A DNA stretch of 52,156 nucleotides from Syntrophomonas sp. (lineage in GTDB: Bacteria > Bacillota > Syntrophomonadia > Syntrophomonadales > Syntrophomonadaceae): positions 1 to 52,156 of the forward strand of contig JAENZE010000017.1 in the NCBI GenBank assembly GCA_016841425.1. The letters are read 5' to 3'. Positions 1 through 52,156 of this stretch are shown here, piece by piece (position 1 is the first letter of the stretch; each line of letters opens with the position of its first letter). Position numbers and translations under genes: made by a program. Under the pieces are notes generated by a model. It worked only from the letters and a program-made list of their open reading frames with translations, had not been told where the DNA came from and ran no database searches.

Positions 1-41
1 TCTTCTGCACTGGGCGGAGCCAGGTTGAGATTTTCTTTCAT
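1..41 (-). CDS. 5' end of an unknown gene (truncated by window edge)
   Basis: An ATG at position 41 on the minus strand follows an AAAGGAG ribosome-binding site and opens a frame reading MKENLNLAPPSAE that runs off the left edge. Only about 13 codons are visible, so no function can be given. The strong Shine-Dalgarno sequence and correct spacing are the reasons for calling it a real gene start. Confidence 0.55.
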   Translation of the reverse strand, partial: MKENLNLAPPSAE

Positions 42-373
42 GCTCTTCTCTCCTTTCCTTCGTATTCTTATATATAAAACGGCATCATTTCATAATGCTC
101 GTCTTAGATTACTGCAATCATGAAGCAGACACATATTTAACCATAATTTATAATAAAATGATTCATATTTAAAAAATCACCTACAAATCATGCCACGTTA
201 TTACATTATAATACAAATGTACCTCATATTGATGTTAATATTTTGTTAATATCTCTACTTTTGGCCCCAAAAGTATACACTATTGTATGCACTCCGGACA
301 CACTTTTGTATACATATATATTGTTATATAATTTATGGGATTTGCGGAAGTTATTCCTGCTGTTCCCAGTACC
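42..373. other. AT-rich intergenic region, upstream of the left-edge gene
   Basis: No coding frame is supported here. The stretch is very AT-rich and holds two related motifs, AAAAGTATACAC near 268 and TTTTGTATACAT near 303, which read partly as inverted copies and could be operator half-sites. The probable promoter of the left-edge minus-strand gene should lie here, but no -35/-10 pair is clear enough to assign. Confidence 0.4.
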
Positions 374-847
374 TTAAGCCCTGAGAGTAGCTATAATACG
401 CATAGGATTGATAAGCAGATCCAACGCATCATTTATACTCTTTACTGCAATGTCTGCTGCTTGCATAGCCTCTACCGAACATCCTTCAGCTTCAAGCACT
501 AATACCGCTAATCCTGCATTAGCCAGCATGAGACGGTCGTTATAGCCATTACCTATAGCAACACTATTCTCTGCTTGCAGCGTATTAAGAATATCCAGTT
601 TATCCTGGGCTCCATTTTCCTGGCTTACCTTTAAAAGCTCCACCTCTAGTTCCCTTGCAATATCCCTGCCAGCTCCAAAAGTATCGGCAGTAAGAATGTA
701 TATCTTAAGCTTATCTCTAAGCATCTCTATTCTTTCTTTAACCCCATCCAGCAGAAATCCATCAACTGCCAGAGTACCGTTTAAGTCAAGCACAAGATTT
801 TCCAAAACCAGTATAATCTGTCGACCTGGTATGGTTATTTTTATCAT
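374..847 (-). CDS. HAD-family hydrolase (soluble P-type-ATPase-like phosphatase)
   Basis: A 157-residue protein of the haloacid dehalogenase superfamily, resembling the small soluble HAD proteins related to P-type ATPase catalytic domains. Motif I is DLNGTLA, with the nucleophilic Asp near residue 22. The ILTADT region fits motif II, QDKL supplies the motif III lysine and GNGYND is motif IV. No membrane segment or metal-binding domain is present, so it is a cytosolic phosphatase or phosphotransferase of unknown substrate. A longer frame begins 17 codons upstream, but the GGAGGT ribosome-binding site lies directly before the ATG at 847 and decides the start. It stands alone on the minus strand. 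Family assignment is firm and the substrate is unknown. Confidence 0.85.
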   Translation of the reverse strand: MIKITIPGRQIILVLENLVLDLNGTLAVDGFLLDGVKERIEMLRDKLKIYILTADTFGAGRDIARELEVELLKVSQENGAQDKLDILNTLQAENSVAIGNGYNDRLMLANAGLAVLVLEAEGCSVEAMQAADIAVKSINDALDLLINPMRIIATLRA

Positions 848-988
848 TTTAATACCTCCATATATTAAATCCGGAATATCCAAGCTATATTCTAACATCG
901 TTCCTGGATCAAATAAATAAAATCTCCCTTCTAAAAAAACCTTTATTTACCAGGATAAAGTTATGAATCCTGCACATAATAAGGTTAC

Positions 989-1093
989 AGTCAGTGATAC
1001 CGAATTTCTAAAGATCAGGTTCCTTTTAACTAAGGTAATCCAAATCCTTTAGACAGGCGCTGCTAACGCAGCACATGAACGGTATCACTGACT
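989..1093. repeat. Multi-branched inverted-repeat element
   Basis: A perfect 14-bp inverted repeat (AGTCAGTGATACCG at 989-1002, complement at 1080-1093) encloses further complementary pairs. These are TCTAAAG (1007-1013) with CTTTAGA (1047-1053), CCTT (1022-1025) with AAGG (1032-1035), and GCTGC-TAAC-GCAGC (1059-1072). As RNA it would fold into a closed multi-branch structure of about 105 nt. It lies between the HAD gene and the 139-residue membrane protein. It could be a non-autonomous mobile repeat or a structured RNA. Confidence 0.6.
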
Positions 1094-1144
1094 ATTACTG
1101 AGCCCAGGTAATCTTTCTTAATAGATAAGATCATAAATTAAAAT

Positions 1145-1157
1145 GGTGCCAGGCACC
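1145..1157. repeat. GGTGCC-A-GGCACC palindrome, REP-like
   Basis: A 6-bp palindrome around one base, followed by GTAAGTTAA. The same motif and tail recur at 35544-35556 and, slightly changed, at 51941-51952. Such palindromes are typical of short repeats mobilised in trans by Y1 (REP-type) transposases. No transposase is present in this window. Confidence 0.6.
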
Positions 1158-1188
1158 GTAAGTTAACTTGCTGGACCGCCTTCTTATT

Positions 1189-1608
1189 TCACCTCCGGTT
1201 AATGGAAGCTATACCAATGTAATATATACAGCTTATAAATGGTAAATAAACTAGAAGATAGTAGTATAGAGGTTTATCGAAATAATAATTTATTCCGGCC
1301 AGGGATAACAGCCCCAGCAGGGGAGTAAACCAGAACTGCAGCATGAAGATAGCATATTCATAGAGCCCCAGAAAGTTAAAAGAGCTTATACAGAGAACAG
1401 CAAAAAAAAGGCTGGGAGCCTGCCAGATTGACGCAGTTACAATTTTTTGGATCAATGGAAGTTCATAAGCTCTACGGGCCTCCAGGGCAATAACCACCAG
1501 ATAGATGATAGCAACCATGATATCCAGCCCTGGAAAGTAACTGCTTAAAATGCCTGCTGCAAAAGCACTAAGGTGAATAAAATATAATCTAACTGCATTT
1601 ACCAGCAT
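1189..1608 (-). CDS. Small integral membrane protein, unknown function
   Basis: A 139-residue, strongly hydrophobic protein with about four predicted membrane segments, roughly residues 8-28, 30-45, 62-82 and 85-130 (the last probably two helices). No family motif was recognised. Its ATG at 1608 directly abuts the TAA stop of the permuted NlpC/P60-like gene (1609-2235), so the two are almost certainly translationally coupled. It may anchor or assist that secreted enzyme, but this is inferred only from the coupling. Confidence 0.7.
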   Translation of the reverse strand: MLVNAVRLYFIHLSAFAAGILSSYFPGLDIMVAIIYLVVIALEARRAYELPLIQKIVTASIWQAPSLFFAVLCISSFNFLGLYEYAIFMLQFWFTPLLGLLSLAGINYYFDKPLYYYLLVYLPFISCIYYIGIASINRR

Positions 1609-2235
1609 TTAAATACCTTTCTCTCGAATAATACTAACATGGGAACTATCGCAGAAAGTGTCCGGGGAAATCCACAAATCCTCACTTTCATCCAATTCGA
1701 TTCCTTGTTCATTATACGCTTTCCATATGACCTTACTGCAATTCCAGATCCTATCCCCGGGCTTAAAAGCCAGGGCAAAAAACATTTTGCCCTGAAAACT
1801 GCGGGCATACTCGACTGCTTGCTTCTTGACTTCTGGATCAGCTTCTACTCGGAGCAGACAGACCTCCTTATAATCCCGAAAATGATCGATGGGACGGATA
1901 TGCACTCCATAATCTGCAAAAGCTTCTATGACTTGACCATTACCGCTGTACATGGCCACGTGAGAAAAGCGGCCATAGGCACAATCAGGATATCCTCCCA
2001 GTATGATATCACCTGCTTCCAGCCCGGCAAAAGAAATGTCATTTGCATATTTCATAGTATTCCCGTAGCCAAAATTACCCCTGGCTGCACTATCGATATA
2101 AGCATACATAACCGCTTCCTGGTTTTCGAAAACGGGCCGGTTGCTGCTCACCAGCAGGGCAGAAAATAGCAGGACCAGCAATGGGAATAGCAGCAGTCCA
2201 AATTTATTCCGCCCTCTTTTCGGTTTGGTGTTCAT
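1609..2235 (-). CDS. YiiX-type permuted papain-like cysteine peptidase/amidase
   Basis: A 208-residue protein with an N-terminal membrane anchor or signal segment (residues 12-29) followed by a permuted NlpC/P60-like domain. The order is typical of the YiiX/YaeF group: the GDIIL strand and the FSHVAMY histidine (about residue 91) come first, and the catalytic Cys in WNCSKVIWKAY (about residue 166) comes late. Relatives act on amide bonds in lipids or peptidoglycan. The active site should lie outside the membrane. ATG at 2235 has a GGGAG site 8 nt upstream. It is coupled to the membrane protein gene at 1189-1608. The substrate cannot be told from the sequence. Confidence 0.75.
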   Translation of the reverse strand: MNTKPKRGRNKFGLLLFPLLVLLFSALLVSSNRPVFENQEAVMYAYIDSAARGNFGYGNTMKYANDISFAGLEAGDIILGGYPDCAYGRFSHVAMYSGNGQVIEAFADYGVHIRPIDHFRDYKEVCLLRVEADPEVKKQAVEYARSFQGKMFFALAFKPGDRIWNCSKVIWKAYNEQGIELDESEDLWISPDTFCDSSHVSIIREKGI

Positions 2236-2357
2236 ATTAATAACTCCCTATCGCATGAGATGCTATTTAAACTATATTACCACTTTTTCTATAAGACAAA
2301 CCTTTCTACTGTAGTAATGTTGGGTTAAAATATAAAAAAACTGGTACGGTAAGCTAA

Positions 2358-3056
2358 ATGAGAAGTATACTTAGAAAACTGGATAAAAGGGAAATCTTAT
2401 CTGAGCTGGAATATAAAGAGCTCTTGGATTATATTGATGCTCTTATAAATAGTTCGTTAGAATCTTATGATTTATTTTATACTAGATATTCTGCAGTCTT
2501 ATGGCGGAATTATTCAGTATATATCCCCCGTTTTAAATATGATATAGATGATCTGATCAATCACCTGCTTTATCATCCTGAGCTGTTTGGCATAATTGAT
2601 AAAACACCAGATCTATTCGAGCTATTCCCGGTGGAATTGCATCCTTATATAGCTTATAATCTCAGGCGAGAAAATAACTATCATCTCTTTACCCGGCTAA
2701 TCCAATCTCTAACCGGATTTGCTTCGACCCCGCATGAATTGCCCGCAGCCAGGTCGGGAGATGTAGTAATTAAATACGAAGATGGCAATCCTTATAAGGA
2801 AATCGGGTTAAAATCACATTTTGACAGATTAGCCAAATATCAGTTCATTACCCGTGTGCAGTCATACCGCTACCTGACACGGAGCAAGGCCAGCCAGGAC
2901 AAAATAGATGTTCTTGCTGACGACAGACTGGGAGGTATCTATACTAATAAAGAGAAATCTATTTACTATTATCTATTCTTGAACGAAAGAGATATTATTA
3001 AAGCTGAGAATGCCTGTTCAGTTCTGAATATAGCACTATATGGAAAATCCACCTAA
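2358..3056 (+). CDS. Unknown protein, first gene of the Hsp70-like operon
   Basis: A 232-residue protein with no recognised domain. It is rich in Leu, Ile, Tyr and Arg, has no signal peptide or membrane segment, and looks mainly helical in its first 120 residues. The ribosome-binding site is weak (GGTAAG), so translation may be low or the start uncertain. It is followed after 11 nt by a TTG-started gene and heads a four-gene run ending in an Hsp70/actin-fold ATPase. The tight spacing implies a shared function, possibly as a client-binding or adaptor subunit, but nothing in the sequence proves this. Confidence 0.7.
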   Translation: MRSILRKLDKREILSELEYKELLDYIDALINSSLESYDLFYTRYSAVLWRNYSVYIPRFKYDIDDLINHLLYHPELFGIIDKTPDLFELFPVELHPYIAYNLRRENNYHLFTRLIQSLTGFASTPHELPAARSGDVVIKYEDGNPYKEIGLKSHFDRLAKYQFITRVQSYRYLTRSKASQDKIDVLADDRLGGIYTNKEKSIYYYLFLNERDIIKAENACSVLNIALYGKST

Positions 3057-3067
3057 GGAGAATACAA

Positions 3068-4540
3068 TTGCCAAGTATAGTACTCGAATTAGATAATGAA
3101 CTTAATAATAATGACCTGTTTTTAATGTGGCAGAATGAATTAAGCTTGAGAACATCTGCACGAGCAGATACGCATGATGCTAATACCATATCTATATCTG
3201 GAACCCAGGAATTAGAATTCTGGTATCGATGCTGGTATTTCTCGGACCACAAATTAGATTTTTTCAACCTGCTGCTGGGCAATCTCCACAATATACAAGT
3301 ACTTAAATGGCTGGGGGATGGGCCAGTATTTTTGCTGCAGGACTTCTGGTCTTTTCTTCCCTGGCATATTGCCTTCAGACAGCCTGATCCAGAAAAGCTG
3401 CAGTTTATAGTTAATCTATATAACTCAGAATATCATCTATCGATGATGCAGGTGGTAAATTCGCTTAATCTTGAATCCTGCCAATATCTTTTATCCAGGA
3501 CAGCCAATCAGGAGCTGCGTAAGCTTTTTAAAGAACGGGAGTCTGAACTATTAAGAAATAACAAACAAACCCTTTATGGGTTTATAAAAACTCAAAAAAA
3601 TGAATTTCCTGGCCTCTATGGGGATAAAATCAACAATATATTACAAACCCTGGTTTTATTGAAGGAGAGTAGTATTCACAATTTCCATGACCCCAATGGT
3701 GCCGAACGTTTCACCAAACTGTTAGCAGCGGCGGAAGGTGTTTTCCAAAGCGGATTGGTTGAAGACTGCCTGGGAGTACTGATTGAACTTTATGAGGATT
3801 ATCAAAGAAAAAATAGACTGGTGAGCCTGCTGGAAGATGAGAAAATCCATCGAACCTTCTATCGCCTGCTGCGCCAGGTAATTCCAGTTTACGCTTTATT
3901 AAACCAGCCTTTATCCCCATATGAATTGGCTGATCGAATTTACACCAAGCATTTTGCTCTTATTAATCCTGATCCAGCCAGCCTGCAGTATCTAGCTGTA
4001 TACGAAAGCATTATCACGGCTTTTAATAAGCAAAAGCCCAGTATTTTGTATGAAATATATATGAAGAGCAGTATCCTTAATAAGTATAGACCTTTTGACA
4101 ATTACCTGATCGAATCAGGGGAACTGAATAATGGCGTTGCTCCCCAACGGTTAACGGGATTTATGGAGATTATTAACCAAAGAATATCTGCTCTGCCGCA
4201 CGAATCTTTTATACTAATCGAATATCTTCGTATGCTGAGTATAATGAAGCTCATTACCTTTAATGACCAGATTGCCGGTGAGCTTCTCGATCATTATGTC
4301 AACCTGTGGCACTGGCTGCCCTGTACCCTGTTTATGAATGAGACGATATACTCACAGCTGGCTCCTCTGGCTGGAGAAGCAAACCGCAGCCAGGCACGTG
4401 CCATATGTGATGTGGTAATGGATAATAACCATGATAAGCTGGCAGAAGATATCTCATCCCGGCCTGATTTATTCAGGATGAAAGATGCATGGTTAAAACG
4501 GCAGATATTTGCTGCACATTTCCTGGGGGTATTCAAATGA
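3068..4540 (+). CDS. Unknown helical protein, second gene of the Hsp70-like operon
   Basis: A 490-residue soluble protein of unrecognised family. It is Leu-rich with regularly spaced amphipathic helices over most of its length, suggesting an alpha-solenoid (TPR- or HEAT-like) scaffold, though no repeat consensus is clear. The N-terminal part is Trp/Phe-rich, for example the FWYRCWYF stretch near residue 52. The start is TTG at 3068, chosen because AAGGAG lies 7-8 nt upstream and no better ATG exists. Its stop overlaps the next gene's start (ATGA at 4537-4540), so the two are translationally coupled. Confidence 0.75.
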   Translation: MPSIVLELDNELNNNDLFLMWQNELSLRTSARADTHDANTISISGTQELEFWYRCWYFSDHKLDFFNLLLGNLHNIQVLKWLGDGPVFLLQDFWSFLPWHIAFRQPDPEKLQFIVNLYNSEYHLSMMQVVNSLNLESCQYLLSRTANQELRKLFKERESELLRNNKQTLYGFIKTQKNEFPGLYGDKINNILQTLVLLKESSIHNFHDPNGAERFTKLLAAAEGVFQSGLVEDCLGVLIELYEDYQRKNRLVSLLEDEKIHRTFYRLLRQVIPVYALLNQPLSPYELADRIYTKHFALINPDPASLQYLAVYESIITAFNKQKPSILYEIYMKSSILNKYRPFDNYLIESGELNNGVAPQRLTGFMEIINQRISALPHESFILIEYLRMLSIMKLITFNDQIAGELLDHYVNLWHWLPCTLFMNETIYSQLAPLAGEANRSQARAICDVVMDNNHDKLAEDISSRPDLFRMKDAWLKRQIFAAHFLGVFK

Positions 4541-6114
4541 ATGTTAATGATTTAAACCTGGATTCCTACAGCAGCAATATGGAAGACTTCCTCCTCCGGC
4601 TGCGCCGTGAGGCAGAAGAAATCAGCCAGCAGTTTGAAAGCGGTATTAGTTCCGCTGAGAATTTAGACCGTTATCTGCTGGAGGTTAACTCATTCTATTA
4701 TCGCAGCTTTCATGAAACCTTCTGGCCGATTTACAAAAAGGATATAAGAGACGATATTAATCAACTGCTGGATCTAAAAGTACAGGAAGACCTGCTAAAA
4801 AAGCATATTGCTGCTATAATAAAACGCCATGCTAATTTATTCAACCAGGTAAAAAACACTTCCACCCGGCTGCAGCAGTTAAAGCTTCATATTATGGATC
4901 AAAGAACGTCCTTCAGCGATGAAAGAGATCGTCAGGTGCTGGAGCTGATTTATGGTTTTAATGAGATCAGGGCTAAACTCTGGGCACTGGAAGAATTTAT
5001 CGGCAGTCTTGATGAGATTTCATCTGGGCTGACGGTTCTTAATGGGCAGTCCGGTTCACAAATGCTGATTATGGGTGCCCAATCATTATGTTATTCCGAT
5101 TTGGAAGATCCGATGATATACAATTCTTATTATCGATTAATCAAACAGCAGGGATATATCTTCGATCTTATACAGAAATGTGCCTCAGACAACAACATCA
5201 TGCCGGAACGTATTTCTAAAATTCGCAGCCTGCTGGTAAACAGCAGTATAGAACTACCGGCAGATTTTTGTAGTTTCTATGAAGTTCAGATTCAATCGAC
5301 TTCTCTGCGTTTTGCTGAACTTATGCTGCTAAACTTACAAGTTCAGGACCATCAGAGGCTGCAAGAAATAATACTGGAGTTCTTAGAATTCTTCACTGTC
5401 TGGCTGTCGTTTCTAAATCTAATAATGTCTTATATCTCCAAACCTGGTTTTAAATTGATACCAGAGTTGTGCAGGTTGAATCTTAAACATCCAGGTTACC
5501 TGAAAGAGTTACATTATGATGTGTCCTCCACTCGCAAGAACGTTGAAGAAGTTGGCAAAGATATGGATGACACTAAAAATATTGATTTTCTATATTTAAG
5601 CACTCAGATAAAAAATATTCTGGAGTTTTCTGCTCCGCTCTATAAAACCATGGCTCATGAGAGCCCGGTAAGTGAAATATCCCTTTTGACAGCTCGCATC
5701 CAGCAAATCAGCCTTGCTTTTTCCGTTCTGGACAGCAGAATAAGAATCCTAGCAGAAGAACATATGCATACAGCCAGTATTATAAGTCATAGTGACGATC
5801 TTTTAACCTGGCTGAATTCAGAATTAGAGCTGTTAAGCAATATTAAGAATGATCTGGAAAGACTCCTGGCCCCCCGCAATATAGCCAGAGTGTGGAAGGA
5901 TCTGGATATTCGAGTAACCCATATACCCTTGACCAGAGGGAAGACTCTGCCAGATGAATATCTCTACCTGCTGGATAAATACCACATCAATACTCGTATT
6001 ACCGAGCAGATGGACCATACCGTTCTCCATGAAGAAGGCGATATTTTTATCATCCGGGTAGAAGATGAAAGCAGCGAAGAGATACCTTACATGATTATTG
6101 GAAAGAAAGGTTAG
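4537..6114 (+). CDS. Unknown coiled-coil-rich protein, third gene of the Hsp70-like operon
   Basis: A 525-residue protein of unrecognised family. Long charged helices, for example residues 20-130 and 400-460, suggest coiled coil. The C-terminal 70 residues are shorter, acidic and more beta-like, ending in EEIPYMIIGKKG. No signal peptide or membrane segment is seen. The frame is open 16 codons further upstream, but the ATG at 4537 overlaps the previous stop as ATGA and gives the natural coupled start. The following Hsp70-like gene begins 5 nt after its stop. It could be a partner or regulator of that ATPase. Confidence 0.75.
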   Translation: MNVNDLNLDSYSSNMEDFLLRLRREAEEISQQFESGISSAENLDRYLLEVNSFYYRSFHETFWPIYKKDIRDDINQLLDLKVQEDLLKKHIAAIIKRHANLFNQVKNTSTRLQQLKLHIMDQRTSFSDERDRQVLELIYGFNEIRAKLWALEEFIGSLDEISSGLTVLNGQSGSQMLIMGAQSLCYSDLEDPMIYNSYYRLIKQQGYIFDLIQKCASDNNIMPERISKIRSLLVNSSIELPADFCSFYEVQIQSTSLRFAELMLLNLQVQDHQRLQEIILEFLEFFTVWLSFLNLIMSYISKPGFKLIPELCRLNLKHPGYLKELHYDVSSTRKNVEEVGKDMDDTKNIDFLYLSTQIKNILEFSAPLYKTMAHESPVSEISLLTARIQQISLAFSVLDSRIRILAEEHMHTASIISHSDDLLTWLNSELELLSNIKNDLERLLAPRNIARVWKDLDIRVTHIPLTRGKTLPDEYLYLLDKYHINTRITEQMDHTVLHEEGDIFIIRVEDESSEEIPYMIIGKKG

Positions 6115-6119
6115 CTTAG

Positions 6120-7829
6120 ATGTACCTGGGTATAGATATTGGAACATCATATACCAAGATCGCCGGTCTGTTAGAAGGAAATTGGGTGGATATCAACCCG
6201 CAGAAACGAGTTATTCCAACCGTAGCAGTTTATTTGCCATCAACCGGCCAGCTTTACTTTGGGAAACTAGCCCTGCGCCTTGATGAACCCGGTTCTGAAA
6301 AAGCTTTCTTTTTTAAACTGGATTTGAAACGAAATATCAAATTCCAATTAGGGCCATATAAGGTAGAGGAAGTGGTAAGAGGATTCTTATCTTATTTATA
6401 TACCGAATATTTAGAAGGGAAGGCTCCCCCTATCAAAACTCTAGCTCTGTCGGTGCCGAATTACTTTGGACTTAAATCCAGACAAATACTGCTTGACGCG
6501 GCCAGGGAGGTCTTTAGACTTAACGAGATTTACCTGGTACCAGAACCTCTAGCTGCACTGATCGCTTATAACACCCTTAATGAATATCAGCCGTTAGAAG
6601 GTACGGTCCTGAGCATAGATGTGGGAGGAGGAACTACCGACTTTAGTTTTTTGGATGCGATCGGCGATCGGCAGGAATTAATTTTGGAAGCCCAATTCCA
6701 GATTGGATATGATGCTTTTTCCGGTTCAGAACTCGACCATGCCGTAATAAGAAATATTTTCATACCCCTTTACCAAATGCAAACCGGGAACGGTATACCC
6801 GAACAATATGTTACCGGTAAATTACTACTGCCACAAGAGCGTCAGCTTTATAACTCCTGGCTGGTAGAAGCAGAAAAATTCAAACTGGAGATAAGCAGCA
6901 ACGGATCCGCTGCCTTGTATCTAGGCGATTTTTATAAAGGCGGTTCAATTTCATCCTATATTGATCAGGGTATGTTTCTCGCTTACCTGGAGACAGTATA
7001 TGGGAAACTCCAGGTATACTGTCAGACCCTGTTAAGAGATCGAGCCGCCCTATTGGGTCTGGCTGATGGTAATTCCTGGCATATAGACTGCATCCTTCTT
7101 CAAGGAGGAGGTGCACTGGCCCCAGGAGTTAAGCAGATCATTTCCGAGTGTTTTCCTGACCTGCCAGTGATTTTATGCAATTCTATGGATTTGGTAGCGA
7201 GGGGATTATGCTATTGGATCAACCATTATATTAACAAACATAACAGCCTTAAGACCATATACCCCTTTGATTTCTATCGGGAAATATATGATAAGACAGA
7301 AGACCAGATATTGCTCGAAAGAATTCCATTTGATACCGCTAATCTGGAACTGGACATATTGGGCAAATACAAAATACTATCCTTTTCTCCCCTGTCCTAT
7401 ACCGATCCCAACCCTGAAAGTGAAAGATCTTTAAAGATATATGAGGTAGCACAGGGTGAAGCCATGACTACTCAGGAACGTTTTATGGGGATGGACCCAG
7501 TTCTTGACGTTAAATGGCCTGCAGGTGAACTTCCTGCCTATATTAATATATATTTGAATTTGAATCTGTGCAGGTTGGAAACAGACGTTGAAACAATGGT
7601 CTCACCATCCGCAGATAATAATCAATCCATTTTTCGCAATTTATTATCTGAGCAGTTGGAAGCTCTTAAGCTGCTAGAAAATTATAAATATGTTAATTCT
7701 GATCTTATTAATGATTTTTCTGATTATCTTAAAGAGCATAAGCAGTATGCCCATTCTCCTTATGATGATTATGCTCAAACCGTGCGCTATAAGCTTTTAT
7801 GTATGCTGCAGATTCTTGATAGCAAATAG
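6120..7829 (+). CDS. Hsp70/actin-fold ATPase, non-DnaK type
   Basis: A 569-residue protein of the Hsp70/actin/sugar-kinase ATPase superfamily. The phosphate-1 loop is GIDIGTSYTKIA (residues 4-15). The connect-1 region is LSVPNYF followed by LVPEPLAALIAY, phosphate-2 is SIDVGGGTTDFSF (about 166-178), and the adenosine motif is LLQGGGALAPG (about 328-338). The ATPase domain fills about residues 1-370. The remaining 200 residues do not show a clear DnaK substrate-binding domain or EEVD-like tail, so this is not housekeeping DnaK. No DnaJ or GrpE gene is nearby. The three genes upstream in the same tight operon are its likely partners. Confidence 0.85.
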   Translation: MYLGIDIGTSYTKIAGLLEGNWVDINPQKRVIPTVAVYLPSTGQLYFGKLALRLDEPGSEKAFFFKLDLKRNIKFQLGPYKVEEVVRGFLSYLYTEYLEGKAPPIKTLALSVPNYFGLKSRQILLDAAREVFRLNEIYLVPEPLAALIAYNTLNEYQPLEGTVLSIDVGGGTTDFSFLDAIGDRQELILEAQFQIGYDAFSGSELDHAVIRNIFIPLYQMQTGNGIPEQYVTGKLLLPQERQLYNSWLVEAEKFKLEISSNGSAALYLGDFYKGGSISSYIDQGMFLAYLETVYGKLQVYCQTLLRDRAALLGLADGNSWHIDCILLQGGGALAPGVKQIISECFPDLPVILCNSMDLVARGLCYWINHYINKHNSLKTIYPFDFYREIYDKTEDQILLERIPFDTANLELDILGKYKILSFSPLSYTDPNPESERSLKIYEVAQGEAMTTQERFMGMDPVLDVKWPAGELPAYINIYLNLNLCRLETDVETMVSPSADNNQSIFRNLLSEQLEALKLLENYKYVNSDLINDFSDYLKEHKQYAHSPYDDYAQTVRYKLLCMLQILDSK

Positions 7830-7871
7830 CGATTAGATAAGTAAAATTAAGTTCGAAGGAGGGTACTTGGA

Positions 7872-8675
7872 ATGATTAACACTTTTGCTGTTCACCCGGC
7901 TGCATCGAAATCCTTGATCGCCCGGGCAGTATGCGAACTGCCGGAGGTGAAAGCCGCCTATAAAAACGGACGCATTTTTATAGGCCATGGAACCACCAAC
8001 CTGGCCATTGCCGTTCATCTGCTGAACCTAAAAATAGACAATCCCAGCTCGTATGTATCAGGAGTAATTACCCAGCAGGCTGCCTGCGCCACCGACAGTC
8101 AATTACGCTGTGCCCCCTGGTGTATCGAAAAAGGTCGTGTATTAGAAGTGGATTGGCTGGAATTTCTAAACTCTTTTACAGACGGCGATATATTCATTAA
8201 AGGTGCTAATGCCATAGACCCTTATGGTAATGCTGGAATTTTACTGGGCGACCCCCAGGGGGGAACTATCGGAAAGTCCATCGGCATCTTGAAGGCCCGG
8301 GGTATACAGATTATTATTCCAGCCGGCCTGGAAAAAATGATCCCCTCCTGTCAGGCAGCAGAGAAGGTAATGGGAATTGAAAAAACCGCTCAATTAGTAG
8401 GCATGAAAACCGGATATATATGTCTCTCGGGTGCCACCATAATCACTGAAATTGAGAGCCTTAAAATACTGCTGGATGTTGAAGCGGTGCAAGTGGCGGC
8501 CGGAGGAGTGGGAGGTATGGAAGGTTCAGTAGTGCTGGCAGCCAAATACAAAAACGATGAAACCGCCTTCAAACTTCTTCAGATGGTTAAAGGGGCTAAT
8601 CGCACTCCTCGCCTTAAGATTAATAAAAAGAAATGCAACAGCTGCGATCATCCTTGTTATTTTATCGAAGAATAG
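7872..8675 (+). CDS. Conserved protein of unknown function with C-terminal Cys motif
   Basis: A 267-residue cytosolic protein that was not matched to a named family. Glycine-rich turns (GHGTTNLAIAV near residue 38, KGANAIDPYGNAG near 115, AAGGVGGMEGS near 210) suggest an alpha/beta nucleotide- or CoA-binding fold, perhaps of the NagB/CoA-transferase-like class. The C-terminus carries CNSCDHPC, a possible metal or Fe-S ligand set. An AAGGAGG site precedes the ATG. It lies 42 nt after the Hsp70-like gene and could be co-transcribed with it or start a new unit with the cupin gene. Confidence 0.65.
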   Translation: MINTFAVHPAASKSLIARAVCELPEVKAAYKNGRIFIGHGTTNLAIAVHLLNLKIDNPSSYVSGVITQQAACATDSQLRCAPWCIEKGRVLEVDWLEFLNSFTDGDIFIKGANAIDPYGNAGILLGDPQGGTIGKSIGILKARGIQIIIPAGLEKMIPSCQAAEKVMGIEKTAQLVGMKTGYICLSGATIITEIESLKILLDVEAVQVAAGGVGGMEGSVVLAAKYKNDETAFKLLQMVKGANRTPRLKINKKKCNSCDHPCYFIEE

Positions 8676-8739
8676 GGGCGCAGGCAGAAAGTATAGGAGC
8701 GACAATAAATACCATTTGTACTGAATTGGAGGAATTAAG

Positions 8740-9090
8740 ATGTACGTAAGCCATATTAAAGAAATACCAGATCAGGAAGTTAATAATCCAGGAGCAGCCT
8801 TAAATGTTGTTAAACAGATACTAGTGGGGCCAGCGCAAGGCTGGCAGGGATGGATGATGCGTGCCTTCACCATAAACGCTGAGGGTTATACTCCCCGTCA
8901 TACCCACCCATGGCCCCATATCAACTATGTTATTAGCGGTAAAGGGACTTTGTTTCTTGAAGGACAGGATTATGAGGTGCAGGCGGGATCTGTAGCTTAT
9001 ATACCTGATAACGCTGAGCACCAGTTCAAAAACAATAGCACCGAAGACTTTACTTTTATTTGTATTGTTCCCGAAGAAGGAGATAAATAG
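8740..9090 (+). CDS. Small cupin-domain protein
   Basis: A 116-residue single-domain cupin. The first cupin motif is HTHPWPHINYVISGKG (His residues near 48, 50 and 54) and the second is GSVAYIPDNAEHQF, which together give the usual metal-binding His set. Such proteins bind a metal and a small ligand, and act as isomerases, dioxygenases or sensors. The specific role cannot be read from sequence. GGAGG precedes the ATG by 7 nt. It lies 64 nt after the unknown 267-residue gene and is followed by a long imperfect inverted repeat. Confidence 0.85.
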   Translation: MYVSHIKEIPDQEVNNPGAALNVVKQILVGPAQGWQGWMMRAFTINAEGYTPRHTHPWPHINYVISGKGTLFLEGQDYEVQAGSVAYIPDNAEHQFKNNSTEDFTFICIVPEEGDK

Positions 9091-9098
9091 ATATCCTG

Positions 9099-9162
9099 GG
9101 GTCAGGCACTAACTTATTAACTTATTACTATAAGTCTCAGGTTAATAAGTAAGTGCTGACCC
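9099..9162. repeat. Long imperfect inverted repeat after the cupin gene
   Basis: Left arm 9099-9121 (GGGTCAGGCACT then AACTTATTAAC) and right arm 9141-9162 (GTTAATAAGT then AAGTGCTGACCC) pair over about 22 bp with two small indels, around a 19-nt loop. There is no T tract, so it is not a standard terminator. The GTCAGGCAC core and TTAAC tail resemble the GGTGCC-N-GGCACC...GTTAA repeats elsewhere in the window. Confidence 0.7.
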
Positions 9163-9178
9163 TACAACAAACAACTGG

Positions 9179-9682
9179 TTATTTGCCTCTCAAGCGAGAA
9201 AACCATGATTTCGGTCTCCCTTCCTGTTCCGCTTTCCAAAGACTTAAGAACTCGGCTATAGTTTTTTCCCTCTCTTCATTTCGCTGGTCGAGTTTTTTTT
9301 CCATCCTATCAAGTCTTTGTTCCATTTTCTTATTCTGTTCAAAAAGGGCCTCATTCTGGTCCATTATTTTAGAGGCTATGGATAATATGTCTGCCAGTTC
9401 AAGATTTGCTTGAGGTCGGGAAGTCTGTAAAGCGGTCTCGCCAGGCGCTCCCTGATCTTCTGTATTTTCCAGAGCCATTTTTATCGCGGTAGTATTTAAT
9501 CCCTTATCTTTAAGCTGCAAAACCAAACGCAGAGTATCTATATCTCTTTCACTATAAAGTCGATCACCGCGTTCATCCCTTTTTATTTTTAGCCTGAGCG
9601 TATTTTCCAGATACCTGAGGGTATGCTGTTCGATTCCCAGCATTTCAGATACCTCGCCAATTTTATAAAATATTTCGTTCAC
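9179..9682 (-). CDS. MerR-family DNA-binding regulator with C-terminal coiled coil
   Basis: A 167-residue protein. Residues 1-70 form a MerR-type winged helix: YKIGEVSEMLGIEQHTLRYLE, then the wing and RLYSERDIDTLRLVLQLKDKG. Residues 100-150 form a charged coiled coil (MDQNEALFEQNKKMEQRLDR), and the tail is basic with Trp. It has no metal-binding Cys set, so it is not a metal sensor of the MerR/CueR kind. The layout recalls MerR-like chromosome-binding proteins as well as ordinary regulators. Start GTG at 9682 follows AAAGG with 6 nt spacing. Five CAGGTR/YACCTG motifs lie in its upstream region and may be its own operators. Confidence 0.8.
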   Translation of the reverse strand: MNEIFYKIGEVSEMLGIEQHTLRYLENTLRLKIKRDERGDRLYSERDIDTLRLVLQLKDKGLNTTAIKMALENTEDQGAPGETALQTSRPQANLELADILSIASKIMDQNEALFEQNKKMEQRLDRMEKKLDQRNEEREKTIAEFLSLWKAEQEGRPKSWFSRLRGK

Positions 9683-9913
9683 CTGTAACCTTTCTCTCTT
9701 TCATTTCATAAATTGTTATCAGGTAAGCTAATAAAGTTAAATACCCGGTAGATTCAAATTTATTACCTGAGAAACATTTGTCAGGTGCTAAAATTCCCAC
9801 CACCATTTATTAAGTTCACAATTAATCTGACAATTAACTTTATTGTTCACCTGTGACTTTCCCTTCCAAATCTATATGCTCGCATTTATATTTTTAGTAT
9901 AATAATGAGCAAA

Positions 9914-9939
9914 GCTGCCCACCGGGCGGCTTTTTTTTT
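9914..9939 (+). terminator. Intrinsic terminator without an obvious upstream gene
   Basis: GCTGCCC-ACC-GGGCGGC forms a 7-bp stem with one G-T pair, followed by nine T residues on the plus strand. The nearest plus-strand gene, the cupin, ends more than 800 nt upstream. The terminator may therefore end a short unannotated RNA. Confidence 0.7.
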
Positions 9940-9950
9940 CCTTTAAGAAT

Positions 9951-9976
9951 GGCCCACGGGGACGGCCCCGTGGGCC
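9951..9976. other. Perfect 11-bp GC-rich hairpin
   Basis: GGCCCACGGGG, loop ACGG, then CCCCGTGGGCC. The stem has no mismatch and no T tract. It sits between two terminators and may be a repeat element or extra termination barrier. Confidence 0.6.
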
Positions 9977-9978
9977 AT

Positions 9979-10012
9979 AAAAAAGGCCTCCCAATATGTG
10001 GGAGGCCTTTTT
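9979..10012. terminator. Bidirectional terminator after acyl-CoA dehydrogenase
   Basis: An A tract, GGCCTCCCA, loop, TGGGAGGCC and a T tract give a 14-bp stem with A/T tails on both sides. It lies directly downstream of the minus-strand acyl-CoA dehydrogenase gene (stop at 10031) and can end its transcript. Confidence 0.85.
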
Positions 10013-10030
10013 AGATAAGTTAAGCAGTAC

Positions 10031-11869
10031 TTAATAATCGAATGATTCTAAAGGAATTTCCAGGGCAGATCTGTCTCCTAACTCAACAATGTCGGTTAAT
10101 AACCATACATTAGGTACTACATTCAGCAGATAATACCGGGCTGACATTACTTTGCCGATATAGAAGTTATAATCGTAATGATCAGATCCAAGCTCATTGG
10201 CTTTCTGGGCGGCCAGAATAGCCTGATCAAGTATACATCTGCCTGCATAGAGCTGAGACAGAGCAGTCAAAATCCGACGAGAATACAGCGGCATCATGCT
10301 GAAATCGCCTTTACCCAGATATCCCTGCATAATCTGCAGGGTCTTGTTCATAGCTTTAAAAGCTTTAATAAATACTTCGAATTCCTTTTTCAGGGTTTCA
10401 TTATCCTTGTTAACTTCATAAAAATCATACATTTCCTTCATGAAGTTCTGGAATGGAACACCTTTACCCATAGTCATTTTGCGTCCGCATAGGTCCAGGG
10501 ATTGGATAAAGTTGGTGCCTTCCCAGATTGAATAAATCTTTATGTCTCTGGCAATCTGAGCTACAGGATATTCCTCACAGTATCCATATCCTCCATAAGC
10601 CTGGATAGCTTCAGCGCAGAGCCACCAGCCTTCATCACTGGGATATGCTTTACACAATGGGGTTGTAATCTCTATAAGCTCATTAGCAGCTTTTCTTCTT
10701 TCGGGGTCCGGATCGTGATGACGAATATCAAAGGCCATATAGGTCTTATAAAACATAGCTCTTATAGCTTCGGCATGGGCTTTACCTAGAAGGAGTGTCC
10801 GGCGGATATCTTCGTGATTGATTATTGCAGTACGCCCCGCTTTAGGATTGGTAAGCAGCCGACCCTGTATTCTATCCTTGGCGTAATCCCTTGCATTATA
10901 CATGGCATTGGCAATACATGACAGAGCCATGTGACCGGTTTCCATACGGGCTTCATTCATCATCTGGAACATCTGGCCCATACCTTCGCCCTTGCCTTCA
11001 TTCTCTAACGGGTTACTACCCAGCAGCCAGCCCCGGCAGGCATTGTTCTCGCCGAAACTCAAAGAGGCTGTACAGGAACCGTGCTGTCCCATCTTATGTT
11101 CAATACCGGTAGTCTCCACATCGTTGGGCTCAAAACTGCCGTCCTCGTTCACCCAATACTTGGGCACTACAAACAGTGAAATGCCTCCGGTTCCTTGTTT
11201 TGCACCTTCAACTCGGGCGAGGTAGAGGTGAATAATATTTTCTGTAAAATCATTGTCTCCAAAGGTAATGAAAATTTTATTACCTTTAATCTTGAAAATC
11301 CTCGGGTCATCAGTAGGTGTAGCTTTGGACAAAATGTCTCCTACGTCAGAACCTGCGCTTGGTTCGGTCAGACACATAGTCCCAGACCAGGTCCCGTCCA
11401 TCATCTTAGGCAGGAACATCGTCTTCAGTTTATCATCACCATAGCTCTGGATTAATCCGGCAGCTCCGCTGGTCAATATGATAGTAGGGCAAAAAGTCGG
11501 GTTGGCAGCACCGATGAGTTCCCATACGGTGGAATGTAAGATATGAGGAAGAACCATAGCATCTTCTGAATGATCTATGTTGCTGGTACCCCAGCCCTCT
11601 TCCTGCAATTGATGGAATAAAGGTCCAAAGGACGGTGAACAGGTTACTTTTCCGTTTTCGAATTTTACCGGATTTTCTTCCCCATCCGTATTAGTAGGTT
11701 CAATAACCTCTTTACACATTTTAAGAATTGGAGCCAGAACTGATTTCACATCACCTTTAGAATAGTAATCCGCAAACTTGGGATAAGCAAATACTTCCTC
11801 GGTAGGAAGCCATTCCTGAAGAATAAATTCCAAATCTCTAGTATTTAGATACGCAAAATTAGCAGCCAT
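10031..11869 (-). CDS. Acyl-CoA dehydrogenase, ~600-residue type
   Basis: A 612-residue FAD-dependent acyl-CoA dehydrogenase of the long bacterial class, with short extra N- and C-terminal domains. It oxidises acyl-CoA to 2-enoyl-CoA, the first step of beta-oxidation. The TEPSAGSDVGDI flavin/substrate motif lies near residue 180. The QAYGGYGYCEEYPVAQIARD and SIWEGTN motifs lie near 430-465; the Glu in WEGTN is the expected catalytic base region. The frame is open for 14 further codons, but GGAGGGGG stands before the ATG at 11869. It is a single gene ending in a strong terminator and is divergent from the acetate-transporter gene. Chain-length specificity is not readable. Confidence 0.93.
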   Translation of the reverse strand: MAANFAYLNTRDLEFILQEWLPTEEVFAYPKFADYYSKGDVKSVLAPILKMCKEVIEPTNTDGEENPVKFENGKVTCSPSFGPLFHQLQEEGWGTSNIDHSEDAMVLPHILHSTVWELIGAANPTFCPTIILTSGAAGLIQSYGDDKLKTMFLPKMMDGTWSGTMCLTEPSAGSDVGDILSKATPTDDPRIFKIKGNKIFITFGDNDFTENIIHLYLARVEGAKQGTGGISLFVVPKYWVNEDGSFEPNDVETTGIEHKMGQHGSCTASLSFGENNACRGWLLGSNPLENEGKGEGMGQMFQMMNEARMETGHMALSCIANAMYNARDYAKDRIQGRLLTNPKAGRTAIINHEDIRRTLLLGKAHAEAIRAMFYKTYMAFDIRHHDPDPERRKAANELIEITTPLCKAYPSDEGWWLCAEAIQAYGGYGYCEEYPVAQIARDIKIYSIWEGTNFIQSLDLCGRKMTMGKGVPFQNFMKEMYDFYEVNKDNETLKKEFEVFIKAFKAMNKTLQIMQGYLGKGDFSMMPLYSRRILTALSQLYAGRCILDQAILAAQKANELGSDHYDYNFYIGKVMSARYYLLNVVPNVWLLTDIVELGDRSALEIPLESFDY

Positions 11870-12543
11870 TTTATTAAACCCCCTCCAATATAAAGGCGAT
11901 CCTTCCAGCATTTTGTATTACCCCTTAATTAATACAAAAAGCATAATAAAGGATGTCCCTCTGTTAAAACGACATAATTGAAATATCCCCCTGTAATAAT
12001 GCTAAGCAAATTTGCCAGTATATTTCTCCCTAACCACCCCCGATATCAGAAAGCCTCTTTACTGACAGACATAAATGGTCTTCTTTTCAATTTTTCTTTA
12101 TACCATAAACCTGTCTTAAGCCTTTCTATTAGCGTTTTTAGAATACGTCATCATACGACAGTAAAACAACATAATTCTGGATATTTTCTATATTCTAATG
12201 TTACTATCATATATCCTTTTTGCTGTTAAAAGATTAAATTTTCTAAATAGTCTAATTAATCAGAAGTAAAAGGTAAGCTTATCATAACAATGTCCTATAA
12301 TAAGCCATGTTGTTTCTTATATTAATTATTTTAAGGCTCTTTTCTAAAACTATATATCTGGGGAATGTATAAAATGGCAAAGACTATTTTAAGAAAACAA
12401 TCACAAACAGACAGGATTTTTCAATGATTTGTTGAATATTATTCACTGTTGTTTTATTTGACTCTCATAAATATACTAGAAAGGAGTGAATAATACAGTT
12501 TATTAAGATTATGGGGGGAATATAGTTTTAGGGGGAGGAAATT
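11870..12543. other. Divergent intergenic region between acyl-CoA dehydrogenase and transporter
   Basis: This is a 674-nt AT-rich stretch without a supported gene; an 83-codon frame at 11978-12229 lacks a ribosome-binding site. It must hold the promoters of the two flanking genes. One candidate for the transporter is described separately at 12449-12477. Its length suggests regulatory sites, but none was identified. Confidence 0.5.
12449..12477 (+). promoter_or_regulatory. Candidate sigma-70-type promoter of the acetate-family transporter gene
   Basis: TTGTTT (12449-12454), a 17-bp spacer and TATACT (12472-12477) fit the vegetative consensus in spacing and fairly well in sequence. It would give a leader of about 60 nt before the ATG at 12544. 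Confidence 0.5.
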
Positions 12544-13191
12544 ATGGCTGATTTAAATGAAGTAAAAGTAACCGGACACATACAGGAGACTGTCGCGAAT
12601 CCATCTCCGCTCGGCTTATTAGGTCTTGCGCTGGTCACCCTGATAGCTTCTTCGCAAAAATTAGGAATAACTGACGGCACTCTGTACATCATACCCTGGG
12701 CTTTATTTTTAGGTGCCTCAGCCCAGTTCGTAGCAGGTCTGTATGACTTTAAACACAATAATACTTTTGGCGCTACCGCTTTTTGTGGATATGGTTTCTT
12801 CTGGTTTGCAGTAGCTGTAACCTGGATGATGTCCAATGGCATTATCGGCACCGCTGAAGGAGTTGCCGGGGATTTGCATCAACTCGGCTTCGCATTTCTA
12901 GGCTATTTTATCTTCACTATGTTTATGACAGTAGGATCAATGGGAGCAAATAAAGTTCTCTTCATCATCTTCTTTTTAATTGATTTGCTGTTCCTGGGCC
13001 TCTTTATGAGCACCCTGGGCTGGGGTGGAGAATTCTGGCATGAATTGGCTGCCTATTCGGAATTCCTCATTGCTATAATGTCTTTTTATGGTTCTGCGGC
13101 TACAGTATTGAATACCCACTATGGATATACTGTTCTGCCCGTGGGAACTCCTTTTGGACCATGGCATAGAAAAGCTGCCGCCTTAAAATAA
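12544..13191 (+). CDS. GPR1/FUN34/YaaH family transporter (acetate/succinate permease type)
   Basis: A 215-residue membrane protein with six predicted helices between about residues 25 and 195. The family signature NPSPLGLLGLA lies before helix 1 (usual form NPAPLGL), and FVAGLYDFKHNNTFGATAF follows helix 2. Characterised members carry acetate and other short acids across the cytoplasmic membrane. Fatty-acid oxidisers make acetate as an end product, which fits the divergent acyl-CoA dehydrogenase gene. GGGGGAGG precedes the ATG. The ion coupling and direction of transport are not shown by sequence. Confidence 0.92.
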   Translation: MADLNEVKVTGHIQETVANPSPLGLLGLALVTLIASSQKLGITDGTLYIIPWALFLGASAQFVAGLYDFKHNNTFGATAFCGYGFFWFAVAVTWMMSNGIIGTAEGVAGDLHQLGFAFLGYFIFTMFMTVGSMGANKVLFIIFFLIDLLFLGLFMSTLGWGGEFWHELAAYSEFLIAIMSFYGSAATVLNTHYGYTVLPVGTPFGPWHRKAAALK

Positions 13192-13194
13192 CCT

Positions 13195-13225
13195 GGGAGA
13201 GCGGTTTCGAACCGTCCTCTGTCCC
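13195..13225. other. Hairpin directly after the transporter gene
   Basis: The inner stem CGGTT-TCG-AACCG (13202-13214) is extended by AGAG with CTCT and GGG with CCC across small internal loops. It begins 4 nt after the stop codon. No T tract follows, so it may be a transcript-stabilising 3' structure rather than a terminator. Confidence 0.5.
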
Positions 13226-13402
13226 ATTCAGAATTACACTGTCCTGGCAGTATCGCTCACAAGCTGCTGCTGAATGACAGTTTCCCTGTTATATGACTGT
13301 TAAGTTTAAATATATTAGAAACAAACCCTGCAATATGAGTAGTTCAGTCATATACAAGTACAAGTTACTGTTCAACCGATGATAATTACAATACATGTAA
13401 AC

Positions 13403-13430
13403 GAGGCTATCCTTTTAGACGGATAGCCTC
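13403..13430. terminator. Terminator-like hairpin between convergent genes
   Basis: GAGGCTATCC, 8-nt loop, GGATAGCCTC: a perfect 10-bp stem between the plus-strand transporter and the minus-strand glucosaminidase-like gene. The T-rich tail is weak on both sides (ATTTCG on plus). Confidence 0.65.
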
Positions 13431-13461
13431 ATTTCGTGCTTTTATGATAAAATACTGATTA

Positions 13462-14430
13462 TTATTGGACGAGTTTTTGTAAACGCAGTACTTCTAATTT
13501 TAATAACTGGTTCTCTTTTTCCAACTGCTCTATTTTCTCGGATTGAGTCATGGTTTGGGTCTGAGTGCTGCCTTTCTGTACTGCCTGATTATAATAGTCA
13601 TTTATTATACTCTGTCCATAACCTACACCCGGTACGGCCCATCTGCCATCAAGATCGCTCCAGGTACTGGCAATCCCCCGACTGACCAGGATAAATCTTG
13701 GATCAACAAGGCTCTTTCCTGCTGGCAGGGGCGATTTACTGGCATAGGCATAAAGATGCTGAATATGGGCTTCAACGCCATCAGCGCGGGTTTTAAAAAT
13801 GGCCCCATGGACTCCCTCGGTAAACCATATCCGGGCAGGATCGGCTCCGCGAAGGTCTTCGCTGCCCGTGGCCGCAGCGCCAGTAGCACTTAATCCACAA
13901 TAGTTGTTCTGATATGCCTGTACCAGACCACCGTATTTCCACCATCCGGTTTCCTTGGCGGCCTGACAAAAAGCAATATCGCCTCTTATACCATAATCCT
14001 TGGCAATTTCCAGATATAGCTCCGGCAGATCGGCAGGAGCCTGTGGATTGTTGGCCAGCATCAATTTTCTAAGGGTCTCGGCCTTGACAGCAGAAGTCCC
14101 CAGTATTGAAATCTCTCCATCTTGAGGTATAACATCTGTTCCATTATTCTCTTCGATAATATCCAGGGCTGGATTAGTTATTTTAACGTGTCGATTTACC
14201 CCATCCCATTCTACATCCATTCCCAATCCTTCGCTGATAGCTCTAATAGGTACCATGGTTCGGCTGTTAATGATCACAGGTTGAACATCAGAATATATTT
14301 CGCTGCCATTGATAAATATCTTGATCACCTGCTGGGCATGTACAGACGCAGGACCTAAAAAACTAATTACTGTAAAAACCAATATCACCGCTGTAATCAA
14401 GCCTGTTGCGACACACTTTCTCCTTGTCAA
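13462..14430 (-). CDS. Secreted glucosaminidase-like protein with copper-amine-oxidase-N stalk domain
   Basis: A 322-residue exported protein. A signal peptide (residues 1-33, ending near VHAQQ) is followed by a copper_amine_oxidase_N-type domain (about 36-87; MVPIRAISEGLGMDVEWD), common in Clostridia surface proteins. A glucosaminidase/NAMLAA-4-type domain follows (about 130-285; IAFCQAAKETGWWKYGG with the likely catalytic Glu near 162). The C-terminus is a short leucine-zipper-like coiled coil (residues 298-322). It probably cuts peptidoglycan glycan strands during wall turnover. Start TTG at 14430 has GGAGG 8 nt upstream. It is transcribed alone. Confidence 0.85.
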   Translation of the reverse strand: MTRRKCVATGLITAVILVFTVISFLGPASVHAQQVIKIFINGSEIYSDVQPVIINSRTMVPIRAISEGLGMDVEWDGVNRHVKITNPALDIIEENNGTDVIPQDGEISILGTSAVKAETLRKLMLANNPQAPADLPELYLEIAKDYGIRGDIAFCQAAKETGWWKYGGLVQAYQNNYCGLSATGAAATGSEDLRGADPARIWFTEGVHGAIFKTRADGVEAHIQHLYAYASKSPLPAGKSLVDPRFILVSRGIASTWSDLDGRWAVPGVGYGQSIINDYYNQAVQKGSTQTQTMTQSEKIEQLEKENQLLKLEVLRLQKLVQ

Positions 14431-14819
14431 TTACTGCACCTCCAGATTATGTACTAAATCTATTAAATTCACCCCCGGTGTAGTAAAATCCTGCTGTCCT
14501 GAATAAATATCAGTCTTGTCTAAACCTATACTATAAGGATATATGCTCCTCATAAGGGTATAATTACCTTTTTGCTGGGGTCTTAGTGAGACTTTAACCG
14601 CTTTGCTTCTTACGGGCTAGGCTCGGATTATTTTGTCGATGCCATTATTTACATAAGACTATAAAATCAGGGGGTTTTTTACACAATTCGGCTTTAAAAC
14701 ATAAAAATATCGCGGTTTTTCTCTCATAAGAAGACAAGTTTTTCCAGCTTTTTGGTGTATCTTATTTATACATAACAATTATTTCCATTATATATTAGCA
14801 TTCGTGGGGGTGTAAAAAT
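14431..14819. other. Divergent intergenic region upstream of the hybrid kinase
   Basis: No gene is supported in this 389-nt stretch. It separates the minus-strand wall enzyme from the plus-strand histidine kinase and must contain both promoters, but no clear -35/-10 pair was found. A small hairpin, GTCTTAGTGAGAC, lies near 14580. Confidence 0.45.
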
Positions 14820-16865
14820 ATGGCACTAAAGAGAACTAATTACATTATGATGCTTCTTGTACTAATCACTGTTACAACAAATTATTTGGCTGTATATTCA
14901 CTGCACCGTATGGAAACCCTGGTGTTAGTGTACATTACTACATTGGCCTTAGTAATTTCTTTATTTGTTATTTTGCTGCACCAGCAAGTGCAGGAACTCC
15001 TTGCAAAGCTTAATACTGCCAGTTCTAGTAATGTGCCTTATAGTACGCTCCCAGGACCACTTGCTGATATTATGCTGGTTGAGGTATTAAATTCTTTGCC
15101 AGAATGCGTGTTTATTATAGACTGTCACAGCCAAGTTATTTACCATAATGAAGATGCCTATCGCGTGTTTGGTATACAAAAAGGCCAGATATTCACGGAA
15201 GAAACAGCAAACCAGGATTCGCCCTTTGAAAAAAACCAGTTGACTGGCATGCGACAAGCTATAATTAATGGCAGGCAATGCCAGGATCAGCAAACACTAT
15301 ATATAAATGGCGAAACTAAAACTTATTTACACCGGGTTAACCCTATTTACAAGTCAGGCCATATACAAGGAGCAGTTGTCTATTCCAGTGATATTACTAC
15401 ACTAATCAAAAGCCGCAAAGATGCCCAGGCAGCAAATATGGCCAAAAATCAGTTTCTGGCTAATATCAGCCATGAACTGCGCACTCCTTTAATCGGCATA
15501 CTTGGCGCGGTAGAACTGCTGGAACGAAATGCAGTATACGGTTTTGAGACTGAAAACATTAGAATAATTAATGATTGTGGAGAGCAATTACTTGAAATCA
15601 TTAATAAAATATTAAGTGTATCTATGATGGAGATGGGAATAGCAGAATGCCGCCCGGTAGAGTGCAATATCAGAAATGTCCTGGAGCAAATCCTACGATC
15701 AGTATATCCAGCCCTCAATGAAAAGGGATTGAGCATTGGTATTCACATTGATCCTGATCTGCCTGATTATGTAGCAGTTGACCATGATAAACTGCAGCAG
15801 ATTTTACTCAATATCATATTTAACGCAGTTAAGTTTACCCAGAAAGGCGGTATCCAATGTCAGCTCGACTATACTCCAGGCTCTGCATCTTCCTGGATCA
15901 CCATATCCATTAGCGACACGGGAATAGGCATCCCTGAAGATCAATTAGGCAAAATATTTTCCCCTTTTACTCAGGTGGATAATTCGGCCTCCCGTTCTTA
16001 TCCAGGCACTGGATTAGGTTTATATCTCTGCAAGGAATTAGTAGAATTGATGAATGGGGAATTGTGGATAGAAAGCAAACCCCATCAGGGTTCGACCTTC
16101 TATATAAAACTCCCGGTTGAAGAAATAATCGCCCAACCACGACCGGAATCTAAAACTGGAAACCCCCGCTATAATATGGTCGATAATCTATTGTTGGGGT
16201 TCACCCCGGTAAATATTCTGGTAGTGGATGATAACCAGTTAACCCAGAGGATCGTTTGCCAGATACTCCAGAAATATGGTTTTCAGGCAGCAGCTGCCGG
16301 AAATGGTGTAGAATGTTTAGAAATGCTTCAGAACAGTAATTATGACCTCATCCTTATGGATATGCAGATGCCCTTGATGGATGGATATGAAACAACAACG
16401 AAGATTCGCAGCCAGCACAATTATTCTTCCTTACCGGTTATAGCCATTACCGCCAATTCAACCAGTGATGCCCGGGAAAAATGTATGAACTGCGGCTGCA
16501 GCGCCTACATCCCCAAACCATTCAAAGCTGAGGAGTTAATTGATGAGATAAATAGGTGCTTAAATGATATTCCAGCCCGTTCTGATACCACAGCAGATAA
16601 TGACATTATCTGCAATTTGATCCCTGAATTTCTAGACTCCTTGTGTGAATCTATCCATGAACTGGATGAAGCAGTTAAATCCAACAATATTCAGGAGGTA
16701 AAGAGTATAAGTCATGATATCAAGGGCAGTGCAGGTTTATACGGTTTTCATGAGATATCCTCTACTGCAGCCAGGATAGAACAGGCTGCAGGTAAGAATG
16801 AACCTCATGACATAAGTAATTCCTTTTCTCAACTGTGGGATTTATACAAAAAGTTGGGCGCATAA
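14820..16865 (+). CDS. Membrane-bound hybrid sensor histidine kinase (PAS-HisKA-HATPase-REC-Hpt)
   Basis: A 681-residue phosphorelay protein. Two N-terminal membrane helices (about 8-27 and 32-52) are joined by a very short loop, so sensing is probably cytosolic or in the membrane. A PAS domain (about 82-200) leads to HisKA with FLANISHELRTPL (phospho-His near 222). The ATPase domain carries NIIFNAVKFTQ, DTGIGIPEDQ and GTGLGLYLCKEL. A receiver domain follows (about 462-580; VDDNQ, Asp in LILMDMQMPLMDG, Lys in YIPKPF), then an Hpt domain (about 600-681; His in SHDIKGSAGLYGF). Signal passes His-Asp-His to an unlinked response regulator; none is adjacent. A terminator overlaps its stop. Confidence 0.93.
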   Translation: MALKRTNYIMMLLVLITVTTNYLAVYSLHRMETLVLVYITTLALVISLFVILLHQQVQELLAKLNTASSSNVPYSTLPGPLADIMLVEVLNSLPECVFIIDCHSQVIYHNEDAYRVFGIQKGQIFTEETANQDSPFEKNQLTGMRQAIINGRQCQDQQTLYINGETKTYLHRVNPIYKSGHIQGAVVYSSDITTLIKSRKDAQAANMAKNQFLANISHELRTPLIGILGAVELLERNAVYGFETENIRIINDCGEQLLEIINKILSVSMMEMGIAECRPVECNIRNVLEQILRSVYPALNEKGLSIGIHIDPDLPDYVAVDHDKLQQILLNIIFNAVKFTQKGGIQCQLDYTPGSASSWITISISDTGIGIPEDQLGKIFSPFTQVDNSASRSYPGTGLGLYLCKELVELMNGELWIESKPHQGSTFYIKLPVEEIIAQPRPESKTGNPRYNMVDNLLLGFTPVNILVVDDNQLTQRIVCQILQKYGFQAAAAGNGVECLEMLQNSNYDLILMDMQMPLMDGYETTTKIRSQHNYSSLPVIAITANSTSDAREKCMNCGCSAYIPKPFKAEELIDEINRCLNDIPARSDTTADNDIICNLIPEFLDSLCESIHELDEAVKSNNIQEVKSISHDIKGSAGLYGFHEISSTAARIEQAAGKNEPHDISNSFSQLWDLYKKLGA

Positions 16866-16893
16866 AGGGGGATGTTACAAAATCATCCCCCTT
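16865..16893 (+). terminator. Intrinsic terminator of the hybrid kinase gene
   Basis: AAGGGGGATG, 9-nt loop, CATCCCCCTT: a 10-bp stem starting at the stop codon and followed by GTTT. It also separates the kinase from the convergent metF gene. Confidence 0.8.
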
Positions 16894-16910
16894 GTTTCCA
16901 ATTACTCATT

Positions 16911-17777
16911 TTATAGTCCAGCGTTTTTCGCTATCTCTTTGATCTGCCGGGATTTGTTCATGGTATACATATGGATCCCCGGTACCCCATTAGTCAACAG
17001 ATCTTCCACCTGGCGGCTGGCATACTCTATGCCGGCTTTCTCCATTTCTTCAGGCAGATCGCCATATTTATCAAGTAACTTTAACAGCTCCGAGGTTATT
17101 GAAGCCCCGGATAAAGATATCATTCTCTTGATCTGTTTAGCATTCAGTACCGGCATAATACCTGGAACGATGGGACAATTGATCCCCACCTGCAGGCTGC
17201 GGTCAATAAAATCAAAGAACTTCCGGTTGTCAAAAAAGAGCTGGCTTATAAGAACATCTACACCTGCATCCACCTTCTGCTTGAGATGGATTATGTCATC
17301 ACTGTTTTTTTGGCATTCCAGGTGTCCTTCCGGATAGGCTGCTGCTGCAATTCCAAAATCGGCCTTTTTCCGAGCTTCCTCTATCAGCTCCCAGGCATAG
17401 TGGTATTCCCTCTGAATCATTTCCAGACTTTCCGCATCTGCCGGCGGGTCACCTCGCAGGGCCATTATGTTTCGGATACCTCTATCCCAAAGCGTTTCCA
17501 GTATATGATCTACTTCCTGCCTGCTGTGAGCCATGCAAGTCAGATGAGCCAGGGTCTCTATCCCAAAATCCTTTTTTATACTGGAGGCAATCTCTACCGT
17601 CCTGTCTCTGGTACTTCCTCCTGCCCCATAAGTGACACTTATAAAGTCCGGTTCTAAATCTCTGAGTTCTTCTATAGTATGAAACAAAGATTCGATTGGA
17701 TAGCTGGCCTGGGGCGGAAAGATTTCCAGAGAAAGCACTGGATCATCAGTCAGTTTGTAGAATTCGATTATTTTCAT
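16911..17777 (-). CDS. metF: Methylenetetrahydrofolate reductase
   Basis: A 288-residue FAD-dependent TIM-barrel enzyme that interconverts 5,10-methylene- and 5-methyl-tetrahydrofolate, for methionine synthesis or C1 metabolism. Family motifs are SLEIFPP near residue 16, SVTYGAGGSTRDRT (about 47-60), LTCMAHSR and IMALRGDPP. Length is normal for the bacterial short form, with no regulatory domain. GGGGGG precedes the ATG. It lies 56 nt after icd on the same strand and may be read from the citrate-cluster transcript. No metV or acetyl-CoA-pathway genes flank it, so a plain biosynthetic role is most likely. Confidence 0.93.
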   Translation of the reverse strand: MKIIEFYKLTDDPVLSLEIFPPQASYPIESLFHTIEELRDLEPDFISVTYGAGGSTRDRTVEIASSIKKDFGIETLAHLTCMAHSRQEVDHILETLWDRGIRNIMALRGDPPADAESLEMIQREYHYAWELIEEARKKADFGIAAAAYPEGHLECQKNSDDIIHLKQKVDAGVDVLISQLFFDNRKFFDFIDRSLQVGINCPIVPGIMPVLNAKQIKRMISLSGASITSELLKLLDKYGDLPEEMEKAGIEYASRQVEDLLTNGVPGIHMYTMNKSRQIKEIAKNAGL

Positions 17778-17833
17778 TAAGCTCTATCCCCCCTTACTTC
17801 CTTCTATAATGATAATCCTGTGTGCCAGGATAA

Positions 17834-19120
17834 TTACTGCATATTTTTAATAAGATTATCAGCAAACTCTGAACACTTAACTTCGGTGGCCCTCTCCATT
17901 AAGCGAGCGAAATCGTAGGTCACTACCTTGCTGGCGATAGTCTTCTCCATAGATGATATGATTAGGTCGGCTGCTTCATGCCACTGGAGATGCCTGAGCA
18001 TCATTTCACCGGATAGTATAACCGAAGATGGATTGACCTTATCCAAACCTGCATATTTAGGCGCTGTGCCATGAGTGGCTTCAAATATGGCATGCCCGGT
18101 AACATAGTTGATATTAGCTCCGGGGGCAATACCTATGCCGCCCACCTGAGCCGCAAGAGCATCGGAAGCATAGTCTCCGTTCAGATTAAGAGTCGCTACC
18201 ACTTCAAACTCGGTAGGCCGGGTAAGAACCTGCTGCAGGAAGATATCAGCTATGGCATCTTTGATGATAATCTTTCCCTCAGCTTCGGCCTGTGCCTGAG
18301 CTGCGTTAGCAGCACTTTCTCCTTCTTTTTCTTTGATGCGGTCATACTGATCCCAGGTGAAAGTCTTATCGGCAAATTCAGCTTCAGCCAGGTCGTATCC
18401 CCATTGCTTGAAAGAACCTTCCGTATATTTCATTATGTTCCCCTTATGAACCAGGGTAACACTTTTTCTGCCTTCATCAATGGCATGTTTTATGGCTGCT
18501 CTTATTAGACGCTTACTTCCCTCTTCGGACACAGGCTTAATACCAATTCCTGAAGTCTCAGGAAATCTTATTTTACTTACTCCCAGTTTATTCTGAAGAA
18601 AAGCAATTAATTCCCTGGCTTCAGGTGAATCAGACGCATATTCTATACCGGCATAGATATCTTCCGTATTCTCGCGGAAGATAACCATATTGACATCTTC
18701 CGGTCTCTTAACCGGAGAAGGTACTCCAGCGAAATACCTCACTGGCCTGAGGCAGGTATAGAGGTCCAGTTCTTGTCTCAGGGCAACATTCAGGGAACGT
18801 ATCCCGCCTCCAATAGGCGTGGTCAAAGGCCCTTTTATAGCTATTATGTATTCCCGGATAGCATCCAGGGTCTCAGCCGGCAGCCATTCTCCAGTAAGGT
18901 TAAAAGCCTTTTCTCCAGCCAGCACTTCGTGCCATACAATGGATTTCTTACCAGCATATGCTTTTTCTACCGCAGCATCTAAAGCCCGGGATGCAGCAGC
19001 CCAGATGTCAGGACCAGTTCCATCACCTTCAATAAAAGGTATGATAGGATGATCAGGCACATTTAAAATGCCATTTTCAACCGTGATTTTTTCTCCCTGT
19101 ATTTCTATTGCTTTACTCAT
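17834..19120 (-). CDS. icd: Isocitrate dehydrogenase, NADP type
   Basis: A 428-residue enzyme oxidising isocitrate to 2-oxoglutarate and CO2. Signs of the bacterial NADP type are [12 protein letters not shown] (about 29-40), [20 protein letters not shown] (substrate-binding Ser and Arg residues), [12 protein letters not shown], and the cofactor motifs [14 protein letters not shown] and TYDFARLM, whose Lys, Tyr and Arg fit NADP. The sequence closely follows the Escherichia coli type throughout. GGAG lies upstream of the ATG. It is downstream of the aconitase-like subunits and a citrate-synthase candidate, so the four genes can make 2-oxoglutarate, and hence glutamate, from acetyl-CoA and oxaloacetate. 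Confidence 0.95.
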
Positions 19121-19173
19121 TGACCTGTCTCCTTTTTTTAGATATGTTCTGCTCTTGATTGCGCAGACTCCAG

Positions 19174-19674
19174 TTAATCCAGATTAAATGTTCCATGTTT
19201 CTTAAAATGCTCTACCAGTCCGCCTTCAGACAATATTTTGAGCATCACCGGCGGAAGTGGAGTTATCGGTATCTCCAATCCGCTGGTCCTATTATAAAGA
19301 ATCCCGTCTTTGAGATTTACTTCCAGTTCGTCACCTGAATCTATCAAATCAGTATCGCATTCTATCAGAGGCAGTCCGGTATTTATACAATTACGGTAAA
19401 ATATCCTGGCAAATGATTTGGCAATAACAGCACTTATGTCGGCATTTATTATAGCCAGCGGAGCCTGCTCACGGGAAGAACCGCAGCCAAAATTCTTGCC
19501 GGCCACGATGAAATCGCCCTCATTTACATTAGAATAGAATTCTGGATCGAGATCCTCCATAACATGTTTAGCGAGTTCTCTCATATCCAGGGTTTTGAAT
19601 TTATAACGGCCGGAAATTATATAATCGGTATTTACATCGTCGCCAAATTTGTGAACCTTACCTGTCAAGCTCAT
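19174..19674 (-). CDS. Aconitase-family small subunit (LeuD-like), probable citrate hydro-lyase partner
   Basis: A 166-residue swivel-domain subunit. It has [12 protein letters not shown] near the N-terminus and [14 protein letters not shown] (about 62-75), the typical substrate-binding segment. Length fits prokaryotic LeuD/homoaconitase small subunits. In this family the short loop after GR(Y/K) helps set the substrate; here it reads YKFKT rather than YLRT or YLVY-like forms, so specificity should not be copied from LeuD by name. It lies 15 nt after the large subunit, between it and icd. This context favours citrate-to-isocitrate conversion over the leucine pathway. No leuA or leuB is next to it. 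Confidence 0.8.
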
Positions 19675-19689
19675 TTTGCTCCTCCTAAT

Positions 19690-20946
19690 CTATTTGATAA
19701 ATTCCCGGGGATCAGTTAATTTTCCGGTCAATACTGACGCAGCTACGACAGCCGGTGATCCCAGGTAAACAAAAGCCTTGTTGTTCCCCATTCTACCTTT
19801 GAAATTACGGTTAGCAGTTGAAATTACGTTCTCCCCATCAGACGGTACTCCATTATGAGTACCTACACATGGTCCACAACCAGGAGTAACAACCGCAGCA
19901 CCTGATTCCACGAATATCTCAATCAGCCCTTCTTTTAACGCCTGAAGCATAACCTGCCGGGATGAAGGTGCAACTATGAGCCGGGTATTCCTGGCTATCT
20001 TTTTCCCTTTCAATATTTCCGCTCCAATACGCAGGTCTTCGATTCTGCCATTGGTACAGGTACCAATGAAACCCTGCTGGATCGGCGTACCTGCTATGGC
20101 GCTGATCGGGGCTACATTATCTACTGTATGAGGTTGCGCCACCTGAGGTTCTAGGTTAGATACATCGTATTCTAAAACCTGAGCATAGACTGCATCTGCA
20201 TCAGCTTGTACAGGTTCAAATTCTTTCTTGCTGTGTTCTTTGACCCAGGCAATGGTTTTATCGTCAGCTTCCATAAGTCCACACTTGGCTCCCATTTCGA
20301 TAGCCATATTACTAATGGTGAACCTGGCTTCCACAGATAAATCTGCTATAGCCTGACCGGTATATTCTGCTGCCATATAGGTAGCTCCATCAGCTGTGAT
20401 ATCACCAATTAAATATAATATAAGATCCTTGGAATAAACTCCTCTGGGGAGGCTACCGTTTAACACAAATTTTATAGTTTCCGGTACTTTAAACCACAGT
20501 TTGCCGGATATAATCCCTGCCGCCAGATCAGTTGACCCTACTCCGGTTGAAAACACATTAATCGCTCCATAAGTACAGGTATGAGAGTCAGCTCCAATAA
20601 CCAGATCCCCGGGAACCACATGACCCTGCTCGGGAACCAGCTGATGACATACCCCGTCACCTATATCATAAAAATTAATACCTTGATTGCCGGCAAAAGT
20701 TCTCATCTGCTGATGAAGGGCTGAAACACCCTCCAGCGGGCTGGGAGCACTATGATCTATTACCATAGCTACCCGAGCAGGATCAAAGACCCTGGCCGCA
20801 TTCATTTCCTCAAAAGCCCTGATGGCTAATCCGGATGTCCCATCCTGTCCCATAGTAAAATCTAGATCGGCAATCACGATATCATTTGCTTTAACATCCC
20901 GTTTACTCTTGGCCGAAAGAATTTTTTCTGCAATTGTCTTTCCCAC
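19690..20946 (-). CDS. Aconitase-family large subunit (LeuC-like), 4Fe-4S dehydratase
   Basis: A 418-residue large subunit of the isopropylmalate isomerase/homoaconitase type. Expected 4Fe-4S Cys ligands are in GTCTNGR (about residue 298) and TPGCGPCVGTHNG (about 355-367). Other family motifs are VIDHSAPSP and GADSHTCTYGA. Start is GTG at 20946, directly after the TAG of the synthase gene, and the GAGAGGGGA site lies inside the end of that gene, so translation is coupled. With the small subunit it should isomerise a hydroxy-tricarboxylic acid. The flanking synthase and icd point to citrate, with homocitrate or isopropylmalate as alternatives. Confidence 0.82.
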   Translation of the reverse strand: MGKTIAEKILSAKSKRDVKANDIVIADLDFTMGQDGTSGLAIRAFEEMNAARVFDPARVAMVIDHSAPSPLEGVSALHQQMRTFAGNQGINFYDIGDGVCHQLVPEQGHVVPGDLVIGADSHTCTYGAINVFSTGVGSTDLAAGIISGKLWFKVPETIKFVLNGSLPRGVYSKDLILYLIGDITADGATYMAAEYTGQAIADLSVEARFTISNMAIEMGAKCGLMEADDKTIAWVKEHSKKEFEPVQADADAVYAQVLEYDVSNLEPQVAQPHTVDNVAPISAIAGTPIQQGFIGTCTNGRIEDLRIGAEILKGKKIARNTRLIVAPSSRQVMLQALKEGLIEIFVESGAAVVTPGCGPCVGTHNGVPSDGENVISTANRNFKGRMGNNKAFVYLGSPAVVAASVLTGKLTDPREFIK

Positions 20947-22125
20947 CTAGCTGTCCCCTCTCTCCTTTTTGTATTCTTCGAATATATATACCAACTCTTT
21001 ATCGAATAGAGACCTTTTTAAGTCTATCGCCAACTGCCGAACTTTTTTCAATATCTCATCCGAAGACTCATGAGATAATTCCACCCCATATTCATGGAGA
21101 AATTTAGCCCTTATCGCTGCAGAACCCGAGTGTTTCCCTATTACTATCTGTCTTTCCAGACCGACTTCTTCCGGGGTGAATACTTCATAGGTCAAAGGAT
21201 TCTTCAACACTCCGTCTCCATGGATCCCTGATTCGTGGGCAAATATATTAAGACCGACAATAGGCTTGTTGACCGGCAGCTCCCGTCCAGATGCTTTGGC
21301 TACATATTCTGCAACTTCTCTAAACAGAGTGGTATCATAGCTTACATCCATATCTAAAAGGTATTTTACTACCATAATCATCTCCTGCAGACAGGTATTA
21401 CCCGCTCTTTCACCTAGACCGTTAATAGTCACCCCCAGATAATTAGCTCCGGCATAGATTCCAGACAGGGCATTGGCGGTAGCCATGCCGAAATCGTTGT
21501 GGGTGTGCATCTCTATATCCAAACCAGTAACATCTTTTAAAGTTTTTATATAGCGGTAAGTGTTCAATGGAGTCAAGGTCCCCACGGTATCGCAGAAGCG
21601 CAGCCTGTCAGCACCCGCATGTTTGGCTATAAGAGCGAATTCAGTAAGAAATTCTATACTGGAACGGGAGGCATCCTCAGCATTAACCGATACGTACAAA
21701 TTATTATCTTTAGCAAATTTAACGGAATCCGACATCCGTCTCAAGACATCTTGATGGGTAGTCTGCAATTTATGCTGAATATGTATATCCGAAGTAGATA
21801 TCGATATGGCCACCGCATCAACTCCACAGCATATGGATTGTTCTATGTCAGATATGGCGGCTCTATTCCAGGCCATTATGCTGGATTTAAGACCCATGCC
21901 AACGATCTGCTTAATACATTCTTTTTCAAATCCGCCCATCACCGGAATACCGGCTTCTATTTGATCAACCCCTATTTGATCGAGATATTTGGCTATTCTT
22001 ATTTTTTCAGCATTGGCAAATACTACTCCGGCAGTTTGCTCCCCATCCCGCAAGGTAGTATCAACTATATGCAGTCTTGCTCCTTCTTGTTTAAACCAAT
22101 CCTCACTTGACCAACCAAAATTCAT
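20947..22125 (-). CDS. Homocitrate-synthase-like enzyme, probable Re-citrate synthase
   Basis: A 392-residue DRE-TIM metallolyase. IVDTTLRDGEQTAGV (about 20-34) carries the catalytic Arg, the metal-binding Asp and Glu; MHTHNDFGMATANAL carries the two His ligands; NGLGERAGN and FAHESGIHGDG complete the family set. The C-terminal LeuA regulatory domain is absent, as in NifV-type homocitrate synthases. No nif or lysine genes are present. Instead it heads a transcript with aconitase-like subunits and NADP-icd. In several strict anaerobes (Clostridium kluyveri, Syntrophus, Dehalococcoides) relatives of this family are Re-face citrate synthases. That role is inferred here from context. ATG has GGAG 8-9 nt upstream. 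Confidence 0.82.
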   Translation of the reverse strand: MNFGWSSEDWFKQEGARLHIVDTTLRDGEQTAGVVFANAEKIRIAKYLDQIGVDQIEAGIPVMGGFEKECIKQIVGMGLKSSIMAWNRAAISDIEQSICCGVDAVAISISTSDIHIQHKLQTTHQDVLRRMSDSVKFAKDNNLYVSVNAEDASRSSIEFLTEFALIAKHAGADRLRFCDTVGTLTPLNTYRYIKTLKDVTGLDIEMHTHNDFGMATANALSGIYAGANYLGVTINGLGERAGNTCLQEMIMVVKYLLDMDVSYDTTLFREVAEYVAKASGRELPVNKPIVGLNIFAHESGIHGDGVLKNPLTYEVFTPEEVGLERQIVIGKHSGSAAIRAKFLHEYGVELSHESSDEILKKVRQLAIDLKRSLFDKELVYIFEEYKKERGDS

Positions 22126-22406
22126 ATATTAAACTCCTTTCCCAACAAGGTTCTTATGCAAAATTTTAACCCTATAATTTTATCACAGTTATGAAAATTG
22201 AACAGCAGATAATAGCTAGGGTTTATATTTTCTGTCTTATGCTTCTGTCTTGGAGGCAAAGCTGAATATTTAGTATTAGGCCTATAACACATCAACCGAG
22301 TGCTTTACTAATTTCCGGCTACAGTAACTCTGCGTAATAAAGGCTCCTGATGATTGCTAAACTACCATCACCTATTTCAGCCGGCGCTGAACTAAATCTA
22401 TTCCCA

Positions 22407-23855
22407 TCATTTTTGGTTCAACTTCTGAGACAATATTTTATTTACCAGAGAAGGATTAGCCTGGCCCCGGGTAGCCTGCATAACCTGTCCTACTAAATAC
22501 CCGGTGGCCTTTTTCTTGCCATTGTGATAATCTTCAACTGCTCCGGGATTCTTATCAATAACTTCCTGAATTATAGCTCCCAAAGCAGCTTCATCGGAAA
22601 TCTGTTCCATACCCTTTTCCTTGATTATCTGCTCGGCATCGGCCCCAGTCTCAAACATAGCTTCAAATACATCTTTAGCCATTTTACCGCTGATTCGGCC
22701 CTCATCAATAAGCTTCAGCATATCTACCAAAGCTGCGGGCGTTATTTTGCATTCCGCAATATCCATATTGTGTTGATTCAACAGCTTATTTAATTCTCCC
22801 ATCATCCAATTGGATATTGTTTTGCCATCTTTATAATATAAAGTACAACCATCAAAGAATGCCAGATAATCAGGGGTCAGAGTTAACAAATTAGCGTCAT
22901 ATTCCGACAGACCATATGCTTTCATAAGCCTTTCTCTAGCCTTCTCTGGCATTTCAGGCATACTCTGAAGAATCCTTTCTACCCACTCCCGGCTAATTCT
23001 CAATGGAGGCAGATCTGGTTCGGGAAAATAGCGATAATCATGAGCTTCTTCTTTGGAGCGCATAGAACGCGTTATCTGCCTTTCTTCCTCCCAGGTACGA
23101 GTTTCCTGAATAATCTCCTCGCCATCTTCGATCGCTTCTATCTGTCGGCGAACTTCGTACTCTATGGCCTTCTCCATGGCTTTGAAGGAGTTCAAATTCT
23201 TAATCTCTGCCCGGGTACCCAGTTCTTCCTGGCCATAAGGACGGACTGATACATTCGCATCACATCTTAATGACCCTTCTTCCATCTTACAATCTGAGAC
23301 TCCAGCGAACAGCAGCAGAGACCGTAATTTCTCCATATAGGCCCGGGCCTCCTGTGCACTGCGCAGATCAGGTTCCGATACGATTTCCAGCAGCGGTACA
23401 CCAGACCGGTTTAAATCGACCAGCGAAAAAGTAGTGGAGCTAATCGTTCCCTGGTGCACTAATTTCCCGGCATCTTCCTCTAAATGAGCGCGAGTTATAC
23501 CAATCCTTTTCTTCTCATTATTAACCTCTATGTCAAGATATCCTGTTTTACATATGGGCAGATCATACTGAGATATCTGATAGGCCTTGGGAAGATCAGG
23601 ATAAAAATAATTTTTTCTATCAAATTTACAGTAATCAGCTATCTCACAATTTAATGCCAGCCCGGACTTGATAGCATAATCTACCACCTGCTCGTTGAGA
23701 ACCGGCAGCATACCTGGAAAACCTGAACATATGGGACAAACATTTGTGTTGGGTTTCGCTCCGAATTCATTGGAACAGGAACAGAAAATTTTGCTGCTGG
23801 TTTTCAGCTCCACATGAACTTCCAGGCCGATAACTGTCTCAAATTCCTTACTCAT
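22407..23855 (-). CDS. gatB: Asp/Glu-tRNA(Asn/Gln) amidotransferase subunit B
   Basis: A 482-residue subunit of the GatCAB complex, which turns misacylated Glu-tRNA(Gln) or Asp-tRNA(Asn) into the amide form in the cytosol. The kinase-like cradle begins with GLEVHVEL and contains zinc-type Cys pairs (FCSCSNEFG and [10 protein letters not shown]), followed by HLEEDAGK and [10 protein letters not shown]. The tRNA-binding tail domain fills about residues 330-482 and ends in [13 protein letters not shown]. Full length. It is the last gene of gatC-gatA-gatB, with a 1-nt gap from gatA. Confidence 0.97.
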
Positions 23856-23856
23856 A

Positions 23857-25311
23857 TTATTTCACCCCCAAATCCGGTCTGGCAGTATGATAGTCAGTAT
23901 TCTGCTCAAAGGCGTAGGCGGCCTTGATCAAGGTTCCCTCATCAAAGGGTTTCCCAATCAACTGCATTCCGACCGGCAGCCCCTCTGCGAAACCACACGG
24001 TATAGACATGCCAGGCAGCCCGGCCATATTAATGGGTACGGTTAAAATATCATTCATGTATAAAGTAAGTGGATCTCCGGTCTGCTCTCCCAGTTTAAAA
24101 GCCGTAGTGGGAGTCGTCGGTGCAACTATCAGATCAAAATCGTTGAACACTTTATCAAAATCGTTTTTAATTAACCTTCTGACTTTCAAGGCTTTTAGAT
24201 AATATGCATCATAATAACCAGAACTTAATGCATACGTACCCAGCATAATTCTCATTTTAACTTCATCTCCAAAACCAGCCGCCCGGGTGGAGGAAAACAT
24301 CTGTATCACATTTTCTGCTTCAAAATCACGTAAACCATATCTTACTCCGTCAAATCTGGCCAGGTTGGCACTGGCCTCGGCAGTAGCCACCAGATAGTAT
24401 GCAGGAAGAGCATATTCACTGTGGGGAAGCGATACTTCCTCGACTATAGCGCCAAGTTCTTCATACTTTAGCAGGGCTTGCTTAACCGCATCCTTTATCC
24501 CCCGTTCTATTCCCTCCTGAAAATACTCCCGGGGATAGGCTATTTTTAACCCTTTGATGTTATCTTTTAAGAAAGCCGTATAATCAGGTTTCTCTATATC
24601 CACACAGGTGGAATCCAGAGGATCACCTCCGGCTATTATATTTAAAACCAGGGCACAGTCCCTTACCTCCCGGCTGAAGACACCCACCTGATCCAGAGAT
24701 GAAGCATAGGCAATCACACCATAACGGGAAACCCGCCCATAGGTTGGTTTAAGTCCTACTACTCCGCAGAAGGAAGCTGGCTGCCGAATAGATCCCCCGG
24801 TATCAGTTCCCAGGGCAAAAGGGATTTCGCAGGCGGCCACGGCTGCTGCCGATCCTCCTGATGATCCACCTGGAACCCTCTCTAGATCCCAGGGGTTTCT
24901 GGTCGGAAAAAATGCTGACTGCTCAGTAGATGAACCCATGGCAAACTCGTCCATGTTGAGTTTGCCTATCAGGACGCCTCCGGCTTCCTTGAGCCGGGCT
25001 GCCACCGTGGCATCATAGAATGGCACAAAGTTATCCAGTATTTTCGAAGCACAGGTAGTCTTCATACCCTGAGAACAGATAATGTCTTTTAGCCCGTAGG
25101 GTATACCAGCTATACTAGAAAGATTACCCCTGGCATCGTACTTCCGGGCCCTATCCAGAGCACCCTCTTCGTCCAGGGTTATAAAGGCCTGCATCTTATC
25201 TTCTACCTCTTTTATACGAGCAAATACCGACTTTACTATTTCTTCAGATGAAACCTGTTTATTATATAATTTTTCCTGCAGTTCATGCAGCGTTAATTCA
25301 TACAAATCCAC
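23857..25311 (-). CDS. gatA: Asp/Glu-tRNA(Asn/Gln) amidotransferase subunit A
   Basis: A 484-residue amidase-signature enzyme that releases ammonia from glutamine for GatB. The catalytic triad is visible: Lys in GIPYGLKDI (about residue 75), and the serines of [15 protein letters not shown] with [14 protein letters not shown] (about 148-182). An in-frame TTG lies two codons upstream at 25317. However, AAGGGG is 8 nt before the GTG at 25311 and too close to the TTG, so GTG is preferred. It follows gatC closely. Confidence 0.96.
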
Positions 25312-25324
25312 CCGCAAGCACCCC

Positions 25325-25609
25325 TTAAATTATTTTTGGAACTTTATATTGTCCTTCTTCTACCAGAGGAGCATTGGCAAGTATTTCCTCCCTCGCTGGC
25401 CCGGGATTCACCTTATCCTCCCGAAATACGTTGAATACCGGCAGTATATGATCCAGGGGTTCTACCCCCTCGGTATCAAGTTCGTTTAGTTTGTCTGCGT
25501 ACTGCAGAATAGAACCCAGCTGTTCAGCATATTTCTCTTCTTCGTCTTTCCTTAAATTCAGCCGGGCTAGAAGTGCCACATGCTGCACCTCCTGAATACT
25601 TAGAGCCAT
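25325..25609 (-). CDS. gatC: Asp/Glu-tRNA(Asn/Gln) amidotransferase subunit C
   Basis: A 94-residue subunit that wraps around GatA and GatB and stabilises the complex. It shows the usual N-terminal helices ([12 protein letters not shown]) and the extended linker with [19 protein letters not shown]. Length is typical. GGGAGG precedes the ATG. First gene of gatCAB, about 100 nt downstream of ligA on the same strand. Confidence 0.96.
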
Positions 25610-25708
25610 GTCATTACCTCCCTGTCATTTAAAAGACTATTGTGCAATATTATACCAAAAAGCTATTTGCTTAAATTAATATTTTACCATAACTTTGGCA
25701 GCAGATAC

Positions 25709-27766
<2,058 letters not shown>

Positions 27767-27802
27767 TTAAACCTGAAACTGCTGCCTGATTAATGTCATC
27801 TA

Positions 27803-29893
27803 TTATGATATTTTCTCCAAAGGGGCTATATCTAAACGCAGCATTCTTATGCCGGCCCGTTCGAAATCTATAACTGCTACCAGATCATTTTCTGTAAGAC
27901 TGGTTATTATTCCGATACCAAACTTCTTATGTCGTACCTTATCACCCTCGTAAAAAGTATATGATTCAACTACTTCTTCTTCTGGGACATCCAACAGTTC
28001 CTGCGGGATTTCTTTTATGAAACGGGAGGCCGGATTATTTCTCTCATAACCATAAAGAAGCCTGGATACTGCATTGGTCAAATATAAACGGTCCTTGGCC
28101 CGGGTTATACCTACATAACATAATCTCCGCTCTTCCTCCATCTCCTCGGGCGTCTCACTTCTATAGGAAGGAAAAACGCCTTCTTCCATACCGGTCAAAA
28201 ACACTACCGGGAATTCCAGTCCTTTAGCTCCATGCAGGGTCATAAGCGAAACGGAATCCGTATGGTCCGTATCATCTGTGTCCTGCACCAGAGCAATTTC
28301 AGCCAGGAAATCTTCCAGTCCTCCTCCACCGTTCTGACCGAATTCTACTGCCAGAGATCTTAATTCCTGGAGGTTTTCAATACGAGTCTGAGCATCTACC
28401 GCATTATTTTTCAATAAATCTTCTACATAAGCGGTCATAGTCATTACCTGTTCCAGAATTTCAACTACTGGTGCCCCGGACTCTTCCAGACTGCTGAAGT
28501 ACTTTATCATCCCATAAAACTGCTCTAATTGGTCATATTTTTTGCGATTTATACCAGGCATAGCTGAAGGATCGGCCAGAACTTCCAGCAGGGGAACGTT
28601 CTGTTCTTCCGCCATCTGTTTTATCTTCTCTATAGTTTTATCCCCGATCCCCCTCCGGGGAACATTAATTATTCGTTCAAAACTCAGCCGGTCATTATTA
28701 TTGCAGCTCAATTTCAGATAGGCAATTATATCCTTAACTTCTTTTCTTTCATAAAACCTTCTGGCTCCGATGATTCTATAAGGAATATACCTGCGTACCA
28801 TTGACTCTTCCATTAGACGTGACTGGGCATGAGTTCGATAAAATACTGCGCAGTCATTATAGGTTCTGCCTTCTCTGTCCACTAATTCGGCAATTGTATC
28901 AGCAATAAACGCTGCCTCACCAAAACTATCGACAGCGCAAAATTGCACTAGTTTTTCCCCATTACCTCTATTGGTATAAAGCTTTTTATTCTCATGGCTT
29001 CGATTATTCCTGATTATGGCATTGGCTGCTTCCAATATATAGCCGGTAGAACGATAGTTCTGCTCCAGCTTGATTACCCGGGCATCTGGATAATCATTAA
29101 AAAAGCGGGTGATATTATAGGGTTCGGCCCCTCTCCAACTGTAAATAGACTGATCCGGATCCCCTACAATAAACATGTTGCGGTGATTAAATGCCAGGAG
29201 CTTGGCCCATAGATACTGAATATAGTTAGTATCCTGGTACTCATCGATCATGATATATTTAAACCAGTTCTGATATTTCTCCAGAGACGCAGGATATTTT
29301 TGAAACAATTCGATACATAATAAAATAAGGTCCTCAAAATCAACGGCGTTCAATTCCCTCATACGCTGCTGATAAATGCGATATACCCGGTAGAATTTTT
29401 CTCCTTTATCGTAAGGCAGTTTTAATTCCCTAAAATACTCCTGCGGATCCTGCTTCTTGTTCTTCAGCTGCTTTATTCGGTACAGAAGCTCCTCCGGTTT
29501 AGTTTCGTAATCGTCTTCTTCCTTTAAAATACTCTTGACCAGTGCTTTCCCCTCAGAATCATCCATTATAGTAAAGTTCTTATCATAACCCAAAGTAGTA
29601 ATATCCATCCTCAAAATGCGGTAGCAGGCAGCATGGAAAGTCTGAATCCACTGCCCGGTATATTGCGGAATCATGGCTGAAACTCGAGAACGCATTTCCT
29701 GGGCCGCTTTGTTGGTAAAAGTTATGGAAAGTATTGAATCCGGAGCAACCCCATTATTGATCAAATTAGCCACCCGACTGGTCAAAACCCTGGTCTTGCC
29801 ACTGCCGGCCCCGGCCAGGACCATACATGGACCCTCCTTATGTAAAACCGCTTCTTTCTGCTCCTGGTTTAAACCAGCGATAATATCAGTCAT
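27803..29893 (-). CDS. pcrA: UvrD/PcrA-type DNA helicase
   Basis: A 696-residue superfamily 1 3'-5' helicase for repair and plasmid or replication restart. Walker A is LAGAGSGKTR (about 28-37), motif II is DEYQDTNYIQ, motif III is GDPDQSIYSWRGA, motif IV is LEQNYRS, motif V is MTLHGAKGLEFPVVF and motif VI is CYVGITRAK. The C-terminal part (about 650-696) has the DKVRHKKFGIGII module of PcrA, which binds RNA polymerase in known cases. First gene of the pcrA-ligA-gatCAB run. Confidence 0.96.
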   Translation of the reverse strand: MTDIIAGLNQEQKEAVLHKEGPCMVLAGAGSGKTRVLTSRVANLINNGVAPDSILSITFTNKAAQEMRSRVSAMIPQYTGQWIQTFHAACYRILRMDITTLGYDKNFTIMDDSEGKALVKSILKEEDDYETKPEELLYRIKQLKNKKQDPQEYFRELKLPYDKGEKFYRVYRIYQQRMRELNAVDFEDLILLCIELFQKYPASLEKYQNWFKYIMIDEYQDTNYIQYLWAKLLAFNHRNMFIVGDPDQSIYSWRGAEPYNITRFFNDYPDARVIKLEQNYRSTGYILEAANAIIRNNRSHENKKLYTNRGNGEKLVQFCAVDSFGEAAFIADTIAELVDREGRTYNDCAVFYRTHAQSRLMEESMVRRYIPYRIIGARRFYERKEVKDIIAYLKLSCNNNDRLSFERIINVPRRGIGDKTIEKIKQMAEEQNVPLLEVLADPSAMPGINRKKYDQLEQFYGMIKYFSSLEESGAPVVEILEQVMTMTAYVEDLLKNNAVDAQTRIENLQELRSLAVEFGQNGGGGLEDFLAEIALVQDTDDTDHTDSVSLMTLHGAKGLEFPVVFLTGMEEGVFPSYRSETPEEMEEERRLCYVGITRAKDRLYLTNAVSRLLYGYERNNPASRFIKEIPQELLDVPEEEVVESYTFYEGDKVRHKKFGIGIITSLTENDLVAVIDFERAGIRMLRLDIAPLEKIS

Positions 29894-30128
29894 TATATAA
29901 CCACCTTAAAATAATTAAAATTATAATTTTATCCTCAACCTTCTAACTGTAACCTCTTTATTGTATCACAGCTCTGTAAACAGGGCCGCAATTTTGCCTG
30001 TTAATATGTCAAATCATTCAAAAAGCTCTTTCTTGGAGTAGAATACAAGTTTAATTTTTTGCTTCTGCATGATACAGTAAGAGCAGGACTAGAACCCAGA
30101 ACTGCATATAAAGTTGGAGGATTCTTTT

Positions 30129-30830
30129 TTGAAACATAATCGCAATCTGCTGATTCTATTGACAGTCATAATAGCACTGCTGTTAATGGCAGGTATCATA
30201 CCCGGATTATCCCTGTCCGGCAATGGTAACCCGCTGTCAGACAAGTTTTCTGAAAATAGCATCCAAGATATACCTTCCCCGGTGGAGAGTATACCCCCTG
30301 AAGAGCTGACCGTCCCAGATCTTATACTGCTGGGAGCGCGGCAAGAGGCCAAAGACGGGACTCTTTATGATGCCTCCTACCAGGTGATAGATTATCCGGG
30401 AGGAGACGTTGCGGCTGATCGGGGAGCCTGTACGGATGTAGTCATAAGAGCTTTTAGAAATGCCGGTATTGATATGCAGCAGCTAATTCACGAAGATATG
30501 CTGGCCGATTTCCAAAGCTATCCTAACAACTGGGGATTAGATGCAGCCGATACCAATATAGATCATCGGCGGGTACCCAACCAGGTCGAGTTTATGCACC
30601 GCCATGGAATGGCCTTATCCCTGGATCCGACTCAACATCCTGAAGATTGGCACTGGGGAGACGTGGTATACTGGAAATTTCCCAACGGTGATGAACACTG
30701 CGGGATAGTAAGCGATAGACTTAACAAACATGGCCTTCCCCTGGTGATACATAATGCCGGGATATGTAAAGAAGAAGATGCGCTCCTGCAATGGCAAATC
30801 ACCGGACATTATAGGTATCCATCTCAATAA
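30129..30830 (+). CDS. DUF1287 family secreted protein
   Basis: A 233-residue protein with an N-terminal membrane or signal segment (about 7-27), then a linker, then a DUF1287 domain. Conserved parts are DRGACTDVVIRAFRNAGID (Cys near residue 105), DHRRVPNQ and EDWHWGDVVYW. The fold is thought to be NlpC/P60-like, suggesting an exported peptidase or amidase, but activity is not established. The frame extends to a TTG at 30114. The GGAGG at 30116-30120 then falls inside the frame and points instead to the TTG at 30129, which is chosen. Confidence 0.82.
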   Translation: MKHNRNLLILLTVIIALLLMAGIIPGLSLSGNGNPLSDKFSENSIQDIPSPVESIPPEELTVPDLILLGARQEAKDGTLYDASYQVIDYPGGDVAADRGACTDVVIRAFRNAGIDMQQLIHEDMLADFQSYPNNWGLDAADTNIDHRRVPNQVEFMHRHGMALSLDPTQHPEDWHWGDVVYWKFPNGDEHCGIVSDRLNKHGLPLVIHNAGICKEEDALLQWQITGHYRYPSQ

Positions 30831-31000
30831 TCCGGGTCATAGTACAGACTATGGGAGCAAATTCGTCATCCCATTGATTAGTGCCGAGAATTGTCCTGAA
30901 GTCCAGTCCGGCATTAGTACGTCATTAGGGTCATCGGTAGTACCCGTTGGTCTTAAGATAATTTTAATAGTCAGAGTTCATAAGAAAGGGTAATGTAATT

Positions 31001-31420
31001 GTGAAGCTGGAAAAAGTCGACCTTCATGGCCTATCACTGGAAGAAGCCCGGGAAAAAACCCGGGGTAACCTAAACTGGTGTATCAAAAACGAAGTAGAAG
31101 TACTGGATATAATTCATGGCAAAGGGCATCACAGCAGCAGAAATTTTTCAGTAATAAAGAAAGAAATTAGAAAAATGCTGAGTGAAGAACCCTCGCTTAA
31201 AGAATCTGGGTACCGGGTAGTTCCGGGTGAATCAGATTTTCCAGTGGCATTAACCTTTGATGAAGGTCATACCCTGGTGGTAATGAGGGGCCTGGAAAAA
31301 GAGTATATAGGCGGAAAAAAGCAGCAGGAAAAAAACCAGCGTATTTATTCCAGCGAAGGTAAGAAAAAGCGCAAAGAACAAAAGAGTATCAACGCGGAAA
31401 AAAGGAAAAAGTCAAGGTAA
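31001..31420 (+). CDS. Smr-domain protein with basic tail
   Basis: A 139-residue protein with an Smr (MutS2 C-terminal-like) domain: VDLHGLSLEEAR at residues 6-17 and IIHGKGHHSS near 39-48. Smr domains bind or cut branched DNA or RNA; in Firmicutes such domains also act on stalled-ribosome mRNA. The final 35 residues are very Lys/Arg/Gln-rich and should bind nucleic acid. GTG start follows AAAGGG. A 46-residue Cys protein gene starts 14 nt after its stop and is probably co-transcribed. Confidence 0.82.
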   Translation: MKLEKVDLHGLSLEEAREKTRGNLNWCIKNEVEVLDIIHGKGHHSSRNFSVIKKEIRKMLSEEPSLKESGYRVVPGESDFPVALTFDEGHTLVVMRGLEKEYIGGKKQQEKNQRIYSSEGKKKRKEQKSINAEKRKKSR

Positions 31421-31434
31421 AGGAGTATAAGATT

Positions 31435-31575
31435 ATGGAGATTAAATGTGAGAACTGCGAATTTCGCAAATCAGCGGAAAAGAACCCCCGCAGCTTCAAA
31501 GCTATGCTGTGGAGGTGGCATACCAAGATATGTCCTGGCTGGAAAGCTTATCAAAAACAGCTTAAGCAGCAGTAA
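31435..31575 (+). CDS. 46-residue Cys- and Trp-rich small protein
   Basis: ATG at 31435 has AGGAG 9 nt upstream and opens a 46-codon frame ending TAA at 31575. The product starts MEIKCENCEFRKSAEKNPRS and has CxxC near the N-terminus, then WRWH and KICPGW, giving a plausible four-ligand Cys/His metal site. It is basic at the end (KAYQKQLKQQ). No family name is known to me. It lies directly after the Smr-domain gene and before a two-way terminator, so it is the last gene of that unit. Confidence 0.75.
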   Translation: MEIKCENCEFRKSAEKNPRSFKAMLWRWHTKICPGWKAYQKQLKQQ

Positions 31576-31621
31576 ATACCAGCCAGCTGTTCCGGGAGTC
31601 AGTGTGCTCTGCCTGGTATTT
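31574..31621. terminator. Bidirectional terminator between small Cys protein and PAP2 genes
   Basis: AAATACCAG (31574-31582) pairs with CTGGTATTT (31613-31621), with a long loop between. It overlaps the stop codons of both convergent genes and has A/T-rich flanks. Confidence 0.6.
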
Positions 31622-32178
31622 TACCAGGATATCTGCCGGGATACTTTAATCATCAGGGCTAAAAGGGCTGATCCAAAAACAAATCCAGCGGCTACATCGG
31701 TAGCATAATGCACATTCAAATATATTCTGCTCAAGCCAATCAAAGCAATAACCACCATCAGTGTATACCCGGCTAGTTTTCCATACCTGTATGGCACTTT
31801 CACCAGCAGCAGGTAAGCTATGAATCCATAAAACACCAGAGACAACATAGCATGACCACTGGGGAAACTCATCCCAGTAGCAGCCGTGAGTTGTTCCCCT
31901 GCTGGACGTTCTCTTCCCACCACTTCCTTAATGAATTTCATAGCAGCCCAGGCCCCTATAAGCCCGGCATTTAATATTATAGCCGTCCTGATATAACCCC
32001 GCATCCATAGGCATAGGAAAGCCAGAACTGCAAGCAATATGAAAGCCGCCGGAGATCCCAGCTGGGTGATGGACTGAAAAAATATATCCAGTCCAGGACT
32101 GCTGATCTGATTTATCCAGTCTTTTATTAGCTTATCTACATACCATATGGCGTCCAATTTACCTTCAGCAAAAAACAC
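31621..32178 (-). CDS. PAP2-family membrane phosphatase
   Basis: A protein of about 185 residues with five to six membrane helices and the complete acid-phosphatase signature: KEVVGRERP, FPSGHAM and SRIYLNVHYATD. Relatives dephosphorylate undecaprenyl pyrophosphate or phosphatidylglycerol phosphate at the outer face of the membrane. Substrate is not determined here. A TTG at 32181 is in frame, but AGGTG is better placed for the GTG at 32178. It is convergent with the Smr unit. Confidence 0.9.
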   Translation of the reverse strand: MFFAEGKLDAIWYVDKLIKDWINQISSPGLDIFFQSITQLGSPAAFILLAVLAFLCLWMRGYIRTAIILNAGLIGAWAAMKFIKEVVGRERPAGEQLTAATGMSFPSGHAMLSLVFYGFIAYLLLVKVPYRYGKLAGYTLMVVIALIGLSRIYLNVHYATDVAAGFVFGSALLALMIKVSRQISW

Positions 32179-32279
32179 CAATCTGCACCTCTTGATCCAT
32201 ATCTAACCCAGTTATATTTTATTTTATTCTGGGATGTTTTATGTTATCACTGCTTACGCCTTTAAACTACTCATACTAT

Positions 32280-32378
32280 TCAACCAAATATGTCTGTATG
32301 ACACAAGTGCAGACGAAAATTGACAGATAAATGCTTAAGACCGCTTGGGTCCGGTCTTACTTTCTCCATATAAGTTAG
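32280..32378 (+). repeat. Dispersed ~100-nt two-hairpin element, copy 1
   Basis: Closely similar to 42013-42111. It contains hairpin GTCTG...CAGAC and hairpin AAGACCG-8 nt-CGGTCTT (32337-32358), followed by a pyrimidine-rich TACTTTCTCC. It ends about 100 nt before ridA. Conservation of the stems in both copies suggests a structured RNA or terminator-bearing repeat. Confidence 0.65.
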
Positions 32379-32475
32379 GGAGCTTTTCTTATTTTTGTTA
32401 AACCTATGCATTTTAAAGCCCGACTAAAAGCTGTAAAATAAATAGATAATACAAAACGAAGGAGTAGGTTAGTGC

Positions 32476-32853
32476 ATGTCCAAGGAACCAATCAACACCA
32501 GTTCAGCCCCGGCAGCTATAGGCCCCTATTCCCAGGCCATTAAAACCGAACAATTCATATACACCAGCGGTCAGATACCTATGGACCAGGAAGGGAAATT
32601 ATTTGGATCAGACATTGCCGAACAGACCGCCCAGTGCCTTACCAACGCCAGGAATATCCTGGAGGCTGCCGGAAGCAGTCTGGAAAAAGTCATTAAAACC
32701 ACGGTGTTTTTGAAGGATATGAATGAATTCGCAGCCATGAATGAAGTATATGCCGGCTTCTTCAAGGAACCCTTTCCAGCTCGCAGCTGTGTTGAGGTAG
32801 CGAGGTTGCCCAAGGATGTCATGGTGGAAATTGAAGTGATCGCCAGCCGATAG
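32476..32853 (+). CDS. ridA: RidA-family enamine/imine deaminase
   Basis: A 125-residue YjgF/YER057c/UK114 protein. Family motifs are AIGPYSQAI near residue 15, TSGQIPMD near 30, and PARSCVEVARLP with the key Arg near 105, then VEIEVIA. It hydrolyses reactive enamines, such as 2-aminoacrylate made by pyridoxal enzymes, and probably forms a trimer in the cytosol. GGAG lies 13 nt before the ATG, a rather long gap. Monocistronic. Confidence 0.94.
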   Translation: MSKEPINTSSAPAAIGPYSQAIKTEQFIYTSGQIPMDQEGKLFGSDIAEQTAQCLTNARNILEAAGSSLEKVIKTTVFLKDMNEFAAMNEVYAGFFKEPFPARSCVEVARLPKDVMVEIEVIASR

Positions 32854-32909
32854 TATTAGGCACATGTCCAGGGATGCTATTTTATTATCTGTATGTATAT
32901 CTAATCATA

Positions 32910-32995
32910 AAATAACAAGCTGTATGAGTCTGCTCAAAGGGGAGCATATCAACCCACACAGCTTATTATGTTTGATTGATTTCGTTAACAAGCCA
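32910..32995. repeat. Flanking hairpin repeat, copy 1 (terminator-like)
   Basis: Matches 34727-34791 closely, apart from a 15-nt insertion in the loop and about 7 extra nt. On the minus strand it forms AAGCTGTGTG...CATACAGCTT, then GTTATTTTAT, so it can act as a terminator downstream of the Rhs remnant. The two copies bracket the Rhs remnant and the toxin-antitoxin pair. Confidence 0.75.
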
Positions 32996-33022
32996 GCCAG
33001 TTCATAAATAGCTCCGGGCTTT

Positions 33023-33699
33023 TTATAAGATTATAGCTTCGCTGCCCCCAGCTTGAATATCCTCAAACGAGTCATCCCATTGACATGCCTTAATATGCCC
33101 GCTCGGATCAGCATAGGCCACCGGTTTATTGCCGCAGTAAACATAGATGTTTTGGGACAGTGGATCGGTCAGATCCGCCGGTATAGCTGTCCGGGGTTAT
33201 GAATCTGCCGATATTCGGGTCGTAATACCTGGCTCTCAGGTATAACAATCCAGTTGATTCATCAGAGTATTCGCCGGTGAACTGCATCGGGTTGTAGCCG
33301 CTGCCGGAGGTGTCCCAGATGTTTCCGAATGCGTCATAGTCGTATTCCGTCTGCTTTTTCCAGCTGGGTGATATTTCCTTCATCATCATACGTGTATTCT
33401 ACTGATTTATCCAACGGATCGGTCTTGGTGATTAAACGGTTGAGCTCGTCGTATTCATAGCTGGTGCTGTGGCCTAATGCGTCTTCTGCCTCGATTAAAT
33501 TTCCGTTGGCATCATAGGTGTAGCTGCTTTCATTATCCAGGGCATTGGTGACAGATATCAGCTTATTGATGGAGTTGTATTCATAATAGGTCGTATTGCC
33601 ATTGGTATCGGCAGCAGAGATCATATTTCCATCTGCGTCATAAGTGCTGGTGCTGCTGTAGCCCAATCTGTCTACGGTTTTATCTGTATCATGTGGCAT
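33023..33699 (-). pseudogene. Rhs/YD-repeat protein remnant with frameshifts
   Basis: Pieces of one Rhs protein in different frames. Positions 33334-33699 encode six or so YD repeats (TYDADGNMISAADTNGN, YTYDANGNLIEAEDALGH). Positions 33126-33389 continue in another frame with YDAFGNIWDTSG and the core motif RARYYDPNIGRFITPDSY. A second shift near 33170 restores LTDPLSQNIYVYCGN, then KPVAYADPSGH and a short tail ending at 33023. The N-terminal export part, most YD repeats and any toxin domain are missing. It is a decayed fragment lying between two hairpin repeats, probably brought in by recombination. Confidence 0.85.
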
Positions 33700-33915
33700 A
33701 TGATGACAATGTTGTTAAATATTCTATATATTACCAAATACTCCTTTTTGATTAATTAAATTTCCTAAAGAAATGTACAAAAAAAGAGGGTGTTTAGGCG
33801 GCTTTCTTTTGTTTTTTGATTGAACCATTGCAATAACGAAATCCTTGTGCGTTGTATTAACAATGCACACATTCTATGATATATTGAATATACTAAAGTA
33901 AAGGAGTTGTTGATT

Positions 33916-34197
33916 ATGTCCGGTACGACGAATATAAGCATTCGCATGGATGTTGAATTAAAAAAACAGGCTGAGCAGCTTTTCTCTGAGCTCGGAATGA
34001 ACATGACGACGGCCTTCAATATTTTCCTGCGTCAGGCCGTGCGTCAGCAGAGAATTCCGTTTGACATTGCTCTTGAGAATCCGAAGGCCGAGACGATTGC
34101 CGCCATGGAAGAGGCTGAGCGCATCAGTCGTGACCCATCGATTAAAGGCTATACTGATGTCGACCAGATGATGAAGGAGCTTTTAGCCGATGTATGA
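33916..34197 (+). CDS. RelB/DinJ-family antitoxin
   Basis: A 93-residue antitoxin with an N-terminal ribbon-helix-helix domain (TNISIRMDVELKKQAEQLF, then LGMNMTTAFNIFLRQAV). An acidic helical C-terminus binds and blocks the toxin encoded next. An in-frame TTG lies three codons upstream, but the ATG at 33916 is better placed relative to AAGGAG. It overlaps the toxin gene by 8 nt. Such pairs repress their own promoter. Confidence 0.92.
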   Translation: MSGTTNISIRMDVELKKQAEQLFSELGMNMTTAFNIFLRQAVRQQRIPFDIALENPKAETIAAMEEAERISRDPSIKGYTDVDQMMKELLADV

Positions 34198-34465
34198 AGT
34201 GAAGCCGACCAGCCGCTTTAAGCGTGATCTAAAATATATTCAGCGCAGAGGCTATGATTTGCGCCTTCTTACGACAGTCATTCAAACGCTGGCATCAGGA
34301 CAACCACTTGCCGAAAAGCATAAGGACCATGCGTTGAGCGGCATTTGGTCAAAGCATCGGGAGTGTCACATCACCCCGGACTGGTTGCTTATTTATAAAG
34401 TTGAGCACGATATACTTGTTTTGACTCTCACCCGCACCGGAACCCACAGCGACTTATTCGGATAA
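34190..34465 (+). CDS. YafQ-type mRNA interferase toxin
   Basis: A 91-residue RelE/ParE-superfamily toxin of the YafQ branch, expected to cut mRNA on the ribosome. Conserved parts are SRFKRDLKYIQRRGYD, LSGIWSKHRECHITPDWLLIYK and LTLTRTGTHSDLFG, with His, Asp and Arg residues matching the usual catalytic set. It is intact and overlaps its RelB/DinJ antitoxin. A hairpin follows at 34521-34560. Confidence 0.93.
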   Translation: MYEVKPTSRFKRDLKYIQRRGYDLRLLTTVIQTLASGQPLAEKHKDHALSGIWSKHRECHITPDWLLIYKVEHDILVLTLTRTGTHSDLFG

Positions 34466-34520
34466 GGCAACTGCAGACAATATTTACGAGAGGTCCTTCA
34501 TATGTTCAAAGAATTAGCAT

Positions 34521-34560
34521 AGAGATAGGCGCTATCCATTGCGGGACAACGCCTATCTCT
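34521..34560 (+). terminator. Hairpin after the toxin-antitoxin pair
   Basis: AGAGATAGGCG (34521-34531) pairs with CGCCTATCTCT (34550-34560), an 11-bp perfect stem with an 18-nt loop, followed by TGTATTT. Probable terminator of the toxin-antitoxin transcript. The remaining 34466-34792 interval holds no gene and ends in the second flanking repeat. Confidence 0.65.
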
Positions 34561-34726
34561 TGTATTTCCGTATCGGTTTGGGGTATGGTTCAACAAGTTT
34601 CCCTATTGAAGCGCGCCGTTAGGCACCCCCGGTTTATATAGAAAATTTTTGAAGCACTATATTACAAAACCAATTCCTCATTTATGGTATTTTTTTATAT
34701 ATATTAAGGCAGCTAATTATTCTGCA

Positions 34727-34791
34727 AAATAGCAAGCTGTATGAGTCTGCTCAACCCACACAGCTTATTATTGATTTCGTTAACAAGCCGG
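34727..34791. repeat. Flanking hairpin repeat, copy 2 (terminator-like)
   Basis: Second copy of the 32910-32995 element, directly downstream of the superoxide dismutase stop on the minus strand. It forms AAGCTGTGTG...CATACAGCTT with an inner GAG-CAGA-CTC, followed by GCTATTTTG. It is probably the native sod terminator, duplicated when the Rhs/toxin-antitoxin segment was gained. Confidence 0.75.
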
Positions 34792-34792
34792 A

Positions 34793-35389
34793 CTATTTCA
34801 CAGCCTTGATAAAACGATTGGTAACCTCCTGCCAGTTAACGATATTCCACCAGGCGGAAATAAATTCCGCTCTTCGGTTTTGATACTTAAGATAATAGGC
34901 ATGTTCCCATACATCCAGGACCAACAGAGGTGCTATTCCCCATTGGGTGAGGTTCTGATGCTTCTCTACCTGGAGTATGGTCAGCTGCTGGAAAAGAGGA
35001 TTCCATCCCAGTACCGCCCAACCCGAGCCTTCAACTGCATTTGCTGCCGCGCTGAACTGCTTTTTGAAAGCTTCCAGACTCCCAAAATCCTGATTGATTC
35101 TGGCCAGAAGCTCCCCGTCCGGGTTATCCTGTCCTGCTGGAGCCATATTAGCCCAGAAAAGAGCATGCAGTATATGCCCGGATCCATGAAAAGCCAATTC
35201 TTTTTCCCAGTGCTTGACCAGCGAATAGTCATCCTGCTCCCGCGCTTTGGTCAGCGCTTGTTCCGCTTTGTTTAAACCATCAACATAACCTTTGTGGTGC
35301 ATATCGTGGTGAATCCTCACCGTCTGTTCATCGTAATATGGTTCCAGGGCATCATAGGCATAAGGCAGATCCGGTAATTTGTGTTCCAT
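34793..35389 (-). CDS. Fe/Mn-type superoxide dismutase
   Basis: A 198-residue superoxide dismutase of the Fe/Mn family, converting superoxide to oxygen and peroxide. Metal ligands are visible: His in VRIHHDMHHKGYVDG (near residue 26), His in HGSGHILHALFW (near 80), and Asp with His in LDVWEHAYYLKYQNRRAEF (near 163-167). The preferred metal cannot be settled by eye. A GTG three codons upstream is in frame, but AAGGGG is 8 nt before the ATG at 35389. In an anaerobe it serves transient oxygen defence. Confidence 0.93.
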   Translation of the reverse strand: MEHKLPDLPYAYDALEPYYDEQTVRIHHDMHHKGYVDGLNKAEQALTKAREQDDYSLVKHWEKELAFHGSGHILHALFWANMAPAGQDNPDGELLARINQDFGSLEAFKKQFSAAANAVEGSGWAVLGWNPLFQQLTILQVEKHQNLTQWGIAPLLVLDVWEHAYYLKYQNRRAEFISAWWNIVNWQEVTNRFIKAVK

Positions 35390-35543
35390 GAAAACCACCC
35401 CTTTTTTATTAATTTGATATTAATATACCTGACTGACTGGAAAGCAATACAGTAAGACTCCAATTTTTCCAGATCAGGAAAACCCTGTTTAAATTATAGC
35501 ACAGGAAAATTATTAACTGGAACTATAGAATAAGTTAATAAGT

Positions 35544-35556
35544 GGTGCCTGGCACC
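35544..35556. repeat. GGTGCC-T-GGCACC palindrome, REP-like
   Basis: The same palindrome as at 1145-1157, with the same following GTAAGTTAA. It lies 12 nt after the end of aroF, at the 3' end of the tryptophan operon. Confidence 0.6.
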
Positions 35557-35568
35557 GTAAGTTAATTT

Positions 35569-36399
35569 CTATTGGAAGATCTGCTTATTGAGGGCCGCTA
35601 AATCCCGGGCTTCCTTAACCACCTGCCTGAATAAGTCCGGGGTTAAAGACTGCGGTCCATCGGAAAGAGCTTCTTCCGGGTTCTGGTGTACCTCGATCAT
35701 TAAACCGTCAGCCCCAGCCGCTAACGCAGCCATAGCTACCGGCTTCACTAAATTTCGCTGCCCGGTAGCATGACTTGGATCAACTATGACTGGCAGGTGG
35801 GACAAATCTTTGAGTAAAGCTACTGCAGCAATATCAACGGTATTACGGGTCATCACTTCAAAAGTGCGAATGCCTCGCTCACATAATATGACCTCCTTAT
35901 TGCCTTCGCACAGTACATATTCAGCCGCTAGAAGCCATTCTTCAATGGTGGCTGACAGCCCACGCTTGACCATAATCGGTTTATCTACCCGTCCCATCTC
36001 ACGCAGTAAGGAAAAGTTCTGCATATTTCTGCTGCCTATCTGTATGATATCACTGTATCTATACACCTGCTCTAAATCCCTAATATCCATAAGTTCGGTG
36101 ACTACCGGCAAACCGGTTATATCTCGGGCCTCCTCTAAAATCTTCAAGCCTTCAACACCCAGACCCGCAAAGGAGTAGGGAGAAGTACGGGGTTTAAACG
36201 CTCCCCCTCGCAGTATATGCGCTCCCATGTTTTTAACCTTAAGAGCAATCTCCAGGTACTTTTCCCGTGATTCTACTGCACATGGACCAGCTATAATGGT
36301 GCAGTATCCCTTACCAATTCGGGTAATTCCAGCTTTACCTGCTATATTAATTATGGTATCTGCAGTATGATTATCCCTTACTGCAAGTTTATAATCCAT
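35569..36399 (-). CDS. aroF: 3-deoxy-7-phosphoheptulonate (DAHP) synthase
   Basis: A 276-residue DAHP synthase of the short I-beta type related to KDO-8-phosphate synthase, joining phosphoenolpyruvate and erythrose-4-phosphate as the first step to chorismate. Motifs are IIAGPCAVES (about 37-46), LRGGAFKPRTSPYSF, GSRNMQNF, KRGLSAT and VDPSHATGQR. It lacks an added chorismate mutase domain. The frame is open upstream, but GGAGGAGG precedes the ATG at 36399. It overlaps the end of trpF by 11 nt and is the last gene of the trp operon, so precursor supply is co-regulated with tryptophan synthesis. Confidence 0.94.
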   Translation of the reverse strand: MDYKLAVRDNHTADTIINIAGKAGITRIGKGYCTIIAGPCAVESREKYLEIALKVKNMGAHILRGGAFKPRTSPYSFAGLGVEGLKILEEARDITGLPVVTELMDIRDLEQVYRYSDIIQIGSRNMQNFSLLREMGRVDKPIMVKRGLSATIEEWLLAAEYVLCEGNKEVILCERGIRTFEVMTRNTVDIAAVALLKDLSHLPVIVDPSHATGQRNLVKPVAMAALAAGADGLMIEVHQNPEEALSDGPQSLTPDLFRQVVKEARDLAALNKQIFQ

Positions 36400-37096
36400 G
36401 GTACGATCCTCCTCCACTGTTATCTATCAATCTTTTTGGGGGAGACTCCAACCCAAATGTCTCCTGCCGGGCAAAACCGATATTCTTATCAGCTTCTTTT
36501 ACTGCCGCCAAAAACTGCTCGATTTTCTCGCCGCTCTTTCCGCCACCGGGAAATTCAACCCCACTGGAAACATCTACTGCCATGGGCTTTACAGCTTTTA
36601 TGGCGTGGCCGGCGTTACCCGGGTTGAGGCCACCGGCCAGTATTATTCTAAGCCCTAACCTTACTTCAGCAAGCCACCGCCAGTTAAAACTTTTTCCGCT
36701 GCCTCCTCTAAGGGCAGGAGAATAAGCATCAAAAAGATAAGCCCACACCGGCCACTGCTCAATAAGACTTCTTTCAATAGGCTCATTAACGGAAAAAGAC
36801 TTGATAACCGGAAGATTAAGCTCCCGAACATACTCCGGCGCTTCCTCTCCATGCAGCTGCACCATATCGAGAGAGCAGGTTTTGATTATATATTTAAGCG
36901 AATCGATTTCCTCATTGACGAATACGCCAATTTTAATGATTTCTTTTCCCAGTTGCCGGTTAATTTTCTCCGCCTGTTCTATTGATATCCGGCGAGGTGA
37001 TGGTGCAAAAACCTCACCCATGGCCCAGGCTCCATGTTCTATTACCATTCTGGCTTCTTCCAGGGTTTTGATTCCGCAGATTTTAACCCTGGTCAT
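36389..37096 (-). CDS. trpF: Phosphoribosylanthranilate isomerase
   Basis: A 235-residue TIM-barrel isomerase of tryptophan synthesis. RVKICGIKTLEEA lies at the N-terminus (catalytic Cys near residue 7), with VQLHGEE, LFDAYSPALRGGSGKSFNW, LAGGLNPGN and VDVSSGVEFPGGGKSGEKI. Family members are usually about 205 residues; here about 28 extra residues follow the barrel, ending GGGSYHGL, and encode the ribosome-binding site of aroF. The start at 37096 is the ATG before TRVKICG, overlapping trpC by 14 nt, with GGGA upstream. Confidence 0.94.
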   Translation of the reverse strand: MTRVKICGIKTLEEARMVIEHGAWAMGEVFAPSPRRISIEQAEKINRQLGKEIIKIGVFVNEEIDSLKYIIKTCSLDMVQLHGEEAPEYVRELNLPVIKSFSVNEPIERSLIEQWPVWAYLFDAYSPALRGGSGKSFNWRWLAEVRLGLRIILAGGLNPGNAGHAIKAVKPMAVDVSSGVEFPGGGKSGEKIEQFLAAVKEADKNIGFARQETFGLESPPKRLIDNSGGGSYHGL

Positions 37097-37874
37097 AGGT
37101 GAATTTCTCCCTGTATCCAAGCAGTTCATCCAGCCTGGCTCCCGGGTCAGGGGATGATACCAGGGTTTCCCCGATCAATACCGCATTAAAACCACTGGCC
37201 TCCAGTAACGCCAGGTCTTGAGAGGTCTTAATCCCGCTCTCGCTGACCTTGATAAATGAATTGGGAATCAATGAGCTTAGATTTAAACTGGTGTTGATAC
37301 TAACCCTGAAATTCTTCAAATCCCGATTGTTAATACCAATAATGTTTACTGGTAAATCTATTGCTGTTGCTATCTCTTCAGCATCGTGTACTTCCAGCAG
37401 CGGTTCCAACCCTATTTGCATGCTTTTTTCACATAGACCAAGCAGGTCCCGATACCCATGCAGGGCCGCAATTAATAACACCATATCCGCTCCCATCTCC
37501 CAAGTCTCATAAAGCTGGATCTCATCCACGATGAAATCCTTGCGTAGTATGGGCAGATCTATTTCCCTGCGTATGTCACGCAAATAATCTGCCTTACCCT
37601 CAAAGAACTTGCTGTCACTTATTACCGATACCGCTGCAGCACCATGGTGCTCATATTTTCTGGCTATCTCCAGGTGATTGAAGCTGCTGCAGATTACTCC
37701 TTTGATAGGAGAGGCTTTTTTAACTTCAGCTATTATTTCCAGCCTGCCGCTATCATTCTTGAAAACGCTATAAGGATTAATTTTATTTGACTTTATCGTG
37801 AGGGTATCTATATCAATGAGTGATTTAAGCCTTTGGACTTCTAATTTTTTGGCGGCTGCTATACGGTTCAGCAT
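37083..37874 (-). CDS. trpC: Indole-3-glycerol-phosphate synthase
   Basis: A 263-residue TIM-barrel enzyme closing the indole ring. Motifs are EVKKASPIKGVI (catalytic Lys near residue 52), ISDSKFFEGKADYL, PILRKDFIVDEIQLYE, GINNRDLKNF, SESGI and VLIGETL. Length is normal. It overlaps trpD by 7 nt and trpF by 14 nt, so translation is coupled along the operon. Confidence 0.96.
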   Translation of the reverse strand: MLNRIAAAKKLEVQRLKSLIDIDTLTIKSNKINPYSVFKNDSGRLEIIAEVKKASPIKGVICSSFNHLEIARKYEHHGAAAVSVISDSKFFEGKADYLRDIRREIDLPILRKDFIVDEIQLYETWEMGADMVLLIAALHGYRDLLGLCEKSMQIGLEPLLEVHDAEEIATAIDLPVNIIGINNRDLKNFRVSINTSLNLSSLIPNSFIKVSESGIKTSQDLALLEASGFNAVLIGETLVSSPDPGARLDELLGYREKFTYDQG

Positions 37875-38890
37875 GTAGGCACCCCATCCCTGCTGTATTG
37901 GATCATCTTCAACAGGACTGCTTTAGCCTTGCCGGAATCTATTATTTCTTCTGCCAGCTGCATTCCTTCTTTCATATCCAGAGCTTTACCCGCAGTCATT
38001 ATTGCCGCTGCAGCGTTTAATACTACTGTATCTCTAAAAGGTCCGGCAGTTCCGTCTAATACTTCCCGGGCTATACGGGCATTGACTGAAATATCCCCAC
38101 CTAGAATTGATTCCAGGGGAATCCGATCTAACCCCAAGTCGCTCGGGTCTAGATCATACCTCTTCATCTCCCCGGCCTGGATATCATAAAATCTGGTTAT
38201 GCAGCTGGGACTGACTTCATCCATTCCGTTTTCTGCATGAATAACCAGAGCTCGTTTTCGTCTCAGCTTACTCATAGTAAGGGCTATAGATTCATGCATG
38301 CTGTTATCTGCTATTCCCATTACCTGGTAGCTCAACTCACATGGATTCAACAGGGGACCAAGAAAATTAAAAATAGTCGCTACCCCCATTTCCCTTCTCA
38401 ATGATCCCACTTCCTTTAAGATGGGATGATAATAAGGCGCAAATAAAAAAGTAATCCCTACCTTCTCCAGCAGCATACGGGCCTGGTCTGGACTCAGCAT
38501 GATATTGACACCCAGAGTCTCCAGTATATCCGCACTTCCCACTTTGCTGGTTATCGCCTTGTTTCCATGTTTGGCTACCGGAATACCAGCAGCAGCAGCT
38601 ACCAGGGCCGCCAGGGTGGAAATATTAAAAGTTCCCAGTCCATCCCCACCAGTACCGCAGGTATCTAATAGGTCCATATCAACATCTATCTTCACTGCTT
38701 CTTCATAAATGGCCTGCACAAAACCGCCTAATTCCAGGGCACGTTCCTTACGGGTACGCAGGGCCGATAGAAATGCAGCCGCCTGGACTACCGGAATATT
38801 GTCATGTAAGAGCATTTTGGCACTGCTGTACGCCTCTTCAATATTAAGATATTCTCCTCCAACCACACTTTTTAAATACTGATTAAACAT
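37868..38890 (-). CDS. trpD: Anthranilate phosphoribosyltransferase
   Basis: A 340-residue homodimeric transferase adding phosphoribose to anthranilate. Motifs are LDTCGTGGDGLGTFNIST (about 75-92), VAKHGNKAITSKVGSADILE (about 100-119) and FLFAPYYHPILKEVGSLRREMG. No TrpG fusion is present. Its ATG at 38890 is separated from trpG by 161 nt, the only large gap in the operon. This gap holds a GC-rich hairpin and a run of TRAP-like triplets that covers the GAGAGGAG ribosome-binding site, so trpD translation may be tryptophan-controlled on its own. Confidence 0.96.
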   Translation of the reverse strand: MFNQYLKSVVGGEYLNIEEAYSSAKMLLHDNIPVVQAAAFLSALRTRKERALELGGFVQAIYEEAVKIDVDMDLLDTCGTGGDGLGTFNISTLAALVAAAAGIPVAKHGNKAITSKVGSADILETLGVNIMLSPDQARMLLEKVGITFLFAPYYHPILKEVGSLRREMGVATIFNFLGPLLNPCELSYQVMGIADNSMHESIALTMSKLRRKRALVIHAENGMDEVSPSCITRFYDIQAGEMKRYDLDPSDLGLDRIPLESILGGDISVNARIAREVLDGTAGPFRDTVVLNAAAAIMTAGKALDMKEGMQLAEEIIDSGKAKAVLLKMIQYSRDGVPTC

Positions 38891-38898
38891 TTTTTATA

Positions 38899-38941
38899 CT
38901 CCTCTCTTCTCGTCTGAACTAATCTGTTCTCTGTTCGTCTA
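38899..38941 (-). promoter_or_regulatory. Candidate TRAP-binding site covering the trpD ribosome-binding site
   Basis: Read on the minus strand, the segment is an unbroken 5-nt ladder: TAGAC GAACA GAGAA CAGAT, then TAGTT CAGAC GAGAA GAGAG GAG. That is nine NAG-like triplets, one being GAA, each spaced by 2 nt. TRAP binds about 9-11 (G/U)AG triplets with 2-3 nt spacers. The last triplets are the Shine-Dalgarno sequence of trpD. Confidence 0.7.
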
Positions 38942-38943
38942 TG

Positions 38944-38980
38944 CCCCACCCTGGAGCACTATCTCTTAATCAGGGCGGGG
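38944..38980 (-). other. GC-rich hairpin between trpG and trpD
   Basis: On the minus strand CCCCGCCCTG pairs with CAGGGTGGGG (one G-T pair) around a 17-nt loop, ending 2 nt before the TRAP-like triplet run. No T tract follows, so it may protect or partition the mRNA rather than end it. Confidence 0.6.
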
Positions 38981-39051
38981 TTCCGCAGGATAGGGATACG
39001 CCAGTTTGATGTGGTTCGTGTCTGCGGTTGGCAGCCTGACGCAGCTTGTCA

Positions 39052-39660
39052 TTAGTTATCAGCAGCTGACCTGGCCTGAACAGACGAAGCTTTCCTTATC
39101 CAGCTCAGGAAGTTGGCTAAAAGATTCTTGCCCTCCGGGGTCATTATCGATTCCGGGTGAAACTGCACGCCTTCCACCGGAAAATATTTATGCCGGATGC
39201 CCATGACTTCCCCCTCTTCACTGCAGGCTGATATCTCCAAGCAGGGAGGCAAGGAATTCTTTTCTACTACCAGCGAATGATACCTGGTAGCCTGGAAGGG
39301 TTCACTAAGGCCCTGATAGATAGTCTGTTGATCATGATATATTTTTGAAACCTTGCCATGCATAAGCCGGTAATTAATTTTAATTTTGGCTCCAAAGGCA
39401 TAGCCTATGGATTGATGCCCGAGACAGATCCCCAGAATGGGAATCTTATCATAACAATCCCGTATGGCATTTACAGATACTCCTGCTTCCCGGGGACTGC
39501 ACGGCCCTGGAGAGATAATTATCGCCTCCGGCTGCAGCCGGATAATCTCTCTGCTGCCGAGCTCATCGTTTTTATATACCTGTACCTCCTCCCCCAATTC
39601 CTCCAGGTACTGCACCAGGTTATAGGTAAATGAATCATAATTATCAATCATCACAATCAC
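39052..39660 (-). CDS. trpG: Anthranilate synthase glutamine amidotransferase subunit
   Basis: A 202-residue class I glutamine amidotransferase giving ammonia to TrpE, possibly shared with aminodeoxychorismate synthase (PabA). Motifs are DNYDSFTYNLVQYLEE, IISPGPCSPREAG, the nucleophile elbow ILGICLGHQSIGYAFG (Cys near residue 80) and the His-Glu pair in GVQFHPES. It starts inside the trpE stop (4-nt overlap), so the two subunits are made together. Confidence 0.95.
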   Translation of the reverse strand: MIVMIDNYDSFTYNLVQYLEELGEEVQVYKNDELGSREIIRLQPEAIIISPGPCSPREAGVSVNAIRDCYDKIPILGICLGHQSIGYAFGAKIKINYRLMHGKVSKIYHDQQTIYQGLSEPFQATRYHSLVVEKNSLPPCLEISACSEEGEVMGIRHKYFPVEGVQFHPESIMTPEGKNLLANFLSWIRKASSVQARSAADN

Positions 39661-41159
39661 TGTACCGCCTCCGCTCCCTTTACTGCCAACATTAGTGCTC
39701 TGGCTTTGTTCAAAGTCTCCTTATGTTCTAATTCCGGATCCGAATCGGCCACAATACCAGCGCCGCACTGAAGGTAATACTTTCTGTTTTTGTACAAAAT
39801 AGCCCTTATAGTTATACAGGAGTCCAGGCTGCCATCAAACGAAAGATAGCCGACCGCACCTCCGTAGGGACCTCGCGGGTCCTGTTCCAGGTTCTTAATT
39901 ATTTCCATAGCTTTCCGTTTAGGAGCCCCGCTTAATGTGCCGGCCGGAAAACAGGCTTGGAATGCATCTAACGGTGATACGTTATCTTTTGGCTCCCCTT
40001 CTACAGTTGAAACCAGATGCATAACATGAGAATATTTTTCTGGCTGCATATACTCGGTTAAACGCACGCTGCCGGCTTTGCATACCCTGCCCACATCGTT
40101 GCGGCTGAGATCTACCAGCATCAGATGTTCAGCTCGCTCTTTTTCATCCTGCAGCAGTTCTTCCAGCATAAGCTTATCCTGCTCCTTATCCCCGGTTACT
40201 TTTCTGGTTCCAGCTATGGGCCGGTTTTTTAGTCTGCCCCCATACACCTTAACCTGCATTTCGGGCGAAGCTCCCATTAAGATTGAATCAGGCAGCTGCA
40301 GGTAAAACATGTAGGGAGAAGGATTCAGCTCCCGAAGTCTATTGTAAACCAGCCAGGGATCAGCAGAACTTTCTTTAGTCCAGCGCCTGGATAAAACCAC
40401 CTGGAAGATGTCTCCCTGTCTGATGTGTTCTTTGGCCCGAATCACCATTTCACAAAATTCGTCCTGGTTGATGTTAACCCCGAATTCCTCATCTACCCTG
40501 ACCGTACTCATATCATAACCGACCTTCTCCGGCGTCGTTTTATCCCTTACATGCTCGGCGGCCCGGCTGAGAATCTCATCCACCTGTCGGCAAGCCTGTT
40601 CATAAGCCGTTTGATTGGCTTCAGCAGCGGCCATCCAAACAAAAACATTCAAAAAGCTGGTATGCCGGTCGTAAATATATATCTCCTTCGGCATGAAGAA
40701 ATACTGTTCTGCACCAGGCCTCTGATCAACTTCCATGCCCTGGTAAAACAATCCAGTTTCATAACTCCAATAGCCAATAAGACCCCCAGAAAAAAAGGGG
40801 AATTCCAGCCGGGGGGTACGAAGTGAACTTATAAAATTGTGCAAAAGGGAAACACCCTGGGGATTATCCAGGCCAGAAAAGGCCTCGTGCAGGGGATCGC
40901 ACGCCAGGATAGAATAGCGCCCATTTTCACTGCCGGTTAAGCTCTCCAGCATACAGCAAAGCTTCCCGGTATTCCTGGACTCAAAATACTTCAACATATC
41001 AAAATAGTCCAGCTTCTTCCGGGCATAAATGGGAACATAATCATAATTTGCGCTCATAGCAATAAAATCTTCCGGTTCAGGGAACACCTGAGCCCCGGAA
41101 AAGGGCAAATAAAAACCAGCACGCTCAAATGTGCCGGCATTTTGCTTATACCTGCTCAT
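39657..41159 (-). CDS. trpE: Anthranilate synthase component I
   Basis: A 500-residue chorismate-using subunit making anthranilate. The C-terminal part has GDIFQVVLSRRW, NPSPYMFYLQ, RPIAGTR, MLVDLSRNDVGRV, FPAGTLSGAPKRKAMEII and YGGAVGYLSFDG. The N-terminal half shows the LLESLTGSE-type region linked to tryptophan feedback binding (here MLESLTGSENGRYSI near residue 68). First gene of the trp operon. Its ATG and ribosome-binding site lie within a TRAP-like triplet array, so both enzyme-level and RNA-level control are expected. Confidence 0.96.
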   Translation of the reverse strand: MSRYKQNAGTFERAGFYLPFSGAQVFPEPEDFIAMSANYDYVPIYARKKLDYFDMLKYFESRNTGKLCCMLESLTGSENGRYSILACDPLHEAFSGLDNPQGVSLLHNFISSLRTPRLEFPFFSGGLIGYWSYETGLFYQGMEVDQRPGAEQYFFMPKEIYIYDRHTSFLNVFVWMAAAEANQTAYEQACRQVDEILSRAAEHVRDKTTPEKVGYDMSTVRVDEEFGVNINQDEFCEMVIRAKEHIRQGDIFQVVLSRRWTKESSADPWLVYNRLRELNPSPYMFYLQLPDSILMGASPEMQVKVYGGRLKNRPIAGTRKVTGDKEQDKLMLEELLQDEKERAEHLMLVDLSRNDVGRVCKAGSVRLTEYMQPEKYSHVMHLVSTVEGEPKDNVSPLDAFQACFPAGTLSGAPKRKAMEIIKNLEQDPRGPYGGAVGYLSFDGSLDSCITIRAILYKNRKYYLQCGAGIVADSDPELEHKETLNKARALMLAVKGAEAVQ

Positions 41160-41206
41160 CTCGTCGTTCTCTCCTCTTCTCGTCTCATCTGGTCTCGTCT
41201 CGTCTA
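41155..41206 (-). promoter_or_regulatory. Candidate TRAP-binding site covering the trpE translation start
   Basis: On the minus strand the leader reads TAGAC GAGAC GAGAC CAGAT, then GAGAC GAGAA GAGGA GAGAA, a 4-nt break CGAC, then GAGAT GAG. That is ten triplets, nine of them (G/U)AG, with an exact 5-nt period for the first eight. It covers the ribosome-binding site and the ATG at 41159. This matches the known RNA target of TRAP (MtrB), an 11-subunit ring that binds only when loaded with tryptophan. Confidence 0.8.
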
Positions 41207-41246
41207 ATAATATTAAATTGTATGCTGTGACAGCATCATTGTTGTT

Positions 41247-41275
41247 AATTTACACTTATATTATGCTGCTGTCAA
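41247..41275 (-). promoter_or_regulatory. Candidate promoter of the trp operon
   Basis: On the minus strand TTGACA (41275-41270), a 17-bp spacer and TAAATT (41252-41247). A small palindrome ATGCTG-TGA-CAGCAT lies at 41222-41236 in the leader, between the promoter and the TRAP-like site. Confidence 0.6.
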
Positions 41276-41298
41276 TAGCTTTATGTGTTGGGGTCAGC

Positions 41299-41928
41299 CT
41301 ATTTAAACCAAGTCCTCATGTCCTGCCCATACGTTTCATAACCGATTTGGTATATCAGCTTCCATGGTACATCGGCAAATATCCCATACTCCTCCAGGTA
41401 TTCGATATAAAGGCCCCCGATCAGATCCCGCTCGGGCAGAATCGCATCATTCACCCCATCGAATTCCACCGCTGGTACCCCGATGCGTTCACAGATATCA
41501 AAGTCAAAAGTAGGAGCCGCCTTAACCCAGCGTTCGTTTAGATAAATGTGATTGTAAACATGGGGGAAAAATACATTGGTGCCCATCATCTCCACCGCTT
41601 CCGGAGGAGACTTGTGATTACGGATGGAAGTTAGTATAAGACGACTGGGTATACCCGCCGCCCGGCAAAGAGAAGCGAGCAGAATAGCTTTAGGCATACA
41701 CCACCCCTTACCCTTTTCCAGTATCTGCGAAGAGCGGTAGTCATCAGGGTCAGCGCTCAAGGTATACATGTTATAATGGCATTTATCACGCACATAGTAA
41801 AATAACCGGACTGCTTTTTCATTATTCCTGTTGCAGCCCAGGGTTAAGTCAACAGCCTGTTTAACGATCAACGGGTGATCGCAGTCAATACTTGCAGTCG
41901 GCTGCAAATAAATATCTAAATCTTTCAA
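41299..41928 (-). CDS. Transglutaminase-like cysteine-protease-fold protein
   Basis: A protein of about 209 residues with a transglutaminase-like domain. The Cys is in EKGKGWCMPKAILLASLCRAAGIPSR, the His in FFPHVYNHIYLNERW and the Asp in KAAPTFDFD, giving the expected triad. Bacterial members act as proteases or amide-modifying enzymes; no signal peptide is present, so it is cytosolic. The frame is open to an ATG at 41955, but GGGGGAGG (41936-41944) lies inside that longer frame and fits the TTG at 41928 with 8-nt spacing, so TTG is preferred. Upstream lies a promoter shared in sequence with the DUF2339 gene. Confidence 0.82.
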   Translation of the reverse strand: MKDLDIYLQPTASIDCDHPLIVKQAVDLTLGCNRNNEKAVRLFYYVRDKCHYNMYTLSADPDDYRSSQILEKGKGWCMPKAILLASLCRAAGIPSRLILTSIRNHKSPPEAVEMMGTNVFFPHVYNHIYLNERWVKAAPTFDFDICERIGVPAVEFDGVNDAILPERDLIGGLYIEYLEEYGIFADVPWKLIYQIGYETYGQDMRTWFK

Positions 41929-41971
41929 CTTCAATTCCTCCCCCATAATCACCATACTATATCATATAATC

Positions 41972-42000
41972 ATTATCCTTGACCTCTCTCAGCCTGGCAA
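41972..42000 (-). promoter_or_regulatory. Candidate promoter of the transglutaminase-like gene
   Basis: On the minus strand TTGCCA, a 17-bp spacer and GATAAT. The -35 box and much of the spacer (TGAGAGAGGTCA) match the promoter candidate at 47228-47256 upstream of the DUF2339 gene. Confidence 0.6.
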
Positions 42001-42012
42001 ATAAATTATAAC

Positions 42013-42111
42013 TCAACCAAACATGTCTGTATGACCAAGTGCAGACGAAAATTGTAGGGATGGAATGCTTAAGACCGCTTGAATCCGTCTTATTTTCTCC
42101 ATATAAGTTAG
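42013..42111 (+). repeat. Dispersed ~100-nt two-hairpin element, copy 2
   Basis: Second copy of the 32280-32378 repeat. Hairpin GTCTG...CAGAC is kept exactly. The second hairpin is AAGAC...GTCTT followed by ATTTTCTCC, so a shorter stem is retained with a T-rich tail. Confidence 0.65.
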
Positions 42112-42230
42112 CTACTGATGCTTTAGATTGATGGGCTGAAACAAGTTATGTTCCCGCTAAAAAGTGACTCGCCTTTATCCCCCTGCGCTAACCTTGAGCT
42201 TTCATCCCCAAGAAGCGATTTTCGTATTAA

Positions 42231-42430
42231 CTTTCGCACTAGTCTACCAGCGAGTATTATGCTTGGTCCAAGCAAGGAAGGTAAGGCGATTTCTAATGGC
42301 AAATAGCTCCAATTCTCAGCATAACATGTGCAATCAGTATCTACTTGTTTCACTTAGATAAGACCGGCTGACGGCGGGACCAAGCATAATGCTCGCCTGC
42401 ACTGCCGTTACTTAACATGAACTGCGAAAG
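42231..42430. repeat. Long-range inverted repeat
   Basis: The inner arms GCGAGTATTATGCTTGGTCC (42250-42269) and its complement at 42377-42396 match at 19 of 20 positions. Outer arms CTTTCGCA (42231-42238) and TGCGAAAG (42423-42430) are perfect. About 107 nt lie between the inner arms. It may be a miniature transposable element or a large folded RNA. Confidence 0.6.
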
Positions 42431-42524
42431 TAGATTATAATAATTACTTCGGTAATTATGAGGATCTTGAGAACAGAAATAAGGTTTATTAAATCTTTTG
42501 TTAGGCCTAAAACCATCATAATGC

Positions 42525-42557
42525 AAAGAAGAAGGTTCTTAGCAAACCTTCGTCTTT
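42525..42557 (-). terminator. Hairpin terminator of the SLH-domain gene
   Basis: AAAGAAGAAGGTT (42525-42537) pairs with AACCTTCGTCTTT (42545-42557) with one mismatch and a 7-nt loop. It lies about 60 nt beyond the stop of the SLH gene on the minus strand, with T-rich sequence in the descending arm. Confidence 0.6.
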
Positions 42558-42615
42558 GTTGACATCCCTGACACAAATTTTATATACTCGATCAAAACTC
42601 GATTGGCTTAACTTA

Positions 42616-44106
42616 TTAATCAGCTGAATAGATCCTTACCCACACTGGTTTTTCATTTTCGTCCATGAGTATTTTGATATCTTGATCTGCTTCTATATTA
42701 TTAATATCTTTGCTTAATTCCATGCTTGTGCCATCATAGTAAATATCTACGCTATCGCTTTGGTCTATCACAAAGCTCCACTCATCCTCATCATTATCGG
42801 TTAATCTGATATTCAGATTGTTACCCACATAACTGATCTTATCCAGACTTCCAACTAATACCTCATAACCTTCCATGCCATCTGGCACGTAAATCCTGAG
42901 CAGCACCGGGTTCTCTTCTTCATCCAGCACTACCGTGATTAATCCGCCAGGTATTATGGTATCAAGATCTTCATTAAATACCACAAATCTATTATTATAA
43001 TAGACTTTAATTCCTGATCTTCTTTCTAAATCAAATGCCCGCTCAGACCCGTTTTCATCTATGACATCCAGAGAGAGGCTATTTTTTTCATTGTCGTATT
43101 TAATCTCCTCCAGAGTCCCTGCTAATATTGTCTGCCCATCTGCTACTGCTTCATATATCTTAACCCATACGGCCTCCTGCTCTTCATTCAGGAGCACAAA
43201 GGCGGGCCCCCCGGTTTTGATTATGCGAGTCAAATCACTATTCAAGCGCATTTTACTGCCTTCGTAGTACACATCTACATCATCCCCGGCCGCTATGCTA
43301 AACCGCCATCTGTACCCACTTTCATCTATTACATCCAGGGTTAATGTCTCTTCGACACTGTTAAAATATTTATTTTCCAAGATTCCAGTCAGAATAAGCT
43401 CTTTTTCGCCTTCCTCTTCTGGCTCCTGAATATTCTGGAGGCAATTTATATGAAAATTGTTTAGCATTTTAGCCATTTCGTTTCTTTTAACTACCCGGTT
43501 GGGTCCAAAGCTGCCATCTGGATATCCGTTTACAACACCGTACTGGCTCATCAGAGATACGGCACTTCGGGCTTGAGGTGGTATTAAGTCATTATCTGTA
43601 AAACTTGTAAGATTGTTCCGATCAGCATCCTGATCCTGAAGACCACATAGCTTCAACGCATTTTGCATATATAAACAAACCTGATATCTCATTGCTTCCT
43701 GCTGGGGTTTAAAAGTGCTAATATCATTTGAACTTAAAATGCCTGCTTCCACTGCTACTGCAGCATAAGCCTTTCCCCAATCAGGGATCTGGCTTAGAGC
43801 GAGTGCCCTATCACTGCTTAAAGTATAATTTTCTACTTGATCCTCCAGGTTGGCTGCTCGGATCAGCATCACTATTACTTCCAGGCAGGTTACCGATTGA
43901 TTCGGCCGGTAAGTATTGTCCTCATATCCCTTGATAAATCCTTTTGCGACAACTGCTTCAATGTCTTGCCTGGCCCAATCGTCATTAATATCCTGCAATC
44001 TGACAGCATTATTGTCACCAGTAGCATTAATATTAGCTGAAAGGGGTCCAGCTAAGAGCCCAACGAGAAACAAGCACAGGGTAATCAAAGCAACTTTTTT
44101 CTTCAT
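42616..44106 (-). CDS. S-layer-homology protein with three C-terminal repeats
   Basis: A 496-residue exported protein. A signal peptide (about 1-27, ending near LSANI) is followed by three SLH modules (about 36-80, 100-150 and 165-218; for example GFIKGYEDNTYRPNQSVT and GVVNGYPDGSFGPNRVVKR) that bind cell-wall polymers. Three copies of an 80-90-residue beta-rich repeat follow (about 235-325, 326-410, 411-496). Each copy has a pattern like LxGxLEKIxY, LDVIDENG, V(D/K)VYYxG and VWVRIY. The repeat was not assigned to a named family. It is very acidic and lies outside the cell. GGAGG precedes the ATG. Confidence 0.87.
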   Translation of the reverse strand: MKKKVALITLCLFLVGLLAGPLSANINATGDNNAVRLQDINDDWARQDIEAVVAKGFIKGYEDNTYRPNQSVTCLEVIVMLIRAANLEDQVENYTLSSDRALALSQIPDWGKAYAAVAVEAGILSSNDISTFKPQQEAMRYQVCLYMQNALKLCGLQDQDADRNNLTSFTDNDLIPPQARSAVSLMSQYGVVNGYPDGSFGPNRVVKRNEMAKMLNNFHINCLQNIQEPEEEGEKELILTGILENKYFNSVEETLTLDVIDESGYRWRFSIAAGDDVDVYYEGSKMRLNSDLTRIIKTGGPAFVLLNEEQEAVWVKIYEAVADGQTILAGTLEEIKYDNEKNSLSLDVIDENGSERAFDLERRSGIKVYYNNRFVVFNEDLDTIIPGGLITVVLDEEENPVLLRIYVPDGMEGYEVLVGSLDKISYVGNNLNIRLTDNDEDEWSFVIDQSDSVDIYYDGTSMELSKDINNIEADQDIKILMDENEKPVWVRIYSAD

Positions 44107-44192
44107 GTTTTTTCCTCCTTTAGGGTGTTTACACTACTATAATAATACAAACTATTTATTTTGGGTAACCTTTACTGCCAAGTCCCCTATTT

Positions 44193-45425
44193 TTAATCCC
44201 GGGATGGCATATGAGCCTTGCTGATTATTATCGCACCCAGGATGAGAACCGCTAGAATAATCACCACATTTAATATCCAGGGGTTTCTTTCCGTCCACGG
44301 TATGGAGGGGGCCTGGTAATCTGGGTTGATCTTTTCCGGGCCCGGACTCATACTGGACAAAACCCGGTAATCTACCAGGTGAGCAAACTTGGCCAGATCA
44401 TATGCTGGCTCTTGGGCCTGCGGGTTAGTGTACCATAACCTGTAGGTCCCCTCGCTCAAGTCTGCCAACAGGCTCGGCACCGAACCGTTGACCAGTATCT
44501 TATCCAACAGCAGCGGAGGGCTGCTGCCATTTTCTATTTCCAGTTTCAGATACTGGCCGGCTTTTTCTTTAACTATTATGCAGTTTTGAATGGCTTCGTA
44601 TTCCAACCATTTGAAATGATAGATATTAACCGGCGAGCTTAATTTCCTCCACTCTTCCCCATCCTTACTGGAGTATACTGTTACCATACGCTGGTAGTTT
44701 CTCCCGTTTACCTGCAATTCAATATTAGCTATATAATATCCTTTTACCCCCATATCAATGGTTATGAAACTTATTCCTTTTTGCCGGTCATCTTCTCGCG
44801 ATATGACTGAACCGGGCAGTTCCTGCGCCGGAGCTGACACAGACGTGATAAACCCGACTCTGGCCCCTTTTATAATGACATCTGGACCTGAATCCATAGT
44901 AATTTTGAAACGCAGATAACGCGAACTGGACACCGGATAAGTAATTTCGTTTTTTCGATAATTCGGTTCGACTAAAAATATCTTATCGCGGGTCACCAAA
45001 TTCCAGCTCCTATCATCACTGCTTTCAATCTGAACCTCGCAGAAAAAATCGCTCTGGCTCTCTATATCCAGTATCACTTCGTTATGCAGCAGTCCACTTG
45101 TTTTCATATCCAGGGTGAATAACTGCTCGCCCTCCCTGCTCATCTTATCAATTATTTCTGCTTCTGTTAGATCGCTCTGCGGGAGTGAATAAGGTGTCAG
45201 TTGATACGATATTTCTTCCCCGTCAGCATTGCTCAACCGGAGATCGGCCAGGTCTTCCCGGGTCTGGTTAAGCACTTCAGTATCCAGGTTAACCAGAGCA
45301 AAGCCATCCCCTTCTACCTTTACTTCTTTATAATGCTGGTAGGCGGCAAAATCCTGAACGGCATAAACCGAAGCCTGCACGAGCCATATTATTAAGACCA
45401 ACCAGAAAATGAACGTTTTCCTCAT
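44193..45425 (-). CDS. DUF3999-family membrane-anchored protein
   Basis: A 410-residue protein with a signal peptide (about 1-22), a large extracytoplasmic beta-rich region and a C-terminal membrane helix (about 383-403) followed by a short basic tail. The N-terminal part, AYQHYKEVKVEGDGFALVNLD and DLADLRLSNADGEEISYQL, fits DUF3999. Its start overlaps the stop of the DUF2339 gene (ATGA), the usual order for this pair in many bacteria. Function is unknown; an envelope role is likely. Confidence 0.8.
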   Translation of the reverse strand: MRKTFIFWLVLIIWLVQASVYAVQDFAAYQHYKEVKVEGDGFALVNLDTEVLNQTREDLADLRLSNADGEEISYQLTPYSLPQSDLTEAEIIDKMSREGEQLFTLDMKTSGLLHNEVILDIESQSDFFCEVQIESSDDRSWNLVTRDKIFLVEPNYRKNEITYPVSSSRYLRFKITMDSGPDVIIKGARVGFITSVSAPAQELPGSVISREDDRQKGISFITIDMGVKGYYIANIELQVNGRNYQRMVTVYSSKDGEEWRKLSSPVNIYHFKWLEYEAIQNCIIVKEKAGQYLKLEIENGSSPPLLLDKILVNGSVPSLLADLSEGTYRLWYTNPQAQEPAYDLAKFAHLVDYRVLSSMSPGPEKINPDYQAPSIPWTERNPWILNVVIILAVLILGAIIISKAHMPSRD

Positions 45426-47173
45426 AACTCTGCTTCCTTTTTCTCTTTCTTCTGGTAGGCAAACGAAACGCCTACCAGAACTGCTCCTACCACAGTTAAG
45501 ATGATAATGCGGTAAACCATGGGCATATAACTGAGGTCAATAAACATAATCTTCAGAGTGGTCAGAGCGAATAGCGCCAGAGATACCAGTCGGATTATCT
45601 CCACTTCTTTGAGCATACCCCACAGAATTAATGCCAGGGCCAGCAGTACCCATGATAGGGAAATAGCAAAATCGGCTGAATAATCCAAGCTGAAGTATTT
45701 AAGCATATTATCTACTTCCCAGCTTAAATGGGTCAGGGTGAGTATTACCGTTATTATAACCGTTCCCCACCTTAAAATCGGCCTTATTCCCGATTCGGAA
45801 TGTGGAAAGAAGATGTAAGCAGCGAATATATATCCTCCAATGCTCAGGATAGCATCCAGTGAATGAGTGTTAAACAGGGGCACGAGTGGATCAGCAGAAT
45901 AAGGGGCGGAAACCGAGTTTGGGGTAATCAGGAACAGGAGACCCAGGCCTGATATCAAGACCATCTTATTGCCCACCTTATGACCAATAAAAATTAATAC
46001 CAGTGCCTCAGTGAGCCAGGCCGCAGTAACCCATTGTTCATTAAACTGCAGAGGAACAGCAATGGTCAGGAAAACCATTCCCATTCCCAGCAGGGCAAGA
46101 AACAGCAGTCTGTCTCCCATGTTTCTGCGTTGTAAAGCCAGGGCTACCCATAAGTACAAAGCGGTAAGTATCACCGCCAGGGTGCCCATCCATTCCCCAT
46201 AATCGTAATTTAAATTAGCATAGCTGGCTCCTAGAAAGAAGCCTCCATTAAGAGTTAAAATAAACAAATCACCAAAATTGGTGGGTTTCCGGTGGCGAAC
46301 ATTGTAGAGAAAAGCCAGAGCTCCAAAAATAATAAAATAAATGCCGAGAAAGGATTGATTGACCCATATGCCGGATCCATATTGAACTGAATACATAGTC
46401 GAATTTATTACATAAACTAGAACTGTACCTAAAAAAGCCAGTACATTCAAGCTGCGCCAGTTTTTATAGTAGGCTAAATACAGAACCCCTAGATCCAGTA
46501 TACTGATGTATAAAAGCAGGGTCACCAGGTCAATTCTTTCCCCGTTCCCGATCAGGAAGGGAGCCAGGAACCCACCCAGGGCAGCAATTGTGGCCAATCC
46601 TATAGCATCCTGTCGTCTGGCCAGCACCCCCCCAGCCAGGTTAGTAATAATCAATAGTCCAAAAGCAGTATATGACGAAATCAGGTGGTAATAGTTGACA
46701 GCAGCAAAAGTGCTGAGATAAATTATGGCTATTCCCCCGCCGGACAGCCCCTGGGCAAAATAGCGGTAACCGCGCCGAATGTTTATGTCTCCTGCCACCA
46801 GGAACGATAAACCGGCCAGGAATCCAATAACTACCCGACCCAATTCCCCGATCCAACCGTTATCGAAGGAGTACTTAAGAAAATATCCTACTGCAAACAG
46901 AAGCACAACTATTCCGACCCGATTCAGCAGGTTCTTGCCAATCAGCATCTCCAAACCGTCGTTAAATATCGTCTCTTTAGCTTTTACTTTATCCGGGGAG
47001 AGGTTTAATACAGAAATAAGGGCAGATGGACGGGAAACTCCAGGAGCAGCACCTTGTGACCTGGACTGCTGCTGTATCAACATGTTCAGAGTTGATACTG
47101 ATTCTTCCAGTCTGGCCAGCCTGGTCTTGATGTCTTCAATTTCCTCCTGAAAATGTCTTTCTCTCTCATCCAT
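45422..47173 (-). CDS. DUF2339-family polytopic membrane protein
   Basis: A 583-residue protein with an N-terminal coiled coil (residues 1-40, IEDIKTRLARLEESVSTL) and then about 17 membrane helices over residues 75-575. The first conserved segment, GKNLLNRVGIVVLLFAVGYF, and the SGGGIAIIYLSTFAA stretch are typical of DUF2339. It is translationally coupled to a DUF3999 protein. Function is unknown; it may be a transporter or envelope assembly component. AGAGG precedes the ATG, and a TTGCCA-17-CATAAT promoter candidate lies 55 nt upstream. Confidence 0.85.
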   Translation of the reverse strand: MDERERHFQEEIEDIKTRLARLEESVSTLNMLIQQQSRSQGAAPGVSRPSALISVLNLSPDKVKAKETIFNDGLEMLIGKNLLNRVGIVVLLFAVGYFLKYSFDNGWIGELGRVVIGFLAGLSFLVAGDINIRRGYRYFAQGLSGGGIAIIYLSTFAAVNYYHLISSYTAFGLLIITNLAGGVLARRQDAIGLATIAALGGFLAPFLIGNGERIDLVTLLLYISILDLGVLYLAYYKNWRSLNVLAFLGTVLVYVINSTMYSVQYGSGIWVNQSFLGIYFIIFGALAFLYNVRHRKPTNFGDLFILTLNGGFFLGASYANLNYDYGEWMGTLAVILTALYLWVALALQRRNMGDRLLFLALLGMGMVFLTIAVPLQFNEQWVTAAWLTEALVLIFIGHKVGNKMVLISGLGLLFLITPNSVSAPYSADPLVPLFNTHSLDAILSIGGYIFAAYIFFPHSESGIRPILRWGTVIITVILTLTHLSWEVDNMLKYFSLDYSADFAISLSWVLLALALILWGMLKEVEIIRLVSLALFALTTLKIMFIDLSYMPMVYRIIILTVVGAVLVGVSFAYQKKEKKEAEL

Positions 47174-47227
47174 AGAATACCTCTTCCCATATACGCATCG
47201 CTATCCATGATGTACAACCTTTATATC

Positions 47228-47256
47228 ATTATGCCTGACCTCTCCAATCCTGGCAA
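47228..47256 (-). promoter_or_regulatory. Candidate promoter of the DUF2339-DUF3999 pair
   Basis: On the minus strand TTGCCA, a 17-bp spacer and CATAAT, with a spacer similar to the one at 41972-42000. Confidence 0.6.
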
Positions 47257-47392
47257 ATTCTAATGCGACAGGGGGCGCTACTGTAATGACCTGGTAAATT
47301 CGTTAAGAAAGCAATAAAAAACAGCGTTCACATAATCCCCTGATCAATAGTAAGCATCGGCTTGAATGACATGACCTCGAACAGATGTATAT

Positions 47393-47450
47393 TTGACATA
47401 GTATCATCATAATTATATAGTTAATTTAGCTATATTTATATTTTAGCTAA
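47393..47450 (+). promoter_or_regulatory. Promoter with inverted-repeat operator for the Phd-Uma2 gene
   Basis: TTGACA (47393-47398), a 17-bp spacer and TATAGT (47416-47421) make a near-consensus promoter. TTAGCTA (47426-47432) and TAGCTAA (47444-47450) form an inverted repeat with 11-bp spacing just downstream, a good candidate site for the Phd-type domain of the gene product. Confidence 0.7.
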
Positions 47451-47465
47451 TTCGGAGGTGGGTAA

Positions 47466-48185
47466 ATGGAAATTTCATCAACAGAAGCCCAAAACAATTT
47501 CGGCCGCTACCTGAAACTGGCACAATTCGAGGATATAATCATTACCAAAAATGGTAAAAAGATAGCAGTTATCATGGCACTTAAAGAGCATAAAAAAGGC
47601 CTTTCAACCCTGGCGGAAAAGGCTGAAGGGTATGTTTGGAAGAATGAGAAGATAGCCTATGAGGATTTCCTGAAGCTTACGGAGGAAAGCGAAAACCACT
47701 ATGAGTATATAGATGGAGAAGTGTACCTGCTGGCTTCGCCTTCTTACGCCCATCAGAATATTATTATGGAAATATCTAATGTATTGTATAGCTGGTTTAA
47801 AGGAAAGAAATGCAGGCCTTTGACCTCCCCCTTCGATGTTACGCTTATCAAAGATGGGAGCAAAAATGTAGTACAGCCAGACATTATGGTTATTTGTGAC
47901 ACAGAAAACATTAATGAAAAAGGCCGATATACCGGCATACCCACCATGGTAATCGAAGTCCTGTCCAAGTCTACACAGCATAAGGACCTGCTTAAAAAGC
48001 TTGATTTGTATTTTCACGGCGGTATTATGGAATACTGGATTATTAACCCTTTACGCAAAGAAATTTATACCTACTTCTTTGACGAGCAGGATATCAAGGA
48101 GCACCGTGTATATACCGGGGCAGAGATAGCCCAGTCTGTTGTTTTTGAAGGTTTGGAGATTCCCCTGAGATACTTGTGGGATTAA
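47466..48185 (+). CDS. Phd-type antitoxin domain fused to Uma2-family nuclease-like domain
   Basis: A 239-residue protein. Residues 1-50 match the Phd/YefM DNA-binding antitoxin domain (ISSTEAQNNFGRYLKLAQ, IIITKNGKKIAVIM). Residues about 60-239 match Uma2 (DUF820), a PD-(D/E)XK-like fold: HYEYIDGEVYLLASPSYAHQ, VVQPDIMVICD, MVIEVLSKST, then KLDLYFHGGIMEYWIINP. The Asp, Glu and Lys positions look intact, so nuclease activity is possible but not shown for this protein. No separate toxin gene lies next to it. GGAGG is 8 nt before the ATG. The promoter carries a palindrome that could allow autoregulation. Confidence 0.85.
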   Translation: MEISSTEAQNNFGRYLKLAQFEDIIITKNGKKIAVIMALKEHKKGLSTLAEKAEGYVWKNEKIAYEDFLKLTEESENHYEYIDGEVYLLASPSYAHQNIIMEISNVLYSWFKGKKCRPLTSPFDVTLIKDGSKNVVQPDIMVICDTENINEKGRYTGIPTMVIEVLSKSTQHKDLLKKLDLYFHGGIMEYWIINPLRKEIYTYFFDEQDIKEHRVYTGAEIAQSVVFEGLEIPLRYLWD

Positions 48186-48209
48186 ATTTGTGAATAACTT
48201 TCTTAAGTG

Positions 48210-49049
48210 CTATCTCGTAATTACAGGCACAAAATTAGTAACTGGTATGACACGTTCGCAATAGCTGAGGTAGGTATCATCATCCAGTTGAAAGGTATGT
48301 TTATTCATATCTACATCTCTAACAGTTACATAATTATATCTGTCAATCGCAAAGATTTTGAACCCACTGTTAATAGACTCCTCCTGGAATAATGTATCTT
48401 CCCCCTCAGTAACGTCCGAAAATTTGATTTTTTCCCAAAGATGTTTTTTGAAAACCATGGTCGCCCCAACAACATAGTTGACATAAGAATATTCAGGGAA
48501 AGGTCTATAAAAACCAAGAATGGATTTACTTTTAAAGTAGATAAACCGGCTTGATTTACCTATTATGTCTGCTTCACAATAATTAAAGGCTGCCATCATG
48601 TCGGTAAGATAATCCGGAGCGTAGTAATCATCATCATCGAATTTGGCTACAAAATCATAAAAAGAATTCTGGATCGCATAATTGGTACACTCACCTAAAG
48701 TTGTTTTCTCATCAAGCTGAAATACTTGAATATCGGGATGTTGACTGGCACGATTTTGCCATTCCACCAGACTCATATGATTATTATTTAGTACTATTAT
48801 TAGCTCCCGAGGACCATAAGCTTGCTGTAAATAATTATTAAAAACTTGATCGATTAATTGGGGTCGGTTAGTACACGTAAATACACTGACTCCATCTTCG
48901 GTGACTGTATTTAGACTATGATATTCGCAATCAATATCGTCAGTTGATACCGATTTAACTTCTTCTGAAGAAATAGCAGAGCGGCTTTCTTTTTGGAGCT
49001 TATCATTAGCCATCTTATTCAAACCAACAAAATCGGGTCGGCTACTCAA
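48210..49049 (-). CDS. Family 2 glycosyltransferase
   Basis: A 279-residue GT-A fold glycosyltransferase. After an N-terminal extension of about 50 residues come VSVFTCTNRPQLIDQVFNNY, the ELIIVLNNN strand and the metal-binding FDDDDYYAPDYL motif (near residue 138), then GEDTLFQEE as a likely acceptor-side motif. It should transfer a sugar from a nucleotide donor to an unknown acceptor in the cytosol. The start is TTG at 49049, with GGAGG 8 nt upstream; a closer ATG opens only a few codons. It is convergent with the Phd-Uma2 gene. Confidence 0.85.
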   Translation of the reverse strand: MSSRPDFVGLNKMANDKLQKESRSAISSEEVKSVSTDDIDCEYHSLNTVTEDGVSVFTCTNRPQLIDQVFNNYLQQAYGPRELIIVLNNNHMSLVEWQNRASQHPDIQVFQLDEKTTLGECTNYAIQNSFYDFVAKFDDDDYYAPDYLTDMMAAFNYCEADIIGKSSRFIYFKSKSILGFYRPFPEYSYVNYVVGATMVFKKHLWEKIKFSDVTEGEDTLFQEESINSGFKIFAIDRYNYVTVRDVDMNKHTFQLDDDTYLSYCERVIPVTNFVPVITR

Positions 49050-49442
49050 CCATGATGCCTCCTATCTCAAATATTTTATTACTTGAACTCTCCTCAATCA
49101 TAGTGTAATATGCCGTTTTGCTTATCTGACCGGGGCCGGGTTATAGTTCTGTTTCAACTACACCTAAAAACTCTGGCTCGTAAAGGAAACGAATAGAATT
49201 TGCATCCCTACCCTTTTAAGCAGGTTTCTTTATAGCTTGTTGATATATAGCCCAAAGTAATGCCACTTACTCTACTATATATGCCCAGGTGCAATATTGT
49301 TACAACTCGATATTGGGTTCATCCCCAGATTCGATATTGTTAACCTTCTTGTCATAAATAGTCTCCTGGCAGCGTAATCTGTATCAATATTAAAGCTATT
49401 CTTAATCATATTTGTCCACTTTATTATGGAGAGGAGACCCTT
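49050..49442. other. Divergent intergenic region between two glycosyltransferases
   Basis: A 393-nt region without a gene. Three near copies of an ATATTG motif occur in its right half (GCAATATTGTTAC near 49291, TCGATATTGGGTT near 49308, TCGATATTGTTAA near 49331), spaced about 17-23 nt. They could bind a regulator of either gene. No firm promoter was found. Confidence 0.4.
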
Positions 49443-50213
49443 ATGGTTGAAGTATCAATACTTATAACATCATTTTGCCGTCCCCATTTACTTAAGTGGA
49501 ATCTATATTCTTTGTCCCAGCAAAATATACCTTTCTCTTTTGAAACTATTGTTCTTAATGACGGTGTTCCAGACCTTACTTCAGACATATGCGAACAATT
49601 TGCTAACAGATTGCATTTAAAATATGTATTTACTGGTTATAGAAATAATGAAAGCAATCTTGTTTACCGGGTGCCTGGTTTTGCCTTAAATATAGGAGCT
49701 AAAATAGCGCGCGGAAAGATTTTAATTATTTCATGTGCGGAGATGTTTCATATAAATAACACAATTGAACATTTGACAGCACCAGTATTATTCGAGCCCA
49801 TGTTTTTAGCAACTTCAATTGGCATGGATGACCAGGATGGATCATTTTTAACGTATGTAGAACAAAACCAGGGGTACTACAGCTCACACAATTATTATTA
49901 TAGTTACCCACATCTTAATACAACCCTGCCATTTCTCATGGCCATAAGCAGGACAGAATTCATCGCTATTGGGGGATATGATGAAGACTTCATTGGATTT
50001 GCTTATGACGATAATGATCTGATTGACCGCCTGCTAACTAAAGGTTGCCGTTTATGCCTTACCCAGGCACAAACAATTCATCTCTATCATGAAAGGCATG
50101 ACACTGGAAAGGAGCAAACACCTGAATATAAGTTAAATGCCAAGTTATATCGTAAAAGGCGTGGAAAGGTATGCCGTAATGAAGCTAGAGATTGGGGAAC
50201 GATCAAATATTAG
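49443..50213 (+). CDS. Family 2 (GT27-like) glycosyltransferase
   Basis: A 256-residue glycosyltransferase. VSILITSFCRPHLLKWNLYS lies at the N-terminus, ETIVLNDG near residue 35, and GFALNIGAKIARGKILIISC takes the DXD position in altered form. A C-terminal GGYDEDFIGFAYDDNDLIDR (about 179-198) is the typical galactosyltransferase-like acceptor or base motif. It probably glycosylates a surface polymer or protein together with the neighbouring epimerase. GGAGAGGAG precedes the ATG. Confidence 0.83.
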   Translation: MVEVSILITSFCRPHLLKWNLYSLSQQNIPFSFETIVLNDGVPDLTSDICEQFANRLHLKYVFTGYRNNESNLVYRVPGFALNIGAKIARGKILIISCAEMFHINNTIEHLTAPVLFEPMFLATSIGMDDQDGSFLTYVEQNQGYYSSHNYYYSYPHLNTTLPFLMAISRTEFIAIGGYDEDFIGFAYDDNDLIDRLLTKGCRLCLTQAQTIHLYHERHDTGKEQTPEYKLNAKLYRKRRGKVCRNEARDWGTIKY

Positions 50214-50286
50214 TTCCACGTACACAGGATAAATAATTTTTGTCCGCAACTTCCAATAATTTTCATCTGTTGAGAGGGAGGATCCC

Positions 50287-50805
50287 ATGCTGCAAAGATT
50301 ACTACCAATTAAAAATGTCTGCATATCTGAATATTTCCCTGCTAGAAACTATTCAACTTCAGGCGGCAAATCCCTCTTTATTGGCAGATACAAACAACAT
50401 GGCGATAACTACCGTACTCTTCTCCAATTTGATTTAAGTACGATTCAATCTTCCAATGAGATACAAAGGTCATATCTGCAGTTAAACATATTAAGAAACG
50501 AGGTGGATTCTGGAACTGTTAAGATGGGTATTTACAGGTTATTGCAGGAATGGGATGATAACACCATCACCTGGGATAGCATGCTCCCTTTTTCATTAGC
50601 ACCTGAACATAACTTTGTTATACCCGCCTCCTGGATCGGTTTAATAATATTCGATATTACCAAACTAGTTTGCAGCTGGGTAGATCATAGTTATATTAAC
50701 CATGGAGTAATTATGGTGGGGGAAGAAAATCGCAATAGTTTGGTAGCATTTCATAGTCTGAGATCTGCTAATTCAAGCTGTTGGCCAATGCTAATAATCA
50801 CCTAA
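50287..50805 (+). CDS. DNRLRE-domain-type structural protein
   Basis: A 172-residue protein resembling DNRLRE domains, beta-sandwich modules of bacterial surface, spore-coat and Rhs-linked proteins. Evidence: YRTLLQFDLSTI near residue 48, SYLQLNI, the GIYRLLQEWDDNTITWDSM strand pair, and IIFDITKLVCSWVD near 120. No signal peptide is seen, so it may be loaded onto spores or exported another way. GAGGGAGG precedes the ATG. It lies between glycosyltransferase and epimerase genes and could be their glycosylated product. Confidence 0.72.
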   Translation: MLQRLLPIKNVCISEYFPARNYSTSGGKSLFIGRYKQHGDNYRTLLQFDLSTIQSSNEIQRSYLQLNILRNEVDSGTVKMGIYRLLQEWDDNTITWDSMLPFSLAPEHNFVIPASWIGLIIFDITKLVCSWVDHSYINHGVIMVGEENRNSLVAFHSLRSANSSCWPMLIIT

Positions 50806-51027
50806 AGGCCATATCATTTTACCGATAAATTTTAAACTAAGCTGTCCAGGATATAATTGATCAATATCAGATTCACCGTCCTAGCAAACTTCTAAAGGAT
50901 AGGCTCTTCAGACTTGCTCTCAAACAAACAACCAAACAATTATTAACATATAAATCAAATAGTGCATAAAATGAAACTATTAAGACTATACTGTTCGTTT
51001 CGTCGGAATGGGATATGGGGGAGTGCC

Positions 51028-51936
51028 ATGAGAATATTGGTCACAGGGGGAAAGGGAACACTAGGTACAAGTTTAGTCGAGGAACTAAACCGACGGGGAA
51101 TGGAAGTATGGACATGTGATATCAAGCATAGCCATGAAAACAACCATTTACGTTGTGACATAAGCCAGTACAGACAGTTAAGTGAAATATTCATAAATAA
51201 ACCGTTTGATTATGTTTACCATCTTGCTGCCGAATTTGGAAGATGGAACGGGGAAGCCTATTTTGAGCAAATGTGGACGACAAATGTTATAGGAACCAAA
51301 AACCTGATTAGACTACAGGAGAAACACGGCTTCCTAATGATTTTTACTAGCAGTTCTGAGGTCTATGGTGATTATCGCGGGGTTATGACAGAAGATATTA
51401 TGGATACAGCAGAAATCAGGCAAATGAATGACTATGCACTATCGAAATGGGTAAATGAACTTCAGATTTTAAATTCAGAAGCTATGTATAATACAGAAAC
51501 CGTAAGAATCCGGCTTTTTAATGTATATGGTCCCGGGGAATATTATTCACCTTATAGAAGCGCCATAGCTTTGTTTACTTTCCGGGCACTGCATAATATG
51601 GCTTATGATGTTTACCTTAATCATAAGAGAACATCCCTGTATATAGATGACTGCGTCAGATCAATGGCGGATATTATAAATAATTTTAGACCCGGGGAAG
51701 TATATAATTTAGCCGGGAGCGAACTACATGATATGAAATATGTTTCTGATATGATTTTATACAGCCTGGGAAAAAGCGATCATAATGTAACATATAAAGA
51801 TGCTGAACCTTTTACTACAATGGCTAAAATCCCTAATTTATCAAAAGCAAAAAGAGACCTAAGTTTTAACCCAAGAGTTGCTCTCGAACATGGTATACCT
51901 GAAACAGTAGCCTGGATGAAACAGATTTATAAATAG
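51028..51936 (+). CDS. NAD-dependent nucleotide-sugar epimerase/dehydratase
   Basis: A 302-residue extended short-chain dehydrogenase. The Rossmann motif MRILVTGGKGTLGTSLVEEL is at the N-terminus, the active-site region is TSSSEVYGD, and the YALSK motif (YxxxK) lies near residue 138. NVYGPGEYYSPYR is typical of sugar epimerases. It likely makes an activated sugar for the neighbouring glycosyltransferases. The frame is open 22 codons upstream, but GGGGGAG lies just before the ATG at 51028 and the Rossmann strand begins there. Exact substrate unknown. Confidence 0.88.
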   Translation: MRILVTGGKGTLGTSLVEELNRRGMEVWTCDIKHSHENNHLRCDISQYRQLSEIFINKPFDYVYHLAAEFGRWNGEAYFEQMWTTNVIGTKNLIRLQEKHGFLMIFTSSSEVYGDYRGVMTEDIMDTAEIRQMNDYALSKWVNELQILNSEAMYNTETVRIRLFNVYGPGEYYSPYRSAIALFTFRALHNMAYDVYLNHKRTSLYIDDCVRSMADIINNFRPGEVYNLAGSELHDMKYVSDMILYSLGKSDHNVTYKDAEPFTTMAKIPNLSKAKRDLSFNPRVALEHGIPETVAWMKQIYK

Positions 51937-51940
51937 AAAT

Positions 51941-51952
51941 GTGCCCGGCACC
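51941..51952. repeat. Variant of the GGTGCC-N-GGCACC palindrome
   Basis: GTGCC-C-GGCAC followed by CATAAGTTAA, 4 nt after the epimerase stop. It is the third copy of the palindrome-plus-TAAGTTAA motif in the window. Confidence 0.55.
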
Positions 51953-51960
51953 ATAAGTTA

Positions 51961-52156
51961 ACGTTGCCGTGGATTTATTTGTTTTTCCAGAAAATAAATA
52001 AATCCTGCTACCTTATTGGTGGAGCGCAGCGGAACATCAGTGGTGCCAGTAAGGGTGCTACCTTATTGGTGGAGCGCAGCGGAACATCAGTAGTCCCCGT
52101 AAGGGGGGCAACGACGTTGCCGTGGATTTATTTGTTTTCCCAGAAAATAAATAAAT
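51961..52156. repeat. Array of structured repeats at the right window edge
   Basis: Unit A (43 nt; 51961-52003 and 52114-52156) differs at one base between copies. It contains a 15-bp stem, GGATTTATTTGTTTT pairing with AAAATAAATAAATCC. Unit B (36 nt; 52006-52041 and 52056-52091) is identical in both copies and repeats with a 50-nt period; its CCTTATTGG can pair with the following CCAGTAAGG. The order is A-B-B-A. The array runs off the window. No coding frame is seen. Confidence 0.8.

Follow-up and report, generated by a model that had tools for sequence, protein, structure and literature searches.

The stretch of DNA analysed here (the window, 52,156 nucleotides) is the entire contig 6 of a 3.58 Mb Syntrophomonas sp. 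genome, and carries four tightly packed genes, named p1 to p4 below, followed by a fifth, p5:

2358-3056, + strand: p1 gene, 232 amino acids
3068-4540, + strand: p2 gene, 490 amino acids, with a TTG start and a GGAG shortly 5' of it
4537-6114, + strand: p3 gene, 525 amino acids, counted from the ATG within the ATGA overlap with p2
6120-7829, + strand: p4 gene, 569 amino acids, a diverged Hsp70
7872-8675, + strand: p5 gene, 267 amino acids, 3' of the operon in many, not all, relatives

A first, sequence-only reading of this DNA had placed four open reading frames here, the first three of 232, 490 and 525 amino acids, and taken them for one operon; the places and sizes were right, and the spacings of 11, -4 and 5 nt between p1/p2, p2/p3 and p3/p4 are exact. 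The operon is also a conserved one, as 31 loci were counted that carry p1-p4 in this succession, including loci of family f3 of the order. This shared order, together with dN/dS of about 0.1-0.35 for each of p1-p4 between near pairs, indicates that the four-gene set is more than a chance arrangement, while p5 is probably not a core member. Hydropathy plots of p1-p4 gave no convincing membrane segment (top 19-residue mean 1.84), and profile comparison among the four proteins found no similarity between them.

Within the order holding Syntrophomonas, the p1, p2 and p3 profiles match 48, 50 and 49 of 63 genomes, respectively, and all three are missing from 12, counts that are influenced by contig ends and frameshifts as many of the relatives are MAGs; lone absences of p1, p2 or p3, where inspected, fall at contig ends. 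The operon genes co-occur in two of the three families of the order. Outside it, about 380 genomes from other orders of the same phylum yielded no p1, and a scan of 84,980 species with p1 returned 42 loci. Nearly all of these bear a Syntrophomonas or Syntrophomonadaceae label (the named isolates being S. wolfei subsp. methylbutyratica, S. palmitatica and S. zehnderi), and the remainder are labelled Gelria, Firmicutes or Bacillota MAGs. No match came from viral contigs, phages or plasmids. A scan of genome contigs with a single p4 sequence likewise gave none, whereas the p1 alignment as query did find loci.

The surroundings of the operon vary between families. In family f1 the 5' flank conserves an NlpC/P60-C92 protein and a small membrane protein, and the 3' flank a MerR regulator, an acyl-CoA dehydrogenase and a transporter; in family f3 the flanks differ (germination receptor genes, rhomboid), yet p1-p4 are still together, so that their linkage is the operon's own. 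The sequence-only reading had named beforehand, as one of two points on which its proposal would turn, whether the four genes stay together in related genomes, and they do, f3 included. Gene linkage need not, however, imply a complex. The f1 neighbours hint at a role in the envelope or in fatty-acid metabolism, and these neighbours are absent beside the f3 operon. A role in PHA granules was considered and rejected, since PhaC is present without the operon in three genomes (G016, G034, G021) and absent from four operon carriers (G002, G004, G012, G055); the distribution of Spo0A is uninformative because Spo0A is near universal.

That p1-p3 belong to no recognised family was borne out, as sequence searches of Pfam, NCBIfam, PADLOC, PHROG and the PDB returned nothing convincing for any of them. 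The best conserved of the three is p1 (mean column identity 51%), with a predicted fold (pLDDT 88.6) in which a helical N-terminal part is followed by four strands and a closing helix. Foldseek gave no match of this model to the PDB below E 0.28, and the best VIA Z was 5.0, under the trust level, a result that concerns the PDB families searched. p2 is probably helical. For p3, the model of the L047 orthologue predicts a 123-residue helix followed by a bundle of helices and, at the C-terminus, a small beta domain that is the most conserved part of the protein:

5902-6111, + strand: p3 C-terminal beta domain, about residues 456-525

The partners had been described beforehand as helical, which suits the long helix and bundle of p3 but neither its small beta domain nor the C-terminal beta-sheet part of p1. 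A PADLOC match of p3 to JetC/MukB (16 bits) was set aside as a coiled-coil chance match.

In the window p4, residues 3-363 match the Hsp70 nucleotide-binding domain, or NBD (Pfam HSP70, 2.2e-12; PDB profile, 2.5e-25), and HHalign relates p4 to the DnaKs of the phylum at a probability of 99.6%. The motifs GIDIGTSYTK, DVGGGTTDFS and GGGALAPG are all present, as had been reported, and the phosphate 1, phosphate 2, connect and adenosine motifs are all intact in the window; this motif set is not complete in the degenerate orthologues L059-L071 described below. p4 falls far short of the NCBIfam equivalog cut-offs for HscA (51 of 708 bits), and also of those for DnaK (43 of 823) and PRK11678, or YegD (43 of 331). 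The earlier statement that no DnaJ or GrpE gene adjoins the operon is also correct: neither had a Pfam match in the scanned flanking proteins or in the window p1-p3, and the genome's own grpE sits on a different contig. Three parts of p4 can be delimited, the second and third from a predicted structure:

6120-7208, + strand: p4 nucleotide-binding domain, residues 1-363
7209-7589, + strand: p4 linker and predicted SBD-beta-like sandwich, about residues 364-490
7590-7826, + strand: predicted p4 C-terminal helical lid-like part, about residues 491-569

This predicted succession of NBD, substrate-binding domain (SBD) and lid comes from an AF2 model of the L047 orthologue, whose p4 is about 40% identical to that of the window and follows p3 in frame, so that the two were folded as a single read-through chain with the p3 stop read as glycine. 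The model (mean pLDDT 86) has nine strands (model residues 904-1016) and three helices (1030-1085) past the NBD. It aligns with Hsp70s at Z 33-34, over 443 residues at 4.3 A for ATP-bound DnaK and 430 residues at 3.6 A for Sse1, whose full-length superposition ranks with the best by rmsd, and these alignments extend to model residue 1017, equivalent to about p4 residue 490. Since the model thus matches full-length Hsp70 across both NBD and SBD-beta, p4 is, as judged from the predicted fold, a diverged Hsp70 and not an actin, and carries an SBD-beta sandwich behind its NBD. The earlier remark that it has no clear DnaK substrate-binding domain is contradicted by the alignment of the model with DnaK and Sse1 through SBD-beta. 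The SBD assignment rests on the one predicted L047 structure, because profile comparison is blind to this domain (HHalign found no similarity between the C-terminal half of p4 and the DnaK SBD), and the three helices after the sandwich are lid-like by position only, the structural alignments mostly ending before them. The family has a signature of its own, IYPFxFYxE from residue 381 and IPFDTxNLELD from residue 403, which maps to the linker and the first predicted SBD strands. Among intact lineages the NBD is 49% conserved and the C-terminal half 42%, so that ATP binding evidently matters in these lineages.

Among the aligned orthologues, p4 is intact in the window, in S. wolfei, in S. palmitatica and in the f3 outgroup, and elsewhere its ATPase half is found in various states of decay. 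In L056 the phosphate-2 motif is broken and IIB is retained; in L058-L061 about 95 residues corresponding to IIB are gone; in L062-L065, L067, L069 and L070 IIB, part of lobe I and the phosphate motifs are gone; and in L066, L071 and L176 lobe I is gone. Throughout this decay the YPF/PFDTxNLELD core of p4 is kept, and p1-p3 are present in all loci with a degenerate p4. The most reduced state may be that of two MAGs (L171 and L172) of genus group g2, to which the S. zehnderi genome also belongs, where only a 78-amino-acid ORF lies 2-3 nt past p3. The two ORFs are 62% identical to each other. One of them matches the extreme C-terminus of S. zehnderi p4 (BLASTP 1e-5), the other is tied to p4 only via its likeness to the first, and the pair compared with the p4 profile gave an HHalign P of 4e-4. 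This suggests that the ORF is a lid-like remnant of p4, the sole part left.

Mapped on a tree of p1+p2+p3 (a quick tree, rooted on f3), the distribution of intact and degenerate p4 takes four parsimony changes, at least three of which are forced by well-supported branches, and since the f3 outgroup is intact, the degenerate states are most simply explained as losses. The ATPase half of p4 has degenerated at least three times with p1-p3 intact. The short forms are unlike pseudogenes and under purifying selection, given dN/dS of 0.18-0.33 over the p4 N-terminal part (pairs with unsaturated dS) compared with 0.10-0.24 for intact pairs; constraint on them is somewhat relaxed yet clearly present. 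In so far as the sequences record it, the ATPase half of p4 is dispensable in evolution.

Our best reading of these observations, to which we give about an even chance, is that p1, p2 and p3 form a private complex of which the Hsp70 p4 is a built-in subunit. That p4 would be a component of a complex rather than an ordinary folding machine is suggested by the wearing away of its ATPase half while the other half is kept. The four proteins might be subunits of one order-specific cytoplasmic machine, or a complex together with its dedicated assembly factor, and p4 would be an Hsp70 that has turned private to the p1-p3 machine. Its C-terminal half, the predicted SBD-beta and lid, may dock on p1, p2 or p3, or else bind a segment that these present. 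In the ancestral p4 and in most present ones, that of the window included, the NBD would bind and probably hydrolyse ATP, to judge from its motifs, so that docking could be regulated. Several lineages may have abandoned this regulation, leaving p4 as a nucleotide-free structural subunit, in the extreme case trimmed to little beyond the lid. The C-terminal half would then be the conserved interaction part, and the ATP cycle optional. The fuller version, in which an Hsp70 was domesticated as a structural subunit of an undescribed machine and several lineages dismantled it stepwise and in parallel until little but the lid was left, we hold more tentatively, at somewhat below even.

A parallel for such an arrangement is the ribosome-associated complex, in which Ssz1 takes up ATP but leaves it unhydrolysed and has Zuo1 bound as its pseudo-substrate (PMC7083937). 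The L047 p4 model aligns with Ssz1 structures and, by analogy, p4 might share with Ssz1 the position of a fixed Hsp70 subunit, the use of the SBD as a docking site and a dispensable ATPase cycle, its docking resembling the way in which the rudimentary SBD of Ssz1 holds the Zuo1 N-terminus. The two differ in that Ssz1 is eukaryotic, has a J-protein partner in Zuo1, and has lost its lid and retained its NBD, whereas the degenerate forms of p4 have lost NBD parts and retained the C-terminal end, and no J-domain match was found in the window p1-p3. Another relative by structure is Hsp110/Sse1. Sse1 is an exchange factor for Hsp70, a role that has no counterpart evidence for p4.

The main rival to a built-in subunit is a dedicated client chaperone, in which p4 would be an active ATP-driven chaperone folding or assembling one of p1-p3, and the degenerate forms would be binding-only holdases for the same client. 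The bacterial Hsp70 types, DnaK, HscA and HscC, operate together with J-proteins, and the specialised HscA and HscC have few clients (PMC8215388), which would suit a chaperone this narrowly dedicated. With these types p4 shares the NBD motifs, intact in the window and in most relatives, and the predicted order of SBD-beta and lid, and both its SBD-like half and the stronger constraint on its NBD in intact lineages are what a working chaperone should display. Unlike them, it has its own linker/SBD signature, three orphan partner genes, no adjoining J-protein in the operon and a history of repeated ATPase loss, and such loss with the client retained would be odd for a true folding cycle. We regard this explanation as possible, with perhaps one chance in three or slightly less.

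Considerably less probable is that p3 acts on p4 as a GrpE-like nucleotide exchange factor. GrpE has a long paired helix, a bundle and a C-terminal beta domain, and binds Hsp70 at the IIB lobe. The predicted p3 has a long helix, a bundle and a small beta domain in the same order, and its C-terminal beta-alpha-beta-beta-beta-beta run is of similar topology to the GrpE beta domain, on which the best local HHalign match to GrpE also falls (score 18.9; the highest of 200 column shuffles was 18.5). Nevertheless, p3 is about 2.5 times longer than GrpE, the HHalign probability is just 1-9% and the sequence similarity is not significant, PF01025 does not match the window p3 at any E up to 1, and GrpE is absent among the Pfam matches listed for p3 members (25 of 73 weak families). 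The same genome encodes a separate GrpE. Further, p3 persists where p4 has lost IIB, its beta domain being conserved at 36-44% there compared with 37% in the intact outgroup, and an exchange factor that binds IIB should not stay equally conserved without it, which disfavours the role. The likeness to GrpE is a weak lead only.

The sequence-only reading had proposed a private chaperone or actin-like machine, of which the dedicated Hsp70-type protein stands, but an actin-like ATPase of the MreB/FtsA/ParM kind, acting as a filament former or a switch with p2 and p3 as scaffold adaptors, is very improbable, for although MreB matches 21 of 35 p4 members (best 1.3e-11) and FtsA weakly 12, the window p4 lies below the Pfam MreB cut-off (18.5 of 27 bits) and above that for Hsp70, carries a predicted SBD-beta-like half and lid, and has sister lineages whose loss of IIB and the ATP site is hard to square with nucleotide-driven polymerisation.

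The operon had been suspected to be undescribed, and consistent with this, a keyword search of the openly licensed literature found no published description of the p1-p4 genes, nor were they found in S. wolfei proteome papers by a presumed locus-tag range. The earlier reading had missed the evolutionary dispensability of the p4 ATPase half. What is new here is an Hsp70 system whose three partners are orphans and whose motor can be dispensed with. If p4 is indeed a built-in subunit of a p1-p3 complex, it would represent a further, lineage-private bacterial Hsp70 type beyond DnaK, HscA and HscC, the three commonly distinguished and regarded as all cycling ATP with J-proteins. The new type would have an expendable ATPase, and would indicate that an Hsp70 can lose its motor and yet keep its binding end. 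The series from intact to putatively lid-only p4 could then serve as a natural deletion experiment on what a non-cycling Hsp70 contributes. The host order, which consists of syntrophic fatty-acid oxidisers and includes the model syntroph Syntrophomonas wolfei, gains a conserved, unexplained gene set that is open to direct testing.

Upstream, the operon is flanked by two reverse-strand genes, which are conserved next to it in family f1 and not in the outgroup family f3:

window 1609-2235, reverse strand, divergent NlpC/P60-C92-type protein with a hydrophobic segment at its N-terminus
window 1189-1608, reverse strand, small hydrophobic protein

Downstream, 42 nt beyond the operon end in the window, lies p5, which gave no Pfam match above the cut-off. 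Roughly half of the f1 relatives likewise have p5 after the four genes:

window 7872-8675, p5, 267 aa, cysteine-rich C-terminus

The p4 of one relative is a transitional form. It retains subdomain IIB, its phosphate-2 motif is altered to DIGEAA and FFKLxLKR has become GFKPALWR, and it is sister to a form lacking IIB:

L056:8039-9727, reverse strand, transitional p4

Besides p4, the window's genome (G000) carries two further DnaK-type genes:

contig C25 (L074:4304-8060), GrpE-DnaK-DnaJ row
contig C22 (L073:5022-7942), DnaK, then a protein carrying an HPD motif close to the N-terminus

A chemosensory-type Hsp70 was absent from the p4 matches in this genome. In L089-L092 (genomes G012, G057, G014 and G055), a chemosensory operon encodes a second Hsp70-type protein (~500 aa, Pfam 7e-144), separate from p4, for example:

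L091:984-10035, chemosensory operon with Hsp70-type gene

This Hsp70-type gene lies between those for a ParA-like ATPase and an MCP, and the operon also encodes CheA and triple CheW; it is a chemotaxis cluster having its own Hsp70.
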